Below are positions 1 through 64,000 of a stretch of 64,000 bases of DNA, piece after piece. The notes beneath the pieces are model-generated. The model ran no database searches. It saw only the letters and a program-made list of their open reading frames with translations, and had not been told where the DNA came from. The stretch lies in contig NC_007760.1 in NCBI RefSeq assembly GCF_000013385.1, forward strand, positions 3,260,001 through 3,324,000, written 5' to 3'. The first letter of the stretch is position 1, and the number at the start of each line of letters is the position of its first letter. This DNA comes from Anaeromyxobacter dehalogenans 2CP-C (GTDB lineage Bacteria > Myxococcota > Myxococcia > Myxococcales > Anaeromyxobacteraceae). The position numbers were made by a program, and so were the translations under genes.

Positions 1-1
1 C

Positions 2-304
2 CGGCAGCTCGCCGGAAGCGCCGTCCGCACCGCGCGCCGGCGCGAGGCCCTCCTGTCCGCCGAGCCCCTCCCCGCCCCGCTCGATCCGCCGGCCGAGCCG
101 CTCCCGCGCGATCGCCTCGCGCGCTGCCTCGAGGCGCTCGCGGCCCGTGAGCGCGCCGTCGTGGTGGCGACCTTCTACGCGGAGCAGCCCGCCGAGGCGA
201 TCTCGCGGGATCACGCGCTCAGCGCGGCCCACGTCCGCGTGCTGCGCCACCGCGCGCTGCGCCACCTGCGCACCTGCCTCGGCCTCGAGGAGGCGGCCGG
301 ATGA
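2..304 (+). CDS. RNA polymerase sigma factor, ECF/sigma-70 family (5'-truncated)
   Basis: The reading frame is open from the window edge to the TGA at 302-304, so only the C-terminal ~100 residues are visible. The segment RERAVVVATFY, followed by AEAISRDHALSAAHVRVL and ending RHRALRHLRTCL, reads as sigma region 4, the helix-turn-helix that contacts the -35 element. Region 2 lies outside the window. The stop overlaps the start of the next gene as ATGA, and that gene encodes a zinc-finger anti-sigma-like protein, which supports a sigma/anti-sigma pair. Family assignment is fairly safe; the ECF subgroup cannot be set without the N-terminus. Confidence 0.75.
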   Translation, partial: RQLAGSAVRTARRREALLSAEPLPAPLDPPAEPLPRDRLARCLEALAARERAVVVATFYAEQPAEAISRDHALSAAHVRVLRHRALRHLRTCLGLEEAAG

Positions 305-888
305 GCGCGGATCCTCGCTGCCCGGGCTGGGACGACCTCTCCGACTGGTGGGCCGGCGATCTCGCGCAGGCGGAGCGGGACGCGCTCGAGGAGCACCTGC
401 TCGCGTGCGAGGCCTGCGCAGTCCGGGCCGCTCGCCTCGCCGACGTGGCGGGTGGGATCGCCGCGCTGGCGCGGGCCGGCGCGGTGGCGGGGCCCTCAAC
501 CGCGGCCGTGCTGGCCCGGCTCGAGCGCGACGGGCTCCGCGTGCACCGGTACCCCATCGCCGCCGGCGAGGTCGTCCCCTGCTCGGTCTGGCCCGAGGAC
601 GAGGTCATGGCGGCGGTGCTGGACGTGCGCGGCCTCGCCGCCGGCGAGGAGGGCCGCTTCGATCTCCTGGCCCGCGTCGGCGACGAGCCGCCGGTCAGGG
701 TGGACGACGTGCCGCTCGACCGGACCACCGGCACGGTGGTGTGGCTCTCGGTCGCCGCCCGCGAGCGGCGGCGCTCCGCCACCCGGGTGTCGTTCCGGCT
801 GATCCGCGTGGCCGCCGGCGGCGAGGCGGTGGTGGGCGAGTACGGGCTCGCCCACGAGCCCTGGACCGGCCCCGCCTCCCCGCGCTGA
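301..888 (+). CDS. zf-HC2 anti-sigma-like protein, soluble
   Basis: A 195-residue protein translationally coupled (ATGA) to the sigma factor fragment. Residues ~30-45 contain H-x3-C-x2-C (EEHLLACEACA), the zinc-binding signature of zf-HC2 anti-sigma domains. Unlike most ZAS anti-sigma factors it has no obvious transmembrane helix: the remaining ~150 residues look like a soluble mixed alpha/beta domain rich in Val, Arg and Glu. The likely role is to hold the upstream sigma factor inactive in the cytoplasm and release it on a signal; this is inferred from motif and coupling. The C-terminal domain is not recognised. Confidence 0.72.
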   Translation: MSADPRCPGWDDLSDWWAGDLAQAERDALEEHLLACEACAVRAARLADVAGGIAALARAGAVAGPSTAAVLARLERDGLRVHRYPIAAGEVVPCSVWPEDEVMAAVLDVRGLAAGEEGRFDLLARVGDEPPVRVDDVPLDRTTGTVVWLSVAARERRRSATRVSFRLIRVAAGGEAVVGEYGLAHEPWTGPASPR

Positions 889-921
889 GCGACCCTCGCC
901 CGCCGCCCCTGCGGCGCGCCT

Positions 922-2841
922 TCACCGGTAGAGCACTCGGGGCAGCCAGAGCCCGATCTGCGGGAACACGTAGAGCAGCACGAGCGCCAGGATCTGGATG
1001 GCCATGAACGGCATCATCCCGGCGAAGATCTGGTTCAGGGTCACGTGCCGGGGCGCGACGCCCTTCAGGTAGAACGCCGCCATGGCCACCGGCGGCGACA
1101 GGAACGCGGTCTGGAGGTTGAGCGCCACCAGCAGCCCGAAGAAGAGCGGGTCGATCTCGAAGTGCCCGAGCAGCGGGATGAAGATGGGCATGAAGATGAC
1201 GATGATCTCGGTCCACTCCAGCGGCCACCCGAGCAGGAAGATGATCGCCTGCGCCAGCACCATGAACTGGATGGGCGTGAGGTCGAGCCCGAGCACCCAG
1301 CGCTCGATGAGCCCCTGGCCCCCGAGCAGCGCGAACGCCGCCGAGAAGATCGACGAGCCCACGAACAGCCAGCACACCATCGCGGTCGTCTTCGCGGTCA
1401 GGAACACCGACTCCTTCAGCACCGACCACCTGAACTGCCGGTAGGCGCCGGTGAGCACCATCGCGCCGGCGGCCCCGAGCGCGGCCGCCTCGGTCGGCGT
1501 GGCCCACCCGAACACGATCGACCCGAGCACGGCGAGGATGAGCGTGGTCAGCGGGAAGAAGCTGGTGAGCAGCATCTTCAGGATCTCGAGCCGCTCGAGC
1601 GTGAAGACGCCGTAGTGCACGGCGAGCGCGGCCAGCGCCGCCGCAACCGCGATCCAGAACGCCGCGGGGGCCGGCTTGCGGTCCGCCGGCGCGGCGGGCG
1701 CCGGAGCCTCCGCGCCGGCCTCGCGGACCTCCTCCACCGCGGCGGTCGCCCCGGCCGCCGGCCCGGGCTCCGCCCCCGCCTCCGCCGGCGCCCCGTCGTC
1801 CTCCAGCGGCGCGAGCTCCGCGCCCTGGTACGCCTCCGCCGGCGCCGCCTCGCCGTCGCCGACCTCGGCCAGGCCGCCGGTGTCCACCACGCGCTCGGCG
1901 GTGACGACGCCGTGCACCGCCGCGATCCCGAGGGCCAGCGCGATCGCCGGCAGGAGCGCGGTCGCGAGCTGGCGCCCCGCCCACCGGCGCCCGACGCCCG
2001 GCGGCGGCCGGGTCAGCGCCCCGAGCAGCGCCGGGACGGCCAGGCGGCGCCGCCCCCCCGCCAGGATCCGCGACGGCTCCGGCAGCGTGACCGTCCGCTC
2101 CTCCGGCGTGGCCGGCGGCGCGAGCGAGGGCCGGAGCCGGGCGATCACCACCACGTACGCGACGTACAGGCCGGCGAGCAGCAGGCCGGGGAAGAACGCG
2201 CCCGCGTACAGCTGCACCACCGAGACGCCGGCGGTGGCGCCGTAGAGGATGAGCATCACCGACGGGGGGATGAGGATGCCGAGGCAGCCGCCCGCCGTGA
2301 TCGCGCCCGCCGACAGCTTGATGTCGTAGCCGGCGCGGAGCATCGCCGGGAAGGCGAGCAGGCCCATGAGCGTCACCACCGCGCCGACGATGCCGGTGGC
2401 GGTCGCGAACAGCGCGCAGGTGGCGAGCGTGGCGACCGCGAGCGAGCCCGGCACGAAGGCCATGGCGAGGTGGAGGCTCCTGAACAGCCGCTCGATGAGG
2501 TTGGCGCGCTCGACCAGGTACCCCATGAAGACGAACAGCGGGATCGAGATGAGCACGTCGTTCGTCATCACCGCGTAGGTCCGCTGGACCATCAGGTCGA
2601 GCGTCTGCTGCGTGGCGATGGCGGGGTCGTCGAAGCGGTACGCCAGCCAGGCGAAGAGCACGCCCATGCCCATGAGCGTGAACGCGGTGGGGAAGCCCAG
2701 CATGATCGCGACCACCACGAGCGACAGCATGAGCAGCCCGAGGTGGCCGGTGGTCATCTGCGACGGGGCGGGCATGATCCACGCGGTGATCGCGACGATC
2801 ACCGCCATCATGCCCAGGCCGAACCAGAGCTCCTTCCTCAT
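922..2841 (-). CDS. TRAP transporter large permease (DctM family), long form
   Basis: A 639-residue polytopic membrane protein, the large subunit that moves substrate with sodium in tripartite ATP-independent periplasmic (TRAP) transporters. Helices fill residues ~5-235 and ~394-639, with DctM-type segments such as TATGIVGAVVTLMGLLAFPAM and GGCLGILIPPSVMLILYG. Between them is an inserted segment; residues ~320-393 are almost purely Ala, Glu, Pro and Gly. DctM proteins are commonly ~425 residues, so this is a long variant. The start ATG overlaps the stop of the small permease gene by 4 bp, giving operon order dctP-dctQ-dctM. The substrate is probably an organic or keto acid, judging from the binding protein. 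Confidence 0.9.
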   Translation of the reverse strand: MRKELWFGLGMMAVIVAITAWIMPAPSQMTTGHLGLLMLSLVVVAIMLGFPTAFTLMGMGVLFAWLAYRFDDPAIATQQTLDLMVQRTYAVMTNDVLISIPLFVFMGYLVERANLIERLFRSLHLAMAFVPGSLAVATLATCALFATATGIVGAVVTLMGLLAFPAMLRAGYDIKLSAGAITAGGCLGILIPPSVMLILYGATAGVSVVQLYAGAFFPGLLLAGLYVAYVVVIARLRPSLAPPATPEERTVTLPEPSRILAGGRRRLAVPALLGALTRPPPGVGRRWAGRQLATALLPAIALALGIAAVHGVVTAERVVDTGGLAEVGDGEAAPAEAYQGAELAPLEDDGAPAEAGAEPGPAAGATAAVEEVREAGAEAPAPAAPADRKPAPAAFWIAVAAALAALAVHYGVFTLERLEILKMLLTSFFPLTTLILAVLGSIVFGWATPTEAAALGAAGAMVLTGAYRQFRWSVLKESVFLTAKTTAMVCWLFVGSSIFSAAFALLGGQGLIERWVLGLDLTPIQFMVLAQAIIFLLGWPLEWTEIIVIFMPIFIPLLGHFEIDPLFFGLLVALNLQTAFLSPPVAMAAFYLKGVAPRHVTLNQIFAGMMPFMAIQILALVLLYVFPQIGLWLPRVLYR

Positions 2842-3506
2842 GGCCGCGTGTCCTTCCGGCCGGACTCGGGCGGCTCGGTCCCGGGGCCGCCGCCCTCGCG
2901 CCGGACCACCAGCGCGTCCAGGGCGGCGAGGTCCTCGTCCTTCACGTGGACGAGCTCCTTCAGCTTGTCCACGTCCACCTCCTCCACGTCCTGCGTGCGC
3001 GACGGCCACTCGCCCGCCCTGAGGCAGGCGAGGCAGCGGACGATCTCGACGAGGCCCTGCAGCAGCAGCAGCCCGCCCGCCATCGGGATGGCCGCCTTGA
3101 ACGGGTAGATGGGCGGGCCGTCCACCGTGACGGTGGAGTGCTCGCGGATCGCGAACGACTCCGCGGCGTACGTCCACCCCGCGTACACCATCGCCAGCAC
3201 GCCCGGGACGAAGAACGCCACGTACAGCACGAGGTCGAGCCCGGCCTGGACGCGCGGCGGGAAGAAGCCGTAGAGCACGTCGCCCCGCACGTGGCCGCTC
3301 TTCGCGAGGGTGTAGGCGCCCGCCATCATGAACAGGACGCCGTACATCATGATCTGCGCGTCGAACGACCAGGCGTGCGGGGCGTCGAGGAACTTGCGCG
3401 AGAAGACCTCCCACGTCACGAGCCCGGTGATCGCCACGATGAGCCAGGCGAACGCCTGGCCGACGGCGGTGGAGAGCCGGTCCACCGCGAGGAGGATGCG
3501 CTGCAT
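2838..3506 (-). CDS. TRAP transporter small permease (DctQ family)
   Basis: 222 residues with about four membrane helices (for example AFAWLIVAITGLVTWEVFSR and VLYVAFFVPGVLAMVYAG), the usual layout of the small TRAP membrane subunit that partners the DctM subunit. Residues ~165-222 form a charged cytoplasmic tail rich in Asp, Glu and Lys, longer than in typical DctQ proteins. The gene lies 9 bp downstream of the binding-protein gene and its stop overlaps the DctM start, so the three subunits should be co-translated. Function is inferred from family and operon position. Confidence 0.88.
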   Translation of the reverse strand: MQRILLAVDRLSTAVGQAFAWLIVAITGLVTWEVFSRKFLDAPHAWSFDAQIMMYGVLFMMAGAYTLAKSGHVRGDVLYGFFPPRVQAGLDLVLYVAFFVPGVLAMVYAGWTYAAESFAIREHSTVTVDGPPIYPFKAAIPMAGGLLLLQGLVEIVRCLACLRAGEWPSRTQDVEEVDVDKLKELVHVKDEDLAALDALVVRREGGGPGTEPPESGRKDTRP

Positions 3507-3515
3507 GCGGCGCTC

Positions 3516-4679
3516 CTACGTGGCCTTCTTCTTCCCGCCGAAGAAGTGGTTGTAGGCCATCTTGAAGTCCACGTTGGTGTCGTTCTGCCAGCGCGCCGCG
3601 CGCTGCGCGAACCTGCGCTGGGACTCGAGGACCTTCTTGAACGTCGGGTTCTCCGCGGCGCGCTTCTCCATCACCTGGTCCCAGATCTCGAGCTGCCGCT
3701 TCAGGATCTCCGGGCGCGTCGAGTAGAACTTCACGCCCTGCTTGTCCCGCATCTCGAAGTAGTCGCTGGAGTAGCGGTCGATGGCCTTCCAGCTCATGTC
3801 CGCGGACGCGGCCTGCGCGGCGATCGAGATGATGGACTTGAGGTCGGCCGGCAGCGCCTGGAAGCGCTTGCCGTTGAACAGGATCTCGAACTGCTCCGAG
3901 CACTGGTGGAAGCTCTGCAGCATGCAGATCTTCGAGACGTCCGGGAACCCGAGCACGCGATCCGAGGAGGCGTTGTTGAACTCGGCGGCGTCGAGGAGGC
4001 CCCGGTCCATCGCCGGCACGATCTCCGCGCCGGGCAGCGCGTTCACCGCGGCGCCCAGGCCGTTGAAGATGTCGATGGAGAGGCCGACGGTCCGGAACTT
4101 GAGCCCCTTCATGTCGTCCGGCTTCGCGATGGGCTTCTGCTTGAACCAGCCGAGCGGCTGCGTCGGCATGGGCCCGTACATGAGCGAGACGACGTCCAGG
4201 TTGAGCGACCTGTAGATCTCCTCGAGGAGCTGCCGGCCGCCGCCGTAGTGGTGCCACGCGAGCACCATGTTCGGATCCATCCCGAACGCGGGGCCGGAGC
4301 CCCACAGCGCCAGCGCGGTGTTCTTGCCGTACCAGTAGGCGACCACGCCGTGGCCGCCGTCGAGCGTGCCCTTCGAGACCGCGTCGAGGAGGTCGAACGC
4401 CTTCACCACCGAGCCGGCCGCGAGGACCTCGATCTTGAGGCGCCCGCCGGACATCTCGTTGACCTTCTTCGCGTAGTCGAGCGCGAACTCGTGGAAGATG
4501 TCCTTCTGCGGCCAGGTGCTCTGGAAGCGCAGCGTGATGGGCGCCTGCGCGACGTGGATGGTGGGCGCCGCCGCCCCCGCCGCCACGCCCGCGGCGCCGA
4601 GGGCTGCCTTCTTCAGGAACGAACGGCGGGAAGCCTTCGGGGCGGTGTCCGGCTGGGACCTGCTCGTGGTCTTCTTCAT
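3516..4679 (-). CDS. TRAP transporter substrate-binding protein (DctP family, TakP-like), Tat-exported
   Basis: 387 residues. The N-terminus has a twin-arginine signal (SRRSFLKKA) followed by an Ala-rich hydrophobic stretch, so the protein should be exported folded. Segments such as AWHHYGGG, LGWFKQKPI and MKGLKFRTVG resemble TakP-type binding proteins, which bind 2-oxo acids, more than C4-dicarboxylate DctP; this is from memory of the family. A strong ribosome binding site (GGGAGGAG) lies ~5 bases before the ATG. It is the first gene of the TRAP operon. The ligand is not proven. Confidence 0.9.
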   Translation of the reverse strand: MKKTTSRSQPDTAPKASRRSFLKKAALGAAGVAAGAAAPTIHVAQAPITLRFQSTWPQKDIFHEFALDYAKKVNEMSGGRLKIEVLAAGSVVKAFDLLDAVSKGTLDGGHGVVAYWYGKNTALALWGSGPAFGMDPNMVLAWHHYGGGRQLLEEIYRSLNLDVVSLMYGPMPTQPLGWFKQKPIAKPDDMKGLKFRTVGLSIDIFNGLGAAVNALPGAEIVPAMDRGLLDAAEFNNASSDRVLGFPDVSKICMLQSFHQCSEQFEILFNGKRFQALPADLKSIISIAAQAASADMSWKAIDRYSSDYFEMRDKQGVKFYSTRPEILKRQLEIWDQVMEKRAAENPTFKKVLESQRRFAQRAARWQNDTNVDFKMAYNHFFGGKKKAT

Positions 4680-4857
4680 GCGCGCTCCTCCCGGAAATCG
4701 GGGTGGTCAGCGGTTCTTTGTGCTGCCCGGGGCGCCGGCAATCCTTCGTCGGGGTACAGCGCGTCGGTTCGCGCGCCGGAGGCGTGTCACGCAGCGTCAA
4801 TCCGGAACCGTCCGGGGCGCGACGCGCCGGGATCGGGTCCCCTCGACGAAGGTCACC

Positions 4858-4907
4858 GGGCGTGGCGCCGCGGCGCGTCACGCGCCGGCGCGGGGCGTGG
4901 CGCCGCG
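4858..4907. repeat. 15-bp direct repeat flanking a palindrome
   Basis: GGGCGTGGCGCCGCG occurs at 4858-4872 and again at 4893-4907. Between them, 4872-4886 is the near-perfect palindrome GGCGCGT-C-ACGCGCC. The element lies between the TRAP operon start (4679) and the end of the phosphatase gene (4923). It could act as a terminator for the phosphatase transcript or as a regulator binding site for the TRAP operon; the sequence alone does not decide. Confidence 0.4.
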
Positions 4908-4922
4908 ACCCTCGGGGACGGC

Positions 4923-5540
4923 TCAGCTCGCGATGCCGTCGAGCGCGGCGGCGCCCACCACGCGGCCGTCCACGAGGCGCACGCGCCACACGCCACCGTT
5001 CGGGACGACGCGCGGCGCGACCGCCCCGGCGACCGGGCCGCCGTCGAGCACGGCGGACAGGAACGCCCGCATGACTCCACCGTGCGTGACGAGCACCGCG
5101 GGCGAGGCGAGGCGCTCGGCGGCCCGGTGGATGGCCGGCACCACGCGCGCGAGGAGCGCCTCGGCGGTCTCGCCGCCGGGCGGCGGCGTGCGGGGATCGG
5201 CGACGTGGCGCGCCCACGCCTCCGGGTGGCGCGCCGCGCACTCGCCGCGCGTCAGCCCCTCCCACGCGCCGTAGCCGCGCTCGCGCAGGTCCGCGTCCAG
5301 CAGCGCGACCTCCAGGCCCAGCGCCCCGCCCACGATCTCCGCGGTGCCGCGCGCGCGGGAGAGATCGCTCGCGCCGATGGCGCGGACGCCCTCGGCGCGG
5401 AGCCGGGACGCCAGGGCGAGCGCCTGCGCCCGTCCGTTCGCGTTGAGCGGCACGTCGGTCTGGCCCTGCAGGCGCCCGGCGGCGTTCCAGTCGGTCTCGC
5501 CGTGGCGGACGAGGAGGAGGTGGCGCTCGGGCGGCGGCAT
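4923..5540 (-). CDS. Histidine phosphatase / phosphoglycerate mutase family protein
   Basis: 205 residues beginning MPPPERHLLLVRHGETDWN. The LVRHGE motif carries the phospho-accepting histidine, and VLVTHGGVMR near residue 155 carries the second catalytic histidine. Further family features are the arginine in ASDLSRARGTAE and the acidic E-R-G-Y-G-A-W-E-G segment. Members include cobalamin phosphatase CobC, broad-specificity phosphatases and cofactor-dependent mutases. No cobalamin genes are nearby, so a general phosphatase is the safest label. The start was chosen because the motif begins about eight residues in, as is normal. Confidence 0.88.
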   Translation of the reverse strand: MPPPERHLLLVRHGETDWNAAGRLQGQTDVPLNANGRAQALALASRLRAEGVRAIGASDLSRARGTAEIVGGALGLEVALLDADLRERGYGAWEGLTRGECAARHPEAWARHVADPRTPPPGGETAEALLARVVPAIHRAAERLASPAVLVTHGGVMRAFLSAVLDGGPVAGAVAPRVVPNGGVWRVRLVDGRVVGAAALDGIAS

Positions 5541-5584
5541 CGGCCCGAACCTACCCTCCGCGCGCCCGGACCGCCAGGCGGGGC

Positions 5585-6064
5585 TCAGTACGGCGTCCCG
5601 TCCTTGTGCACGAAGCGGCGCCGACCGTCGGGCCCGGGCACGAGCATGAGGTCGTCCATCGGGTAGATCACCTGGTCCCCGGTGGCGCGATCGCCCACCT
5701 CCAGCACGACCACGTCGTGCCCGGTGCGGTTCTCCAGGTGGTGGGCCCGCCCGCTCGCGGGGAAGCCGGCGCACATGCCGGGGGCGAGCTGCACGTCGCC
5801 GTCGTCGGTGACGAGCGTCGGGTGGCCCTCGAGGACGTACACGAACTCGTCCTGCACCGTGTGGCGGTGGTGGATGGCCGAGGTGTCGCCCGCGGGCAGC
5901 CGCATGAGGTTGACGCCGAACGCCCTCAGGCCGAACGGATCCCCGAGGGCGTGCTTGACCCGGCGCGAGAGGCGCGTCGCGAACGGCTCGGGGACGAGCT
6001 GGGCGCCCTTCCGCGACGGCGCGGTGGCGGCCTCGATGGCGATGGGCGGAACGGGCGGGCTCAT
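5585..6064 (-). CDS. Cupin-domain protein
   Basis: 159 residues with a single beta-barrel cupin core at ~60-130. Metal-ligand motif 1 is visible as HHRHTVQDEFVYVLEG and motif 2 around GFPASGRAHHLENRTG, together giving the His/His/Glu/His set that normally binds one metal. A typical use is a small dioxygenase, isomerase or sugar-binding sensor; none can be assigned. It runs in the same direction as the downstream phosphatase, 44 bp apart, and may share its transcript. Confidence 0.8.
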   Translation of the reverse strand: MSPPVPPIAIEAATAPSRKGAQLVPEPFATRLSRRVKHALGDPFGLRAFGVNLMRLPAGDTSAIHHRHTVQDEFVYVLEGHPTLVTDDGDVQLAPGMCAGFPASGRAHHLENRTGHDVVVLEVGDRATGDQVIYPMDDLMLVPGPDGRRRFVHKDGTPY

Positions 6065-6342
6065 GCGGTGCTCCTCGAAGGCAGGACGGAGGGGCGCGGA
6101 GCATACCCCCTGGCCCGCTCCCGTCCGCCTCCCCTGCCGGGGATCGCCGCGGCCCTGGCGCTTCAGGGAGCGCTCGACGAGCCGTGCCGACGGGCGGTCC
6201 CCGCCCCGGGAGCGCGCGCGGTGGGCGAGGCAGCGGGAGCTCGCGGCGCTCCCGGCCCCGGTCGCACTCCGACGAGGGGACCTGGTTGCACCCGCGGTGC
6301 GGTGACCGGCCCGTGACGCGAGGCGCGCACGGATGGAGGACC

Positions 6343-7926
6343 ATGCGTGCCCTCCTCGTGCAGTCCCGCTCCCCGCGCACCTACTGGAGCTTCGAGCACA
6401 GCCTCCCCTTCATCGGAAAGGCCGCCACCATGCCGCCGCTGGGGCTCGCCACGCTCGCGGCGCACCTGCCGGACCGCTGGGAGCTGCGGCTGCGCGACCT
6501 CGAGGTCGGCCCGCTCGACGACGCCGACCTCCTCTGGGCGGACGCGGTGCTCGTCTCCGGGATGCTGGTGCAGGCTCCGTCGATGCGCGAGGTGGTCCTG
6601 CGCGCGCGCGCCCTGGGCCGTCGCACGGTGGTCGGCGGCGCGGGGCCGAGCAGCGCGCCCGAGCGCTTCCCCGAGGCCGATCACGTCTTCCGCGGCGAGG
6701 CCGAGGGCCGCCTCGACCTGCTGGTGCGCGCGCTGGCGGGCGACGTGCCGGCGGCGCCGCGCGACCTCTCTCCCGAGGGGGACGGCCGGCCCGACCTCTC
6801 CCTGGCGCGCGTCCCGCGGTTCGACCTCGTGGACCTCTCGCGCTACGCCAACGCCTCGCTGCAGTACTCGCGCGGCTGCCCGTTCCACTGCGAGTTCTGC
6901 GACATCGTCGAGCTGTTCGGGCGCGTGCCGCGGGTGAAGACGCCGGAGCAGGTGGTCGCGGAGCTCGACGACCTGCACGGGCGCGGCGCCCGCGGCGCGC
7001 TGTTCTTCGTGGACGACAACTTCGTCGGCAACCGGCGCGAGGTGGCGCGCCTGCTCCCGGTGCTCCGGGCCTGGCAGGAGCGGCACGGGTTCCCGTTCCA
7101 GCTCTGCACCGAGGCGAGCCTCGACCTCGCCGGCGCCCCCGAGCTCGTCTCCGCGATGGTCGCCGCCGGCTTCCAGGAGGTGTTCGTCGGGATCGAGACG
7201 CCCTCCGCCGCCGCGCTCGCCGAGACCGGCAAGCGCCAGAACCTCCGCGTGCCCGCCGCCCGCGCCGTCGAGGAGCTCACCCGCGCCGGCCTGGAGGTGT
7301 TCGCCGGGTTCATCGTGGGGTTCGACAGCGAGGGCCCCGACATCTTCGACCGCCAGCTCGAGCTCATCTCCGGCCTGCCCATCCCGAGGGCGATGGCCGG
7401 GGTGCTGATGGCGCTCCCCGGCACGCGCCTGTGGCGGCGCCTCGAGGCGGAGGGGCGCCTGCGGGAGGAGAGCGCGGGCGACAACTGCGCGCGGCCGAAC
7501 TTCGTGCCCGCCATGGACGAGCGGGCGCTGCTCTCCGGCTACCGGCGGCTCGTCGAGGCGCTCTACGCGCCCGCGGCGTTCTACGCGCGCTGCGCGCTCG
7601 TGATCGACCAGCTCCCGGTGCGCGCCCGCGCGGTCGCGGACGCGGGCGCCGACGAGGGCGCCCTCGCCGCGCTGGGCAGGGTCGCATGGGGGATCGGCGT
7701 CCGGAGCCCGCGCCGGCGGCTGTTCTGGCGCCTCGTCGCGCACGCGCTGCGCCGCGGCGCCGGGGCCGTCCCCCGCGCGCTCGCGCTCGCGGTGATCGGC
7801 GAGAGCCTCATCCCGTACACGCGAGAGGTGGTGCTCCCGCGCATCGACCGCGCGCTCGCGGAGCTCGGGGCGCGGGCGAGCACCCCCGTCGCCGGCGCGG
7901 CGGCGGTCCCGGGCCTGGCCGGCTAG
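6343..7926 (+). CDS. B12-binding-domain radical SAM protein (DUF4070-type C-terminus)
   Basis: 527 residues. The N-terminal ~130 residues form a Rossmann-like cobalamin-binding region (PPLGLATLAAHLP, VVGGAGPSS). The radical SAM cluster motif CPFHCEFCDI at ~180-190 binds a 4Fe-4S cluster and S-adenosylmethionine. The C-terminal ~150 residues match my memory of the DUF4070 extension found in this subfamily. Such enzymes do radical methylations or rearrangements, for example on hopanoids or tetrapyrroles; the substrate here is unknown. The start at 6343 is chosen because MRALLVQSRSP matches the normal beginning of the domain; the frame extends upstream without family similarity. It stands alone, convergent with pta. 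Confidence 0.86.
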   Translation: MRALLVQSRSPRTYWSFEHSLPFIGKAATMPPLGLATLAAHLPDRWELRLRDLEVGPLDDADLLWADAVLVSGMLVQAPSMREVVLRARALGRRTVVGGAGPSSAPERFPEADHVFRGEAEGRLDLLVRALAGDVPAAPRDLSPEGDGRPDLSLARVPRFDLVDLSRYANASLQYSRGCPFHCEFCDIVELFGRVPRVKTPEQVVAELDDLHGRGARGALFFVDDNFVGNRREVARLLPVLRAWQERHGFPFQLCTEASLDLAGAPELVSAMVAAGFQEVFVGIETPSAAALAETGKRQNLRVPAARAVEELTRAGLEVFAGFIVGFDSEGPDIFDRQLELISGLPIPRAMAGVLMALPGTRLWRRLEAEGRLREESAGDNCARPNFVPAMDERALLSGYRRLVEALYAPAAFYARCALVIDQLPVRARAVADAGADEGALAALGRVAWGIGVRSPRRRLFWRLVAHALRRGAGAVPRALALAVIGESLIPYTREVVLPRIDRALAELGARASTPVAGAAAVPGLAG

Positions 7927-7949
7927 GGCACGGCCCTCCCGGCGGCGCG

Positions 7950-10094
7950 TCAGCGCGACCGGCGCGCCGCCAGCTGCCTGGCCTGGATGGCCGTGAGCGC
8001 GATGGTGAACACGATGTCCTCGACCAGGCACCCGCGGCTCAGGTCGTTCACCGGCCTGGCGAGCCCCTGCAGCATCGGCCCGATGCTGACCACGTTCGCG
8101 CTCCGCTGCACGGCCTTGTAGGTGACGTTCCCGGTGTTGAGGTCCGGGAACACGAACACCGTCGCGCGGCCGGCCACGCTCGACCTGGGCGCCTTCTGGC
8201 GCGCCACGTCGGGCATGACCGCCGCGTCGTACTGCAGCGGCCCGTCGATGGCGAGGTCCGGCCGCGCCGCGCGCGCGAGCTCGGTCGCGCGCTTCACCTT
8301 CTCGACCTCCTCGCCCGCGCCGCTCGTGCCGGTCGAGTAGGACAGCATGGCCACGCGCGGCTCGATGCCGAACGCGGCGGCCGAGTCGGCGCTCTGGACC
8401 GCGATGTCGGCGAGCTGCTCGGCGGTGGGCGTCGGGTTCACGGCGCAGTCGCCGAACACCAGCACCTGCTCCGGCAGGCACATGAAGAACACGCTCGACA
8501 CCAGGTTGCAGCCGGGCACCGTCTTCACGATCTGGAGGGCCGGCCGGATGGTGTGCGCGGTGGTGTGGAGCGCGCCGGAGACGAGCCCGTCCGCCTCGTC
8601 GAGCGCCATCATCATGGTGCCGACCATCACCGCGTCGCCCAGTTCCTGGGCGGCCTGCGCCGCGGTCATCCCCTTGGCCGCGCGCCGCTCGACCAGCGGC
8701 GCCACGTACCAGGGCGCGACCCGGGCCGGATCGACGATCTCGATCGAGGGCGGCAGCGTGACGCCCTGCCGGCGCGCGACCTCGTGGACCTCGTCGGCGT
8801 CGCCGAGCAGCACGCAGCGCGCGATCCCGCGCTCCTGCGCGATGGCGGCCGCCGCCACGGTGCGCGGCTCGGCGCCCTCTGGCAGGACGATCCGCTTGTT
8901 CGCGGCGCGCGCCGCCTCCACCAGCCGCTGCCGGAACGCGGGCGGCGAGAGGCGCCGGACGCGGGTGGTCGCGGCGCGGGACCGCAGCCAGGCGGGGTCG
9001 ATGAGATCGGCCACCGCCGTCATCACCCGCTCCACCCGCACCGCGTCGTCGGGGGGCACCTGCAGGTTCATGCCCGCCACCGCGGTCGCGGCGGCGTAGC
9101 TGCCCTGGTCCACGGCGAGGACCGGCAGCCCGGCCCGGAGCGCGGAGTCGCACATCTCGAACACGTGGGGCTCGGGCTCGACGCCGCCGGTGAGCAGCAC
9201 CGCGGCGAGCGGCACGCCGTTCAGCACGGCCAGCGCCGCGGCGAGCAGGATGTCGCTCCGGTCGCCGGGGGTGATGACGAGCGTGCCGGGCCGGAACGTC
9301 TTGATCGACCCCGGCACCGCCATCGCGCACAGCGCCACGTGCCGGATGCGCCGGCCCTCGAGGTCGCCGGAGCGGACGACCCGCGCGCCGATCGCCTCGG
9401 CGAGGTCCTTCACGCGCGGGGCGGCGAGGTCGCCGCGCGACGGCACTGCCGCGATGGGCCGGAGCCGCTCCGCCTCCAGCGCCGCGCGGTAGGCCTCGAT
9501 CTCCGCCGCCGGGAGCTCGCCCTCCTCGCCCGCCTCCAGCCAGATGGGCCGGGACTCGCCCACGCGGGCGGCCGGCGCCGGGGGGGCGACGCGGTTCAGG
9601 AAGCAGCTCACCGGCTCGCCGTCGCCGAACCCGCCGAGCCCGCGCGCCGCGATCGCCATCGCGTCCGCCAGCTCCGCCGGCGTCTCGCCGCGGGGAGAGC
9701 CGACCAGGACCAGCTCGGCGTCGAGCGCCTTCAGCATGAGCGCGTTGACCCGCGTCGAGTGCACCATCCCGGGCTCGGGCCACATGCCGGCGACCACCAG
9801 GACGTCCGCGCCCTCGGCGGCGCCCGCGCAGAGCGCCACCACCCGCTCCATCAGCGTCTGGTCGTCCCCGGCGGCGAGCAGCGCGTCGGCCTCGGCGCGA
9901 GGGATCGGGTCCGGCGGCCGGAGGCTCGACCCGAGCCGGACCAGGGCCGAGACGCGGTCCTCGCCGCGCGCGGCGATGGGCTTCGCGAAGGCGACGCGCA
10001 CGCCCTGGCGATCCAGGGCGCGCACCAGCCCGAGGCAGGCGGTGGTGAGGCCGACCTGGCGTCCGGCCGGCGCGAGGAGGAGGACGTGGGCCAT
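7950..10094 (-). CDS. pta: Phosphate acetyltransferase
   Basis: 714 residues, the same length class as the long E. coli-type Pta. It converts acetyl-CoA and phosphate to acetyl phosphate and CoA. The N-terminal third is a P-loop/BioD-like and DRTGG regulatory region (LLAPAGRQVGLTTACLGLV; ITPGDRSDILLAA). The C-terminal ~330 residues are the PTA_PTB catalytic domain, with IVLPEGAEPRTVAAA, DGLVSGALHTTA and VFGDCAVNPTPT. It lies 20 bp downstream of ackA on the same strand, so the pair forms the acetate-acetyl phosphate-acetyl-CoA module for ATP synthesis or acetate assimilation. Confidence 0.96.
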   Translation of the reverse strand: MAHVLLLAPAGRQVGLTTACLGLVRALDRQGVRVAFAKPIAARGEDRVSALVRLGSSLRPPDPIPRAEADALLAAGDDQTLMERVVALCAGAAEGADVLVVAGMWPEPGMVHSTRVNALMLKALDAELVLVGSPRGETPAELADAMAIAARGLGGFGDGEPVSCFLNRVAPPAPAARVGESRPIWLEAGEEGELPAAEIEAYRAALEAERLRPIAAVPSRGDLAAPRVKDLAEAIGARVVRSGDLEGRRIRHVALCAMAVPGSIKTFRPGTLVITPGDRSDILLAAALAVLNGVPLAAVLLTGGVEPEPHVFEMCDSALRAGLPVLAVDQGSYAAATAVAGMNLQVPPDDAVRVERVMTAVADLIDPAWLRSRAATTRVRRLSPPAFRQRLVEAARAANKRIVLPEGAEPRTVAAAAIAQERGIARCVLLGDADEVHEVARRQGVTLPPSIEIVDPARVAPWYVAPLVERRAAKGMTAAQAAQELGDAVMVGTMMMALDEADGLVSGALHTTAHTIRPALQIVKTVPGCNLVSSVFFMCLPEQVLVFGDCAVNPTPTAEQLADIAVQSADSAAAFGIEPRVAMLSYSTGTSGAGEEVEKVKRATELARAARPDLAIDGPLQYDAAVMPDVARQKAPRSSVAGRATVFVFPDLNTGNVTYKAVQRSANVVSIGPMLQGLARPVNDLSRGCLVEDIVFTIALTAIQARQLAARRSR

Positions 10095-10114
10095 CTGCGT
10101 GCGCTCCCCGGGCC

Positions 10115-11347
10115 CTAGGCGAAGGCGCGCCGCACGGCGGCGGGCGCCTCCGCGTCCGCGTGGCCGTGCGCGGCCGCGATCTCGGCGGTGTCCATGGCGA
10201 TCATGAGCTCCTCGTTGGTGGCGATCACCGCCGCCATCGGGCTGGTGGTCCGGGTGATCCGGCCCCGGAGCGCCTTGCCGTGGAACGCGTTGGCGTGGGC
10301 GTCGAGCGCGAAGCCGGCGAAGCCGAGCAGCTCCACGATGCGGGCCCGGACGTCCACCGCGTTCTCGCCGATCCCGCCGGTGAACACGAGCGCGTCCACC
10401 CGGCCCAGCGACACGAACATGCCCGCGGCGGCCTTCGCGACGGAGTAGCAGAACTTGTCGATGGCGAGCGCGGCGCGCTCGTGCCCGCTGGCGGCCGCCT
10501 CCTGCAGCGTGCGCATGTCGTTCGACAGGCCGGAGATGCCGAGCAGGCCGGAGTTCCGGTTCAGCTCGTCCATCACGTGGTCGGCGGTGCAGTGCAGCGC
10601 CTTCTTCATGTGCGCGATGATCGACGGGTCGATGTTGCCGCTGCGCGTGCCCATCACCACGCCGTCCACCGGCGTGAGCCCCATGGTCGTGTCCATGCTG
10701 GCGCCGTTGCGGACCGCGGCGAGCGAGCAGCCGTTCCCGAGGTGCGCCGTGACGACCGCGTGGTCCTCGGGGTCGAGGCCGAGCTGCTTCACCGCCTGCT
10801 GGGAGACGTACCGGTGGCTCGTGCCGTGGAAGCCGTACCGCCGCACCTCGTGCTTCGCGAACCACTCGTACGGCACGGCGTACAGGTACGCGCGCGACGG
10901 CATGGTCTGGTGGAACGCGGTGTCGAACACCGCCACCTGCGGCAGCGCCGGGAACAGCTCCTGCGCGATGCGGATGCCGAGCAGGTTGGCCGGGTTGTGG
11001 AGCGGTCCGAGCGGGATGCACTCCTCGATCTTCGCGACGACGGCGGGCGTGATGGGCATCGAGCCGGAGAACTTCGCGCCCCCGTGGACGACGCGGTGCC
11101 CGACGCCCGCGATCTCGCCCGCCACCCCGAGCTCGTCGAGGAGCTCGACCACCGCGCGCAGGGCCCGCTCGTGCCCGGCCCCGTGCAGCAGGCGCGACTC
11201 CTTCCTGCCGTCCACCTTGAAGTCGAGCGTCGCCTGCGCCGAGCCGACCCGCTGCGCGACGCCCGAGACCAGCTCACGGCCGGTCACCGCGTCGATCACC
11301 GCGAACTTCGCCGACGAGCTTCCGCAGTTCAGCACCAGAACGATCAC
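10115..11347 (-). CDS. ackA: Acetate kinase
   Basis: 410 residues when started at the GTG at 11345-11347, giving the family-typical beginning VIVLVLNCGSSSAK. ASKHA-fold motifs are clear: the phosphate loop NCGSSSAKF, GHRVVHGG (substrate pocket), FDTAFHQTMP, YGFHGTSHRYVS and FTGGIGENA. It interconverts acetate plus ATP and acetyl phosphate plus ADP. A second in-frame GTG five codons upstream exists, but GGAGGT sits 7 bases before the chosen one. It is the first gene of the ackA-pta operon. Confidence 0.96.
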   Translation of the reverse strand: MIVLVLNCGSSSAKFAVIDAVTGRELVSGVAQRVGSAQATLDFKVDGRKESRLLHGAGHERALRAVVELLDELGVAGEIAGVGHRVVHGGAKFSGSMPITPAVVAKIEECIPLGPLHNPANLLGIRIAQELFPALPQVAVFDTAFHQTMPSRAYLYAVPYEWFAKHEVRRYGFHGTSHRYVSQQAVKQLGLDPEDHAVVTAHLGNGCSLAAVRNGASMDTTMGLTPVDGVVMGTRSGNIDPSIIAHMKKALHCTADHVMDELNRNSGLLGISGLSNDMRTLQEAAASGHERAALAIDKFCYSVAKAAAGMFVSLGRVDALVFTGGIGENAVDVRARIVELLGFAGFALDAHANAFHGKALRGRITRTTSPMAAVIATNEELMIAMDTAEIAAAHGHADAEAPAAVRRAFA

Positions 11348-11354
11348 GCCATCT

Positions 11355-11360
11355 ACCTCC
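11355..11360 (-). promoter_or_regulatory. Ribosome binding site deciding the ackA GTG start
   Basis: On the minus strand GGAGGT is followed by seven bases and then GTG at 11345-11347. This overlaps the alternative upstream GTG codon region, so the downstream GTG is the better start for acetate kinase. Confidence 0.65.
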
Positions 11361-11594
11361 ACGAGACGAGGGCTCCGTCGCGCCGACGGGCACGGAGTCT
11401 GGACGGGACATGGGGCTGGAGCCGTAAGCCTCGCGGACGCGATGGCCTCGGAGCGGTCACGGTCTCATGTGGGGCGCGCGGCGCGCAAGAGCCACTCGCG
11501 GCATTTCCGCGCACGGACGCGCCCGCGCTTGATCGAGGTCACGGCCACGCGCTGACGCGTCGCGGCGCGCGGTGCGCTCGATTATCGGTACGCC

Positions 11595-12263
11595 ATGCGG
11601 ACCCTCGCCATCGCCGGCGCCTCGGGCCTCGTCGGCTCCCTCGCGCTCCGGCACCTGCTCGCCCGCGACGACGTCGGCCGGGTGATCGCGATCGGGCGGC
11701 GCGCGCTGCCGATCGAGCACGCCAGGCTCACCTCGCGGATCGCGGAGCTCCGCGATCCGGCCGCGCTCCGGCGGGCGCTGCCGGAGCCGGTGGACGTCGC
11801 GGTCTGCTGCCTCGGCACGACCATGAAGCAGGCCGGGTCGCGGGAGGCGTTCCGGGCGGTGGATCTCGAGGCGGTGGTCGCGTTCGCCGAGGCCGCGCGG
11901 GCGAGGGGCGCCCGGCGCTTCGTGCTGGTGAGCTCGCTGGGCGCGAGCCCGCGCTCGGGCAACTTCTACCTGCGGACGAAGGGCGAGGCCGAGGCGGCGC
12001 TGGCGCGCCTCGGGTACCCGCAGCTCACGGTGCTCCGCCCCTCGTTCATCGACGACGGCGGCGCGCGGAAGGAGCCCCGGCTCGGCGAGCGGCTCGCGCT
12101 CCCGCTCGCCCGCGCGGCGTTCGCGGTGCTCGGCAGGGAGCGCCGCCACGCGCCCGTCCCGGCCGACGCGGTCGCCCGCGCGCTCGTCCGGCTCGCGCTC
12201 GACGACGCCGCGGAGCCCGTCCGCGTCGTGGAGAGCGAGCGGCTGCACGCGCTCGGGCGCTGA
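11595..12263 (+). CDS. NAD(P)-binding oxidoreductase, atypical SDR (HTATIP2/YbjT-like)
   Basis: 222 residues starting MRTLAIAGASGLVGSLAL, the glycine-rich GxSGxxG dinucleotide-binding loop of atypical short-chain dehydrogenases. The segments VDVAVCCLGTTMKQAGS and RRFVLVSSLGASPRSGNFYLRTKGEAE agree with the HTATIP2-like subgroup, with Tyr and Lys in place for a YxxxK-like pair (YLRTK). The substrate is not predictable. The gene is divergent from ackA with 247 bp between starts, and ends 3 bp before the converging TolB-propeller gene. Confidence 0.8.
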   Translation: MRTLAIAGASGLVGSLALRHLLARDDVGRVIAIGRRALPIEHARLTSRIAELRDPAALRRALPEPVDVAVCCLGTTMKQAGSREAFRAVDLEAVVAFAEAARARGARRFVLVSSLGASPRSGNFYLRTKGEAEAALARLGYPQLTVLRPSFIDDGGARKEPRLGERLALPLARAAFAVLGRERRHAPVPADAVARALVRLALDDAAEPVRVVESERLHALGR

Positions 12264-12266
12264 GGC

Positions 12267-14387
12267 TCAGCCCCCGGGCCGCTCGACGAGGACCAGGTCC
12301 GAGCGCTCCTGCACCTGCTCCAGCACCAGCTCGCGGCCGTCGGGCGACACGTCGAAGTCGCGGACGTCGAAGTCGGGCGGCAGCACGATGAGCGGGCGCG
12401 ACGCGCCCGACGCGAGGTCCACCGCCGCGAGGTGCTTGCGGCGGATCTCGCCCCGCAGCACCGCGATCGACCGCCCCCCGGGGAGGAACGCGACGTGCCG
12501 CTCCCCTCGCGTGAGCGTGAGCGGCGGCATCCGGTGCGCGCTCCCGTCGGCGTTCACCGCCTTCAGCGGGAACGTGGTGCCGACGTCCGCGCCGGTGAAG
12601 GCGAAGAGATCGCCCGCCGGTGACCAGGCCGGGTCCGCCGACGGCTCCGCCACCAGCGGCGCGGGTGCGCCGCCCTCGAGCGGCACGCGGAACAGCCTCG
12701 GCGCGCCGTTCACGATGGCGCCGACCGCGAGCGACGCGCCGTCCGGCATCCACGCCGGCGCGCCGGAGAGCTGGAGCGCGTCGGTGACCACGCGCCCGCC
12801 GGTGCCGTCCGCGTCCACCACGCGGAGGCGGGTCCGCCCGCCCTCGCGCGTCCAGAACGCGATCCGCCGCCCGTCCCTGCGGACGGCCGGCGCGCCGGCG
12901 ATCCGCGCCCCGGGCTGGCTCCAGAGCTCGGTGCTGGCGCCGTCCTGCAGCTTCCACAGGCCGTCGCCGGCGCCCTTCGCCGAGACGTAGACGAGGTATC
13001 CGGGCCCGAGCCGCGGAGACCCCCCGGTCCCGGTGGTCAGCGGGATCGGCCGCGCGCCGGCGAGATCCGCACGATCCGGTCCGAGCGCTACGCGCCAGAG
13101 CGTGCGCTTCGGGCTCGCCTGCGTGAGGACCAGGCGCCGCCCGTCGGCGCTCGCCGCGAGCGAGGTGTACCGCTCGGCGCCCGTCCCCACGCGCCGCGCG
13201 ACCCCGTCCTCGACGTCGAGCGCGTGCAGCCACGGCCCGGAGCCGTCGGCGTCCGTCGCGAGGTAGAGCAGCATCCGCGCGTCCACGAACACCGGGTGGC
13301 TGACCACGCCGTCGTGATGGGTCAGGCGCTCCGGTGCGCTGCTGCCGTCCGCCCGGATCCGCCACAGGTCGAGGCGGTCCGGGAGCGCCCCCTGCACGAA
13401 GTACACGAACCTCTGATCGGGCGCCCAGGTCTGGAAGTGCGCGTGCAGCCCCGCCGGCGCGGAGAAGAGCCGGCGGCCCTCGTGCGGCCGGCCGGCCTCG
13501 CTCACGTACATCGGATCGCCCGGGCCCGGCGTGTGGTGGACGAGGCGCGTGCCGTCGCGGGTCCAGGCGTACTCCGCCGCGCCCTCCAGGTACGGCCGCG
13601 GCGGACCGCCCAGCAGCGGCACCGCCCAGATGCCGATGTCCGGCGGGTCCGAGCCGGTGCGTCCGCGGGCCCAGAAGGTCACCAGCGAGCCGTCCGGCGA
13701 GAAGCCCAGCGTCCGGATCGAGGGGTTCACCAGCTCGGGCGCGCTCCCGCGCGTCAGGTCCAGGAACTGCCCGGAGCCGACCTGCGTGAGCCACACGTCC
13801 ACCCGCCCGGCCCGGTCCGACAGGAACGCGACGAAGCGCCCGTCGCCGGAGATCGCGGCCGCCTGCTCGACGCCGCCGAAGTCGGTGAGCGGCACGAAGC
13901 GGGCGCCGGCCAGCGGATCGCGCGTCGAGGCGGCCTGCCGCTGGAGGAGCCAGACCGCGCCCGCGCCCACCGCGGCGGCCGCCGCGACGGCCGCCGCCGC
14001 GAGCAGCACCGCCGGCCGCGAGGTCCCCACGTGCCCGCTCGCCGCCTGCCCGCGACTGGCCGGCTCGGGCGCAGGCGCCGTTCCCGGGTCGCCCGCGGGG
14101 TCACCCTCCTGGCCACCCTCCGCCGGCCCCTCGCCCGGCGCGCCGCCCGCCGCCCCGGCGCTCCGGCGGCGCGCCCACGCGTCGAGATCGGAGCGAAACG
14201 CGTAGACCGAGCCGAGCTTGTCGTGCAGGTGGCGGTGCACCGGCATGCCCTCGCGCCGCTCCCAGCGCTGCACGGTGGTGACGTCGCGCCTCAGGTAGGC
14301 CGCGATCTCCTTCCACGACTCGAGCCGGTCCGACGCGGGACGCGCCGCGCCGGAGGCCCCTCCGGGAGTCGAGTCGGGCATGGTCAC
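12267..14387 (-). CDS. HTH / transmembrane / TolB-like beta-propeller protein
   Basis: 706 residues in three parts. Residues ~22-75 form a MerR/excisionase-like HTH (SWKEIAAYLRRDVTTVQRW, then a wing with VYAFRSDLDAWARRR). After a Gly/Pro/Glu-rich linker a single transmembrane helix spans ~126-148. The rest is a repetitive PD40/WD40-like propeller with repeated motifs such as GDGRFVAFLSD, SPDGSLVTFW, SADGRRLVLTQ and SPDGRELVLEQ. The topology implies cytoplasmic DNA binding coupled to a periplasmic sensor, as in CadC-like one-component regulators. An alternative start two codons in (14381) is possible. Confidence 0.85.
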   Translation of the reverse strand: MTMPDSTPGGASGAARPASDRLESWKEIAAYLRRDVTTVQRWERREGMPVHRHLHDKLGSVYAFRSDLDAWARRRSAGAAGGAPGEGPAEGGQEGDPAGDPGTAPAPEPASRGQAASGHVGTSRPAVLLAAAAVAAAAAVGAGAVWLLQRQAASTRDPLAGARFVPLTDFGGVEQAAAISGDGRFVAFLSDRAGRVDVWLTQVGSGQFLDLTRGSAPELVNPSIRTLGFSPDGSLVTFWARGRTGSDPPDIGIWAVPLLGGPPRPYLEGAAEYAWTRDGTRLVHHTPGPGDPMYVSEAGRPHEGRRLFSAPAGLHAHFQTWAPDQRFVYFVQGALPDRLDLWRIRADGSSAPERLTHHDGVVSHPVFVDARMLLYLATDADGSGPWLHALDVEDGVARRVGTGAERYTSLAASADGRRLVLTQASPKRTLWRVALGPDRADLAGARPIPLTTGTGGSPRLGPGYLVYVSAKGAGDGLWKLQDGASTELWSQPGARIAGAPAVRRDGRRIAFWTREGGRTRLRVVDADGTGGRVVTDALQLSGAPAWMPDGASLAVGAIVNGAPRLFRVPLEGGAPAPLVAEPSADPAWSPAGDLFAFTGADVGTTFPLKAVNADGSAHRMPPLTLTRGERHVAFLPGGRSIAVLRGEIRRKHLAAVDLASGASRPLIVLPPDFDVRDFDVSPDGRELVLEQVQERSDLVLVERPGG

Positions 14388-14516
14388 CCCCCGCGTCCGC
14401 CCCGCCGCGCCGAGGGCGAGCCGGACGACCGGGTATGTAGTCGGGGGGCGGTGCGCGCCGCAATCGACGCCGGGCGCGGCGCGGCCCGGGCCACCGCGCC
14501 GCGCCAGCCGGCCGGG

Positions 14517-15938
14517 TCACTCGCAGGCGATGCCGAAGCGGCCGCAGAGCGCGTCGTTCGTGACGTCGCGGATCCAGCGCGCCGACTGCTCCATCGTCGT
14601 GCGGAAGTGCAGCCCTCCCCACACCCGCGCGTCGGCGTTCTCGTCGGGGATGGCCGCGAGCGACGCGTAGCGGCGCGACGGCACCTGCGGCCAGCCGGCG
14701 ACCTGGCTCCCGGTGCTCGTCAGCGTGACCGCCATGTCGCCGAACAGCAGCCGGAGCGAGGTGGCCATGGCGCTCCCGTAGCAGCCGTGTCCGGCCGGAT
14801 ACTCGGGGTGGTTCGCGCGGACGAGCGGCGTCCAGAGCGGCTCCGGCTCGGTCCGCTCGTTGCCGTCCTCGTCGGCGCGCTGGATGGCCTGGAACGGGCG
14901 CCAGCCCAGGTAGTGGTACTTGCTCTCGAAGCACGCGAGCATGGCCTCGCCGCCGGCCACGCCGATGGCCGCGAGCGCCCGCGCCGTCTCGAGCTCGTCG
15001 AGGTTCCGGGCGGCCACGAGGTCGCGGGTGTTGCGCTGCCACAGCGTGAAGCCGCTCTCGGTCCAGAACTGGACGACGTCGGTCATCGCGGGGGTCCGCG
15101 AGGCGCTCTCCTTGCGTCCGTACTCCCTCACCTCGGCGAGCGCGTCCGCGTACCTCGCCGAGCGCAGGTTCGGGGGCGGCGGCGCCCGGCGGGCGCCCGG
15201 CGACGGCGCGGTCAGCGGGATCACGAACGCCATGGCATGGTCGGAGGCGCCGGCGGTCGCGTAGGCGTTCGCGACCGGGGTCGCCTGCCACACGCCGGGC
15301 TCGGCGGGCGGGTTCGCGAACGTCGCCGCGTCGTAGAAGTGGTCGCCGCTCCTCGCCGCCAGCACCGCCTGGGCGGCCGCCTCGCCGACCGCCACGCCGT
15401 CCGCCTTGGCCGCGCCGTCCGGGATGGCGGCGAGGAACGCCGTGTACCGGTCCTGGAACGCGGTCCGCGACGTTCCCGCGTTCACGCGCGCGATGCCGAC
15501 CCGGTACGCCGCCGTCGCCACGGCGGCGTCGAGGTCCGCGCCCGCGGGCGCGGGCACCGGCGCGAGGAACGGCGGGTAGCGCCCACGGATCGCCACCACG
15601 GCGTCGTAGACCGCGACCTGGATGAGCGACGCGGTGTACGCCTGCGCGGCGTTCCCGCGGCCCGGGAAGCCGGCGACGAGGTCCTGGGCGTAGGCGTGCC
15701 AGGTCGTGACCGCGTTCGCCCCGAGCACGGCGGACCGGCTCGCCGCCGGCCCGGCCGCCGCGTCGTCCGCTGCCAGGCAGGCGGTGGCGAGCCATCCGAC
15801 CGCGAGCGCGGCGCATCGGCGCCGGGCGATCGTCCTCGCCTTCGCCCCCCGCGGGGCGGCGCCCGCGACGGCGGTCGAAGGCGTCCGGGGAACACGCTGC
15901 TCGATGCTGCAGGGAACCAGCTCAGGGGCCTCTCGCAT
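14517..15938 (-). CDS. Vanadium-dependent haloperoxidase / PAP2-fold secreted protein
   Basis: 473 residues. After a long basic N-terminus a hydrophobic segment (CAALAVGWLATACLAAD) suggests export, with a possible lipobox-like Cys. The core matches vanadium chloroperoxidase-type acid phosphatases: KYHYLGWRPFQAI supplies Lys and Arg, HPEYPAGHGCYGSA corresponds to the P-S/A-G-H motif, and VWGGLHFRTTME supplies the apical His. The family either oxidises halides or acts as phosphatase, and sequence alone does not separate these. The start at 15938 is the most plausible of several; the frame runs further upstream without similarity. Confidence 0.75.
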   Translation of the reverse strand: MREAPELVPCSIEQRVPRTPSTAVAGAAPRGAKARTIARRRCAALAVGWLATACLAADDAAAGPAASRSAVLGANAVTTWHAYAQDLVAGFPGRGNAAQAYTASLIQVAVYDAVVAIRGRYPPFLAPVPAPAGADLDAAVATAAYRVGIARVNAGTSRTAFQDRYTAFLAAIPDGAAKADGVAVGEAAAQAVLAARSGDHFYDAATFANPPAEPGVWQATPVANAYATAGASDHAMAFVIPLTAPSPGARRAPPPPNLRSARYADALAEVREYGRKESASRTPAMTDVVQFWTESGFTLWQRNTRDLVAARNLDELETARALAAIGVAGGEAMLACFESKYHYLGWRPFQAIQRADEDGNERTEPEPLWTPLVRANHPEYPAGHGCYGSAMATSLRLLFGDMAVTLTSTGSQVAGWPQVPSRRYASLAAIPDENADARVWGGLHFRTTMEQSARWIRDVTNDALCGRFGIACE

Positions 15939-16188
15939 GACCGGCTTCCTCCTCGAGGGCTCGTCTCGAGCCCGCGGCGGAAGCCTCGGACGCGGACTGA
16001 TCCCGGTCAAAGCGCGATCGGCGGGATCGCCAGGGATCCCGCGCGTTGCCGTCGAACGCCGCCCATCGCCGCGCGGTTTGGGGTTGCGTGCCCCCCCCTC
16101 GCGAGGCCCGCGACGCGGCGTGGGGCGCCGGTTAGAGCCTCCCGTCCAGGAAGGCGCCCCGCACCACGTCGGGCGCCGGGAGACTCCC

Positions 16189-16551
16189 ATGCCGACCCTC
16201 ATCCGCGCGCCCACGGTCATCCCCGCGGCGGGCACGAAGCCGAAGGTGATCCAGGAGTTCGTGGGCCGCGTGAACAGCGGGACCGAGGCGGTCAGCATCG
16301 CCCGGATGGTGAGCCCGGAGGGCTGGCGCGAGCCCGGGCAGACGCCCGAGTTCGACGAGTACACGCTGGTGCTCCGGGGCAGCCTGCGCGTGGAGAGCGC
16401 CTCGGGGGTGATCGACGTCGGGCCCGGGCAGGCCGTGGTCGTCCCCCGCGGCGAATGGGTGCGCTACAGCACGCCCACCGCCGAGGGGGCCGAGTACGTC
16501 GCCGTCTGCGCGCCGGCGTTCGCCCCCGGGCTCGTGCACCGCGACGCGTGA
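16189..16551 (+). CDS. Small cupin protein (EutQ-like core)
   Basis: 120 residues, a single cupin barrel. FDEYTLVLRGSLRVES and DVGPGQAVVVPRGEWVRYS match cupin motifs, and the spacing is like that of the C-terminal barrel of EutQ. Several canonical His ligands of motif 1 are missing (only Glu and one Tyr are evident), so metal binding is uncertain. It is a stand-alone gene divergent from the haloperoxidase-like gene and convergent with nrfA. The function is unknown; a role as a small-molecule sensor or auxiliary enzyme is possible. Confidence 0.72.
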   Translation: MPTLIRAPTVIPAAGTKPKVIQEFVGRVNSGTEAVSIARMVSPEGWREPGQTPEFDEYTLVLRGSLRVESASGVIDVGPGQAVVVPRGEWVRYSTPTAEGAEYVAVCAPAFAPGLVHRDA

Positions 16552-16574
16552 GCGCGAGCCGGCGCGCGGGTTCC

Positions 16575-18245
16575 CTACCTGCGCTGCGTCGCGGGCACCG
16601 CCGCGGCGGACGCGGCGGTCCCGACGGCGAGCCGCGTGGCCTTCACCTCCGCCTCGCGCGAGAGGTCGATGGACTCGCCCAGGATGCGGGCCAGCTCCTG
16701 CGGCGCGTGGAAGCCCATGGAGTTCTCGGCCGCCACGAAGTCGAGGCGCCACTGCGCGGCCCGCTGCAGGTTCTCGAGCTCCTGGAGCGCCGGCGTCTTC
16801 GCGATCACCTCGCGCCACGAGGCGAGCAGGTTGGCCTTCACCTCGGCCCCCATCTTCTTGTCCTGATCCTCCTTCGGCAGCTTCTGGAACGCGTCCTGCT
16901 TCGCGAGCGTCTCCTTCGCCTTGGCGGTGGCCGCGGCGAGGTTCCGCTCGTCGTAGGGCTTCCGCACCGCCACGATGGCGTCGATCATCGCCACGGCGGC
17001 GTTGCCGGCGCGGGTGAGCAGCGCGAAGTGACGATCCTGGATGGCGAGCACGCGCGCCTTCAGCTCGTCGTCGGTCAGCGGGTGGCAGGTCGCGCAGGCG
17101 CGGTTCGGCTGGAGCAGCGGGCTGCGCACCCAGTGGTCGGAGTACTTCTGCGCGCCCTCGCGCTTGTACGGCATGTGGCAGTCGGCGCAGGTGACGCCGC
17201 TCCGCGCGTGGATGCCCTGGCTCCACACCTCGAACTCGGGGTGCTGCGCCTTCAGCACCTCGAACCCGGTCTCGGCGTGCACCCAGTCCTTGAAGCGCTG
17301 CCCCTTGACCTGCAGGTTGTCGTAGAGGTGCTCGGCGTTCTCGACCTTCAGCCCCTCGGCCCACGGGAACAGCAGCGTCATGCCCTTGCCGCAGAAGTAC
17401 TCGACGTGGCACTGGCCGCACACGTAGGCGCGGCGCTCCTGGCGCGTCGAGTCGAGGTTCGGATCGTAGGGCTTCGACCGGTCGCCCTTGCGCCAGCGAT
17501 CGATCGACGGGAGGTGCGGCACCTCGGCCGAGCCCGCGGCGAGCTTCTGGATGCCGGCGATGAAGCCGGGCCGCGAGACCCGCACCTCCATCGACGCCGG
17601 GTCGTGGCAGTCCACGCAGGAGACCGGGTGCGCCTTGCCGCCGCCCATGTCCTCGAGCGCCTTGTGCGCGTCCCAGTAGCCCATCTCCGCCACCTTCGCG
17701 AGGCCGGCCTGGAGCTGCTCGGCCGGCGAGCCCTGCGGCGCCGCCTCCTTCCCGAGCTTGCGGTACAGCGGCATGATCGAGCCGTGGCAGTGGAGGCAGT
17801 TGCCGGACTGCTTCCCCTCGCCCGGGACGTTGCGCTTCGTGATCTCCTGGTCCTTCAGCATGAACGCGTGGCCGCGGCGGTCGCGGTAGTCCACCGCGAA
17901 CAGGTAGCCGGCGAACACGCGCTTCAGCCAGGGATCGCGCTCCGCCTTCTGCGGCGCCATCTCGCCCTCGGCGGTGCCGATCGCGCCGCCGTACTTCGTG
18001 CTCGTCCGCTCGGCGGTGCGCTTGTAGTCGTCGAACTCGCGCGGCCAGTTCTTGCCCCACTTGGCCGGGTCGGTGTCGTCCTCGCCGACCTCGACCACCC
18101 GCACGTACGAGAAGCGCGCCTCCGACTTCTTCTCGCTGATGTTCACCAGCAGCATCGCGACGCCCACCGCGACCAGGGCGAACACCCCGGCCACGAGCGC
18201 GATGAGCAGCGCGCGGTTCTTGGTGGGCTGGGTCTCGGCGGGCAT
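16575..18245 (-). CDS. nrfA: Ammonia-forming cytochrome c nitrite reductase, membrane-anchored pentaheme (CX2CH active-site type)
   Basis: 556 residues. It reduces nitrite to ammonium with six electrons at the outer face of the inner membrane. An N-terminal helix (residues ~11-34) either anchors it or is an uncleaved signal. Five CXXCH sites begin at Cys150, 210, 276, 353 and 384. CGQCHVEYF carries the conserved active-site region with Tyr, and SDHWVRSPL supplies a distal heme ligand His. The first motif is CLHCH, whereas the textbook NrfA has CXXCK there with Lys as the proximal ligand. It follows nrfH by 40 bp, so electrons come from the quinol pool through NrfH. Confidence 0.92.
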
Positions 18246-18285
18246 TGCGTGCTCCTTCTCCGGGGCTGCGGGACGGACGGGCGGA

Positions 18286-18741
18286 TCAGCGGATGTGGCC
18301 CACGTTGCGGTGGCACCGCACGCAGGAGACGTCGCCCCCGTGCGCGATGTCCTCGACCACGGCGGCGTGGCAGCGGCGGCAGTTGTCCTCCACCACCTTG
18401 GCGCTCTCGGGGCGGGCCTTGATGGCGTCGGGGTAGCCCCCCATCGTGAACGCCATCGAGTGGTGATAGCCGTTGGTGGCCTTCACCCAGTACTTGGGGA
18501 CGAAGGCCGCGGGCGTGTGGCAGTCGTTGCACGTCGCGACGGCGTGGTGCGTGCCCGCCAGCCACCCGGCGTAGTGGCCTTCCATCACGTGGCAGTTGGC
18601 GCAGGTCCTCGGGTCGTTCCCGAGGTACGAGGACCCCTTCGCGTAGTCGAACGCGAAGGCGCCGAGCCCGAGCGCCAGCCCGGCGGTGGCCGCCAGCACG
18701 AGCGACAGCGGGAACACGGACACTCCGCGGCTCGATGGCAT
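18286..18741 (-). CDS. nrfH: Tetraheme quinol dehydrogenase, NapC/NirT/NrfH family
   Basis: 151 residues from the ATG at 18739-18741: a short N-terminus, one transmembrane helix ([20 protein letters not shown]) and four CXXCH sites (CANCH, CNDCH, CRRCH, CVRCH). This is the size and heme count of NrfH. It oxidises menaquinol in the membrane and hands electrons to NrfA, whose gene lies 40 bp downstream. The frame is open further upstream, but those residues lack family character. I found no clear FNR box before it. Confidence 0.92.
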
Positions 18742-18901
18742 GGACCCTCGAACGTCGCCCTCGGGCGACGCGCACGTTCGCGATTGTCGCAAGGTACCGC
18801 GCATTGCGCCCGGGGCCGGGTGCTTCAATCGGGGATGCGCAAAAGGGACGCAGGGAACCCCGGGGGGGCGACCGGCAGGGCGCGCCGCGCCGCCCGGGCG
18901 C

Positions 18902-20608
18902 TCAGCGGCTCGCCCGGGCGTCCCACTTCCCGTCGCGCCGGAGCGCCTCGACGAGCTCGCGGGCGCGCTCGCGCAGCACGACGTAGTCCACCTTCGCGAC
19001 GCGGTTGAGGGGCAGCGTCCCGGTGGACACCACCTCCACGTGGCTGGGGCGGGCGTAGGAGGCGATGCCGTCGCACGCCGCGTGGACGTCCTCGGGCGTG
19101 ACGGTGGCGTCGGGCGCCGCCTCGACGAACAGCACGATCGCCTCCGACCAGCGCGCGTGCTCGACGCCCACGCAGGCGGCCGCGGCCACCTTGCCCGGCA
19201 GCGCGGAGATCACGTGGTTCTCCACGTCGCCCGGGAACACCTGGAAGCCCTTCGGCTTGATGACGAGCTTGGCGCGGCCGGCGAGCCGGAGCCCGCGCGC
19301 CGGATCGTAGCTGCCGAGATCGCCCGTGTAGCAGACGCCGTCCCTCGTGACCGCCTGCGCGGTGGCGCCGGGGTCGTTCAGGTAGCCGAGGAACACCTGC
19401 GGGCCCGCGAAGCAGATCTCGCCCACGGTCCCGGCCGGCAGCTCGGGGCCGGCGTACCCGTCGGCGGTCACCGGGCCGCGGATGGAGATGGGGCAGAGCG
19501 GCGAGTCGAACCCGATGCCGTCGGCGAGGTCGTCGGCGCTCGCGCCCACGGCGGTGTAGGTGCAGAACCCGGACGTCTCGGTGAGCCCGAGGCCGGTGCC
19601 GATCTCCGGCGCCATGGCCCGCAGCCGGTCGAGGAACGCGCGCGGCACGCCCTGCCCGCCGTAGATGGCGGCGCGCAGGCTGGAGAGGTCGAGCTCGGCG
19701 TAGCGGCGGTGGCTCCACTCCGCGTTGAAGAGCGCCGGGATCTGCCCGACCACCGTGACCCGGTGCTCGGCGATCGCCTCCAGGCTCTTCAGCGCGTCGA
19801 AGACGTGCAGGAGCACCGACGGGATGCCCTCGTACAGCGCGGTGCCGAGCAGCTCGGTGGTGCAGCCCACGTGCGAGGGCGGGAGGTTCACCAGCAGCCG
19901 GTCGTCCGGCCGGAGGTCGAACCCGACGGTGAGCCCGACGTTCTGGACGAGGATGCTCTCGTGGCAGAGCAGCGCCGGCTTGGGCGAGCCGGTGGAGCCG
20001 GTGGTGAAGATGACGAGGCACCCGTCGCGCCTGCCGACGCGGGCGCGCGCGCGCCGCACCGTGCCGAGGAGCTTCGCCTTCAGGTAGTCGAGCTTGATGC
20101 GGCGGGTGAAGTCCTTCACCCAGGTGGCGCCGGGGAGGATGCCGTCCGGCTCCTTCTGGAACTGCACCCAGTGGCGCACGCCCGGGAACTTCCCGACCAC
20201 CTCCTGCAGCACCGGCAGGAGCGCGGGCGCGCCGACGAAGAAGTAGCCCTTCGGCCGGAGCTTCTCGAACGCGGCCCGGATCTCGCCCGCGCGCAGCCGC
20301 AGGTCGAGCGGCGCGAGGATCACGCCGATGCGGTAGCACGCGACGAGCAGGAAGACGTGCTCCTTGAGCAGCGGCAGGCTGGTGGCGACGACGTCGCCCT
20401 TGCGGTAGCCGGCGGCGAGCAGCCGCGCCGCGAACGCGTCGGCGGCGGTGTCGAGCTGCTTCCAGGTGACGGTCTCGGCGGTGTTGTGCTCGAGGAGCGC
20501 GACGGCCCCGGGGGTGCGGCGCGCGTGCTCGGCGACCCGGTCGGCGACGTTCTCGGGGAGCCGCGCCGCGCGGTCGCGGCAGGCCTGGTCCTGGGCGGCG
20601 GTCTTCAT
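18902..20608 (-). CDS. Acyl-CoA synthetase / AMP-dependent ligase
   Basis: 568 residues of the ANL superfamily. Hallmarks are FTTGSTGSPKP (P-loop-like A3 motif), GLGLTETSGFCTY (A5), YTGDLGSYDP (A7 Asp) and NRVAKVDYV (C-terminal catalytic Lys). Such enzymes activate a carboxylate with ATP to an acyl-adenylate and then form the CoA thioester. Chain length specificity cannot be read. The sequence RLPENVADRVAEHARRTPGA at the start is typical of long/medium-chain FadD-like proteins. It is monocistronic and divergent from the PAP2 gene with an 81-bp spacer. Confidence 0.88.
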   Translation of the reverse strand: MKTAAQDQACRDRAARLPENVADRVAEHARRTPGAVALLEHNTAETVTWKQLDTAADAFAARLLAAGYRKGDVVATSLPLLKEHVFLLVACYRIGVILAPLDLRLRAGEIRAAFEKLRPKGYFFVGAPALLPVLQEVVGKFPGVRHWVQFQKEPDGILPGATWVKDFTRRIKLDYLKAKLLGTVRRARARVGRRDGCLVIFTTGSTGSPKPALLCHESILVQNVGLTVGFDLRPDDRLLVNLPPSHVGCTTELLGTALYEGIPSVLLHVFDALKSLEAIAEHRVTVVGQIPALFNAEWSHRRYAELDLSSLRAAIYGGQGVPRAFLDRLRAMAPEIGTGLGLTETSGFCTYTAVGASADDLADGIGFDSPLCPISIRGPVTADGYAGPELPAGTVGEICFAGPQVFLGYLNDPGATAQAVTRDGVCYTGDLGSYDPARGLRLAGRAKLVIKPKGFQVFPGDVENHVISALPGKVAAAACVGVEHARWSEAIVLFVEAAPDATVTPEDVHAACDGIASYARPSHVEVVSTGTLPLNRVAKVDYVVLRERARELVEALRRDGKWDARASR

Positions 20609-20689
20609 GGCGGGGCGTTCTAGCGCACTCCGCCCGGGCGGGCGAGCGCGCAGGGCGCGAGATCGACATCGCCGCGGGCGGGGGCGAAG

Positions 20690-21457
20690 ATGCCGCGCAT
20701 GCGAGCCCCGCGCCCGGCCGGCCCCCGAGGATGGTCGCTCCGGCGCCTGGTCCGCGCCCGCGAGCTCGTCACGGTGGCCCTGGTGGCCTCGGCGGCCGGC
20801 GGGCTCTGGCTCTTCCTCGAGGTGGCGGAGGCGATCCGCCACGACGAGGTCCGCTCGCTCGACCGCGCCGTGCTCCTCGCCCTGCGCGATCCCGCCGATC
20901 CTGCCGAGCCGCTGGGGCCGCGCTGGGTGGAGGAGATGGGCCGCGATCTCACCGCGCTGGGCGGCACCGCCGTGCTCACGCTGGTCTCGATCGCCGCCGC
21001 GCTGTTCCTGTGGATGGCGCGCCGCCCGCGCTCGGTGGCGCTGCTCGCGGTGGCGATCGCCGGCGGACAGGCGCTGAGCCTGGTCCTGAAGCACGGCTAC
21101 GCGCGCCCGCGGCCCGACCTCGTGCCGCACGGCTCGTACGTGTACACGGCCAGCTTCCCGAGCGGCCACTCGATGATGTCGGCGGTGGTCTACCTGACGC
21201 TGGGCGCGCTCCTCGCGCGCGTGCTGCCGCGGCGGCGCATGAAGCTCCTCGTGATGGCCTGCGCGCTCGGGGCCACCCTGCTCACCGGCGCGAGCCGGGT
21301 GTACCTGGGCGTGCACTGGCCCACCGACGTGATCGCCGGGTGGGCCGTCGGCGGGAGCTGGGCGGTCGCGTGCTGGCTGGCCGCCGACCTCCTCGACCGG
21401 CGTCGCGCGCGCGGCACGCCGCCGGAGGGGAGCGGCCCGGGGTCGGAGGAGGCGTAG
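20690..21457 (+). CDS. Membrane PAP2-family phosphatase (lipid phosphatase)
   Basis: 255 residues with about six membrane helices. The three signature motifs of type-2 phosphatidic acid phosphatases are intact: KHGYARPRP, FPSGHSMMS and SRVYLGVHWPTDV. It probably dephosphorylates phosphatidate, undecaprenyl pyrophosphate or a related lipid phosphate on the periplasmic side. Its last 176 bases, including the third motif, overlap the 3' end of the converging GH13 gene. The phylogenetic subgroup is not determined. Confidence 0.9.
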   Translation: MPRMRAPRPAGPRGWSLRRLVRARELVTVALVASAAGGLWLFLEVAEAIRHDEVRSLDRAVLLALRDPADPAEPLGPRWVEEMGRDLTALGGTAVLTLVSIAAALFLWMARRPRSVALLAVAIAGGQALSLVLKHGYARPRPDLVPHGSYVYTASFPSGHSMMSAVVYLTLGALLARVLPRRRMKLLVMACALGATLLTGASRVYLGVHWPTDVIAGWAVGGSWAVACWLAADLLDRRRARGTPPEGSGPGSEEA

Positions 21458-22856
21458 GCCGCGCTCGGCGCGGGCTGGCGCGGTCCACCAGGATCAGGGC
21501 CTGCTGGCCGCCCACCTCGAGCTCGAGCGCGCCGGGACCGGCGCGGCGCACCGCCGCCGGGCGCTGCGAGATCGCGTCCCAGCCCGGCAGCGCGCCCGCG
21601 GGCGCGTCCAGGCGAAGCCGGGCCGGGCCGCCGAAGTTCAGCACCACCAGCGCGCGGCCCGCCGCCCCGGCGTCGCGCAGGAACGCGAACGCCTCCGGGT
21701 GCCCCGGGACCGCGACGCGCCGGTAGGTGCCACGCCGGAGCGCCGGCAGGTCCTCGCGGAGCGCGGCCAGCCGCCGGTACAGCGGACGGAGCCCGTGGAC
21801 GTCCACCCACGAGACCGGCGGCCCCTCCTCGTAGGGCTGGAACTCCGCGCCGACCTCGTCGCCGGTGTAGACCACCGCGATGCCGGGCAGCGCGTGCAGG
21901 AGCACCGCGGCGACGCGGGTCACGGCGAGGCCGTGGCGGGTCACGAAGCGCTCGCCGGTGTCGTTGTTGTTCAGGAAGCGGGCCACCCGGTGCATCGGCG
22001 TCCGGCGCGACGCCAGCGCGGCGTCGAGCGCCGGCCCGATGCGCGCGGGATCGTCGAAGACCTTCTCCCAGGCCCAGTGGCCCAGCTCGCCGGTCCAGTC
22101 GTAGGCCGCGTCGAAGCCGTTGCGGACGTAGAACGGGTCGCGCGCGCTCGCCTCGGCGAGCAGGAACACGCCCGGCTTCACCGCGTCGAGCCGGCGGCGC
22201 AGCGCCCCCCAGAACGCGGGCGCGCGCTGGCGGATCCCCCAGGCCGCGTCCACGCGGAAGCCGTCCACGTCGTACTCGCGGACCCAGAACGCGAACGCGT
22301 CCAGCATCATCTGCCGCACCAGCGGGTTCCCGTAGTCGAGGTTCGGCAGGTGCTTCCAGTCGAAGTAGTGCGTCTCGCGGCCCGCCGGATCGCGGTCGTA
22401 CCAGCCCCACCACGGCGACGCCCGGCCCCGCGCCGCCGCGTCGAGGTGGTGCGGGTGGCCGACCGAGGTGTGGTTGGGGACGAAGTCGAGGAGCACGCGG
22501 ATGCCGCGCGCGTGCGCCTCGCGGACGAGCGCCCGGAGGTCCTCGGGCGTGCCGAAGTCGGCCCGCAGGCCGAAGTAGTCGGTGATGGCGTAGCTGACGT
22601 CCCCGGGATCGTCGGTCGGGTTGACGGGCGCGAGCCAGAGCGCGTCCACGCCGAGGTCGCGGAGGGCGTCGAGGCGCGCGGTCACCGCCTTCAGCGGCTC
22701 GGGGCCGAAGCGCGGCGGGACGACGCCGTAGATCACCGCGCTGCGATACCACTCCGGATCCGGCCGGACGTCGGCGCCCGCGCGCAGCGGCGCGATGCAG
22801 AGGAGCGCCAGCAGGGCGGCCAGGCGAGGTGGCGGACGGAACGTGCGGGCGCGCAT
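21282..22856 (-). CDS. Secreted GH13 alpha-amylase-family glycoside hydrolase
   Basis: 524 residues. The N-terminus is a Sec signal (hydrophobic LAALLALLCIAPLRAGA). The TIM barrel shows region I DFVPNH, region II with nucleophile VDGFRVDAA and acid/base FLLAEAS. Region IV reads FLNNND, so the usual His of NHD is Asn. The domain appears complete by about residue 465 (QQALILVDRAS). The last ~59 residues are Arg/Pro/Ser-rich and read antisense through the PAP2 gene, and may be non-functional extension. The likely role is hydrolysis or transfer of alpha-glucosidic bonds outside the cytoplasm. Confidence 0.88.
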   Translation of the reverse strand: MRARTFRPPPRLAALLALLCIAPLRAGADVRPDPEWYRSAVIYGVVPPRFGPEPLKAVTARLDALRDLGVDALWLAPVNPTDDPGDVSYAITDYFGLRADFGTPEDLRALVREAHARGIRVLLDFVPNHTSVGHPHHLDAAARGRASPWWGWYDRDPAGRETHYFDWKHLPNLDYGNPLVRQMMLDAFAFWVREYDVDGFRVDAAWGIRQRAPAFWGALRRRLDAVKPGVFLLAEASARDPFYVRNGFDAAYDWTGELGHWAWEKVFDDPARIGPALDAALASRRTPMHRVARFLNNNDTGERFVTRHGLAVTRVAAVLLHALPGIAVVYTGDEVGAEFQPYEEGPPVSWVDVHGLRPLYRRLAALREDLPALRRGTYRRVAVPGHPEAFAFLRDAGAAGRALVVLNFGGPARLRLDAPAGALPGWDAISQRPAAVRRAGPGALELEVGGQQALILVDRASPRRARPTPPPTPGRSPPAACRARDAGRGGRRPASTRPPSSRRRPTRRSRRWASARPGTPGSRR

Positions 22857-22921
22857 CGCCTGAGCAACGCGGCGCGGGGGCGCGGTGTTCCGCGGGATGC
22901 CCGCTGCCCTCCAGACGAGAA

Positions 22922-22954
22922 GGGCGAGGCGAGCAGGATGCGCTCGCCTCGCCC
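22922..22954 (-). terminator. GC-rich hairpin after the decaheme cytochrome gene
   Basis: A perfect 13-bp inverted repeat (GGGCGAGGCGAGC / GCTCGCCTCGCCC) with a 7-base loop. It lies 60 bp beyond the stop of the decaheme gene and upstream of the GH13 gene. On the minus strand it is followed by TTCTCGTCT, a weak U-run, so a terminator is the most likely role. Confidence 0.6.
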
Positions 22955-23014
22955 GGTTGCTTGCTTCGCTTCACGGCCGGCGGGACGGGCCGGAGCCCGC
23001 CCCGCCCGCCGGGG

Positions 23015-25396
23015 CTACTGGAACAGCGCCATGATCTTCGCGACGGCGTCGTCGAAGACGCCGGTGCCGTTCTCGATCGCGAACCCGAACGTCGCGGTGT
23101 GCGCGTTGAACGAGGCGAGGTCGCCGGCGGCGTCCTCGTTGATCATCTGCGACCGGTGGCAGGAGCCGCAGGCGCGGGACCCGGGGCCGGTGACGACCGA
23201 CGCCACCGTGCCGATGTTGCGATCCTTGCCCGTGAGCGTCCGCGACGCGGAGAGCACGCCGGGCAGCGTCCGGAACTGGTCCGGGACCTCGTAGGTGCCC
23301 GGGTTGTGGCAGGACTCGCAGTTCAGGATGGTGAAGTTCGGGTAGGTGGACTCCACGTGGTGGTCGTAGCGCATCGAGGCCACCGGATCCGAGAAGTCGA
23401 TGCTCTGGACGTCGAACGGCTGCATCGAGTGGATCGCGTGGACGTACGAGTCGATCGACCGCGACTGCATCTCCAGGTGCGCGCCGCCGTCACGGACGGT
23501 GTGGCAGACGCGGCAGGCGACGACGCCGGCGCTGCCGTAGTTCGGGTTGTGGAACGTCGTCCCGAGCGCCTCGTGGCACTTGTTGCACTTGTCGGCGCTG
23601 ACGATCGCCTTGCCATACGCGTTCGCGACGATGGCGCTGCTGGCGAGGTCCACCGTCGCGGTGGTGCCGGCGACCGCGATGGCCGGGTTGGTGGTGCTCA
23701 CCGCCGCCGCCTGGTCGCTGCCGACGGTGGGCAGGAACGCGATCTCCACCTGCTTCACCGCGCCCTGCGCGATCAGGTCGGACCAGAGCGTGAGGTCGGC
23801 GGTGGCGGTCCACTGGGTGACGCCGGCGGTCGCCGCCGCCGGGTCGAGCGTCAGGCGCGCGCTGTTCGACGACTTGGTCGGGTCGCTGCGCTGCTTGGCG
23901 CCCTCGGTGTACTCGAGGTTCGTGGTGCCGTCCGCCTGCGAGCTGTGGCCGCTGATCAGCATGTCCTTCGTGTCGTAGCCGTACAGGCCGACCACGATGG
24001 TGGGCTTCACGATCGCGCCCGCGGCGGCGCCGGCGACGCTGAACGTGACCGTCAGCTTGTTCGTCGTGCCGTCGAACGACGCCGAGTCCACCTTCGAGGT
24101 GAAGGTGGCCGAGTGCTTGGCCGTCGCGCTCGCGTAGATCTGCTTGTCGTAGCCGGTGTGGATCTGCGCGAACGTCGGGGCGAAGCCGCCCGCCGTGCTG
24201 TGGCAGCCCGAGCAGTTCACCGTCGTCGTGTACAGGTCATAGCTGTGCGGGACGACGTCCTTCAGCGCGGGGGCGCGCTTCGGGTCGCCGTTCAGACCGG
24301 TCACGGGGTGGCAGCTCTTGCAGGTCTTCAGCGTGAAGTTCGCGTCGGCGAGGATCACGTCGAGCTTGCCGTCGTGGCAGGTCACGCAGTTCGCCATCGA
24401 CTGCGGGTAGGCGAACTCCATCGCGTGCGACATGTGCGTGTCGTTCACGATGGTCGCGGTGTACGCGTACTTCGCCTGCTGCTCGGCGCTGTAGATCGTC
24501 TCGCCGTCCGCGTCCACCGTGAGCGCGGCGGCCGCGGCCGGGTCGTCGGCCAGGAGCTGGAAGACGAAGTCCGTGCCCGTGCGCTGGTCGGTGTGGCAGG
24601 CCTTGCAGGCCACCATGTCCTCGAGGCCGGCGACGGTCGCCTGGCGGTAGCCGTGCTTCGCGTACGGCGCCGGGTGGCACTTCTCGCAGCCGGAGACGTT
24701 CGCGGCCGACGTGTACGTCCAGGTGCCGTACTTCACGGCCGCGCTGGCCACGTTGTCCATCAGGTTGTAGTGGCCCTCGGCCGGCAGGATCAGCTTGTCA
24801 CCGAGATACAGGTACACGAACGCGTCCGACGCCTCGGGCGCGAACGCGGCGGCGGTCTTCGTGGCCGTGTACTGGCCGTTCGCGACGTGCGCCGGCGTGC
24901 CCCAGCTGAACGCCGTCTGCGTGGTGAAGGACTTCGTGGCGACGTCGAACTCGGTCGCCCGGAAGCTCTTCTGCTTCAGCGCGGCGATCCCGGCGGTGTA
25001 CGGCTGGCCGTCGAGGGTCACGTTGAAGGTGAGCGTGACGTCGAAGGTGCCCGCCGTGGTGGCGTTGGGCACGCTGGCGACCGCGACGTTGGTGATCTGC
25101 AGCTTGGAGGTGGCCGGATCCAGGCCGTCCGCGAAGCCGCCGTAGATGCCCTGGTGCTGCGCGCCGGCGCTGCCGTGGCACACCGCGCACGACTCGGGCT
25201 TGGCGGTGGCCGTGAGATCCTGGCCGTCCTGCCCCGGCTGCCCCGGCTGACCGGGCTGCCCGGGAAGCCCCGGCTGCCCGTCCTGACCCGCGGGACCCTG
25301 GGGACCGGCCTTGCCGTCGTCACCAGAGCACCCCGCAATCGCGAGCGCGCCGGCGAAGAAAAGCGCGCCGGTCGTCCGCATCGTCCACTTGTGCAT
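23015..25396 (-). CDS. Decaheme c-type cytochrome lipoprotein, OmcA/MtrC family, with collagen-like tether
   Basis: 793 residues. A lipoprotein signal ends IAGC with the lipidated Cys23. Residues 25-58 are an uninterrupted Gly-X-Y run (GPQGPAGQDG, then PGQPGQPGQPG), a collagen-like stalk. Ten CXXCH sites follow: Cys70 CAVCH, then CEKCH, CKACH, CVTCH, CKSCH, CSGCH, CNKCH, CRVCH, CESCH and CGSCH, separated by beta-rich domains as in OmcA/MtrC. This family sits on the cell surface and passes electrons to minerals or other extracellular acceptors. No MtrA/MtrB-like porin partner lies in the window. The start has GGAGAGG eight bases upstream. Confidence 0.93.
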   Translation of the reverse strand: MHKWTMRTTGALFFAGALAIAGCSGDDGKAGPQGPAGQDGQPGLPGQPGQPGQPGQDGQDLTATAKPESCAVCHGSAGAQHQGIYGGFADGLDPATSKLQITNVAVASVPNATTAGTFDVTLTFNVTLDGQPYTAGIAALKQKSFRATEFDVATKSFTTQTAFSWGTPAHVANGQYTATKTAAAFAPEASDAFVYLYLGDKLILPAEGHYNLMDNVASAAVKYGTWTYTSAANVSGCEKCHPAPYAKHGYRQATVAGLEDMVACKACHTDQRTGTDFVFQLLADDPAAAAALTVDADGETIYSAEQQAKYAYTATIVNDTHMSHAMEFAYPQSMANCVTCHDGKLDVILADANFTLKTCKSCHPVTGLNGDPKRAPALKDVVPHSYDLYTTTVNCSGCHSTAGGFAPTFAQIHTGYDKQIYASATAKHSATFTSKVDSASFDGTTNKLTVTFSVAGAAAGAIVKPTIVVGLYGYDTKDMLISGHSSQADGTTNLEYTEGAKQRSDPTKSSNSARLTLDPAAATAGVTQWTATADLTLWSDLIAQGAVKQVEIAFLPTVGSDQAAAVSTTNPAIAVAGTTATVDLASSAIVANAYGKAIVSADKCNKCHEALGTTFHNPNYGSAGVVACRVCHTVRDGGAHLEMQSRSIDSYVHAIHSMQPFDVQSIDFSDPVASMRYDHHVESTYPNFTILNCESCHNPGTYEVPDQFRTLPGVLSASRTLTGKDRNIGTVASVVTGPGSRACGSCHRSQMINEDAAGDLASFNAHTATFGFAIENGTGVFDDAVAKIMALFQ

Positions 25397-25419
25397 TTGT
25401 AGAACCTCTCCGCGTTGAT

Positions 25420-25566
25420 GGGCCTAGGCCCGAATGCCTGACCTCGCGGCGGGACCCTAGCAAAGTGCCGCAGGATTTCCCCGGCCGGGGAAGCCCATGC
25501 GACAACATGCCCAGGTCAATCATTGGCATTTGCGCGATTTGACCCAATCGCGCTTGACCGCGGTCA
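25420..25566. promoter_or_regulatory. Cluster of palindromes upstream of the decaheme cytochrome gene
   Basis: Five dyads lie within 150 bp upstream of the start at 25396: GGGCCTAGGCCC (25420-25431), TTCCCCGGCCGGGGAA (25477-25492), CAAT-C-ATTG (25517-25525), GCGCGATT-6-AATCGCGC (25532-25553) and TGACCGCGGTCA (25555-25566). The stretch 25500-25570 is noticeably more AT-rich than its surroundings, as expected for a promoter/operator region. No -35/-10 or -24/-12 match was convincing. Confidence 0.5.
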
Positions 25567-25613
25567 TTGCGCGCGTGCTGCGATGTACTCCGCGGTCGCG
25601 GGGAGGCCGACGA

Positions 25614-26000
25614 TCAGGCCAGCCGCGCCCCGCGCTCGGCGAGCAGCTCGCGCAGCACCGACCGGTGGCAGCGCGCCTCGTCCTCGCAGTAGCAGCCCAC
25701 GGCGAGATCGGCGCCGTGCGACAGCGCCGCGAGCAGGTCGAGCGTCCGGCGCGCGGCCGGCTCCGCCATCTCGGCGCGGAACCGCCGCTTGAAGGCCGCC
25801 CACTCGCGCTCGCTCCGCGCCGCCTGCGCCAGCTTCATGGTCGGGACCGTGGGCGCGAGGTTCGGGAACCAGACGTCGTACCAGTCGTCGGCCGCGAAGC
25901 GCGACGCGGGCACGCCGCGCGGCGGGCGGCGGACGGTGCCGATGCGAAGCCCCTCGCCGCGTGCGCGGGGGCTGCCGAGCCGGACGATGCGGATCGCCAT
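25614..26000 (-). CDS. DUF488-family protein
   Basis: 128 residues. The segments RRPPRGVPASRFAADDWYDVWFPNLAPT and the cysteine-rich DLAVGCYCEDEARCHRSVL end are the diagnostic pattern of DUF488 proteins, whose C-C-H residues may bind metal. These are small cytoplasmic proteins of unknown function. The gene stands alone downstream of the palindrome-rich region. Confidence 0.8.
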   Translation of the reverse strand: MAIRIVRLGSPRARGEGLRIGTVRRPPRGVPASRFAADDWYDVWFPNLAPTVPTMKLAQAARSEREWAAFKRRFRAEMAEPAARRTLDLLAALSHGADLAVGCYCEDEARCHRSVLRELLAERGARLA

Positions 26001-26072
26001 GTCCCCCAGCCTACCGGGGCGCGCCGGCGGCGTGCAGCCACCGGAGAGGGCTCGTCGGTGGGGCGCGGCCGC

Positions 26073-26387
26073 TCAGGACGCGGAGGCGTTCGCGGTCGAG
26101 GCCGCGCCGTCCTCGTCGCCCGGGTGGACGCCGAGGTACGTGAGCAGCCGCCACTGGTGCAGCGTGAGCCCGCGCACCGAGATCAGCGCGCCCGGCACCC
26201 ACGCCAGCAGGCTCGCGAAGCGCGCCAGCGCCGCGTCGTCGCACTGGCGCACGGCGCCGAAGTCGATGCTGAGGCGCGCGAACGGCCCGAGCGCCTCGAT
26301 GGTCTCCTGCAGCCGCCTCACGTCGCTCGCGCCGAACGTCCTGCCAACGCGGACGTCGAGCGCATCCCGGATCGCATCGATCTGCAT
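26073..26387 (-). CDS. Small STAS-like protein, function unknown
   Basis: 104 residues: IDAIRDALDVRVGRTFGASDVRRLQETI, then LSIDFGAVRQCDDAALARFASLLAW. The alternation of strand, Asp-Phe and helix with a small-residue loop resembles STAS/anti-anti-sigma domains such as SpoIIAA, but the phosphorylatable Ser motif is not evident. The C-terminus is acidic and Ala/Ser-rich. It is a convincing frame by third-position GC, but the function is open. Confidence 0.6.
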   Translation of the reverse strand: MQIDAIRDALDVRVGRTFGASDVRRLQETIEALGPFARLSIDFGAVRQCDDAALARFASLLAWVPGALISVRGLTLHQWRLLTYLGVHPGDEDGAASTANASAS

Positions 26388-26716
26388 GGCCTCCCCCCGG
26401 AGACGATGCGATCGTGATTACCACCGGGAGTGTGGCCGGCCCGCGTGGCCGATCGACGCGCGCCCAGCGCGAGCGCGTCGCCCGGGTGCGGCAGGAGCGC
26501 CGCCGGCCCGTCGCCCGCGCGTTGTCCCCGCTGCCGCACTCCGGCGAGGGGCGTGGCCGCGGCGCGGGATTGCGTCCGTGACGGCGCGCGGTTGAGCCAG
26601 CGGCGCCCCGCGCTCGCCGTCGGTAAGCGAACGCTGATGAGACTTCTCCCCAACCGCCGCGCCAGCACCGGCGCCGCGCGCCGCGCGCCGAAGCGGGCGC
26701 GGCGGCCGGGAAGGCG
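26388..26716. other. Intergenic region, 329 bp
   Basis: No reading frame with convincing codon bias and no clear hairpin or motif seen. It probably holds the promoter of the STAS-like gene, but none could be identified. Confidence 0.4.
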
Positions 26717-26899
26717 TCAGTCGTGCCCGAACGCGCAGTCGGCGCAGAGGACGACGACCTCGGGGCCTTCGTCGCGCCGCTCGACGCGCTGGACGGCGGT
26801 CTCGCGGTTCACGGAGCAGCCGCAGAAGTCGCAGCGGCCGTGGGATTCGTCGTGGAGCGGGTGCGGGCTGGAGGAGGATTCGGTGCTCGGGGATTCCAT
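26717..26899 (-). CDS. Small zinc-ribbon-like protein
   Basis: 60 residues: a Ser/His-rich N-terminus, then CDFCGCSV, ~25 residues, and CADCAFGHD, giving a C-x2-C ... C-x2-C set able to bind zinc. Such mini zinc ribbons are often regulators or subunit-like adaptors. The gene is isolated. The size is small but the paired CxxC motifs make chance unlikely. Confidence 0.6.
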   Translation of the reverse strand: MESPSTESSSSPHPLHDESHGRCDFCGCSVNRETAVQRVERRDEGPEVVVLCADCAFGHD

Positions 26900-27211
26900 G
26901 GCGAGGCTCTCCTGGCGTGGGCGTGCGGTGCGTCAAAACGTCCATGACGCAGCCAGCCAAGCTCTGCACCGTCCCCGTTGGGCACATTTTCCAGCGAGAT
27001 CCCTGCCTCGAGCCCCCCGACGTCGGCACCGTCGGCTCCGCGCGGGGCGCGAATCCGCACGGTGCGTGAACCAGGCCGCGCCCAGGCGCGCGGCCGCCAG
27101 CCACCGGCGGCGCACTCCCGGTCGCACCACGACGCCCCTCCCCAACGGCCCTTCCGCGAATTCATCCGGAGCGTGAAAAGTGGTGTCGAACCCCGACTCG
27201 GAGGAGGCGCC
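26900..27211. other. Intergenic region, 312 bp
   Basis: This region divides the divergent zinc-ribbon and lipoprotein genes. It is slightly lower in GC between 26930 and 27000. No strong dyad and no supported gene was seen. Confidence 0.4.
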
Positions 27212-27532
27212 ATGATGCGGATGGCAGGACTGTTGGTGCTCGGGCTGCTCGCCGCCGGCTGCGCGACGAACGGCTCCGTGAAGCAGCAGATCGACCCGCT
27301 CGCCGACCGGATCTCCGCGGTGGAGCGGCAACAGGCGGCGATGAACGCCAAGCTCGACGCGCAGACCGCCGAGCTCCAGGCGCTGCGCAAGGACGTGGCG
27401 GACTCCTCGGCCACCTCGGCGAGGGCGCAGGAGGCCGTGAAGGCAGCGCAGGACGCGGCCGAGCGCGCCGAGCTCGCCGCCCAGAAGTCCGCCAAGGCGT
27501 TCGAGCTGACGCAGGTGAAGGGGAAGATGTAG
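27212..27532 (+). CDS. Small Lpp-like coiled-coil lipoprotein
   Basis: 106 residues beginning MMRMAGLLVLGLLAAGCATN, a lipoprotein signal with lipobox LAAGC. The mature part has a heptad-like run (PLADRISAVERQQAAMNAKL, then AELQALRKDV) followed by Ala-rich helix, resembling alanine-zipper/Lpp proteins that trimerise and may tether the outer membrane to peptidoglycan. The C-terminus ends in Lys-Met (KGKM), reminiscent of the Lpp terminal Lys. GGAGGAG lies just upstream. Two L,D-transpeptidase genes follow, and some L,D-transpeptidases attach Lpp to peptidoglycan. Confidence 0.8.
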   Translation: MMRMAGLLVLGLLAAGCATNGSVKQQIDPLADRISAVERQQAAMNAKLDAQTAELQALRKDVADSSATSARAQEAVKAAQDAAERAELAAQKSAKAFELTQVKGKM

Positions 27533-27543
27533 CGGCGCACGCA

Positions 27544-27574
27544 GGGGCGCGGCGGCCACCGGCCGTCGCGCCCC
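27544..27574. terminator. Hairpin between convergent lipoprotein and L,D-transpeptidase genes
   Basis: A 14-bp stem with one G-U pair (GGGGCGCGGCGGCC / GGCCGTCGCGCCCC) and a 3-base loop, starting 12 bp after the lipoprotein stop and ending 3 bp before the converging gene's stop. Placement fits a shared bidirectional terminator, although there is no long U-run. Confidence 0.6.
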
Positions 27575-27576
27575 CT

Positions 27577-28431
27577 TCACTCGGCGCTCACGTCCACGGG
27601 CATCCCGCTCCGCGCCGCCAGCGCGCGCTCGAGCTTCCGCGGATCCACCTGCTCGAGCACGCCGCGCGCCCGGAGCAGCCGCTGCGCGAGCTCCGCCGGA
27701 TCGGCGGCGGCGTCGTCGTCGCGGTGCACCTCCACCAGCACGCGCCCGGCCCGAACGCCCACCTTCACCGGCTCGCGCACGATCGCGACCGGCGTGCCGA
27801 GGCGCACCGCGCGATGGAGCCGGGGGATGTCCTCGGGGTAGAGCCGGATGCAGCCGTGCGACACGCGGCGGCCCACGCCGTACGGCCGGTTCGTGCCGTG
27901 GATGAGCAGCGTCGGCGCGGAGAGCCGGAGCGCGTGGCTGCCGAGCGGGTTGTCCGGCCCCGGCGGCACCGCGGCGGGCAGCTCCGGATCCTCGCGCCGG
28001 ATCGCGGGCGTCGGGTACCAGCTCGGCGAGACCAGCTTCTGCTCCACGGTGAGGACGCCGAGCGGCGTCGCGCCCGCCTCCACCGCCACGCCCACCGGGA
28101 AGGTGAGGAGCGGCCCGGGTCCCGCCGGCAGGTAGTAGAGCCGCATCTCCGAAAGGTTCACGACCACCGTCCCCTCCTCCGCGGCCGACGGGAGGATCCA
28201 GGCGGTCGGGAGGATCGCGAGCTCGCCCGGCGGCGGGACGAACGCGTCCAGGCGCGGGTTCGCCGCCGCGATCTCGCCGAAGCCGAGGTCGTACCGGCGC
28301 GCGATCTCGATGAGCGACTCGCCCCGGCGGATGCGGTGGGCGCCGCTCGCGCCGATCACCTCGTCGCCCTCCGGCCAGGTGGTGGCCGGCACCGAGAGCA
28401 GCACGGCGAGGAGCGGCAGCGGTAACCACAT
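27577..28431 (-). CDS. L,D-transpeptidase with LysM domain
   Basis: 284 residues. A signal peptide (LPLLAVLLSVPATTW) precedes a LysM peptidoglycan-binding domain at ~30-75 (HRIRRGESLIEIARRYDLGF). The YkuD catalytic domain follows, with the His and nucleophilic Cys in IHGTNRPYGVG and SHGCIRLYPEDI. It should make 3-3 crosslinks or attach lipoproteins to peptidoglycan in the periplasm. The C-terminal ~60 residues are a charged extension. It faces a second L,D-transpeptidase gene across a 146-bp divergent promoter region. Confidence 0.92.
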   Translation of the reverse strand: MWLPLPLLAVLLSVPATTWPEGDEVIGASGAHRIRRGESLIEIARRYDLGFGEIAAANPRLDAFVPPPGELAILPTAWILPSAAEEGTVVVNLSEMRLYYLPAGPGPLLTFPVGVAVEAGATPLGVLTVEQKLVSPSWYPTPAIRREDPELPAAVPPGPDNPLGSHALRLSAPTLLIHGTNRPYGVGRRVSHGCIRLYPEDIPRLHRAVRLGTPVAIVREPVKVGVRAGRVLVEVHRDDDAAADPAELAQRLLRARGVLEQVDPRKLERALAARSGMPVDVSAE

Positions 28432-28577
28432 GTCGGCTCCCGCGGGCGGGCGGCCTCCCGCGTGCCACCATCGCGCCGGCAGCGCCGCGCCGCGACCGCC
28501 CTGGCGGACTGCGCCGGCCGGGTGCGCGCGGCCGCCCGCTGGCCGCTGCGCTCCGGCGCGCATAGGATGCTGGGTCG

Positions 28578-29105
28578 ATGGGGAGGGGCCCACGCTCCAG
28601 CGGAACCGGCCGGCGGCTCGCGGCGTGCGCGCTCGCGATGCTGCCGGCGCTCGCGCCGGGGGCGGAGGGCGCGCTCGACCCGTCGCCGTGCCCTCGCTCG
28701 CGCGACGCGGTCGTGGTCGTGACCGACCGCCGGGAACTCTGGCTGTGCAGCGGCGGGGCGCCGGCGGCGCAGTTCACGGTGGCGCTCGGGCGCAGCGGCG
28801 TCGGGAAGCGCCGTCGCGGCGACGGGCGGACGCCGCTCGGGACCTATCCGCTCGGCGACCCGCGCCCCTCCCCGCAGTACGGCACCTTCATCCCCATCGC
28901 CTATCCGACGCCGGCGCAGGCCGCCCGCGGCTTCACCGGCGCGGCCGTCGGCATCCACGGGCCGCCGCGCGGGACCGAGGGCGCCGGGTACCCGGTCACC
29001 GAGGTGGACTGGACGCAGGGCTGCATCGCGACCGGCACCGACGGGGACGTGGACGCCATCGCCGCGTTCGTCCGCGCGCGGCGGCCGCGCCTCGTCATCC
29101 GCTGA
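28578..29105 (+). CDS. Short L,D-transpeptidase (YkuD/ErfK family)
   Basis: 175 residues with an N-terminal export signal (RLAACALAMLPALAPGAEG) and only the YkuD domain. GIHGPPRGTEG supplies the His, and DWTQGCIATGTDGD supplies the catalytic Cys in a variant of the SxGC motif, with Thr-Gln in place of Ser-x-Gly-type residues. GRTPLGTYPLGDP is typical of the family. Together with the divergent LysM enzyme this makes a two-enzyme cell-wall cluster. Confidence 0.88.
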   Translation: MGRGPRSSGTGRRLAACALAMLPALAPGAEGALDPSPCPRSRDAVVVVTDRRELWLCSGGAPAAQFTVALGRSGVGKRRRGDGRTPLGTYPLGDPRPSPQYGTFIPIAYPTPAQAARGFTGAAVGIHGPPRGTEGAGYPVTEVDWTQGCIATGTDGDVDAIAAFVRARRPRLVIR

Positions 29106-29233
29106 GGCGCCGGCGCCCTGCCGCGGCGCCGCGCTTCACGCTTCTTCACGAACCGCACAGGCGCCGGACATCTCCGCCGCGCATCCTCCCACCGTGCCCG
29201 CCCGCGGTGGCCGGGCCGGAAGGAGACGAGGAC

Positions 29234-29686
29234 ATGAAGCGGATCATCGGCGCCATCGCGGCGCTCGGGCTGCTGGCGGTGGGGGTCGTGGCGCTCACCG
29301 GGTTCCACGGTGGGTGCGGCTGGCGCGGGCACGGGCACGATCCCGCCCGGATGTCGGCGTTCGTGACCGACCGGGTGGACGACCTGCTCGACGACGTGGA
29401 CGCGACCCCGGAGCAGCGCACCCGCGTCCACGCGGTGAAGGACCGCATGCTCGCCGCGGCCACCGAGCTGCGCGCCGGGCAGGACGAGGCCCACCAGGCG
29501 CTGCTCGCCGAGTGGATGGCGGCGGCGCCGGACCGCGCCCGGCTGCACGCGCTGGTGGACGCGCGCGCCGACGCGTTCCGCAAGCTCGCGCACGAGGCGG
29601 TGGACGCGGGCGTCGAGGTCCACGACGCGCTCACGCCGGCGCAGCGCGAGAAGCTCACCCGCAAGATCGAGCGGCTGCATCGCTAG
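29234..29686 (+). CDS. Periplasmic Spy/CpxP-like protein
   Basis: 150 residues: an N-terminal hydrophobic segment (IIGAIAALGLLAVGVVALTGF), a Gly/His-rich patch (HGGCGWRGHGHDP) and a helical domain with DATPEQRTRVHAVKDRML and ALTPAQREKLTRKIERL. Those two are LTxxQ-like repeats characteristic of Spy/CpxP chaperone-like sensors, in slightly altered form. It lies just upstream of a response regulator and kinase, as CpxP does. It probably modulates the kinase or binds metal or misfolded proteins. Confidence 0.82.
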   Translation: MKRIIGAIAALGLLAVGVVALTGFHGGCGWRGHGHDPARMSAFVTDRVDDLLDDVDATPEQRTRVHAVKDRMLAAATELRAGQDEAHQALLAEWMAAAPDRARLHALVDARADAFRKLAHEAVDAGVEVHDALTPAQREKLTRKIERLHR

Positions 29687-29744
29687 GCCGCTCCCCCGGA
29701 GCCGACCCGCGGTGACGGCGCCCGCCCCACGCTATGATGCCGCG

Positions 29745-30449
29745 GTGACCGCCGCGACCCCGCTCCTCGCGCTGCTCGTCGAGGACGACCTCCGCCTCGC
29801 CGCGTTCACCCGCGAGTACCTGGAGGGCCACGGCGTGGCGGTGGTCCACGTCACCGACGGGCGCCGCGGGCTCGACGAGGCGCTCGCGGGGCGCTTCGAC
29901 GTGGTGCTGCTCGACCTCATGCTGCCGGGGAAGGACGGCCTGGAGGTCTGCCGCGAGCTCCGGTCGCGCTCCGACGTCCCGGTCATCGTCCTCACCGCGC
30001 GCGGCGAGGAGGCGGACCGCGTGATGGGGCTCGAGCTCGGCGCGGACGACTACCTGGCGAAGCCGTTCTCGCCCCGCGAGCTGCTCGCGCGCATCCGCGC
30101 CGTGGTGCGGCGAGCGACCGGGCGCGCCGGGCCGCCCCGCGAGGCGGTGCGGGTCGGCGGCCTGGTGGTGGATCCGGCGGCGCGCCGGGTGACGCTGGAC
30201 GGGCGCGAGGTGACGCTCACCGGGTACGAGTTCGCGCTGCTCCACGCGCTGGCGCGCCGCGCGGGCCGCGTGCTCGCCCGGGAGCAGCTCATCGAGCTGG
30301 CGGGCGGGAGCGCCGAGGAGGCGTTCGACCGCTCGGTGGACGTGCACGTCTCCCGGCTGCGGCAGAAGCTCGGCGACGATCCCCGGCGGCCCCGGCTCAT
30401 CAAGACGGTCCGCGGCGCCGGGTACCTGCTCGCCGGGGAGCCGGGATGA
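29745..30449 (+). CDS. OmpR-family response regulator (CpxR-like)
   Basis: 234 residues from the GTG at 29745; an upstream GTG at 29712 would add 11 residues and cannot be excluded. The receiver domain has acidic LLVEDDLRL, phospho-acceptor VVLLDLMLPGKDG, Thr in IVLTARG and Lys in LAKPFSP. The winged-helix output domain follows (VTLTGYEFALLHALARRAG, SVDVHVSRLRQKLG, IKTVRGAGYLL). The kinase start overlaps its stop by ATGA, so they are a coupled pair. Confidence 0.92.
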   Translation: MTAATPLLALLVEDDLRLAAFTREYLEGHGVAVVHVTDGRRGLDEALAGRFDVVLLDLMLPGKDGLEVCRELRSRSDVPVIVLTARGEEADRVMGLELGADDYLAKPFSPRELLARIRAVVRRATGRAGPPREAVRVGGLVVDPAARRVTLDGREVTLTGYEFALLHALARRAGRVLAREQLIELAGGSAEEAFDRSVDVHVSRLRQKLGDDPRRPRLIKTVRGAGYLLAGEPG

Positions 30450-31735
30450 GCCGGCGCGCGCACGGGCCGCTCTTCTGGCGCGTCTACCTGCACGGCGTGC
30501 TCCTGCTCCTGGTGGTGGCGGTCGCGGTCGCCGGGGTGGGCTTCGCGCTGCGGCGCGGGAGCGGGTGGTGGTCGCAGCGCGGCGCCGGGCGGTACGCCGC
30601 GGAGCGCGTGGGCGAGCTCGCCGGGGATCCACCCCGCCTCGCCGCCGAGCTCGAGCGCGCGCGCGAGGCGTTCGGCGTGGAGGCGTCGGTGTACGGGCCC
30701 GGCGGCGGGCTCGTCGCCACGAGCGTGCGCGATCCGGCCGCCGCGGCGCGCGCCGACGGGCGGCGGCGCGGGTGGACGGTGCCGCTCCGCGGCGGCGGGA
30801 CGCTGGTGGTCCACTCGCCGCCGCACGATCCCGCGCGCGGGCTGCTGTTCATCGGGGCGGTCCTGGCGGCGCTCGCGGTCGCCTCCTACCCGCTCACCCG
30901 CGCCATCGTCGCCCCGGTGGAGCGGCTCACCGCGGCGGCCCGCGCGCTCGGCGCCGGCGACCTCGCCGCGCGGGCCAACGTGCGCGCGCACGGCGAGCTG
31001 GGGGAGCTGGGCCGCTCGTTCGACGAGATGGCCGCGCGCCTGGAGGCGCTGGTGCGCGGCGAGCGCGAGCTGCTCGCGAACGTCTCCCACGAGCTGCGCA
31101 CCCCGCTCGCACGCATCCGGGTCGCGCTGGAGCTGGCGGCCGAGGGCGACGCCGCGCGCGCCCGCCGCTACCTCGGCGAGATCGGTCAGGACCTCGCCGA
31201 GCTCGACGCCTTGATCGAGGACGTGCTCGACGCCGCGCGCCTGGAGGCCCGCGGGGCGGCGGCGCTCCGCAACGAGGGGCATCCGGTGGACCTCGCCGCG
31301 GTCGCCGAGGAGGCGGCGGAGCGGTTCCGCGGCGCTCACGAGGGGCGCGCGCTCGAGCTGGACGCGGGCTCCGGCCTCCCGCTGCTCCGCGGCGACGCGG
31401 TGCTGCTGCGGCGCCTGCTCGACAACCTGCTCGACAACGCCGCGAAGTACTCGGAGCCTCCGGCGCCCGTCCGCCTCTCGGTGCGGGCCGAGCCGGACGC
31501 CGCAGTGGTGGAGGTGACCGACCGCGGGATCGGGATCCCCGCGGAGGACCTGCCGCGCCTGTTCACCCCGTTCTTCCGGACCGACCGCAGCCGCGAGCGC
31601 GGCACCGGCGGAACCGGCCTCGGCCTCGTGCTGGCGCGCCGCATCGCGGAGGCGCACGGCGGGTCGATCTCGGTCGAGAGCGCGCCGGGGCAAGGGTCCA
31701 CGTTCCGGGTGCGGCTCCCGGCCCCGAGGGAATAG
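30446..31735 (+). CDS. Sensor histidine kinase (CpxA-like)
   Basis: 429 residues. Two membrane helices (~14-33 and ~130-150) bracket a ~95-residue periplasmic sensor. Then a HAMP domain (RAIVAPVERLTAAARALGAG), the H-box NVSHELRTPLARI, the N-box RLLDNLLDNAAKYSE, and the G-boxes DRGIGIPAEDL and GTGLGLVLARRI. It phosphorylates the coupled OmpR-type regulator. The CpxP-like gene just upstream completes a Cpx-like set that probably monitors envelope stress. Confidence 0.92.
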   Translation: MSRRAHGPLFWRVYLHGVLLLLVVAVAVAGVGFALRRGSGWWSQRGAGRYAAERVGELAGDPPRLAAELERAREAFGVEASVYGPGGGLVATSVRDPAAAARADGRRRGWTVPLRGGGTLVVHSPPHDPARGLLFIGAVLAALAVASYPLTRAIVAPVERLTAAARALGAGDLAARANVRAHGELGELGRSFDEMAARLEALVRGERELLANVSHELRTPLARIRVALELAAEGDAARARRYLGEIGQDLAELDALIEDVLDAARLEARGAAALRNEGHPVDLAAVAEEAAERFRGAHEGRALELDAGSGLPLLRGDAVLLRRLLDNLLDNAAKYSEPPAPVRLSVRAEPDAAVVEVTDRGIGIPAEDLPRLFTPFFRTDRSRERGTGGTGLGLVLARRIAEAHGGSISVESAPGQGSTFRVRLPAPRE

Positions 31736-31891
31736 CCGGGCCGGTCGCGCCCGCCGCTGGCGTTCGAGGCGGCGCGGCGCGGGTCCACCTCCGTGCCACC
31801 CCGTGGTGGTGACCGCGGCACCGAGCGTCACACCACCCACCCCGGCCGTTCCAGAGACGGGGGGCTCGGAGTCCGCCGGAGGGCGCGGAGC

Positions 31892-32176
31892 ATGAGCCGC
31901 ATTGGCAAGCTGCTGCTGGGCATCGTGAACCTGGGGCCCATCGGCTTCATGGCCGTGGCGGTCTACCGCCACGGCGACCTGCCCGCCTCGGCGGTCGCGG
32001 TGCAGGTCGCGGTGGTGGCCGTGCTGCTCGGGATCTACCTGCGGCACCTCGCCGGGAACGACCAGCTCACCCGCGGCCTGCGCCGCGGCTGGGCGCTCGT
32101 GCTCCTCGCCGGGAACTGGGCGGTGTTCCCGGTGTACTGGCACCAGTTCGTCTGGCAGGACCCGCGGGAGCGCTGA
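31892..32176 (+). CDS. Small membrane protein, ~3 helices
   Basis: 94 residues starting MSRIGKLLLGIVNLGPIGFM, with three hydrophobic stretches (~5-22, ~32-50 and ~66-84) and a C-terminus WHQFVWQDPRER. The start follows GCGGAG closely. No family recognised. It is 157 bp downstream of the kinase gene and may belong to that operon or to the following unknown gene. Confidence 0.65.
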   Translation: MSRIGKLLLGIVNLGPIGFMAVAVYRHGDLPASAVAVQVAVVAVLLGIYLRHLAGNDQLTRGLRRGWALVLLAGNWAVFPVYWHQFVWQDPRER

Positions 32177-32222
32177 GCCAGCTCGCCGGGTGATCCACCC
32201 GCTCCTGCGATACCATCCGTGC

Positions 32223-33593
32223 ATGAGCCTCCAGGACGAGCTTCGCGTGCCTCGATCTCCGGAGCACCGGCCGCGCCGACCGCGGCGCTGGGACCTCGTG
32301 CTCACCTGGGCGGTGCTCCTCGCCCCGGCGCTCGTGCTGGCCGGCGTCCTCGTCGCACGACAGCAGACCGGCGACCTGGAGGCGCGGCTGGTGCGCGACG
32401 CCCGGGAGCTCCTCTCCCGCCGGCATCCTCGCCCGGTCCACGTGGACGCGCCTTCGCCCGGCGCCATCGGCGACGCGATCCCCGCGCACCTCCCTTCCCT
32501 GGACGCCGCCGCACAGGAACTGGCGAAGGACGAGCCCGCGCTCCGGCGGACGCGCGAGGTGGTGGCCGGGTCCGCCCCGCTGGATACCCTCCCGCCCTGG
32601 ACCGCCGCCGCGCTCCAGCGCCTCGGGCCGGACCTCGACGCGCTCCTCGCCGCGACGCGGGCGGAGCGGGCCGACTTCCCTGCCACCCGCGACTGCCAGT
32701 CGCTCCTGGACGACGGCGGCTGGGCCGGATGGCAGCTCGCCGCCACGCTCGCGGGCGTGCGGATGCGCACCTCGCTGGCGGCCGGTGAGCCGGAGGCCGC
32801 GCTCCGCGACGGGCTGGACGGGCTTGCGCTGGGACGGGACCTCGCGGTGGCGCGGTTCCTGGTGGGCAGGATGGAGGGCGCCGAGGTCGTGGCGCGCCTC
32901 GCGCCGCCGATGGTGGACGCGATCGACGCACTGCCGGGCGCGGCCGAGCGCCGCGACGCCGCGCGGCGGGTGCGCATCGTCCGCGACGCCCTTCCCCCGC
33001 TCTCGCGGACGTTCCGGGACGCTGCGACCGTCTCGTCCGTGTACATGAGCGCCGTCCTCCCGGCGACGGTCCTTGACGCGCTCGGCCCCTGCGCGAGCGC
33101 CGTGAGGCATGGCGGGGCGACGCGGGCCGCGCTCTGGCAGCGCCTCATGTTTCGCGACGGCTGGCGCGGGCTGCGCGAGGCGCAGGACGCGCTCACCGCC
33201 GCGGCGGACCTCCCCGAGCCGGTGCGCTCGGACGCGTTCGAGGACATCGCGCGGCGGGCGCTGCGGCAGGTGAATCCGCTGGCCGCGATCGCCGCGCCCG
33301 GCCACGGCAAGTACGCGCGGCGCTCCGACGCGGCCCGGCTCCGCCTCGACGCGCTCGTGCTCGCGGCGGGAGCGGGCGCGTTCCGCGACGAACGTCGGCG
33401 GTGGCCCTCGTCGGTGGCCGAGCTGGCGGAGGCGGGCGAGCTCACGACCGACGAGGCGGGGCGGCTCGCCGGCGCGCGGCTCGAGCGCGTGGACGACCGC
33501 CGGGCGCTCTCCATCGCCGTTCCCCTCCCCCACGCGGACGTGGCACAGCCGGACGAGACGCTGGCGATCGTCCTGCGTGGCGCCGCACGCTGA
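32223..33593 (+). CDS. Membrane-anchored protein of unknown function
   Basis: 456 residues. A basic N-terminus (HRPRRPRRWD) and one helix (VLTWAVLLAPALVLAGVLVA) give a type II topology with ~400 residues outside. The soluble part is mostly alpha-helical and Ala/Arg/Leu-rich (ALDGLALGRDLAVARFLVGR, a TPR-like flavour), with RRRWPSSVAELAEAGEL near the end, a phrase often seen in hypothetical proteins of this fold class that carry a pseudopilin-like tail. I do not recognise the family. It ends 6 bp before the converging YIP1-like gene. Confidence 0.6.
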   Translation: MSLQDELRVPRSPEHRPRRPRRWDLVLTWAVLLAPALVLAGVLVARQQTGDLEARLVRDARELLSRRHPRPVHVDAPSPGAIGDAIPAHLPSLDAAAQELAKDEPALRRTREVVAGSAPLDTLPPWTAAALQRLGPDLDALLAATRAERADFPATRDCQSLLDDGGWAGWQLAATLAGVRMRTSLAAGEPEAALRDGLDGLALGRDLAVARFLVGRMEGAEVVARLAPPMVDAIDALPGAAERRDAARRVRIVRDALPPLSRTFRDAATVSSVYMSAVLPATVLDALGPCASAVRHGGATRAALWQRLMFRDGWRGLREAQDALTAAADLPEPVRSDAFEDIARRALRQVNPLAAIAAPGHGKYARRSDAARLRLDALVLAAGAGAFRDERRRWPSSVAELAEAGELTTDEAGRLAGARLERVDDRRALSIAVPLPHADVAQPDETLAIVLRGAAR

Positions 33594-33599
33594 GGACGG

Positions 33600-34316
33600 T
33601 CAGCGCTGCGCCTCGCGCCACCGGGCCCGGGCCGCCAGCTCGGCCCCCACCGCGAGCGCCGCCACCACGCCGATCGCGGTGAGGACCGCCGGAGCGGACG
33701 CCTCCCGGAAGCCGAGCGCGGCGACCGCGACCCCCGCGGCGATCATGGCCAGGCCAGAGAGCCCGGCGAGCCACGGGTTGAGCAGCGCCCGCGCCCAGCC
33801 GAAGCCCTGCGCCTCGGCGAGGTAGACGAGGTAGGCGAGCGCGCTGAGCAGGGAGGCGACCGCCGCGGCGAGGATCAGGGCGCCCGTGCTCGCGTCGAAC
33901 GCAGCCAGGGCGCGCTCCAGCGCCGGCGGGCGGGGCTCGAGGGGTACCGCTGCCAGGCGGAGCGGCACGACCAGCAGGAGCGGCGCCGCGCCGACGAGGA
34001 ACGGCAGCGCCGCCCAGGCCCCGGCGGCGTGGAGCTCCACGGGGCGGGCCCGGCCGCCGAGGAGCACCCCCGTCCACCAGATCAGGCGTCCGTGGACGAT
34101 CATGACGACGAGCCCGAAGAACGGCGCCAGCACCGCGAGGCCGCACCACACCGCGAACACCCAGCCCGCCGAGAAGGCGTCGGGGCGCCGCGTCCCCTCG
34201 GGCCACCACGCCTCGACCCGGAGCGCGAGCCCGCCGAGCCCCTCCAGCGTGGCGAGCAGGAGCACCCAGCGGCGCGGATCGCGATCCAGCCGGCGCCGGA
34301 ACCAGGCACCGGTCAC
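33600..34316 (-). CDS. YIP1-family membrane protein
   Basis: 238 residues with about five or six membrane helices (for example VFAVWCGLAVLAPFFGLVVMI and GALILAAAVASLLSALAYLVYL). The arrangement WWTGVLLGGRARPVELHAAGAWAALPFLVGAAPL is like bacterial YIP1-domain proteins. Function is unknown. It is divergent from the marR gene with 201 bp between them, a region that contains two related palindromes. Confidence 0.6.
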   Translation of the reverse strand: MTGAWFRRRLDRDPRRWVLLLATLEGLGGLALRVEAWWPEGTRRPDAFSAGWVFAVWCGLAVLAPFFGLVVMIVHGRLIWWTGVLLGGRARPVELHAAGAWAALPFLVGAAPLLLVVPLRLAAVPLEPRPPALERALAAFDASTGALILAAAVASLLSALAYLVYLAEAQGFGWARALLNPWLAGLSGLAMIAAGVAVAALGFREASAPAVLTAIGVVAALAVGAELAARARWREAQR

Positions 34317-34382
34317 TGGGCGCGGCCTCCGGGTCCCGGGCGTCGCGAGCGTTCCTGCGGCATGCGCCCAGTGAACACGACC

Positions 34383-34396
34383 GCGGGTGCACCCGC
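34383..34396. promoter_or_regulatory. Perfect 14-bp palindrome, possible MarR operator
   Basis: GCGGGTGCACCCGC lies between the divergent YIP1-like and marR genes. Its half-site GCGGGT recurs at 34509-34526. MarR proteins usually bind such inverted repeats near their own promoter; the assignment is inferred. Confidence 0.4.
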
Positions 34397-34508
34397 AACC
34401 CTGGCGCGGCGCCCCCCGTCACGAGCTGCGGCCGGTGCATCCAGGCGCGGAGGCGCGCGGGGGGCCGCCCCTTCCGAGCCCGCGGGCCGCGTTGCGCCTC
34501 CCGCCTGA

Positions 34509-34526
34509 TGCGGGTAGATGCCCGCA
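34509..34526. promoter_or_regulatory. Dyad at the marR start, possible autoregulatory operator
   Basis: TGCGGG-6-CCCGCA surrounds the first marR ATG and ends immediately before the second (34527). Position and half-site similarity to 34383-34396 suggest autorepression; if so the second ATG is the likelier start. Confidence 0.4.
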
Positions 34527-34955
34527 ATGGATCCGGTCCCCTGCTACGCCGCGAACGTCCGGCGCGCCGCGCTCGCGCTGACCTCGCTCTACGACGCGGC
34601 GCTCGCGCCGCACGGCCTCAAGGTCACGCAGTACTCGCTCCTCCACGCGGTGAAGCGACACGGGCGGCCGAACCTCACCGCGCTCGCCGGCGCGACCGGG
34701 CTCGACCGGAGCACGCTCGGGCGCAACCTCCGGGTGCTGGAGGCCATGGGGCTCGTGGCGCTCGCGCCCGGCGAGGACCAGCGGGACCGCGTCGCCGCGC
34801 TCACCGAGGCGGGCCGGGCGCGGCTGCGGGCGGCGGCGCCTGCGTGGACCGCGGCGCAGCATGCCGTGGAGCGCGTGCTCGGCGCGAACGCCGAGCAGCT
34901 CACCGACCTCGCCCGCCGCCTCGCCGCGCTGCCGGGCGGCTCGGAGGCCGCGTGA
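34518..34955 (+). CDS. MarR-family transcriptional regulator
   Basis: 145 residues (142 if started at 34527). The winged HTH is clear: LTALAGATGLDRSTLGRNLR as recognition region, then LEAMGLVALAPGEDQRDRVA as wing, then LTEAGRARL. The N-terminus (CYAANVRRAALALTSLYDAA) makes the dimerisation helix. The GTGA junction with the following MFS gene suggests the regulator controls that transporter. A ligand-induced derepression mechanism is likely for the family. Confidence 0.88.
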   Translation: MPAMDPVPCYAANVRRAALALTSLYDAALAPHGLKVTQYSLLHAVKRHGRPNLTALAGATGLDRSTLGRNLRVLEAMGLVALAPGEDQRDRVAALTEAGRARLRAAAPAWTAAQHAVERVLGANAEQLTDLARRLAALPGGSEAA

Positions 34956-36184
34956 GGCGCGCGGGCGCGCAGCGCTGGCGCGGGCCGGCGGTGGTGCTCG
35001 CCGCGGGCGCGCTCACGTTGACGGTGTCGCTCGGGATCCGCCACGCGTTCGGCCTGTTCCTCGAGCCCATGAGCCGGGACAACGGCTGGACGCGCGAGGT
35101 GTTCGCGTTCGCGATCGCGCTGCAGAACCTGGTGTGGGGCGCCGCCCAGCCGTTCGCCGGGCGGCTCGCGGACCGCCACGGCGCGGGGCGCGCGGTGCTC
35201 GGCGGGAGCGTGCTGTACGTCGCCGGCCTGCTGCTCATGGCGACCGCGCACGGCGCGTCCACGCTGGCGCTCTCGGCGGGCGTGCTGGTGGGCCTCGGCC
35301 TGTCGGGCACGTCCTACCCGATCGTCTTCGGCGCCATCTCCCGGTGCACCGCGCCGGAGCGGCGCAGCCTCGCCACCGGGATCGCCATGGCGGTGGGCTC
35401 GCTCGGGCAGTTCGCGATGCTGCCCGGCGCGCTCGCGGCCATCGACGCCGTCGGCTGGGCGGGGGCGCTGGTGGCGCTCGCCGGCCTCGGCGCCGGCATG
35501 GCCCCGCTCTCGGCGGGGCTCCGCGAGCGCCCGGCGGCCGCCGGCGTCGCGGGCGCGCCCGGCGCGGGGGCGCGCGAGGCGCTCGCGGCTGCGCTGCGCC
35601 ACCGCGGCTTCTGGCTGCTCTCCTTCGGCTTCCTCGTGTGCGGGTTCCACGTGGTCTTCATCGCCACCCACCTGCCCGCGTTCCTCGCGGACCGCGGGCT
35701 CGGGCCGCGCGCGGGCGCCGCCGTCCTCGCGCTGGTGGGGCTGTTCAACATCGGCGGGTCGTACTGCGCCGGGCTGCTCGGCGGGCGCACGAGCAAGCCG
35801 GGCCTGCTGGTGGGGCTCTACCTGCTCCGCGCGGCGGTGATCGCCGCGTTCGTCCTCGCGCCGGTGACCGAGGGCTCGGCGTACGCGTTCGGCGCGGCCA
35901 TGGGCTTCCTGTGGCTCTCGACCGTGCCGCTCACGAACGGCACCATCGCGACGCTCTTCGGCACCCGGCACCTGGCCATGCTGGGCGGGGTGGTCTTCTT
36001 CTTCCACCAGGTCGGCGCGTTCCTGGGCGGCTGGCTGGGCGGGCGGATCTACGTCGCGACCGGCAGCTACGACCTGGTGTGGTGGATCTCCATCGCGCTC
36101 GCGCTCCTGGCCGCGCTCGTGAACGTGCCGGTCCGCGAGGCGCCGGCGGCGCGCCCGGCGGCCGCGCCGGAGGCGGCCGCGTGA
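34952..36184 (+). CDS. Major facilitator superfamily transporter (OFA/monocarboxylate-like)
   Basis: 410 residues from the GTG at 34952, overlapping the marR stop. Twelve helices are predicted by eye. The N-terminus GALTLTVSLGIRHAFGLFLEPM and the loop GRLADRHGAGRAVLGGS (MFS signature A) are typical of the oxalate/formate antiporter-like and monocarboxylate branch. LGTxYPIVFGAISR-like residues form the fourth helix region. It probably moves an organic acid or a toxic compound under MarR control. Confidence 0.88.
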   Translation: MRRAGAQRWRGPAVVLAAGALTLTVSLGIRHAFGLFLEPMSRDNGWTREVFAFAIALQNLVWGAAQPFAGRLADRHGAGRAVLGGSVLYVAGLLLMATAHGASTLALSAGVLVGLGLSGTSYPIVFGAISRCTAPERRSLATGIAMAVGSLGQFAMLPGALAAIDAVGWAGALVALAGLGAGMAPLSAGLRERPAAAGVAGAPGAGAREALAAALRHRGFWLLSFGFLVCGFHVVFIATHLPAFLADRGLGPRAGAAVLALVGLFNIGGSYCAGLLGGRTSKPGLLVGLYLLRAAVIAAFVLAPVTEGSAYAFGAAMGFLWLSTVPLTNGTIATLFGTRHLAMLGGVVFFFHQVGAFLGGWLGGRIYVATGSYDLVWWISIALALLAALVNVPVREAPAARPAAAPEAAA

Positions 36185-36309
36185 CGCGCACCGTGCTCCG
36201 GGCGGCGCTGGTCGCGCTCGCGGCGCTCATCGCGCTGTGGGCGTTCGTGTCCTACCTCCAGCCGGCGTTCTCCGGCGAGCGCATGGCCGCGCTGCTCCGC
36301 TGCAACTGA
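36181..36309 (+). CDS. 42-residue single-helix membrane protein coupled to the MFS gene
   Basis: Starts at GTG 36181, overlapping the MFS stop as GTGA, and ends at TGA 36307-36309. The protein is VTRTVLRAALVALAALIALW then AFVSYLQPAFSGERMAALLRCN: a basic start, one transmembrane helix and a short soluble tail ending in Cys-Asn. The GTGA coupling repeats the marR-MFS junction and supports real translation. It could be an accessory subunit of the transporter; this is inferred only from position. Confidence 0.6.
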   Translation: MTRTVLRAALVALAALIALWAFVSYLQPAFSGERMAALLRCN

Positions 36310-36476
36310 CGCACGGCCGCTGTCTCCCCGGGATCGCGGCCGCTGGCCACGATCCCGACACCGCCCGGACGCGCGCCGGGGATCCGACCCGATTCCGCGC
36401 CCTCCGGCCGGCGCCCCCGGTGGCACGGCCGATGCTCTCCCCAGGAGTGCGCGCCCGCGCGCGCTGGGTGAGACCG

Positions 36477-36902
36477 ATGTCGCACCGCGAGGAAACGCCG
36501 GCGCTGGATGCGCCGATCCGGGCCATGGCCGCCGAGCGAGGCGCCTCCGCGGAGCTGCTGGGCCTGGCGCTGCCGCGCCCGGGCACCGACGGGCCGACCA
36601 CGGTCGCGCTTCGCCTCTGGGGCCTGCTCCCGGCGCACCCGCGCGGCCGGCCCGATCCGGAGGCGCTCGTGGCCGCCGCGCGCGACCTCCGCGCGCTCGC
36701 GGCGGCGCTCGGCCCCGGCGTCGTTCCGCCCGTCCACACGGTCGTCGGCGAGTTCCTCCCGGCCGAGTACCCGGCCCGGCGAGCGCCCGGCCGCTGCGAG
36801 GTCTGCCTCCCGGTCGTGCTGCGCGCGGCGGGCCGCGTCCCGGCGCTCGCCGCGCGCCTCCGGGCGCGGCTGGCGGCGCTCGGGGTCCCCGAGCGACGTT
36901 GA
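36477..36902 (+). CDS. Hypothetical protein
   Basis: 141 residues: a helical N-terminal half (APIRAMAAERGASAELLGLAL) and an Arg/Ala-rich C-terminus. The central part GVVPPVHTVVGEFLPAEYPARRA reads as structured. One CxxC-like pair is absent (only GRCEVCLP). No family recognised. The start at 36477 is uncertain because the frame is open further upstream and no strong ribosome binding site is visible. Confidence 0.4.
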   Translation: MSHREETPALDAPIRAMAAERGASAELLGLALPRPGTDGPTTVALRLWGLLPAHPRGRPDPEALVAAARDLRALAAALGPGVVPPVHTVVGEFLPAEYPARRAPGRCEVCLPVVLRAAGRVPALAARLRARLAALGVPERR

Positions 36903-36971
36903 GGCCACGGCGCGGTTGCGCGGGAGCCGAATCGCGAATAGCGTATTCGCGTTTCAGCCCACCCGTTCCGC

Positions 36972-36977
36972 AGGAGG
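36972..36977 (+). promoter_or_regulatory. Ribosome binding site for the TTG-started amidase gene
   Basis: AGGAGG lies six bases before TTG at 36984-36986. No ATG or GTG in frame fits as well, so the rare TTG is the start. Confidence 0.65.
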
Positions 36978-36983
36978 CCGCCC

Positions 36984-38465
36984 TTGGCCGGCGAGCAGCC
37001 CACCCCGACCCCCGCCCCCGCCGATCCCTTCGCCGCGCTCGACGCCACCGCCCAGGCCGCGCTGGTGCGCGAGGGCCGCGCCACGCCGCTCGAGCTGGTG
37101 GACGCCGCCCTCGCCCGCCTCGAGCGCCTCGCCCGCCTCAACGTCGCCGCCGCGGTGGACCCGGAGCGCGCCCGGCGGGCCGCCCGCGAGGTCCGGCGCG
37201 ACGCGCCGTTCGCCGGCGTGCCGTTCCTCGTGAAGGACATGCTCCCGTACCCGGGGCTGCCGTTCGGCGCCGGCTCGCGGCTCCTGGCCGGCCGGCCCTC
37301 GCCGCCCGCGCCCGGCCTCGCGCGCGCGTTCGACGAGGCGGGCCTGATCGTGATCGGCAAGAGCACCACCTCCGAGTTCGGCGTGCTCGGCACCACCGAG
37401 ACGCTGGCGTGCGGCGCCACGCTGAACCCGTGGGATCCGTCGCGCTCGCCGGCGGGCTCGTCCGGCGGCGCTGCGGCGGCGGTGGCCGCGGGGATCGTCC
37501 CGGTGGCGCACGCCTCCGACGGCGGCGGCTCGATCCGCATCCCGGCCTCGGTGTGCGGCCTGTTCGGCCTGAAGCCGAGCCGCGGCCGGCAGCGCGACGC
37601 CGGGATCCCCATGGACGCGCCGCTGGCGGCGATCGTGGTGGACCACTGCGTCAGCCGCTCGGTCCGCGACGCCGCCGCGCTGCTCGGCCTGACGCAGCGG
37701 CGCGATGACGCCGCGCCCCTCCCTCCGCTCGGTCCCGAGGCGCTCGCGCCCGCCGCGCGCCCGCGACGGCTCCGCATCGGCGTGTACGAGCGGACCGCCT
37801 TCGGGCGGCTGCCGGCCCCCGAGATCCGCGCCGGGCTGGAGGCGGCCCGCCGGCTCTGCGAGCGGCTCGGCCACGAGACCCTCGAGATCGCGGGTCCGCA
37901 CTTCGACGCGGCCGGGATGCGCGAGGCCATCTTCCACCTGTTCGGCGCCGCGCTGCTCCCGGTGGTGGAGCAGGTCCGGGCCGCCGCCGGGGAGGACGCG
38001 CTCGATCTCGTGCTCGAGCCGTTCACGCTCGAGCTGGTGGGCCGGGCCGAGGCCGCGGGCCCCGAGGCGATCGCGGCCGGGCGCGCCACGCTCGAGGCCG
38101 CCGGCCGCGACGGACTCGAGGTCTTCGCCGGGCTCGACGCCGTGCTCAGCCCGACGACCGCCGTGCTCCCCTTTCCGCTCGGCACGCTGTCGCCGCGGCA
38201 CCCCGCCGACCGGAACCTCGCGTTCACGGAGGACCTCGCCGGCTACACCGCCATCCACTCGCTGAGCGGCGCGCCCGCCATGTCGGTGCCGCTGCACTGG
38301 ACGGCCGGCGGCCTGCCGGTGGGGATGCAGCTCGCGGCCCGCCCCGGGGACGAGGAGCTGCTGCTGCAGCTCGCGTACGCGCTGGAGGAGGCGGCGCCCT
38401 GGAAGGATCGCTGGCCGCCGGTCTCGGCCGTGGCCGCCGGGGAGGCCGCGTGGCGCAGCGCCTGA
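36984..38465 (+). CDS. Amidase signature family enzyme
   Basis: 493 residues with a TTG start. The Ser-cisSer-Lys machinery of the amidase signature family is present: Lys in VPFLVKDM, the Gly/Ser-rich SPAGSSGGAAAAVAAG, and the nucleophile region DGGGSIRIPAS. It hydrolyses an amide bond (aryl/aliphatic amides or similar); GatA is unlikely since no gatB/C lies near. The 3' end overlaps the tetR gene by 16 bp, so the regulator is probably cotranscribed. Confidence 0.9.
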   Translation: MAGEQPTPTPAPADPFAALDATAQAALVREGRATPLELVDAALARLERLARLNVAAAVDPERARRAAREVRRDAPFAGVPFLVKDMLPYPGLPFGAGSRLLAGRPSPPAPGLARAFDEAGLIVIGKSTTSEFGVLGTTETLACGATLNPWDPSRSPAGSSGGAAAAVAAGIVPVAHASDGGGSIRIPASVCGLFGLKPSRGRQRDAGIPMDAPLAAIVVDHCVSRSVRDAAALLGLTQRRDDAAPLPPLGPEALAPAARPRRLRIGVYERTAFGRLPAPEIRAGLEAARRLCERLGHETLEIAGPHFDAAGMREAIFHLFGAALLPVVEQVRAAAGEDALDLVLEPFTLELVGRAEAAGPEAIAAGRATLEAAGRDGLEVFAGLDAVLSPTTAVLPFPLGTLSPRHPADRNLAFTEDLAGYTAIHSLSGAPAMSVPLHWTAGGLPVGMQLAARPGDEELLLQLAYALEEAAPWKDRWPPVSAVAAGEAAWRSA

Positions 38466-39097
38466 AGGAGGACGTGCGCGCCCGCCTCGTGGACGCGGCG
38501 CGCTCCGAGTTCGTCCGGAAGGGCTGGCGCGGGGCGCGCCTGGTGGACATCGCCGCCGCGGCGGGCGCGTCCATCGGGAACGTGTACCGCTACTTCCCGG
38601 ACAAGGAGGCGCTGCTCCGGGCCGCGGTGCCGCCGGAGCTGGCGGGGGAGCTGGTGCGGCTGCTCCGCGCGCGGGTGCGCGCGCTCGGCGCGATGGGCGA
38701 CTGGCGCCTCGGCGACGCGACCGGCTCGGAGCGCGCGGCCGCGCTGCTCGCGTTCTGGATCGCCCATCGCCGCGAGGTGGTGGTGCTGCTGGGGCGGGCC
38801 GAGGGCTCGCCGCTCGCCCACGTCCGCCCGCTGGTCGCCGCCGAGCTGACGCGCGCCGCGGCGCGCTACCTGCGCGACCACTCGGAGCGGCCGGTGCCGC
38901 GCGAGACCCGCTTCGTGCTGGAGCGGATCTTCGAGGGCACGCTGGGGATGATCGTGGACGTGCTGGCCGCGCACGAGACGCCGGAGGAGATCTCCGCGGC
39001 GTTCGGCGCGTTCTGGCGGTTCCAGCTCGCCGGGCTGCAGGCGCTGCTCGCGCCGGCGCGCCGCCGGGCGGCGCCGCGGGTCGCGCGCGCCCCCTAG
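38450..39097 (+). CDS. TetR-family transcriptional regulator
   Basis: 215 residues from a GTG that overlaps the amidase end. The N-terminal HTH is canonical: ARSEFVRKGWRGARLVDIAA then AGASIGNVYRYFPDKEALL. The C-terminal ~150 residues form a helical ligand domain. It probably regulates the amidase operon. Its TAG stop shares the tetranucleotide CTAG (39094-39097) with the stop of the converging pgaD. Confidence 0.9.
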   Translation: MAQRLKEDVRARLVDAARSEFVRKGWRGARLVDIAAAAGASIGNVYRYFPDKEALLRAAVPPELAGELVRLLRARVRALGAMGDWRLGDATGSERAAALLAFWIAHRREVVVLLGRAEGSPLAHVRPLVAAELTRAAARYLRDHSERPVPRETRFVLERIFEGTLGMIVDVLAAHETPEEISAAFGAFWRFQLAGLQALLAPARRRAAPRVARAP

Positions 39098-39645
39098 GCA
39101 GCGACGGCCTGGCCGCGGCCCACCGGCTCGCACGCGAGGGCCGCGCCGCAGGCGGCGGGCTCGAGCGCCTCCACCACGGCGGGCGCGCGGCGCTCCGCCG
39201 GGGCGGGGGTCGCCACCGGCTCGCGGCACTCCAGGCGGACGATCCGTCCGTCGTCGTCGTGGTGCACGACGCACACGGCGGCGCGGCGGCCGGCCTGGAG
39301 CGAGGACTCGGGCAGCGCGAAGTGGCGGGCGTAGTCGCGGAGCGAGAGCGCCTCGCCGTCCGCGAGCGCCTTGCGCGCCGGGAGGCCCTTCCACACCAGC
39401 AGCGTGCCGGAGGTCCCGACCAGCGCCACCACGGAGCTGGGGAGATCCCCGGCCGTCCCGCTCGCCACGAGCTTCACCAGCACGGGCGAGGAGCGCATCC
39501 CGAGCTCGGCGATGGCGCGGACGACAGGCACCCACAGCCACAGCCAGGCGCCCCACATCACGGCGGTGGAGGCATCGGAGAGCAGCCGCTGGTACCAGGC
39601 CAGCCGGTGACGCGCGTTGATGATGAGTGATCCGCTCATGTCCAT
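39094..39645 (-). CDS. pgaD: PgaD-like protein, poly-beta-1,6-N-acetylglucosamine biosynthesis
   Basis: 183 residues. Two membrane helices (~25-45 and ~65-85) and a cytoplasmic tail match PgaD, the small membrane subunit that supports the PgaC synthase and in E. coli contributes to c-di-GMP responsiveness. The YQRLLSDASTAVMWGAWLWL segment is typical. The tail (~125-183) is longer than in E. coli and rich in Ala, Pro and Glu. It is last in pgaBCD, 103 bp after pgaC. The start could also be the second Met (39639). Confidence 0.78.
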   Translation of the reverse strand: MDMSGSLIINARHRLAWYQRLLSDASTAVMWGAWLWLWVPVVRAIAELGMRSSPVLVKLVASGTAGDLPSSVVALVGTSGTLLVWKGLPARKALADGEALSLRDYARHFALPESSLQAGRRAAVCVVHHDDDGRIVRLECREPVATPAPAERRAPAVVEALEPAACGAALACEPVGRGQAVAA

Positions 39646-39748
39646 CCTTCGCCTTCGCTGCGGCGCGCCTGCTGCTCCGCTTCCTGCGGTCTCCGTCCGC
39701 CGGGCCGGCCCGGGGGCCGCAAGGGGACGTGCCGGCACCCCGGTCTAT

Positions 39749-41014
39749 TCAAGGGCGGAACCCTCGGTCCGGGCTGACCCAGCGCGCCCGCGAGCCGCGG
39801 CGCCGCGCCAGGACCTTCGGGTAGGCCACCACGGTGGCCGCGCAATTTATCACCCAGAATACGAAGGGATACCAGATCATCCAGAAGAGGTTCCGGAACA
39901 GCCCGCGGTCGTACCGGCTGTCGAGCCAGGTGCTGAACGCGAACTGGGCCAGGCAGGTCGCGCCCAGGATGACGCCGCTCTGCTGCAGCCCCAGCGGCGA
40001 CCCGACCGCAGGGAGGACGCCCCCCGGCAGCACCAGGCCGATCAGCCAGAGCGCCGTGACCAGCACCATGGCGTACGACCAGGCCACGCTGACCACCATC
40101 TCGACGAGCAGCGGCCACAGCGACCGCTGCGCGGGCTCGAGCGCCGCGTCGATGTTCTTGAGCAGCACCTGCGCGCCGCCCATCGCCCACCGCAGCCGCT
40201 GCTTCCACAGGCCCCGCAGCGTCTCGGGCATCAGGATCCAGGTGAGCGCCCGCGGCTCGAAGCGGACGTCCCACCCGGCGCGCTGCAGCTTCCAGGTGAT
40301 GTCGATGTCCTCGGTGAGCATGTCGGCGCTCCAGTAGCCGACCTGGTGCACCGCCGACTTGCGGAACGCGGTGATCACGCCGCTCACCGTGAAGATCCGG
40401 CCGAACACCCGCTGCGCGCGCTTGATGATGCCGACGATCGACGAGAACTCGCCCACCTGGACGCGGCCGAGCAGCGTGGAGCGGTTGCGGATGCGCGGGT
40501 TGCCGGTCACCGCCGCGACGTCCGGGGACTCGACGAAGTGCCGGACCAGCCAGTGCGCGGCGTTCGGGTCGAGCAGGGCGTCGCCGTCGATGCAGACGAG
40601 GATCTCGTGCCGCGCGAGCAGCGCGCCCGCCTGCAGCCCCATCGCCTTGCCCTGGTTCTCCGCCAGGTGCACCACCCGCAGGCGCGGGTCGCGCGCCGCC
40701 ACCCGCTCCAGCACCGCGCCGGTGTCGTCGGAGCTGCCGTCGTTGATCGCGACCACCTCGAAGTCCGGGTAGTCGAGCGCGAGCGCGTGGCTCACCGTCT
40801 CCTCGGCGTTCTCCCCCTCGTTGTACGAGGGGATGAGGACCGTCACCGGCGGCCAGTGCGGCAGCGGCGGGGGCAGGTCGAGGGCGCGCTCCGCCCGCTC
40901 GAAGCGCCAGTAGAACAGCGCCGCGCCGGTCATCCAGAGGAACGACATGAACAGCGGGTAATAGAACACGAAGGCCAGCAGGCCGTGCCACGCGCTGTCG
41001 AGTGTGGCGGTCAC
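39749..41014 (-). CDS. pgaC: Poly-beta-1,6-N-acetyl-D-glucosamine synthase (GT2)
   Basis: 421 residues. Membrane helices flank a GT2 domain with VLIPSYNEGENAEETV, AINDGSSDDTG, the DxD in CIDGDALL, the general base LTEDIDITW and the processive QRLRWAMGG (QxxRW) motif. It polymerises UDP-GlcNAc into the PNAG chain while moving it across the inner membrane. It lies 10 bp downstream of pgaB. Confidence 0.95.
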   Translation of the reverse strand: MTATLDSAWHGLLAFVFYYPLFMSFLWMTGAALFYWRFERAERALDLPPPLPHWPPVTVLIPSYNEGENAEETVSHALALDYPDFEVVAINDGSSDDTGAVLERVAARDPRLRVVHLAENQGKAMGLQAGALLARHEILVCIDGDALLDPNAAHWLVRHFVESPDVAAVTGNPRIRNRSTLLGRVQVGEFSSIVGIIKRAQRVFGRIFTVSGVITAFRKSAVHQVGYWSADMLTEDIDITWKLQRAGWDVRFEPRALTWILMPETLRGLWKQRLRWAMGGAQVLLKNIDAALEPAQRSLWPLLVEMVVSVAWSYAMVLVTALWLIGLVLPGGVLPAVGSPLGLQQSGVILGATCLAQFAFSTWLDSRYDRGLFRNLFWMIWYPFVFWVINCAATVVAYPKVLARRRGSRARWVSPDRGFRP

Positions 41015-41024
41015 GCGGGCGGCC

Positions 41025-43004
41025 TCAGCGCACGGCGGGGGCGTTCGGCTTCGAGTCGAGCACCGGCTTCAGGACCCGCGGATCCGGCTGCCCGGCGAAC
41101 AGCGCGTCGGGGTAGTAGCCGACGTGCATGACGCCCATCGCGTACAGCGACCGGATGGTGTCGGCGAGCTCGTGGCTGGGGATGGGCTTGTTGCCGTCGC
41201 GCCAGTCCACCGCCTGCAGCTCGAACACCACCTTCTTCATCGCGTCGCGGTACTCGACCGCCCGCACCAGCTCGTGGAAGAAGGCCGCGTGGTCGGCGGC
41301 CTTCTCCATGTACGGCATGGCCATGATGGCGGTGAAGTCGTAGCGGGCGATGGAGTTGTCGAGCGCCTGCGAGTACCAGACCTCCGCCTTGGGGTTGAGC
41401 GCCACGCGCGCGTAGAGGTTGCGCGCGACCACCAGCGCGGGCTGCTGCGCGCGCACCACCGCGGCGGTCTCCATGGCGAGGTCGTCGATGGCGTTGATCT
41501 TCAGGATGGTCCAGCGGCCCAGCAGGTCGTCGCTCCGGCGGATCTCCTCGACGCTCCCGGGGAGGCCCCAGGCCCGGTACTGCGCCAGCGCCGCGGGGCT
41601 GGCGTCCTCGAAGTCGGAGAGCGTGGCGTCGTCGTGGAAGAGCAGCCCGTCGAACGCGGCCGAGCGCGCCAGGTCCTGGTACAGCTCGCGGATGGCCTCG
41701 CGCGCCCGGGCCGAGAACGGCGACAGGCGGTGGTACCCCATGTTGACGCGGTCGGTGCGATCGCCGGCCAGCGTCACCACCTGGTCCTGCGCGGCCGGAT
41801 CGGCCTTCGGCAGCTCCCAGGCCAGCAGCGGCATCCACGCGTACAGCCGCTTCACCGGCGTGCGCGTCCGGATCTGCCAGGCCACGCGGTTGAACAGGTC
41901 GGCGCGCATGGGCATGCGGCGGGACGGGAAGTACACCGCGTCCGCCGAGCCGTTGCCGTCCGGGTCCGAGAACGCCTGCAGGTAGACCGCGTTCACGCCC
42001 ATGGCGGCGATGCGGTCGAGCAGGTGGCCGAGGTTGCGCTCCTGCTGCGCCGGGTCCGGGTCGTACACGTAGTCCAGGTCCACGTGCATGATCTTCTGCG
42101 GGCGGTCGTTGTCGGAGAGGTCGGCGTTGCGGATGGCGATCTCGCGCTCCACGTCCCAGAGCGCCATCCCGCCCTCGACCAGGATCCGGCGCAGGCCCCA
42201 CAGCGGCGTGTCGCGGGTGTTGGCGCCGTCGTCCAGCGTCAGGCCGACGCGCATCCCGAGCCGCTCGGCGGTCTCGCGCGTGGTCGCGTTGTAGCGCCCG
42301 TACGGCCAGGCGACCACGCGCGGCGCCCGGCCGGTGTTTCGCCGGATGAGCGCCACGCTGCGCTCCAGGTCCGCCTGGATGCGCCGCCGGTAGGTGGCCT
42401 CGTCCTCGTAGCGCCGCGCGCCGGGCTCGTAGCGCCGCGTGGTCCCGGCCGGCTCGAGGTTGCCCTGCGGGTTGCCCGGGATGCCCTTGTGCAGGTCGAA
42501 GCTGTGGCTGCCCACCTCGACGAGCCCGCTCGCCGCGAGCTCGCGCAGCTCGCTCCAGGAGAGGAGCCGCTCTCGCGGCAGCTTCTTGCCGTCGAAGTCG
42601 ACGGTCCCCTTCTCCTCGAGCCACCCGGCCACCACGTTGATGACCGCCGGGATGCGGAACATCTTCAGGATCGGCCAGGCGTTCCGGTAGACCGACTGGT
42701 ACGCGTCGTCGAACGTGACCAGCACCGCCTTGGGCGGCAGCGGGCGGCGCCCCTCGCGCGCGGCCAGCAGGTCGTCCACCGAGACGAAGCGGTAGCCGTG
42801 GTTGCGGAGCCAGTCCATCTGCCGCAGGAAGCTCGTCGGCGAGACCGCGTACTGCGGGACCAGCGCCTCCGCGCGCTCGGCCACCTCGTGGTAGCTGAGG
42901 ATGGTGAGCTCCTCCTCGGTCGCGGCCCGGGCCGGCGAGGCGGGCAGCGCCGCGAGGACGAGCAGCAGCGCCGCGGCGGGGAGTGACACGGGTCGCAGGG
43001 TCAT
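41025..43004 (-). CDS. pgaB: Poly-beta-1,6-N-acetyl-D-glucosamine N-deacetylase
   Basis: 659 residues, close to E. coli PgaB. A cleavable signal peptide (AAALLLVLAALPASPARA) replaces the E. coli lipoprotein signal. The N-terminal half is a polysaccharide deacetylase (ILSYHEV; VLVTFDDAYQS with metal Asp; EVGSHSFDLH). The C-terminal half is the GHL13 domain (MHVDLDYVYDPDP), known to cleave deacetylated PNAG. It partly deacetylates the polymer for export. First of pgaBCD; no pgaA outer-membrane porin gene is in the window. Confidence 0.94.
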   Translation of the reverse strand: MTLRPVSLPAAALLLVLAALPASPARAATEEELTILSYHEVAERAEALVPQYAVSPTSFLRQMDWLRNHGYRFVSVDDLLAAREGRRPLPPKAVLVTFDDAYQSVYRNAWPILKMFRIPAVINVVAGWLEEKGTVDFDGKKLPRERLLSWSELRELAASGLVEVGSHSFDLHKGIPGNPQGNLEPAGTTRRYEPGARRYEDEATYRRRIQADLERSVALIRRNTGRAPRVVAWPYGRYNATTRETAERLGMRVGLTLDDGANTRDTPLWGLRRILVEGGMALWDVEREIAIRNADLSDNDRPQKIMHVDLDYVYDPDPAQQERNLGHLLDRIAAMGVNAVYLQAFSDPDGNGSADAVYFPSRRMPMRADLFNRVAWQIRTRTPVKRLYAWMPLLAWELPKADPAAQDQVVTLAGDRTDRVNMGYHRLSPFSARAREAIRELYQDLARSAAFDGLLFHDDATLSDFEDASPAALAQYRAWGLPGSVEEIRRSDDLLGRWTILKINAIDDLAMETAAVVRAQQPALVVARNLYARVALNPKAEVWYSQALDNSIARYDFTAIMAMPYMEKAADHAAFFHELVRAVEYRDAMKKVVFELQAVDWRDGNKPIPSHELADTIRSLYAMGVMHVGYYPDALFAGQPDPRVLKPVLDSKPNAPAVR

Positions 43005-43412
43005 CGGGTCGGGAACGTCGGCGGGGACGAGGAATTCCGGGCGGCGTACGGCGCTCGCCCCTTGGCGGGAGGAGGCCTCCCGCGGGCCGGCATGATCAGC
43101 AGGTTGGTTGCGAGGCGTCAAGGACGGGCGGGGACGGACGGGCAGCCGCTGGCGCGCTCCGCCGCGCTGGCCATCGGACGCCGGGCGCCGCCGCGTATTC
43201 AACGACGCGTCTGGGCCCGGTTCCGCGGCACGCGGCGCAGAGGTGGGTGATCCGGCGCGCATGTGCGGCCTGCTCCCATCGCCCGATGTCGCGGCCCCAA
43301 GTTGTCCCACGAACAAACGACGAACGCGCGAACCGGTTGGCGGGAACCGCGCTCCACACCCTCTGCCGGCGGGGCGCCCGGCATCCACACGAGGGGTGAA
43401 GGTCGAGGTCCC
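43005..43412. other. Divergent intergenic region between pgaB and the nonaheme gene, 408 bp
   Basis: Contains the hairpin GCGGGAGG-AGG-CCTCCCGC at 43065-43083, 60 bp before pgaB, and a relatively AT-rich stretch at 43295-43335. Both promoters should lie here. No supported gene; the ORFs in this area lack family similarity. Confidence 0.5.
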
Positions 43413-45362
43413 ATGAGACGAGGCATCATCCTGGCCGCGGTCGCGGCGGGCGCGTTCGCGTCCGCCTGCGGCGGCGGCTCCGGCGCCGACGCGGCCAGCG
43501 CCGCCGACGCAGCCCGCAACGCGGCGACCGGGGTCGCCGGGACGGTCCGCGACACCGCCGGCGCGCCCATCGCCGGCGCGGTGGTGAGCGACGGCCAGCG
43601 GTCCGCCACGAGCGCTTCCGACGGCTCCTACGCGCTCGCCGAGCGCGCGGGCACGGTCACGCTCACCGCGTCGAGGACGGGCTACGCCACCGCCACGCAG
43701 ACGGTCGGCGTGCCGAAGCGCGGTTCCGTGCAGGTGGACTGGGCGCTCGCGCCCACCGCGCCCCCGCCGCCGTCGGGCGGCGCGTACCGCGTGTTCGCGA
43801 ACAACGACCTCGGCATGCACTGCGTGGACCGGAGCTTCGCGGTGTTCTCGATCCTGCCGCCGTACAACGTGGTGAACGCGCAGGTGGTGGCGCTCCAGGC
43901 GAGCGGCAAGCCGGTGCTCCTCGACGCGTCGCAGGTGGACCTGCGCTACGCGGCGATTGCGGACGCGACCGGCTCCGTCAACTCCACCAGCAAGGGCAAG
44001 ACCGACTTCTGGACGTACGCCGCCGCGCTGTACGGCGCCGCGCTGCCAGAGGGCGCCGGCCTGATGGGCCTGTGGATGCCGGCCGACGCGCCCGACGCGA
44101 GCGGCACCACGCTCTCCTGGGACGCCGGCCTGGGCCTGTTCCACGCCCCGGGCATCCCCATCCTGCCCATCGACGACGCCGGGCGGACCAACCCCTACCC
44201 GCTCCTGCGCTTCTCCGCGTACGACAAGGCCGGCACCACACTCGCCGCCACCGACGTGGTGCTGCCGGTGTCGGACGAGACCTCCTGCCAGAACTGCCAC
44301 GCGACCGGCAAGGTGGCCGCCTCGGAGGCGGGCATCGCCTGGTCCGCGGATCCCGACCTGGAGGCGCAGGCGCGCCAGAACGTGCTCGCGCTGCACGACG
44401 CCGAGCACGGCACCGCGCTCCGGCAGCAGGCGCCGGTGCTCTGCGCCTCGTGCCACTACTCGCCCGCGCTCGACCTCGCCGGCGCCGGACCCTCGCCGCA
44501 GCAGGCCCTGCACCCGACCATGTCGAGCGTGATGCACGGCTTCCACGCCGACAAGGTGGCCGGGCTCTGGGACGCGCCGGTCCCGGTGGGCGGGACGATC
44601 CCTCCGGCGGCGCAGCAGGCCTGCTACCAGTGCCACCCCGGCGCGCAGACGCAGTGCCTGCGCGGCGCCATGAGCTCGAAGCTCGCGTGCCAGAACTGCC
44701 ACGGCGACATGGCCGCGGTGGGCGGCGCGTTCCCGCTGCTCGCGGGCGGCAGCGTGGACGGGACCGGCGACGGCGCCCCCCGCCGGCCGTGGAAGGACGA
44801 GCCGCGCTGCCAGAGCTGCCACGCGAACGACGCGGTCTCGAAGACCACGCTGGCGAGCGCGCCGCCGCTCGCGGCGGACGGGCTGCGCTTCAACGAGGCG
44901 TTCCGCGCGGGCGATCCGTCCGCGTCGCCCCTCCTCGCGTCCAACCGGCGCTTCGCCGAGGAGCCGGGGAAGCTGTACCGGCACAGCAAGGGCCACGGCG
45001 GCCTCGCCTGCGAGGCGTGCCACGGCAGCACGCACGCGATCTGGTCCGGCAACGCGAACGACGACGTGGCCGCCACGCAGCTCCAGGGCCACGCCGGCAC
45101 GATCGGCGAGTGCAGCACCTGCCACCTGTCGCCGCCGACCATGGGCCTGGGCGGCCCGCACGGCATGCACCCGGTCGGCGACGAGTGGGTGCGGGCGCAC
45201 GACTCGGTGGCCGAGGCGGACCTGGCCGCGTGCCAGGCGTGCCACGGCACCGACTACCGCGGTACGGTGCTCTCGCGCATGTTCGCGACGCGCACGCTGA
45301 TGGGCCGGACGCTGACCGCCGGCACGCCGGTGGGCTGCTTCCACTGCCACAACGGTCCGTGA
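43413..45362 (+). CDS. Nonaheme c-type cytochrome lipoprotein with carboxypeptidase-regulatory-like domain
   Basis: 649 residues. A lipoprotein signal has its lipidated Cys at residue 19 (FASACGGG). Residues ~40-110 form a CarboxypepD_reg-like beta sandwich (VAGTVRDTAGAPIAGAVVSD). Then a ~170-residue domain begins FANNDLGMHCVDR. Nine CXXCH sites fill residues ~292-648: CQNCH, CASCH, CYQCH, CQNCH, CQSCH, CEACH, CSTCH, CQACH and CFHCH. It is likely a surface or periplasmic electron-transfer protein of the kind seen in Geobacter and Anaeromyxobacter. A strong hairpin follows the gene, so it is probably monocistronic. Confidence 0.9.
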   Translation: MRRGIILAAVAAGAFASACGGGSGADAASAADAARNAATGVAGTVRDTAGAPIAGAVVSDGQRSATSASDGSYALAERAGTVTLTASRTGYATATQTVGVPKRGSVQVDWALAPTAPPPPSGGAYRVFANNDLGMHCVDRSFAVFSILPPYNVVNAQVVALQASGKPVLLDASQVDLRYAAIADATGSVNSTSKGKTDFWTYAAALYGAALPEGAGLMGLWMPADAPDASGTTLSWDAGLGLFHAPGIPILPIDDAGRTNPYPLLRFSAYDKAGTTLAATDVVLPVSDETSCQNCHATGKVAASEAGIAWSADPDLEAQARQNVLALHDAEHGTALRQQAPVLCASCHYSPALDLAGAGPSPQQALHPTMSSVMHGFHADKVAGLWDAPVPVGGTIPPAAQQACYQCHPGAQTQCLRGAMSSKLACQNCHGDMAAVGGAFPLLAGGSVDGTGDGAPRRPWKDEPRCQSCHANDAVSKTTLASAPPLAADGLRFNEAFRAGDPSASPLLASNRRFAEEPGKLYRHSKGHGGLACEACHGSTHAIWSGNANDDVAATQLQGHAGTIGECSTCHLSPPTMGLGGPHGMHPVGDEWVRAHDSVAEADLAACQACHGTDYRGTVLSRMFATRTLMGRTLTAGTPVGCFHCHNGP

Positions 45363-45387
45363 CGCCGCGCCGGTGAGCAGGACGGCC

Positions 45388-45420
45388 GTCCCCGGCGCCG
45401 CGCCCTGCGGCGCCGGGGAC
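45388..45420 (+). terminator. Strong hairpin after the nonaheme cytochrome gene
   Basis: A perfect 14-bp stem (GTCCCCGGCGCCGC / GCGGCGCCGGGGAC) with a 5-base loop, 25 bp after the stop codon. It has no U-run, but stem strength and position make a terminator or mRNA-stabilising end likely. Confidence 0.7.
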
Positions 45421-45526
45421 GCGCCTCCTCGCACATCGACGTCCACCCGCCGCGCGCGCCGCACACCGGCCGCGCGCGAGCTTCACGGACGGTCTGCTAT
45501 GGTGCGCGCTCCAACCTGGAGCGCAC

Positions 45527-46870
45527 ATGGCCCTCGACCCGCGTCTCGTGTCCCCCAAGGAGAAGCCGCTCTTCGTCGCCGGCGCGATCTTCTCCGGCCT
45601 CGTCTGGCTGGTCGCCGTCGTCTCGATCGTCGGCCTCCTGTACGCGCTGCTCGGCGCCCTGTTCGTCCTCGGCGCGCACGCGCTGTTCCTCGCGCACGTG
45701 CGCACCAACGCGGTGCGCGTGGACGAGCGGCAGCTGCCGGACCTGCACGCGCGCGTGAAGGCGGCCGCCGCCCGCCTCGGCCTCCAGGACGTCCCCGCGG
45801 TCTACGTCATGAACGGCGGGGGCCTGCTCAACGCGTTCGCCACCAAGCTGCTCTCGCGGCGCTACGTGATCCTGCTCTCGGACCTGGTGGACCACTGCGA
45901 GGACCCGCGCCAGGTGGACTTCGTGGTGGGCCACGAGCTCGGGCACTTCGCGGCCGGGCACCTGAAGTGGAACGCGTTCCTGCTCCCCTACGCGATCGTG
46001 CCCTGGCTGGGCGCCGCCTACGCGCGCGCCCGCGAGTACACCTGCGACCGCTGCGGCCTCGCCGCCGCGGGCGACCTCGAGCAGTCGATGCGCGGGCTGG
46101 TGGTGCTGTCCGCCGGCGGGCGGATCGCGGCCCGGGTGGACCTGGCGGCGTTCGCGTCGCAGCGCCAGGAGGCGGGCGAGTTCTGGCCCACGGTGCTCGA
46201 GCTCACCTCCTACCACCCGTTCCTCTCGAAGCGCGTGGCCGCGCTGCACGAGCTGAGCGCCCCCGGCTCCGCGCAGGCCGTGCGCCGCAGCGTGGCCGGC
46301 TGGATCTTCGCGCCGGCGCTGGGCGTGCTCGGCGGCGGCGCCGGCGCGGCGCCGGTGATGGTGGTCGCGATCGTGGGCATGCTGGCCGCCGTGGCCATCC
46401 CGAACTTCGTGCGCTACCAGCTGAAGGCGAAGGACGCCGGGGCGCAGGCCGCGCTCCAGGCGCTGTACCGCGCCGAGGTGGCGGCGCACGAGAAGGAGGG
46501 CAGCTTCCGGGAGCTGCAGCTCGGCGAGGCCGCCACCCGGACGCCGGCCGCGTTCGCGGACGCGGAGCTGGCCGCCGCGCGCGAGCTCGGGTGGCAACCC
46601 CCGACGGGCGGGCACCACGTATACACGGTGGGGGTGGGCCGGACGCAGGACGGCCGGCAGGCGTTCGCGGCGTGCGCGGAGAGCGACGCCGACGGCGACG
46701 GGGTCTACGCCGCCTGGATGGTGTGGGAGCCCCTGGACGACGGCGAGGGGAACCTCATCGCGCCCGCCTCGCCGTGCCGCTTCCAGCCGAAGCTGGCGCG
46801 CGCGGCGGTGTTCGGAGAGGGCGACGCGGCGGGGGTGCCGGTGCGGGTCTCGCCGGACGACGTGTTCTAG
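45527..46870 (+). CDS. M48-family membrane metalloprotease fused to a pilin-like C-terminal module
   Basis: 447 residues. Residues ~15-55 form two helices. The catalytic domain has HELGH (136-140) with the third ligand in ARAREYTCDR (Glu170) and the HPFLSKRVAAL element typical of M48/HtpX proteins. From ~277 the chain reads VMVVAIVGMLAAVAIPNFVR, then YQLKAKDAGAQAALQALY, closely like the N-terminal helix of type IV pilins such as PilA. There is no FTLIE-type processing site before it. The last ~140 residues resemble a pilin globular head (GWQPPTGGHHVYTVGVG). It ends 5 bp from the converging JAB-E1 gene. Confidence 0.85.
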   Translation: MALDPRLVSPKEKPLFVAGAIFSGLVWLVAVVSIVGLLYALLGALFVLGAHALFLAHVRTNAVRVDERQLPDLHARVKAAAARLGLQDVPAVYVMNGGGLLNAFATKLLSRRYVILLSDLVDHCEDPRQVDFVVGHELGHFAAGHLKWNAFLLPYAIVPWLGAAYARAREYTCDRCGLAAAGDLEQSMRGLVVLSAGGRIAARVDLAAFASQRQEAGEFWPTVLELTSYHPFLSKRVAALHELSAPGSAQAVRRSVAGWIFAPALGVLGGGAGAAPVMVVAIVGMLAAVAIPNFVRYQLKAKDAGAQAALQALYRAEVAAHEKEGSFRELQLGEAATRTPAAFADAELAAARELGWQPPTGGHHVYTVGVGRTQDGRQAFAACAESDADGDGVYAAWMVWEPLDDGEGNLIAPASPCRFQPKLARAAVFGEGDAAGVPVRVSPDDVF

Positions 46871-46875
46871 CCGGC

Positions 46876-48690
46876 TCAGGGGGCGGCGTCGCGCAGCGCG
46901 CGGGCGATGGCCTCGGCGTCGGGCGCGCGGCGCGGCACCTCGAGCGGATCGCAGCGCGCCTCGGGCGGCCCGCACACCGGGCAGTCCGCGGCGCGCGCGG
47001 GCGTGAGCCACACCGACTGGTACGCGCCCTGGCCCGGCGTGTCGCCGAACACCTGCGGGTAGAACCAGTAGCCGGGCACGGTCGAGAGCGTGAGGTAGGT
47101 GGCGCCGGACGCGATCACGTCCTCCGCGAACGGCCGCAGCCCGCCCTCGCCCTCCGGCGCGAGCAGCGAGAGCGCCAGCTTCGCGGCGGCGCTCGCCACG
47201 TGCTGCACGTCGGCCGCGAGCGCGACCTCGCCCCGCAGCCGCCCGGTGCCGTAGTCCAGCTCGCGCGCCACGCGCCCCCCGGCGCGCTCCAGGCCGTGGC
47301 GGCTCCGGGTCGCGCACAGGTAGCAGGCGGTCCGGCCCGGGGCGGTGACGATCACCTCGCCCCCCCGCGCGCCCGCGTACAGGCCCACGAACAGCGCCGG
47401 GCGCCCGCGCGCGTAGGCGAAGCGGTCGAGCGCGCGCTGCGCCGCGGGATCGTCGGTGGCGGCGAGCACGAGGTCCGCCTCGCGCACCCGCGCGTCCAGC
47501 GCCGCCGGCGGGAGCGCGTCCACCGCGCACGGCTCCAGCGCCAGCGCGATCGACGGCTCCACGGCGAGCAGCCGCCGCGCCAGCGCCTCCGGCTTGGGCC
47601 GGCCCACGTCCTCGGCCGCGTAGACGGTGCGCGACAGGTTCGCGGGCTCCACCGCCTCGGGGTCGAGCAGCGCGAGCCGCCCGACCCCCGCGCGCGCCAG
47701 CAGCTCGGCCAGGTACGAGCCCACCGACCCGCACCCGGCCACCAGCACGGCGCGCTCGCGCAGCGCCTCCGGGAGCCGCGCCGCGCTCCGCGCCCGCAGC
47801 CCGCCGCGCCGCGCCTCCTCGCGCGCCTCCGGGCCGCCGTCCGCGAGCCGCGCCGTCCACCCCGACAGCCGCGCCCGCCCGGCGTCGCGCGTCAGCGCCG
47901 GCCCGCCGGGCGGCCCGTACGCGCGCCGGCGCGGGCCGGGCCCCTCCAGCACCGCCGCGAGCGCCGCGGCGAGCCGCTCCTCCTCGGCGAGCGCGAGCGG
48001 CCACGCCAGCTCGAGCTGGGCGGTGGCCTCGCCCTCGCCGCCGCCGAGCGCCACCGGCGGGAGCGCCGGGTAGTGCTCCCCCGCGAGCACCAGCACCTCG
48101 CCGCCGGCGTCGAGGCGCAGGCGCCCGGCCAGCAGCGGCCCCTCGCCCGCGTCGGTGACGAACCCCTCCGCCCGCCCGCCGCCCAGCGCCGCGGCCGCGC
48201 GCTCGAGGTCGCGGAGCAGCGGGACGGCGCGGAGCGGCTCGGGGCGGACCTCGGTGCCGCCGCCCCGCGAGCGGCGCGCGGCGAACAGCGAGAGCTTCCC
48301 GCGCGGCAGCGCGACCTCGTGCGCGCCCGGCGCGCCCGCCGGCGCGAGCGACACGACCGGCCCGAGGTAGCAGCCGAGGTGCGGGTTGTGCGCGAGCCCG
48401 GCGGCGAGCTCGCGGGCGTCCTGCGCCGAGGGCTGGTCCAGGGCGCCGGGGTGCGAGTGCACGAGGCCCTTCAGCTCCAGCCCCTCGCCGCGCTCCAGCG
48501 CGGCCACGCGCGCCCCCAGCCCCGCCGACGGCGCCCACTGGCTGGCGCTGGCGCGCGCCCCCGGATCCGGCTCGAAGCGGGTCAGGAGCGGGCGCCCCGG
48601 GGGTCCGAGCAGCGCGCCCCCGCGCTCCGGCGGATGGCCGCCGAGCTCCGCGTCGAGGGCGCGGAGGACCCAGTCGGCCACGCACCACAC
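46876..48690 (-). CDS. JAB (JAMM) protease - E1-like (ThiF) fusion protein
   Basis: 604 residues from a GTG start. Residues ~1-130 are a JAB domain: Glu22 in PERGGALLG and the zinc motif HSHP...S..D at His78, His80, Ser88 and Asp91, as in deubiquitinases. Residues ~315-470 are an E1-like adenylating domain: VLVAGCGSVGSYLAELLARA, then LLDPEAVEPANLSR, and Asp in LVLAATDDPAAQRALD. Cysteine pairs CYLC and CPVCG likely bind zinc. The protein could both activate and remove a ubiquitin-like modifier. It lies 15 bp downstream of a 61-residue gene and near an E2-like gene. Confidence 0.88.
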   Translation of the reverse strand: MWCVADWVLRALDAELGGHPPERGGALLGPPGRPLLTRFEPDPGARASASQWAPSAGLGARVAALERGEGLELKGLVHSHPGALDQPSAQDARELAAGLAHNPHLGCYLGPVVSLAPAGAPGAHEVALPRGKLSLFAARRSRGGGTEVRPEPLRAVPLLRDLERAAAALGGGRAEGFVTDAGEGPLLAGRLRLDAGGEVLVLAGEHYPALPPVALGGGEGEATAQLELAWPLALAEEERLAAALAAVLEGPGPRRRAYGPPGGPALTRDAGRARLSGWTARLADGGPEAREEARRGGLRARSAARLPEALRERAVLVAGCGSVGSYLAELLARAGVGRLALLDPEAVEPANLSRTVYAAEDVGRPKPEALARRLLAVEPSIALALEPCAVDALPPAALDARVREADLVLAATDDPAAQRALDRFAYARGRPALFVGLYAGARGGEVIVTAPGRTACYLCATRSRHGLERAGGRVARELDYGTGRLRGEVALAADVQHVASAAAKLALSLLAPEGEGGLRPFAEDVIASGATYLTLSTVPGYWFYPQVFGDTPGQGAYQSVWLTPARAADCPVCGPPEARCDPLEVPRRAPDAEAIARALRDAAP

Positions 48691-48705
48691 GCGCCGGCCC
48701 TGCGG

Positions 48706-48891
48706 CTAGGCGAACACCGCCGGGTGAACCTTCGAGAGCATGCGCTGCTCGGCTTCGCCCTGCTCCACGCCGATGACCACCCGGCCGTCCGGCGTCACCC
48801 ACACCCGGCCGCGCGCCTCGGGCGCCCTGGGGGCGTCGCGCCGCTCGTCCCGCATCGCCTCGCGAAGTCGTTCGAGAACCGTCTGCGACAT
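48706..48891 (-). CDS. 61-residue protein between the E2-like and JAB-E1 genes
   Basis: A helical, charged N-terminus (TVLERLREAMRDERRDAP) and a probable beta-hairpin (RVWVTPDGRVVIGVEQGEAE), ending HPAVFA. It lies 36 bp after the E2-like gene and 15 bp before JAB-E1. The C-terminus has no Gly-Gly or any Gly, and the fold order does not suit a beta-grasp, so it is probably not a standard ubiquitin-like modifier; it may be an adaptor or a conjugation target. The start is supported by GGAGGCAGCC about seven bases upstream. Confidence 0.65.
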   Translation of the reverse strand: MSQTVLERLREAMRDERRDAPRAPEARGRVWVTPDGRVVIGVEQGEAEQRMLSKVHPAVFA

Positions 48892-48927
48892 GGCTGCCTC
48901 CTCCGGTGCCCCCGCCTGCGCGGGAGG

Positions 48928-49308
48928 CTAGAACGGGAACCGCCCCTCGCGCGCGAACACGCTGAAGCCGTTGCACCACAGGACGCTGCGCGCGTACGCG
49001 TCCTCCAGCGAGGGCATCCCGCCGCCGGCCTCGCTCGAGAGGCACAGGCGCCCGTCGGGGAAGACGTGGCAGGCGTGGGGATCGAAGCGCCCCAGGACCT
49101 GCGGCTCGACGAGCTTCACCTGGTAGCCGCCCCCGTCGAACCAGAGGAACAGCTGGTACGGGTCGTCGAGCTCGCTGACGACGGGGAAGAGCCAGCCGCT
49201 CACCCCCTCCACGGTCAGGTACCGGGTGCTCGAGGGGAGGATCCCCTCCGCCCGCGCGCGATCGCGGAGCACCCGGCCGAAGCCGTCGACGAGGCAGGCG
49301 AGGCCCAT
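48928..49308 (-). CDS. E2-like (UBC-fold) protein
   Basis: 126 residues from the ATG at 49306-49308. The layout follows bacterial E2-like families: an N-terminal helix (LVDGFGRVLRDRARAEG), a meander of strands (GWLFPVV; YQLFLWFDGG), then HACHVFPDGRLCLSSE, in which Cys89 takes the place of the catalytic Cys after an HxxPDGxLCL pattern, and a terminal helix (EDAYARSVLWCNGFSVFARE) ending GRFPF. It would receive a modifier from the E1 domain and transfer it. The identification is by motif reading only, but position beside JAB-E1 supports it. Confidence 0.72.
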   Translation of the reverse strand: MGLACLVDGFGRVLRDRARAEGILPSSTRYLTVEGVSGWLFPVVSELDDPYQLFLWFDGGGYQVKLVEPQVLGRFDPHACHVFPDGRLCLSSEAGGGMPSLEDAYARSVLWCNGFSVFAREGRFPF

Positions 49309-49379
49309 CGTCAAAGACTTCGCCTCGCCGGGCGCGGCGGGCACCGCCCCGGGGGGAGCGGCGGCCCGGCGAGCGGGCG

Positions 49380-50270
49380 TCAGGCGGTGCGCTGCTCCAT
49401 GGCGCTGCGGCCCACCCAGTCGCACGCGAACTGGTAGGCGATGCGGCCGCTGCGGTCGCCCTTGCGCTGCGACCAGAGCACCGCGGCCGTCTCCGCCTCT
49501 CGGGTCCAGGGCACCTTCACGCCGGTGCGCTCGCACAGCTTCCCCACCCAGCGCCGCGCCACGTCCACGTAGAGATCCTGGCTGAAGGTGTGGAACCCGA
49601 CCCACAGGCCGAAGCGGCCGGACAGCGAGATCTTCTCCTCCACCGCCTCGCCGTAGTGGATCTCGCCCTCCACCATCATGGCGCCGCGGTTGTCGCTCTC
49701 GTACTCCGGCACGAGGTGCCGGCGGTTCGAGGTGACGTAGATGAGGACGTTCTCGGGGAGCGCGTACACCGAGCCGTCGAGCGCGCTCTTCAGCACCTTG
49801 TAGCTCGCGTCGCCGGGCTCGAAGGACAGGTCGTCGGAGAACAGCACGAACCGGTACGGCTCGCCCTTCACCGCGTCCACGATGCCGGGCAGGCTCACCA
49901 GGTCGTCCTTGTCCACCTGGATGATGCGCAGGCCACGGTCCGCGTAGGCGTGCAGGAGCGCGCGCACGAGCGACGACTTGCCGGTGCCGCGCACGCCCCA
50001 CAGCAGCGCGTTGTTGGCGGGCAGCCCGGCCAGGAACTGCCGGGTGTTGTCCTCGAGCGCCTTCTTCTGCGGCTCGATGCCGAGCAGGTCCTCGAGGTGG
50101 ATGCCCTCGACCCCGGGCACCGGCTCCATGGTCCCGGCGAAGGTGCTGCGGTGCCAGTTGGCGGCGTGGCAGGTGGCCCAGTCGATGGGCACCGCGGGAC
50201 GCGGGAGGAGCGGCTCCACCGCGGCCAGCACCCGCTTCAGCCGCTCGATCAGCTCGGGGTCGAGGCTCAT
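49380..50270 (-). CDS. AAA+ ATPase, DUF815 family
   Basis: 296 residues. Walker A is GVRGTGKSSLV (~90-100) and Walker B-like residues lie in YRFVLFSDDLSFE. NVLIYVTSNRRHLVPEY is the sensor region and SGRFGLWVGFHTFSQDLYVD the C-terminal part typical of DUF815. The family has no established function. It runs in the same direction as the E2/JAB-E1 genes, 71 bp upstream of the E2-like gene, so it might belong with them, but the family also occurs alone. Confidence 0.88.
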   Translation of the reverse strand: MSLDPELIERLKRVLAAVEPLLPRPAVPIDWATCHAANWHRSTFAGTMEPVPGVEGIHLEDLLGIEPQKKALEDNTRQFLAGLPANNALLWGVRGTGKSSLVRALLHAYADRGLRIIQVDKDDLVSLPGIVDAVKGEPYRFVLFSDDLSFEPGDASYKVLKSALDGSVYALPENVLIYVTSNRRHLVPEYESDNRGAMMVEGEIHYGEAVEEKISLSGRFGLWVGFHTFSQDLYVDVARRWVGKLCERTGVKVPWTREAETAAVLWSQRKGDRSGRIAYQFACDWVGRSAMEQRTA

Positions 50271-50295
50271 GCGCCCTCCGTGGGCCGGAAACGCA

Positions 50296-50327
50296 GCGGG
50301 GCAGGGACGCGCGCGCCCCTGCCCCGC
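50296..50327 (-). terminator. Hairpin after the sdhCAB operon
   Basis: An 11-bp stem (GCGGGGCAGGG / CCCTGCCCCGC) with a 10-base loop, 27 bp beyond the sdhB stop and 26 bp before the DUF815 start. Its position fits termination of the succinate dehydrogenase transcript. Confidence 0.6.
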
Positions 50328-50354
50328 CTCATGCCGTCATGCGCTCCGCGTCGG

Positions 50355-51164
50355 CTACTCCGCCTTGGCGGACTTCGTCAGCGCGCCGACCTTGTCCAGC
50401 ACCAGCGCCTTGCGGAACTCGCGGTTCAGGCGGGCGATGAACTTCACGTCGATGCCCTTCGGGCAGGCGGCCTGGCACTCGTAGTGGTTCGAGCAGTTGC
50501 CGAACCCGTTCTCGGCCATCGCCTGGACCATGGCGGCGACGCGCTCCGGCGCCTCCACCTGGCCCTGCGGCAGCTCGTTGAGCTGCGACACCTTGGCGCC
50601 GGCGAACAGCATCGCCGCGCCGTTCGGGCAGGCCGCCACGCACGCGCCGCAGCCGATGCACTCGGCGGCGTCCATGGCGTAGTCGGCGGAGCGCTTCGGG
50701 ATCGGCGTCGAGTTGCCGTCGGGGACGCCGCCGGTGTGGGCCGACGTCCAGCCGGCCGCCTGGATGAGGCGGTCGAGGGCGCCGCGGTCCACCATCAGGT
50801 CCTTGATGATGGGGAACGCGCGGGCGCGCCACGGCTCGAGGTAGATCGCGTCGCCGTCCTTGAACTTCCGCATGTGCAGCTGGCAGAGCGTGGTGCGCTT
50901 GTAGCCGCCGTGCGGGACGCCGTTCACCACGGCCGAGCAGGCACCGCAGATGCCCTCGCGGCAGTCGTGGTCGAAGACGATCGGCTCCTTGCCGGCCTTG
51001 ATCAGGTCCTCGTTCACCACGTCCAGCATCTCCAGGAAGGAGTGATGCGGCGTGATGCCCTTGGCGTCGTAGGTCTCGAAGCGTCCAGGCTCGTTGGGAC
51101 CGGCCTGCCGCCAGACGATGAGCTTCAGGTTCATCGTCCCGTGCTCGGAAGCGTGCGCGCTCAT
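50355..51164 (-). CDS. sdhB: Succinate dehydrogenase / fumarate reductase iron-sulfur subunit
   Basis: 269 residues (a start at the 11th codon, MNLKLIVW, is also possible). The N-terminal 2Fe-2S domain has [15 protein letters not shown]. The C-terminal part has [14 protein letters not shown] (4Fe-4S) and [14 protein letters not shown] (3Fe-4S). It carries electrons from the flavoprotein subunit to the quinone site. The start overlaps the sdhA stop by one base (TAATG). Last gene of sdhCAB. Confidence 0.95.
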
Positions 51165-53080
51165 TACTTGTAGCTCCTCACCGCGAGGTGGACGTTCTCG
51201 AACTTGAGCGGCTCCTTGTGGAGCTCCGGCTCCTTGCCGATACCCTTGAACTCCCAGGCGGCCGTGTAGCAGAAGTTCGCGTCGTCGCGCTTCGCCTCGC
51301 CGTCCGGGTACTGGTGCTCGACGCGGAAGTGACCGCCGCAGGACTCCTCGCGGTGCAGGGCGTCGCGGGCGAGCAGCTCGGCGAACTCGAGGAAGTCGGC
51401 GGTGCGGCCGGCGTTCTCGAGCTGCTGGTTGAGCTCCTCACCCTTGCCGGAGACCTTCACGTTCTCCCAGAACTCCTTGCGGATGGCCGGGATCTTCTGG
51501 AGCGCCTTGGTGAGCGACTCCTTGCTCCGGGCCATGCCGACGTCCTCCCACATCGTCGTGCCGAGCTCGCGGATGAACTCGGTCACGGTCTTCTTCCCGT
51601 TGATGCCGAGCAGCTTCTTGGAGGCGCCGTGCACCTCCTCCACCGACTTCTTGAACTCGGGGTGGTCGGCCTTGACCTTGCCGGGCTTGGTGGTCGCGAG
51701 GTAGCCGGCGATGGTGTTCGGGATGACGAAGTAGCCGTCCGCCAGGCCCTGCATCAGCGCGCTGGCGCCCAGGCGGTTCGCGCCGTGGACGGAGAAGTTC
51801 GCCTCGCCGAGCACGAACAGGCCCGGGATGTTGCTCATCAGGTTGTAGTCCACCCAGAGGCCGCCCATCGAGTAGTGCGGCGCCGGGTAGATGCGCATCG
51901 GCTGCTTGTACGCGTCCTCGTCGGTGATCCGCTCGTACATCTCGAACAGGTTCCCGTAGCGCTCGCGGACCACGTTCTCGCCCAGCCGCTTGATGGAGGC
52001 GGCGAAGTCGAGGTAGACGCCGCGGCCGCCGGGGCCGACGCCGCGGCCCTCGTCGCACTGCTCCTTGGCGGCGCGGGACGCGATGTCGCGGGGGGCGAGG
52101 TTGCCGAACGTCGGGTACTTCCGCTCGAGGTAGTAGTCGCGATCCTCCTCGGGGATCTCGTTCGCCGGCTTGTTGCAGTCCTCCTTCTTCTTCGGCACCC
52201 AGATCCGGCCGTCGTTGCGGAGCGACTCGGACATGAGCGTCAGCTTCGACTGGTAGTCACCGGCCTGCGGGATGCACGTCGGGTGGATCTGCGTGAAGCA
52301 GGGGTTCGCGAAGTAGGCGCCCTTCTTGTGCGCCTTCCAGTTCGCGGTGACGCTGCAGCCCATCGCGTTGGTGGACAGGTAGAACACGTTCACGTAGCCG
52401 CCGGTGGCGAGCACCACCGCGTCGCCGACGTGCGTGCGGATCTCCCCGGTGACCAGGTCGCGGATCGTGATGCCCTTCGCCTCGCCGTCCACCACCACCA
52501 GGTCCAGCATCTCGGTGCGGGCGAACAGCTTCACGGTGCCGGCCTTGATCTGCCGGGACAGCGCCGAGTACGCGCCGAGCAGCAGCTGCTGGCCGGTCTG
52601 GCCGCGCGCGTAGAAGGTGCGGGACACCTGCGCGCCGCCGAAGGAGCGGTTGTCGAGGTAGCCGGCGTAGTCGCGCGCGAACGGCACGCCCTGCGCGACG
52701 CACTGGTCGATGATGTTGTTGCTGACCTGCGCGAGGCGCCACACGTCGGCCTCGCGGGCGCGGAAGTCGCCGCCCTTGATGGTGTCGTAGAACAGGCGGT
52801 AGATGCTGTCGCCGTCGTTCGGGTAGTTCTTCGCGGCGTTGATGCCGCCCTGCGCCGCGATGGAGTGCGCGCGCCGCGGAGAGTCCTGGTAGCAGAACGT
52901 CTCCACGTTGTAGCCGAGCTCACCGAGCGTCGCGGCCGCCGAGGCGCCGGCGAGGCCGGTGCCGACCACCAGGATCTTGAACTTCCGCTTGTTCGCGGGG
53001 TTCACCAGCTTCAGGTCGAAGCGGTACTTGTCCCACGACTCTTCGATGCGGCCGGTAGGTGCCTTTCCGTCGAGGATCAC
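51164..53080 (-). CDS. sdhA: Succinate dehydrogenase / fumarate reductase flavoprotein subunit
   Basis: 638 residues. The FAD-binding [18 protein letters not shown], the covalent-FAD region [13 protein letters not shown], and the active-site parts [11 protein letters not shown] and [12 protein letters not shown] are present. The Wolinella/Bacillus type is suggested by the length and the single-cytochrome operon. It oxidises succinate to fumarate, or runs in reverse as fumarate reductase with menaquinol; sequence alone cannot decide. It lies 10 bp after sdhC. Confidence 0.96.
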
Positions 53081-53090
53081 GGTGTCTCCC

Positions 53091-53756
53091 TTAGTTCCCG
53101 GCGATGCCGGCGAGGATGAGCAGCGGAATGGCCCCGAAGCCGACGAGCAGGATCCCGGCGAGCGTCTTGCCGACCACGCCCCAGCGCGGCAGCAGCGTCT
53201 CGTTGCTCCAGCCGAGGGTCTGCAGCGTGCTCTGGATGCCGTGCTTCAGGTGGAGGAACAGCGCGATCATCCCGACCACGTAGATCGCGGCGATCGGCAC
53301 GATCCGGAACTGCTGGACCACCATGCCGAACACGTCGAAGCGGCCGAGCCCGTCCTGGCCGAGCACCAGGCCCGGGGTCACCCGCAGCGTGAACTGGAGC
53401 AGGTGGTAGACGATGAACGCGCCGAGGATGAGGCCCGTCCAGATCATCGTCTTGCCGGAGAACGTGGCCTTCAGGCTGCGCTGGACCGCGTAGCGCGTCG
53501 GGTTCGCGGCGCTGTTCTCGAGGGTGATCTGCACCGCGAGGACCGCGTGCAGCACCACCGAGAGTCCCACCACCACCCGGGTGCCCCACACCAGCGGCGC
53601 CAGCTGGTGCAGCTTCTCCGCGTACGCGTTGATGCCGTCCGGCCCGTTGAAGATCGAGAGGTTTCCGAGCAGGTGCCCGACGACGAACAGGACCATGATG
53701 AGGCCGGTCACGGCCATCACGATCTTCCTGCCAATCGAGTCCGAGAACAGTCGCAT
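53091..53756 (-). CDS. sdhC: Succinate dehydrogenase cytochrome b558 subunit
   Basis: 221 residues with five membrane helices, the size of the diheme b558-type subunit of B. subtilis SdhC and W. succinogenes FrdC. Histidines in helices ([40 protein letters not shown]) are placed to bind two hemes b. It anchors SdhAB and exchanges electrons with quinone. First gene of the operon; the upstream 180 bp should hold the promoter. Confidence 0.93.
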
Positions 53757-53972
53757 TGAGCCGTTTCCCTTCTTCGTGGATGAGCTTCCGCCGCCGAGAC
53801 GGTGTGTCGCCTCGCGCCCTGAACAGGAGTGCGCGGAATCGCACCATAGCTGCGACCCCTTGGGGCACGTCAAGGACGGGAGAAGTCGGTTTTGTCGCAA
53901 GGTTGGGCGATCGCCTGCCCGAGATCCCGGCAGGGTGCTAGAGCCGCAGCGATCGCATCGAGCAGGCGCCCG

Positions 53973-55814
53973 TCAGGGGCCCCCGGCCCGACGTTCGCGC
54001 TCCAGCGCCGCCCAGGCCTGCTCGCGCCACCCGCGGCCGTGATCCACCAGGTCGGCGCGCGCGGTCGCGTACGGGCGGTGCGGCTCCACCGGGCGGTTCT
54101 CCAGGGCGAGCGCGGCGAAGAACCGGTCGGCGGAGGCGTCCTCGCCGGCGCCGTCGGGCGGCTGGATGCCCATGGCGGCGTTCGGGATGGAGACCGACAG
54201 CCGCCCGCGCGAGTCGGTCCAGCGCGCCGCGAGCCCCTTCGCCTCCTGCTGGCTCCCGCCGGCGCCCTCGGTCGGGCCGCCCACCAGGACCGCGCGCCCG
54301 CCGCTCCGGAGCAGCCCAGCGAGCCGCTCGCACGCGCTCATGCACGAGGGCGAGGTGAGCGCCACCACGCGGCCGCGGAACCCGCCCTCCGCCGGATCCG
54401 GGCGGAGCGGCGGCTCCAGCAGCGCGGGGGTGAAGTCGTCGCCGGCCTTCCGGGCCCCGCGGATCGAGTCGAGCACCCGCTCCGGCTCGGAGCGCGATCG
54501 CACGCCCACCGCGGGCGCGCCGCCCAGCATCGGCGCGCGCTCGCGGTACACGCCCTCGTTGAACTCGGTGGCGCGCAGCACCAGCGCGCCGCCCGGCGAC
54601 GACGTCCCCGCCGGCAGGAGCATCCGCGCCAGCGCGGTCGAGTGCGAGAGGTACCCGCCGCCGTTCTGGCGCAGGTCGAGCACCAGGTCGGCGCCGCGGG
54701 CGTCGCAGCCGCGCAGGAACTCGCCCAGGACGTCGCCGAACGGGCGCCGCTCGCCGCCGGCCGACAGCGCCTCCGTGTGGAGGGAGAGGAGCTGCGCGTA
54801 GCACACCGGCCGCCCGCCGGGCCCGGAGACCTCGCCCAGGCGCGCCGCCGGCCCGCCGCCGTCGCCGGTGTACGTCCGGAGCGCGGCCGCCTGGTCCGGC
54901 GCGAAGATCGAGTCGGTCCGGCGCGCCCCGCCGGCCGGGTCGCCGCCGTCCACCAGGGCGGCCGCGGCCTCGCCCAGGTCGGCGGTCCGGATCCCGGTGC
55001 GGGCCAGGAGCGCGCGGCCCAGCGCGCCGCGGCCCGCGCCCGGCGAGGCCCACCACGGCAGGCGCACCGTGCGGCGGGCGCCGCGGGCGATCACCGTCAG
55101 CTCGGCGGTGGCGCGGGCGGGGTGCAGGAAGTCGCGGCGGGTGAGCGCGTCCACGGCGCGCTCGTCGCGGGCCGCGGCCGAGCTGCCCGGGACGTGCGCG
55201 GCGAGCTCGTCCATCGCCGCGCGCACCGGGCGGCCGTCCACCGCGACGACGCGGGTGCCGGGCGCGAGCAGCGCCCCCGGGTCGGGGAGGCCGGCGCGCG
55301 CCAGCGCCTCCCCGAGCGCCGGCGAGCGGCTCGCCACGTAGACCCGGCCGTCGGCGGCGAGGCGCAGGCCGATGCCGAGCGCGACCTGCGGCGCGCCGGA
55401 CGGCACCCGCAGCAGCAGGTGCCCGTCCTCGAAGGCGGCCACGCAGCGGCGCATCCGGTCGTAGAAGCGGAGCGGATCGCGCTCGGCCGCGACGGCGCGC
55501 TCGCCCTCGACGCACGCCTCGAGGTGGGCGCGCGGATCGAACCCCGGGCGGCCGGCCGCGGCGAGCGTGAAGGGCTTGGTGGTGAGGAACACGTACCGCG
55601 CCTCGATGGCCTGCCGGAGCTCGCAGGCGATCCGGACGCGCGCCGCCGCGGGGCAGAGCGGCCCGTCCCCGTCGCACGCCGCCGGCGCGGGGCCGGGCGC
55701 GGCCTCGCAGGCGGCCGAACCCGGAGCCGGCGCCGGCGCGGAGGCGTTCGCCGCGGGCAGCGGGGAGGCCAGCGCGAGGAGCGCGGCGAGCGGGAGGAGC
55801 AGGGCGGGACGCAT
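53973..55814 (-). CDS. Secreted S41-family peptidase-like protein
   Basis: 613 residues. A signal peptide (LLLPLAALLALASPLPAANA) leads to an exported protein. A PDZ-like segment lies around ~160-215 (ALGIGLRLAADGRVYVAS, APGTRVVAVDGRPV). The tail-specific protease domain shows VLDLRQNGGGYLSH and the nucleophile region SPSCMSACERLAG, with Ser before A-C-E. The usual catalytic Lys (T-x-G-K-G) reads TEGAGG, so that Lys is missing, although QQEAKG nearby has one. Activity is therefore uncertain. It is monocistronic. Confidence 0.82.
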   Translation of the reverse strand: MRPALLLPLAALLALASPLPAANASAPAPAPGSAACEAAPGPAPAACDGDGPLCPAAARVRIACELRQAIEARYVFLTTKPFTLAAAGRPGFDPRAHLEACVEGERAVAAERDPLRFYDRMRRCVAAFEDGHLLLRVPSGAPQVALGIGLRLAADGRVYVASRSPALGEALARAGLPDPGALLAPGTRVVAVDGRPVRAAMDELAAHVPGSSAAARDERAVDALTRRDFLHPARATAELTVIARGARRTVRLPWWASPGAGRGALGRALLARTGIRTADLGEAAAALVDGGDPAGGARRTDSIFAPDQAAALRTYTGDGGGPAARLGEVSGPGGRPVCYAQLLSLHTEALSAGGERRPFGDVLGEFLRGCDARGADLVLDLRQNGGGYLSHSTALARMLLPAGTSSPGGALVLRATEFNEGVYRERAPMLGGAPAVGVRSRSEPERVLDSIRGARKAGDDFTPALLEPPLRPDPAEGGFRGRVVALTSPSCMSACERLAGLLRSGGRAVLVGGPTEGAGGSQQEAKGLAARWTDSRGRLSVSIPNAAMGIQPPDGAGEDASADRFFAALALENRPVEPHRPYATARADLVDHGRGWREQAWAALERERRAGGP

Positions 55815-56057
55815 CGGTGGGGGACGCGCGCCGGGGCGAGGGCCCCGCGCGCTCCCCTCGAACGCCCCGCACGGCGCGAGACATTCCGCCGGGTGCGGCC
55901 CGGGCGCGTCCCGTGTCGCGCGATGTGCGCGCTCCGCTCACCTCGCCGCACGCCGCAGGTCGCCCCGGCAGATGGGCTCGCGGATGTCAAGGTCGCGCCG
56001 AATTTGCGGAAACAGCCGGCGTGCGTACCATGGGGCCCACTGTGGGAGGACGCAGGA

Positions 56058-56369
56058 ATGGCCGCAACGGACAAGCAGAAGCAGTCGCTCTACTTCCCGG
56101 AGGAGACGCTCCGCGAGATCATGAGCGAGGCGGTGCGCCTCGATCGGTCGCTCTCGTGGACCGTGCAGCAGGCGTGGCGCCTCGCGCGGAACGAGCTCAA
56201 GCGGTTCCCTTCGGTGAACTTGCACGGTGAGATCGCGCGCGCGCCGGCCCCCGCGCACCCCCCGCGCGAGCGCAGCGCACCGCTCCCGGCGTCGCTGGAG
56301 CGGCGCGAGCCCTCCGAGCAGGTGCGGGAGTTCCTGAAGGGCAAGTTCGACCGCGAGTTCGCGGGCTGA
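56058..56369 (+). CDS. TIGR04563-type small protein
   Basis: 103 residues. The N-terminal KQKQSLYFPEETLREIMSEA followed by RLDRSLSWTVQQAWRLARNEL is the pattern of TIGR04563 proteins, which occur in many copies in Myxococcota and look like ribbon-helix-helix regulators (one strand, then two helices). The C-terminus (SEQVREFLKGKFDREFAG) is conserved in the family as I recall it. Function is not established. GGAGGACGCAGGA lies upstream of the start. Confidence 0.8.
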   Translation: MAATDKQKQSLYFPEETLREIMSEAVRLDRSLSWTVQQAWRLARNELKRFPSVNLHGEIARAPAPAHPPRERSAPLPASLERREPSEQVREFLKGKFDREFAG

Positions 56370-56433
56370 ACGTGCCCGCCGCACGGGGCGGGCGCGCGCG
56401 GATCGCGCGCGGCCCCCGCCCCGCACGATCCGG

Positions 56434-58626
56434 CTACGGACACCCGGCCGGCTTCGCGAACGACTCCGTCACGGTCACCGCGCCCGACGCGTCCACGACG
56501 CCCTGCGCGCCGACGCCCACGCCGTACGCCGCGAACGCGTCCCACACCAGGCACGCGTGCGCCGCCGCGTCCGGGCTCCCGCCCGCGCCGACCGCCTGGA
56601 GGATGCCGTCGCGCATGTCCTCGAACGCGGGCGTGGACGGCGTGTAGTTCATCCCGTCCACCAGGTAGTCGAGCAGCAGCGACTTGCCCAGCCCGGCCGT
56701 CTGGAACGCCTGGAACAGCCGCCAGCCGATGGCCCCGTACACCTCGCCGTCGAGGTGGACCTCGGTGCCGGCCACGTCGCCGTAGGTCCGCGGGTAGCCG
56801 GTGTACGGCGCGGTCCGGATGCCGAGCGGGTTGCTGGACGCGTACTCGCCCACGCGGTCGTCCTCGTTCATGACCACCGCGAGCACGTCGCTCATGCCCT
56901 CCCCGACCGCGCCGGCGAGCGGACCGCTCATGCCGCCGATCATGCGCCAGGTGAGGCCGTGCCCGTACTCGTGGAACACGACGTCGGAGTCGAGGTCGCC
57001 GTCCACCATCAGCGGGGCGGGGTCCTTCCGCCGCGCGGTGGCGTTCACGCCCGTCGCGCCCTTCAGCGTCACGCCGTCGTTCTGCGAGATCATCACCGCC
57101 GGGATGCGGATCTTCCGCTCGGTCCCGCCCATGGTGAAGACGGCGTCGCCGCCCTGGTTGTTCGCGACGATCACCGCCACCGCGCCCGCCGACTGCGCGT
57201 TCAGCACCTTGAGGGTGAAGTTGCAGCTCCCGCGATCCACCAGCGCGATCCGCCCGGCCACCGCGTTCTGGATCGCCTCGCAGCCGTCGGTCGCCGTGCC
57301 GGTGCCGTCGTCCACGAGGACCACGTCGGCGGTGACCCCGGCCGTGGTCAGCGAGGGACCGAACTCGGCGCCGGCGGCGTCGTAGCTCCCGGCGATCCCG
57401 GCGGGCGCGTTCACCACCACCTCGAGCGGCGGCACCGGGCCGTTCCACAGGTACATCTGCATCCGGGGCGAGCGCCCGTCGGTGGGCGTCGCGAAGTTCG
57501 CGTTGTCGGTGCCGCCGCCGTCCTGCGCCTCGGCGTTCACCGAGTCGCGCTCCTTCCCGCCGCGCCCGAAGTTGGCGTCCTGGAAGTTCCCGGCGGCCTC
57601 GTCGAAGCCGTGCACGTACAGGACGTCGTGGATGACGTTGTTCAGGTAGAAGAGGTTCTGGACCGCCACCGCGCGGTTCCCGGCGGTGGACGGCTGCGCC
57701 GTGAGGTCGGCCGCGGTGAGGAAGTTCCCGTCGGTGACCGAGGTGCCGCCGCGGTCCGGGCGGTTGTTCGCGTCCGCGTCCAGGTACGCGTTCACGTTGT
57801 TGCCGGCGATGTCGATGGTGGACTGCGCGCCGGCGTACAGCCAGCCGATGGGCGACTCGAGGCCGCCGGGCGCCGGGCCGGAGACCACCGCCTGCGGCGT
57901 CTTCGAGGGATCCTCGACGAACACGGCGTAGCTGTCGTTCGCGGTGCGCAGCTCGACCGACCGGACCGCGCCGTCGCCGTCCACGAGCGTGTGGTGCAGC
58001 AGGTTCCCGCGCTCGCTCCAGGTCTCGACCACGAACCCGGCGCGGAGCGCGCCGCCCGGCTCGGGGACGGCCACGCGCTCCACGGTGGGCGGGGCGTGGA
58101 ACCTCGCGGGGTCGCGCGCGAACACGGTGAGGTCGCCGTCGCGGCCCGTCACCCCGGGCGCCGCCGCCGGCTGGTACCCGAGGCGCCGCAGCGCCGCCTC
58201 GAGCGCCTGCGCCTCGCCGACGCGCGCCGGCGCGACGGCGCCCCCGGCCACGGGCGCGAGCCCGTCCACGAGGTGGAGCAGCCGCCCGCTGGCGTCCACG
58301 GCCGCGCGCGCGTAGCCGCCCGCGACGCGCAGGCCCCCGGCGCGCTGCTCGAGGCGGAGGTGGGTGATGCCGCCCCGCCCGCGCGACTCGGCCGCGATCG
58401 CGAGCCCGTCCACGGTGGCGCGCGCGGCGCCGTGGGATCGCAGGAACCCCGCGACCACCTGCGTCACCGGCGCCCGCGACGGAGGCGTGAGCGCCCCGCC
58501 GGCCGCGGCGCGGTACACGCGCGCGCCGGGCGCGGCGGCGGCGCCGTCCGGCGCGGCCAGGAGGAGAGCGAGCGCGCAGCCGACGGCGGCGCGGACCAGG
58601 AGACTCGGACCGACTGCATCACGCAT
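56434..58626 (-). CDS. Secreted M36-family (fungalysin-type) metalloprotease with inserted PA domain
   Basis: 730 residues: a signal peptide (~12-32), an FTP-like propeptide (~40-240) and the M36 catalytic domain. NLFYLNNVIHDVLYVHGFDE and NFGRGG are fungalysin-typical, HEYGH at ~550 is the zinc motif and GEGMSDVLAV gives the third ligand Glu. Between the two catalytic parts a PA domain is inserted (~410-520; IALVDRGSCNFTLKVLNAQS). It is a predicted extracellular endoprotease, probably for predation, nutrient uptake or matrix turnover. Confidence 0.93.
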   Translation of the reverse strand: MRDAVGPSLLVRAAVGCALALLLAAPDGAAAAPGARVYRAAAGGALTPPSRAPVTQVVAGFLRSHGAARATVDGLAIAAESRGRGGITHLRLEQRAGGLRVAGGYARAAVDASGRLLHLVDGLAPVAGGAVAPARVGEAQALEAALRRLGYQPAAAPGVTGRDGDLTVFARDPARFHAPPTVERVAVPEPGGALRAGFVVETWSERGNLLHHTLVDGDGAVRSVELRTANDSYAVFVEDPSKTPQAVVSGPAPGGLESPIGWLYAGAQSTIDIAGNNVNAYLDADANNRPDRGGTSVTDGNFLTAADLTAQPSTAGNRAVAVQNLFYLNNVIHDVLYVHGFDEAAGNFQDANFGRGGKERDSVNAEAQDGGGTDNANFATPTDGRSPRMQMYLWNGPVPPLEVVVNAPAGIAGSYDAAGAEFGPSLTTAGVTADVVLVDDGTGTATDGCEAIQNAVAGRIALVDRGSCNFTLKVLNAQSAGAVAVIVANNQGGDAVFTMGGTERKIRIPAVMISQNDGVTLKGATGVNATARRKDPAPLMVDGDLDSDVVFHEYGHGLTWRMIGGMSGPLAGAVGEGMSDVLAVVMNEDDRVGEYASSNPLGIRTAPYTGYPRTYGDVAGTEVHLDGEVYGAIGWRLFQAFQTAGLGKSLLLDYLVDGMNYTPSTPAFEDMRDGILQAVGAGGSPDAAAHACLVWDAFAAYGVGVGAQGVVDASGAVTVTESFAKPAGCP

Positions 58627-58858
58627 GGCGAAACCCCCGCTGGATCGAGCCCGGGCACGGGCGCGTCCTGCGCGGTCGCGCCGCGGCCCGGGACCCTTGC
58701 CAATAGCCGTGCGTGGGCGGCGGGGGAATGGTCCCGGGATGGTCAGGGCCCGGGCAGGTCATGCCTCCCGCCCCGGGACGTGGCGCGGCGATCCGCGGTA
58801 TCCGGACGCCGGGTGCGTGCGGGCGGGCTGCTGGCGCGGCGCGTCGGGCCCGGCGCGG

Positions 58859-59533
58859 CTACAGCCGGCAACCGGCGAGGTCGGGCGTCCCGGCCAGCAG
58901 CGCGTCGAACCGGCGCACGAACTCGGGCGCGGTGGACGCGGCCACGAGCCCGGGCGCGCCGCGCACCGACACCTCCACCACGCGCCGGGCGCTCGCGCCG
59001 TCGCCGCCGACCATCGCCGCGAACGTGGAGAGCGACTCGCCGCCCCCGCGGGCGAGGTCCTTCTGCAGGTCCCGGAACCCGTTCAGCGCGAAGCGGTGCA
59101 GCTCGGCGCTGCGCCGCGCCGCGGGCGCGCCGGCGGCCTGCCCCGCCGGCAGCATCTGCACGTGGTACTCGCGCGGCGAGAACTTCATGAGCGACCCCGT
59201 GAGCACGTCCACCCCGCCCGACACGATGGTGCTGCTCACGTCGAGGATCGCGACCGGGTTGAACGCGCGCTCCAGCGTGAACTCCTGGGTCGCGTAGCCC
59301 GGCGCCTCGAAGCGGGCCAGGAACTGCCGCCCGCCCATGAAGTTGCGCGACAGGTCGATCGTGAGCGGCAGCTCGCCGCGGTACTGGCCGTCGATGGTCA
59401 CCCGCACGCCGGGCACGTTCGCGTCGAACGTGAGCGTGTCGTGCGTGCCGGTGAAGATCGTGGCGCAGCCGCCCAGCAGCAGGGGGGCGAGGGCGAGCAG
59501 CGCGAGGCGGAGCGTGCGGCGGGGCGTCGTCAT
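58859..59533 (-). CDS. PEGA-like domain lipoprotein
   Basis: 224 residues. The lipoprotein signal LRLALLALAPLLLGGCATIF has lipobox LLGGC. The mature N-terminus carries a PEGA-type motif (VPGVRVTIDGQYRGELPLTI) in a short beta domain (~35-110) with FEAPGYATQEFTLERAFNPV, as in outer-membrane-associated proteins. The C-terminal half is helical (FRDLQKDLARGGGESLSTF). The role is unknown; presumably envelope structure. The gene is divergent from the alpha/beta hydrolase gene. Confidence 0.78.
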   Translation of the reverse strand: MTTPRRTLRLALLALAPLLLGGCATIFTGTHDTLTFDANVPGVRVTIDGQYRGELPLTIDLSRNFMGGRQFLARFEAPGYATQEFTLERAFNPVAILDVSSTIVSGGVDVLTGSLMKFSPREYHVQMLPAGQAAGAPAARRSAELHRFALNGFRDLQKDLARGGGESLSTFAAMVGGDGASARRVVEVSVRGAPGLVAASTAPEFVRRFDALLAGTPDLAGCRL

Positions 59534-59709
59534 GGTGGCGGTCTCCAGGGCGCCTGCGGACCGCCCGCGGGGCGCACGGACGGTGATTGTGCCCGCCCGC
59601 GCCGGCACGGCAAGTCCCACGTGCGCGTGCGCGGCCCCGGGCGCGTCCTTAAGCTCTCCGGCGCCGCGCGCCGCGCCGCCGCGCCGTGGCCACCCCGGAG
59701 CCCGCACCC

Positions 59710-60747
<1,038 letters not shown>

Positions 60748-60902
60748 CGGCTCCCGCGGCGGCTCCGCCCGCGCCCCCTCCGACGAGCGTCCCCACCGCG
60801 GCCGCGGTGAGCCGCCGTTGACGGCGCGCGCCCGCGCCGTGGCGTGCGCATCCTGCGAGGAACGGTCGCCGCGCGGCGGCCCGGGCCGGCGGGGAGCTGC
60901 AC

Positions 60903-62327
60903 ATGCGGGCAACGATCGCGTCGGTCACCGCGGGGCTCGCGCTCGGCGTGCTCGCCTGCGAGGCGCGGTCCCCGACCGACGCGGGAGCGCCGGCGGCGCG
61001 CGAGGCGGCGGGCGCGGCGCGGGCAGCCGTCCGCGCGGGCAACGTCTTCACCGCGCCGAACGCCGCCGGGGCGGCGCAGACGGTCAACGCGTCCGGCGGG
61101 CGGGTGATCGACGCGGACAACCCGTTCTACCAGGCGCTCGGCACGAACGGCCGCTCCTGCGCGACCTGCCACGACGCGCGCGACAACATGACGGTCACCC
61201 CGGCGCGGCTCCGGGACCGCTTCGACGCGACGGGCGGCACCGACCCGATCTTCCGCCCCGTGGACGGCGCGACCTCGCCGGACGCGGACGTGTCCACCGT
61301 CGAGGCGCGCCGGAGCGCCTATGCGCTGCTCCTGTCGCGGGGCCTGATCCGGATCGGCCTCGGGGTTCCCCCGGACGCGGAGTTCGAGCTGGTGGACGTG
61401 CAGGATCCCTACGGCCACGCGAGCGCGGACGAGCTCTCGCTGTTCCGGCGCCCCCTGCCCGCCACGAACCTCCGGTTCCTCTCCACCGTGATGTGGGACG
61501 GGCGCGAGACGTTCGCCGAACCCGGCCAGCCGACCGGGTACGCGCCGCTCGACGTCGAGCTCGCAGACCAGGCGAACGTCGCCACCCTCGGGCACGGGCA
61601 GGCGGCCGCGCCGCTCGCGGACGCCGAGCGGCAGGCGATCGTGGCGTTCGAGCTGCAGCTGTTCACGGCGCAGGTGAGCGACGACGAGGCCGGGGGGCTC
61701 ACCTCCGGCGGCGCCACCGGTGGACCGCGCGTGCTCTCGTCGCAGCCGTTCACGTTCGGGATGAACGACCCGTTCGACGGCGGCGCGTTCGACCCGGCCG
61801 TGTTCACCGAGTTCGCCGCGTGGCAGGGCTCCCCCCGCGAGGCGCGGGCGGCGATCGCGCGCGGGGAGGCGCTGTTCGACCACCTGCCGTTCGCGATCAC
61901 CGGCGTCTCCGGGCTCAACGACGAGCTGGGCCAGCCCACCATCCAGGGCACGTGCACCACGTGCCACGACACCCCGCACGCGGGCAGCCACTCCGTCCCG
62001 GCGCCGCTCCGCGTCGGCACCGACCTCCCCGACCCGCCGGGCGGCCTCGACGCGTCGGGGCTGCCCGTGTACACGCTGCGCGACCGGGCGACGGGTGAGC
62101 TGACGCGGACGACCGATCCCGGCCGCGCGCTCGTGACCGGCCGGTGGAAGGACGTCGGCCGCTTCAAGGGCCCGACGCTGCGCGGCCTGGCCGGGCGCGC
62201 GCCGTACTTCCACAACGGCTCGGCCCCCGACCTGGCGAGCGTCGTGGAGTTCTACGATGCGCGCTTCGCCCTGCACCTCACCGCGGGACAGAAGGACGAC
62301 CTCGTGGCGTTCCTGCAGGCGCTCTGA
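60903..62327 (+). CDS. Diheme cytochrome c peroxidase / MauG-like lipoprotein
   Basis: 474 residues. A lipobox (GVLACE) marks a lipoprotein. Two CXXCH sites lie at ~86 (CATCHD) and ~351 (CTTCHD), the spacing seen in the CcpA/MauG superfamily. FLSTVMWDGRET and RFKGPTLRGLAGRAPYFHNG are characteristic of the peroxidase domain and its C-terminal heme ligand region. It may reduce peroxide or act as an oxidase/maturation factor in the periplasm. It stands alone, 155 bp after the hydrolase. Confidence 0.88.
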   Translation: MRATIASVTAGLALGVLACEARSPTDAGAPAAREAAGAARAAVRAGNVFTAPNAAGAAQTVNASGGRVIDADNPFYQALGTNGRSCATCHDARDNMTVTPARLRDRFDATGGTDPIFRPVDGATSPDADVSTVEARRSAYALLLSRGLIRIGLGVPPDAEFELVDVQDPYGHASADELSLFRRPLPATNLRFLSTVMWDGRETFAEPGQPTGYAPLDVELADQANVATLGHGQAAAPLADAERQAIVAFELQLFTAQVSDDEAGGLTSGGATGGPRVLSSQPFTFGMNDPFDGGAFDPAVFTEFAAWQGSPREARAAIARGEALFDHLPFAITGVSGLNDELGQPTIQGTCTTCHDTPHAGSHSVPAPLRVGTDLPDPPGGLDASGLPVYTLRDRATGELTRTTDPGRALVTGRWKDVGRFKGPTLRGLAGRAPYFHNGSAPDLASVVEFYDARFALHLTAGQKDDLVAFLQAL

Positions 62328-62534
62328 CGGCGGCGGGCGTCCGGGCGCGGCCCCGCCGGGCCCTCGCGGTGCGGGCTGCCGGCCACCGCGCACGGGGGGG
62401 GCGCCGCAGCAGCCCCGGCGGTCGGCCCCGACGAGGGAACGTTCCAGCGGTTCGCGCGGCCGGAGGGCTCGGCTATGCTCGGTCCCCGGTCGCGCGAGGC
62501 GTGCCCCACGCGTCGCGGCCGCTGCCCGAGGGAC

Positions 62535-63392
62535 ATGACGGATCTCGCGCGCTCCAGCGCATCGACGGATCGGCTCCCGCAGGCCCACCTGGCGGAGATC
62601 CTCTCCGTCGTCCGCGCGCGGCTCGGCCTCGACCTCACCGGCTACCGGCCCGGCACCGTCGAGCGGCGCATCCGCACCGCCATGATCGCCTCGGGCGCGC
62701 CGTCGAGCGCGGCGTACGTCGAGCGGCTCCGGACGGACCGCCACCTCGCGCGCGACCTGCTCGCCCGCGTCACGGTGAAGGTGAGCCGGTTCTACCGCGA
62801 CGCGCCCGCCGTGGAGCGCGTGCGCGAGGCCCTGGCCGCGCGCGCGGCCGCGACGCCGGGGCCGCTGGCGGTCTGGAGCGCCGGCTGCGGCCGCGGGGAG
62901 GAGCCGTACACGCTCGCCATGCTCCTCGACGACGCCGGTGCGCCAGCGGGACCGGACGTGGTCGCGACCGACGTGGCGCCGGACGCGCTCGCCGCCGCGG
63001 AGGCGGCGACCTACCCCGCCGACGCCCTGCCGGAGCTGCCGCGGCCGTTCCGCGACCGGTACCTGACGCCCGTGCTCGGCGCCGGCCGCGCCGCGTACCG
63101 CGTCCACCCCGCCATCCGCGCGCGGGTCCGGACGCTCCGCCACGATCTCTCCGCGGCCCGCGCTCCCCCCGACCCGGGCCGCTTCGACCTCGTCGCGTGC
63201 CGCAACACGCTCATCTACTTCCAGCCGGCGCTGCAGCGGCGCGCGCTGGAGCTGCTGCTCGACGCGCTCGCGCCCGGCGGGCTGCTCTGGCTCGGGCCCG
63301 CGGAGTGGCCGGCGCTCGCCCGCGACAGGCTGGAGGTCCTCGACCGGCGCGCCCGCCTGTTCCGCGCGGTCGGAGGCGGCGCCGATGCGTAG
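62535..63392 (+). CDS. CheR-type protein-glutamate methyltransferase
   Basis: 285 residues. The N-terminal helical domain (LAEILSVVRARLGLDLTGYR) and SAM-binding domain (VWSAGCGRGEEPYTLAMLL, CRNTLIYFQPALQRRALELL) match CheR. GTVERRIRTAM is the receptor-binding helix. It methylates chemoreceptor glutamates; here it is coupled to a membrane sensor gene (8-bp overlap) rather than to a cheA/cheB cluster seen in the window, so it may serve a hybrid sensor system. Confidence 0.9.
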   Translation: MTDLARSSASTDRLPQAHLAEILSVVRARLGLDLTGYRPGTVERRIRTAMIASGAPSSAAYVERLRTDRHLARDLLARVTVKVSRFYRDAPAVERVREALAARAAATPGPLAVWSAGCGRGEEPYTLAMLLDDAGAPAGPDVVATDVAPDALAAAEAATYPADALPELPRPFRDRYLTPVLGAGRAAYRVHPAIRARVRTLRHDLSAARAPPDPGRFDLVACRNTLIYFQPALQRRALELLLDALAPGGLLWLGPAEWPALARDRLEVLDRRARLFRAVGGGADA

Positions 63393-64000
63393 GCCGGACC
63401 TCTCCATCGCGACCTGGGTGTCGCTCGGGTTCGCGATCGCGGGCGCGCTCCTGGCCGGCCTCGTGGCGCTGGCGGTCACGCTGCAGGGGCGGATCGCGGC
63501 CAGCGCCGACGCGCAGCTCGAGCTCATCGGCCCGCGCGCCGCCGCGGCGGCGTCGCTGGAGAGCGCGGTGCTGCACGTGAGCCTGACCGCGCGCGCGTAC
63601 GCGCTCACGCCCGAGCCCGCGCGGATGGACGCGCTGCAGGCGGCGCTGCGACGGCTGGAGGGGGCGGCGGCGCGGTTCGCGGCGCTGCCGAAGTCGCCGG
63701 AGGGCGCGGCGCTGTCCGGCCGGATCCTCGCGGCGGTGCCGCCGTTCGAGAAGGCGGCGGTCGCGCTCGGCACGGCGGTGGCGACGGGCGGCGACGACTC
63801 CGCCATCCGCGCGCGCGAGGCGACGCTCCCGCCCATGCGCGAGGAGCTGCTCTCGCTGCTCCGCACCTTCGGCGCGCTCCAGCAGGCCCACGACGCGGGC
63901 GCCAGCCACACCATCCTCGCCTACCAGCGGGACACCGTGCGCACGCTGGTGCTCGCCTTCGCCGCCGTGGCCCTGCTCCTCGCGGCGACCGCCTGGGTGG
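63385..64000 (+). CDS. Membrane sensor protein (3'-truncated), histidine kinase or chemoreceptor
   Basis: The ATG at 63385 overlaps the cheR stop by 8 bp. About 205 residues are visible: a first helix (IATWVSLGFAIAGALLAGLV, ~8-35), a helical periplasmic sensor (~36-185) and a second helix beginning at ~188 (VRTLVLAFAAVALLLAATAWV). The layout resembles CHASE3-type four-helix sensors. The output domain lies beyond the window; given the CheR neighbour, a hybrid histidine kinase with a receptor-like domain or an MCP are both possible. Confidence 0.75.
   Translation, partial: MRRPDLSIATWVSLGFAIAGALLAGLVALAVTLQGRIAASADAQLELIGPRAAAAASLESAVLHVSLTARAYALTPEPARMDALQAALRRLEGAAARFAALPKSPEGAALSGRILAAVPPFEKAAVALGTAVATGGDDSAIRAREATLPPMREELLSLLRTFGALQQAHDAGASHTILAYQRDTVRTLVLAFAAVALLLAATAWV

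Follow-up and report, generated by a model that had tools for sequence, protein, structure and literature searches.

What does a small set of ubiquitin-like conjugation enzymes in Anaeromyxobacter dehalogenans 2CP-C attach to its targets? The locus in question lies in a window of 64,000 nucleotides (the whole stretch of DNA that was analysed), and it encodes an E2-like protein, a 61-residue protein and a protein that joins a JAB protease to an E1. A sequence-only reading of the window had described it as a conjugation system without a visible modifier. We examined the three proteins, their relatives in other genomes and the known systems of this type.

Components of the cassette

The cassette consists of three minus-strand genes within 2.4 kb. 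They encode, in order, the E2-like protein of 126 residues (48928-49308), the 61-residue protein (48706-48891) and a JAB - middle domain - E1 fusion of 604 residues with a GTG start (46876-48690). The gaps between the genes are small, with 36 bases from the E2 gene to the 61-residue gene and 15 bases from there to the JAB-E1 gene, so the three genes are probably co-transcribed. The open reading frames proved to be real, and since the gene order is shared by relatives while the flanks change, the cassette is more than a chance arrangement. In all three genes, the 61-residue gene included, dN is well below dS (dN 0.007-0.037, dS 0.11-0.45), and GC3 is 0.90-0.99. Judged from these sequence comparisons, the 61-residue gene is under purifying selection, as are its two cassette neighbours.

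The E2-like protein contains Cys89 in the motif HVFPDGRLCL (codon at 49042-49044, minus strand), at the place given by the sequence-only reading. This cysteine is invariant in 18 of 18 sequences, that is, in every sequence aligned. The predicted catalytic residues of E2, JAMM and E1 are also invariant in relatives from Cyanobacteria, Chloroflexota and Actinobacteria. The proposed UBC fold is borne out by the AlphaFold2 model of a fused homologue from Thermoflexus, in which the E2 part has a pLDDT above 90 and its elements follow the order alpha-4beta-alpha. In Foldseek searches, a type II CBASS E2 is the first match among viral models (E 1.9e-3, probability 1.00); against the PDB, with the whole fused chain as the query, nothing was significant, and a UEV domain ranked second. 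E2 matches in Pfam, NCBIfam, PHROGs and PADLOC are weak only, and the PADLOC E2 model matches 11 of 25 rows with a best E of 1.8e-4. The predicted fold and the conserved cysteine support the view that the 126-residue protein belongs to the E2/UBC superfamily, with Cys89 as its predicted active-site residue.

The third protein had been read as a complete JAMM protease fused to an E1-like domain. Both domains are indeed present, and the AlphaFold2 model of the protein (mean pLDDT 84.7) places a third domain between them. The JAB/JAMM metalloprotease domain (about residues 1-115; 48346-48690, minus strand; Prok-JAB E 5.3e-11) shows the metal-site pattern E, HxH, S, D, formed by Glu22, His78, His80, Ser88 and Asp91. 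The E1-like adenylation domain (about residues 296-580; 46951-47805, minus strand; ThiF E 3.5e-31) has two CxxC zinc pairs and the E1/ThiF hallmarks, GxGxxG together with the Arg, Lys and Asp of the adenylation site. None of these active residues varies freely: the five JAB residues and the adenylation-site residues G321, R354, K366 and D413 are invariant in the aligned sequences. The middle domain (about residues 158-250; 47941-48219, minus strand) is modelled as a helix, strands and a helix, with an invariant YPxxPP after the third strand and no conserved Cys. This element order and the YPxxPP motif make it look UBC/RWD-like, and it is probably an inactive domain of that kind, a homology that sequence profiles did not demonstrate. 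As a whole, the protein matches the folds of ThiF, Uba4, UBA5, BubCD, Cap2 and MccB. We note that at L031 and L033, from Planctomycetota and alphaproteobacterial MAGs, JAB and E1 are encoded by two genes, and that at L031 each half seemingly has a version of the middle domain.

Thioester-forming E1s have a Cys in or near the crossover loop, and this feature is missing from the cassette E1: no crossover-loop Cys is conserved among 22 E1 sequences, in which only the four zinc-pair Cys are conserved. The loop does contain Tyr480 in a D-Y motif (codon at 47251-47253, minus strand), which is invariant across the same 22 sequences. With no catalytic Cys in the E1, the adenylate may either be handed straight to Cys89 of E2 or be passed on via a tyrosine ester. 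The Bub pathway reportedly uses oxyester intermediates, and the entry for the solved BubCD structure is titled as a D104A/Y370F mutant.

The 61-residue protein and its fused homologues

The 61-residue protein has no family in Pfam, NCBIfam, PHROGs or PADLOC. It lies outside the curated families of the libraries searched, and its E2 neighbour has only the weak matches given above. That it is no obvious beta-grasp protein, as had been remarked, agrees with the AlphaFold2 model of the fused homologue, which shows a helix and a short hairpin with a pLDDT of about 70-80. Within the families searched, there is also no known beta-grasp modifier or cyclase beside the cassette, as the sequence-only reading had stated.

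In every other phylum examined, the E2s bear about 60 additional N-terminal residues, and these are homologous to the 61-residue protein. When a profile is built from the fusions only, it matches the separate genes of the Anaeromyxobacter family at E 7e-12 to 8e-5. The elements of the small domain are a helix, a V-x-V-D-x-x-G-x-I hairpin and a tail, S-x-V-x4-F-A. With a small-domain profile that was built with sequences of the same genomes in which matches were counted, one strong copy per genome was found in 18 genomes, always at the cassette locus. Among the phyla examined, this domain has a separate gene only in Anaeromyxobacteraceae and is otherwise fused to E2. Because the domain precedes E2 in the fusions and the 61-residue gene follows E2 in Anaeromyxobacter, this is a piece that was relocated: from the gene order, the domain is in Anaeromyxobacteraceae moved to its own gene after E2, with a new stop just past FA.

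Conservation of the small domain peaks at its C-terminal end, LSxVxxxxFA (LSKVHPAVFA here; 48709-48738, minus strand), which is placed at the fusion junction in the fused proteins. Free-standing copies stop exactly at FA in 6 of 10 cases and 2-4 residues later in the other four, whose tails beyond FA are APRS, APLR, AGQG and AP. In an actinobacterial protein from Kineosporiaceae, the tail motif occurs twice in tandem ahead of the E2, as LSQVTAETFYM and LSQVTSETFYA. By analogy, we infer that the fusions, tandem repeats and short tails of the small domain resemble the production of ubiquitin precursors. A radical SAM-like gene (CxxxCxxC; L085:11355-12653, plus strand) is located near the Kineosporiaceae copy.

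A candidate modifier and its alternatives

The 61-residue protein always accompanies the enzymes, with a single copy per genome that is confined to the cassette locus, and no other modifier candidate is constant among the neighbours compared at the loci. The free copies that end at or near FA resemble ubiquitin precursors. These observations count for a modifier role, and we consider there to be an even chance that the 61-residue protein is a non-beta-grasp modifier of a self-contained conjugation cassette, either freed by JAB or encoded ready-made. Of the earlier conjugation reading, the enzymatic part is supported (predicted UBC fold, invariant Cys89, JAB and E1 residues); it was probably mistaken in seeing no modifier, as the 61-residue protein is obligatory and homologous to the N-terminal part of the domain-E2 fusions.

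The cycle that we infer, from the modifier role and the Phe-Ala cleavage to the transfer chemistry and the targets, would run as follows. The modifier would be made as an N-terminal E2 fusion in most bacteria, where JAB would trim or release it after the conserved Phe-Ala; here it would be made separately, already ending in Phe-Ala. E1 would adenylate the C-terminal alanine of the 61-residue protein and, being Cys-less, would pass the modifier to Cys89 of E2, directly or through the invariant Tyr480. E2 would then transfer the modifier to target amines, and JAB could take it off again. As the JAMM, E1 and E2 residues are all invariant, attachment and removal are both expected. We hold this complete picture more tentatively, at somewhat under even chances: a Phe-Ala-ended, non-beta-grasp tag of about 60 residues, present as a tag-E2 fusion in most bacteria and freed by an E1-borne JAB, with a Cys-less E1 and a Cys-bearing E2.

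Several features count against a modifier. The protein has no beta-grasp fold, and its C-terminal residue is Ala, not Gly. In the fused AlphaFold2 model, the residues around FA have a pLDDT of only about 67 and continue into helix 1 of E2, which is the behaviour expected of a plain linker. A stop near FA would also result if a gene were split at the domain boundary.

To our knowledge, E1-E2 cascades use beta-grasp proteins as modifiers; the exception is cGAS in CBASS, which has its own C-terminal tail. If the modifier reading is true, the cassette would have a dedicated small modifier of another fold, and E1-E2-JAB machinery would be running with a different tag. The reading names a concrete C-terminal end, VFA, to seek in proteomics. 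A Cys-less E1 beside a Cys-bearing E2 would also open the evolutionary order of thioester chemistry to direct testing, in a minimal cassette of three genes and 2.4 kb with cultured hosts, Anaeromyxobacter and Arthrospira. Outside these cascades, Pup is a protein of about 60-70 residues that is attached by PafA via its C-terminal Glu, without E1 or E2. Pup resembles the 61-residue protein in size, in having no beta-grasp fold and in its conserved C-terminal end, and differs from it in the attachment enzyme and the end residue.

The main alternative, possible but less likely, is that the 61-residue protein is an accessory or adaptor that docks E2 on JAB-E1, and that another cellular protein is conjugated, possibly one of the ThiS/MoaD type encoded elsewhere. 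The domain is covalently part of E2 in other phyla, its tail could serve as a short binding motif, and a parallel can be drawn with some eukaryotic E2s, whose N-terminal extensions dock on their E1. However, the protein is separate here, with a sharply conserved end 0-4 residues from the stop, and docking would leave an active-looking JAB with no obvious precursor to cut. The genome does have four ThiS/MoaD-family matches elsewhere, but such matches were also found in 12 of 14 control genomes, so they show no specific link to the cassette.

Comparison with known systems places the cassette in the E1-E2-JAB type, although it lacks defining features of Bil, type II CBASS and Bub/6e. In Bil (BilABCD), BilA is made of two ubiquitin-like domains, BilD combines an inactive with an active adenylation domain and has a catalytic Cys, and the JAB trims the modifier before use (PMC11354881). 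The cassette shares with Bil the grouping of a (here candidate) modifier, E2, JAB and E1 in a single operon; in contrast to Bil, its E1 has one adenylation domain and no catalytic Cys, and there is no two-Ubl BilA. Type II CBASS likewise combines E1 and E2 activity with a JAB (Cap2/Cap3), and its E2 is the closest viral fold match of our E2 model. The protein attached there through its C-terminus is cGAS, which is not a beta-grasp protein, and the thioester still forms when the end is changed from Gly to Ala (PMC10097602). However, no CD-NTase adjoins the cassette, whose E2 is a separate gene and whose JAB is fused to E1, whereas Cap2 is an E2-E1 fusion with a predicted catalytic cysteine in the crossover loop, C513, 17 residues past C496 (PMC10097602). 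In the FtsH-ternary conflict systems, the modifier is fused N-terminally to an E2 and is thought to be released by the JAB peptidase (Kaur et al. 2020, PMC7159879), and this N-terminal position is shared by the small domain of our fusions. Those systems have separate JAB, E1 and RING genes together with EAD1, MoxR-vWA and FtsH; MoxR-vWA, FtsH, RING and EAD1 are absent around the Anaeromyxobacter loci.

In operon type 6e (Iyer et al. 2006, PMC1779556), a JAB-E1 fusion is encoded together with a metal-binding protein, an E2-like domain that has no Cys and between one and three beta-grasp domains, and in some cases the modifier and the E2-like protein form one chain. The Bub pathway, with the solved BubCD complex, looks like the same kind of system. 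We think it improbable that the cassette is a diverged Bub/6e branch that is missing the polyUbl and the metal-binding protein, with the 61-residue protein as a remnant. In favour of such a branch are the JAB placed N-terminal to the E1-like domain, the adjacent E2-like protein, the BubCD structures among the top fold matches and the crossover-loop tyrosine, which is also present in six 6e E1s. However, when 6e loci were gathered via the Multi_ubiq family and their E1s were aligned to the cassette E1, similarity was confined to the E1 core, and the tyrosine positions aligned only loosely with Tyr480. In addition, the invariant Cys of the cassette E2 is missing from the E2-like domains of 6e, and the cassette differs in having no beta-grasp Ubl (no Ubl family match, and a small domain made of a helix and a hairpin without beta-grasp elements), no metal-binding gene at the Anaeromyxobacter loci (within the window, the cassette is flanked by DUF815 and M48 genes) and an extra middle domain between JAB and E1. 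Very improbable is a peptide-product locus in which the 61-residue protein would yield a peptide whose C-terminus is adenylated by E1, as MccB does for microcin C7: MccB and PaaA, which act on short peptides, are among the E1 matches, but this would leave the E2 with its invariant Cys unexplained, the small domain is fused to E2 elsewhere and evolves slowly across phyla, and the loci have no exporter or immunity gene as a constant neighbour.

Distribution and genomic context

Across Anaeromyxobacter, the order E2, 61-residue gene, JAB-E1 is conserved in 8 of 9 genomes, the ninth being 66% complete, and it is also found in two genomes of a second genus of the same family. Among the 24 family genomes sampled, 10 have this conserved unit; none was found outside the family in the remainder of the 195 Myxococcota genomes searched. 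In one genome (G011), the E2 gene is in two overlapping frames (L020:6242-6633, plus strand), reflecting a frameshift or a sequencing error, and the 61-residue and JAB-E1 genes are intact.

The system reaches beyond Anaeromyxobacter and beyond Myxococcota. In a scan of one genome per species, 17 loci were matched by JAB-E1 alignment, including loci from Arthrospira, Calothrix, an Oscillatoriales MAG, Thermoflexus, Planctomycetota, two alphaproteobacterial MAGs, Kineosporiaceae, Paractinoplanes and Anaerolineaceae. With the query genome counted each time, the system is present in 6 of 245 genomes of the order of Arthrospira, 1 of 301 of the phylum of Thermoflexus, 1 of 289 of the class of an alphaproteobacterial copy and 2 of 297 of the class of Paractinoplanes, where one of the two copies is degraded. 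This rare and patchy occurrence suggests horizontal spread of the cassette. Phages and plasmids do not commonly carry the cassette, as no relatives were found in viral contigs and plasmids at the limits used. In an actinobacterial genome (G1489), a homologue of the small-domain-E2 fusion is degraded and has lost the Cys segment (L080:6325-6732, minus strand); the 13 kb examined around it gave no JAB-E1 match.

The cyanobacterial copies (L075-L078) adjoin genes with CHAT domains, some of which also have NB-ARC or iSTAND domains, and a MoxR-type AAA ATPase gene is near two of these copies only (L077 and L078). Predicted conflict systems are known to include CHAT, NB-ARC/iSTAND and MoxR-type components (PMC7159879, PMC8195603). 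Beside the Anaerolineaceae copy (L037), the adjoining gene (L086:11518-12885, minus strand) encodes an E2-like domain, without the HxxxxGxxC motif, fused to a ClpB-D2-type AAA+ domain. This fusion suggests an unfoldase partner for a tagging system. The CHAT/MoxR and ClpB-type neighbours point to a possible role in defence or protein turnover, though neither link is general and both are missing at the Anaeromyxobacter copies.

The genes that flank the cassette vary between species, and DUF815 and M48 genes are common to the nearest relatives only. The DUF815 ATPase and the M48 peptidase were considered as cassette parts and rejected, since they adjoin the cassette only in those closest relatives. 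The M48 gene of the window (45527-46870, plus strand) is convergent with the JAB-E1 gene, and its product has a pilin-like segment (PilA/GspG N-terminal type) in its C-terminal half, which is an unusual fusion.
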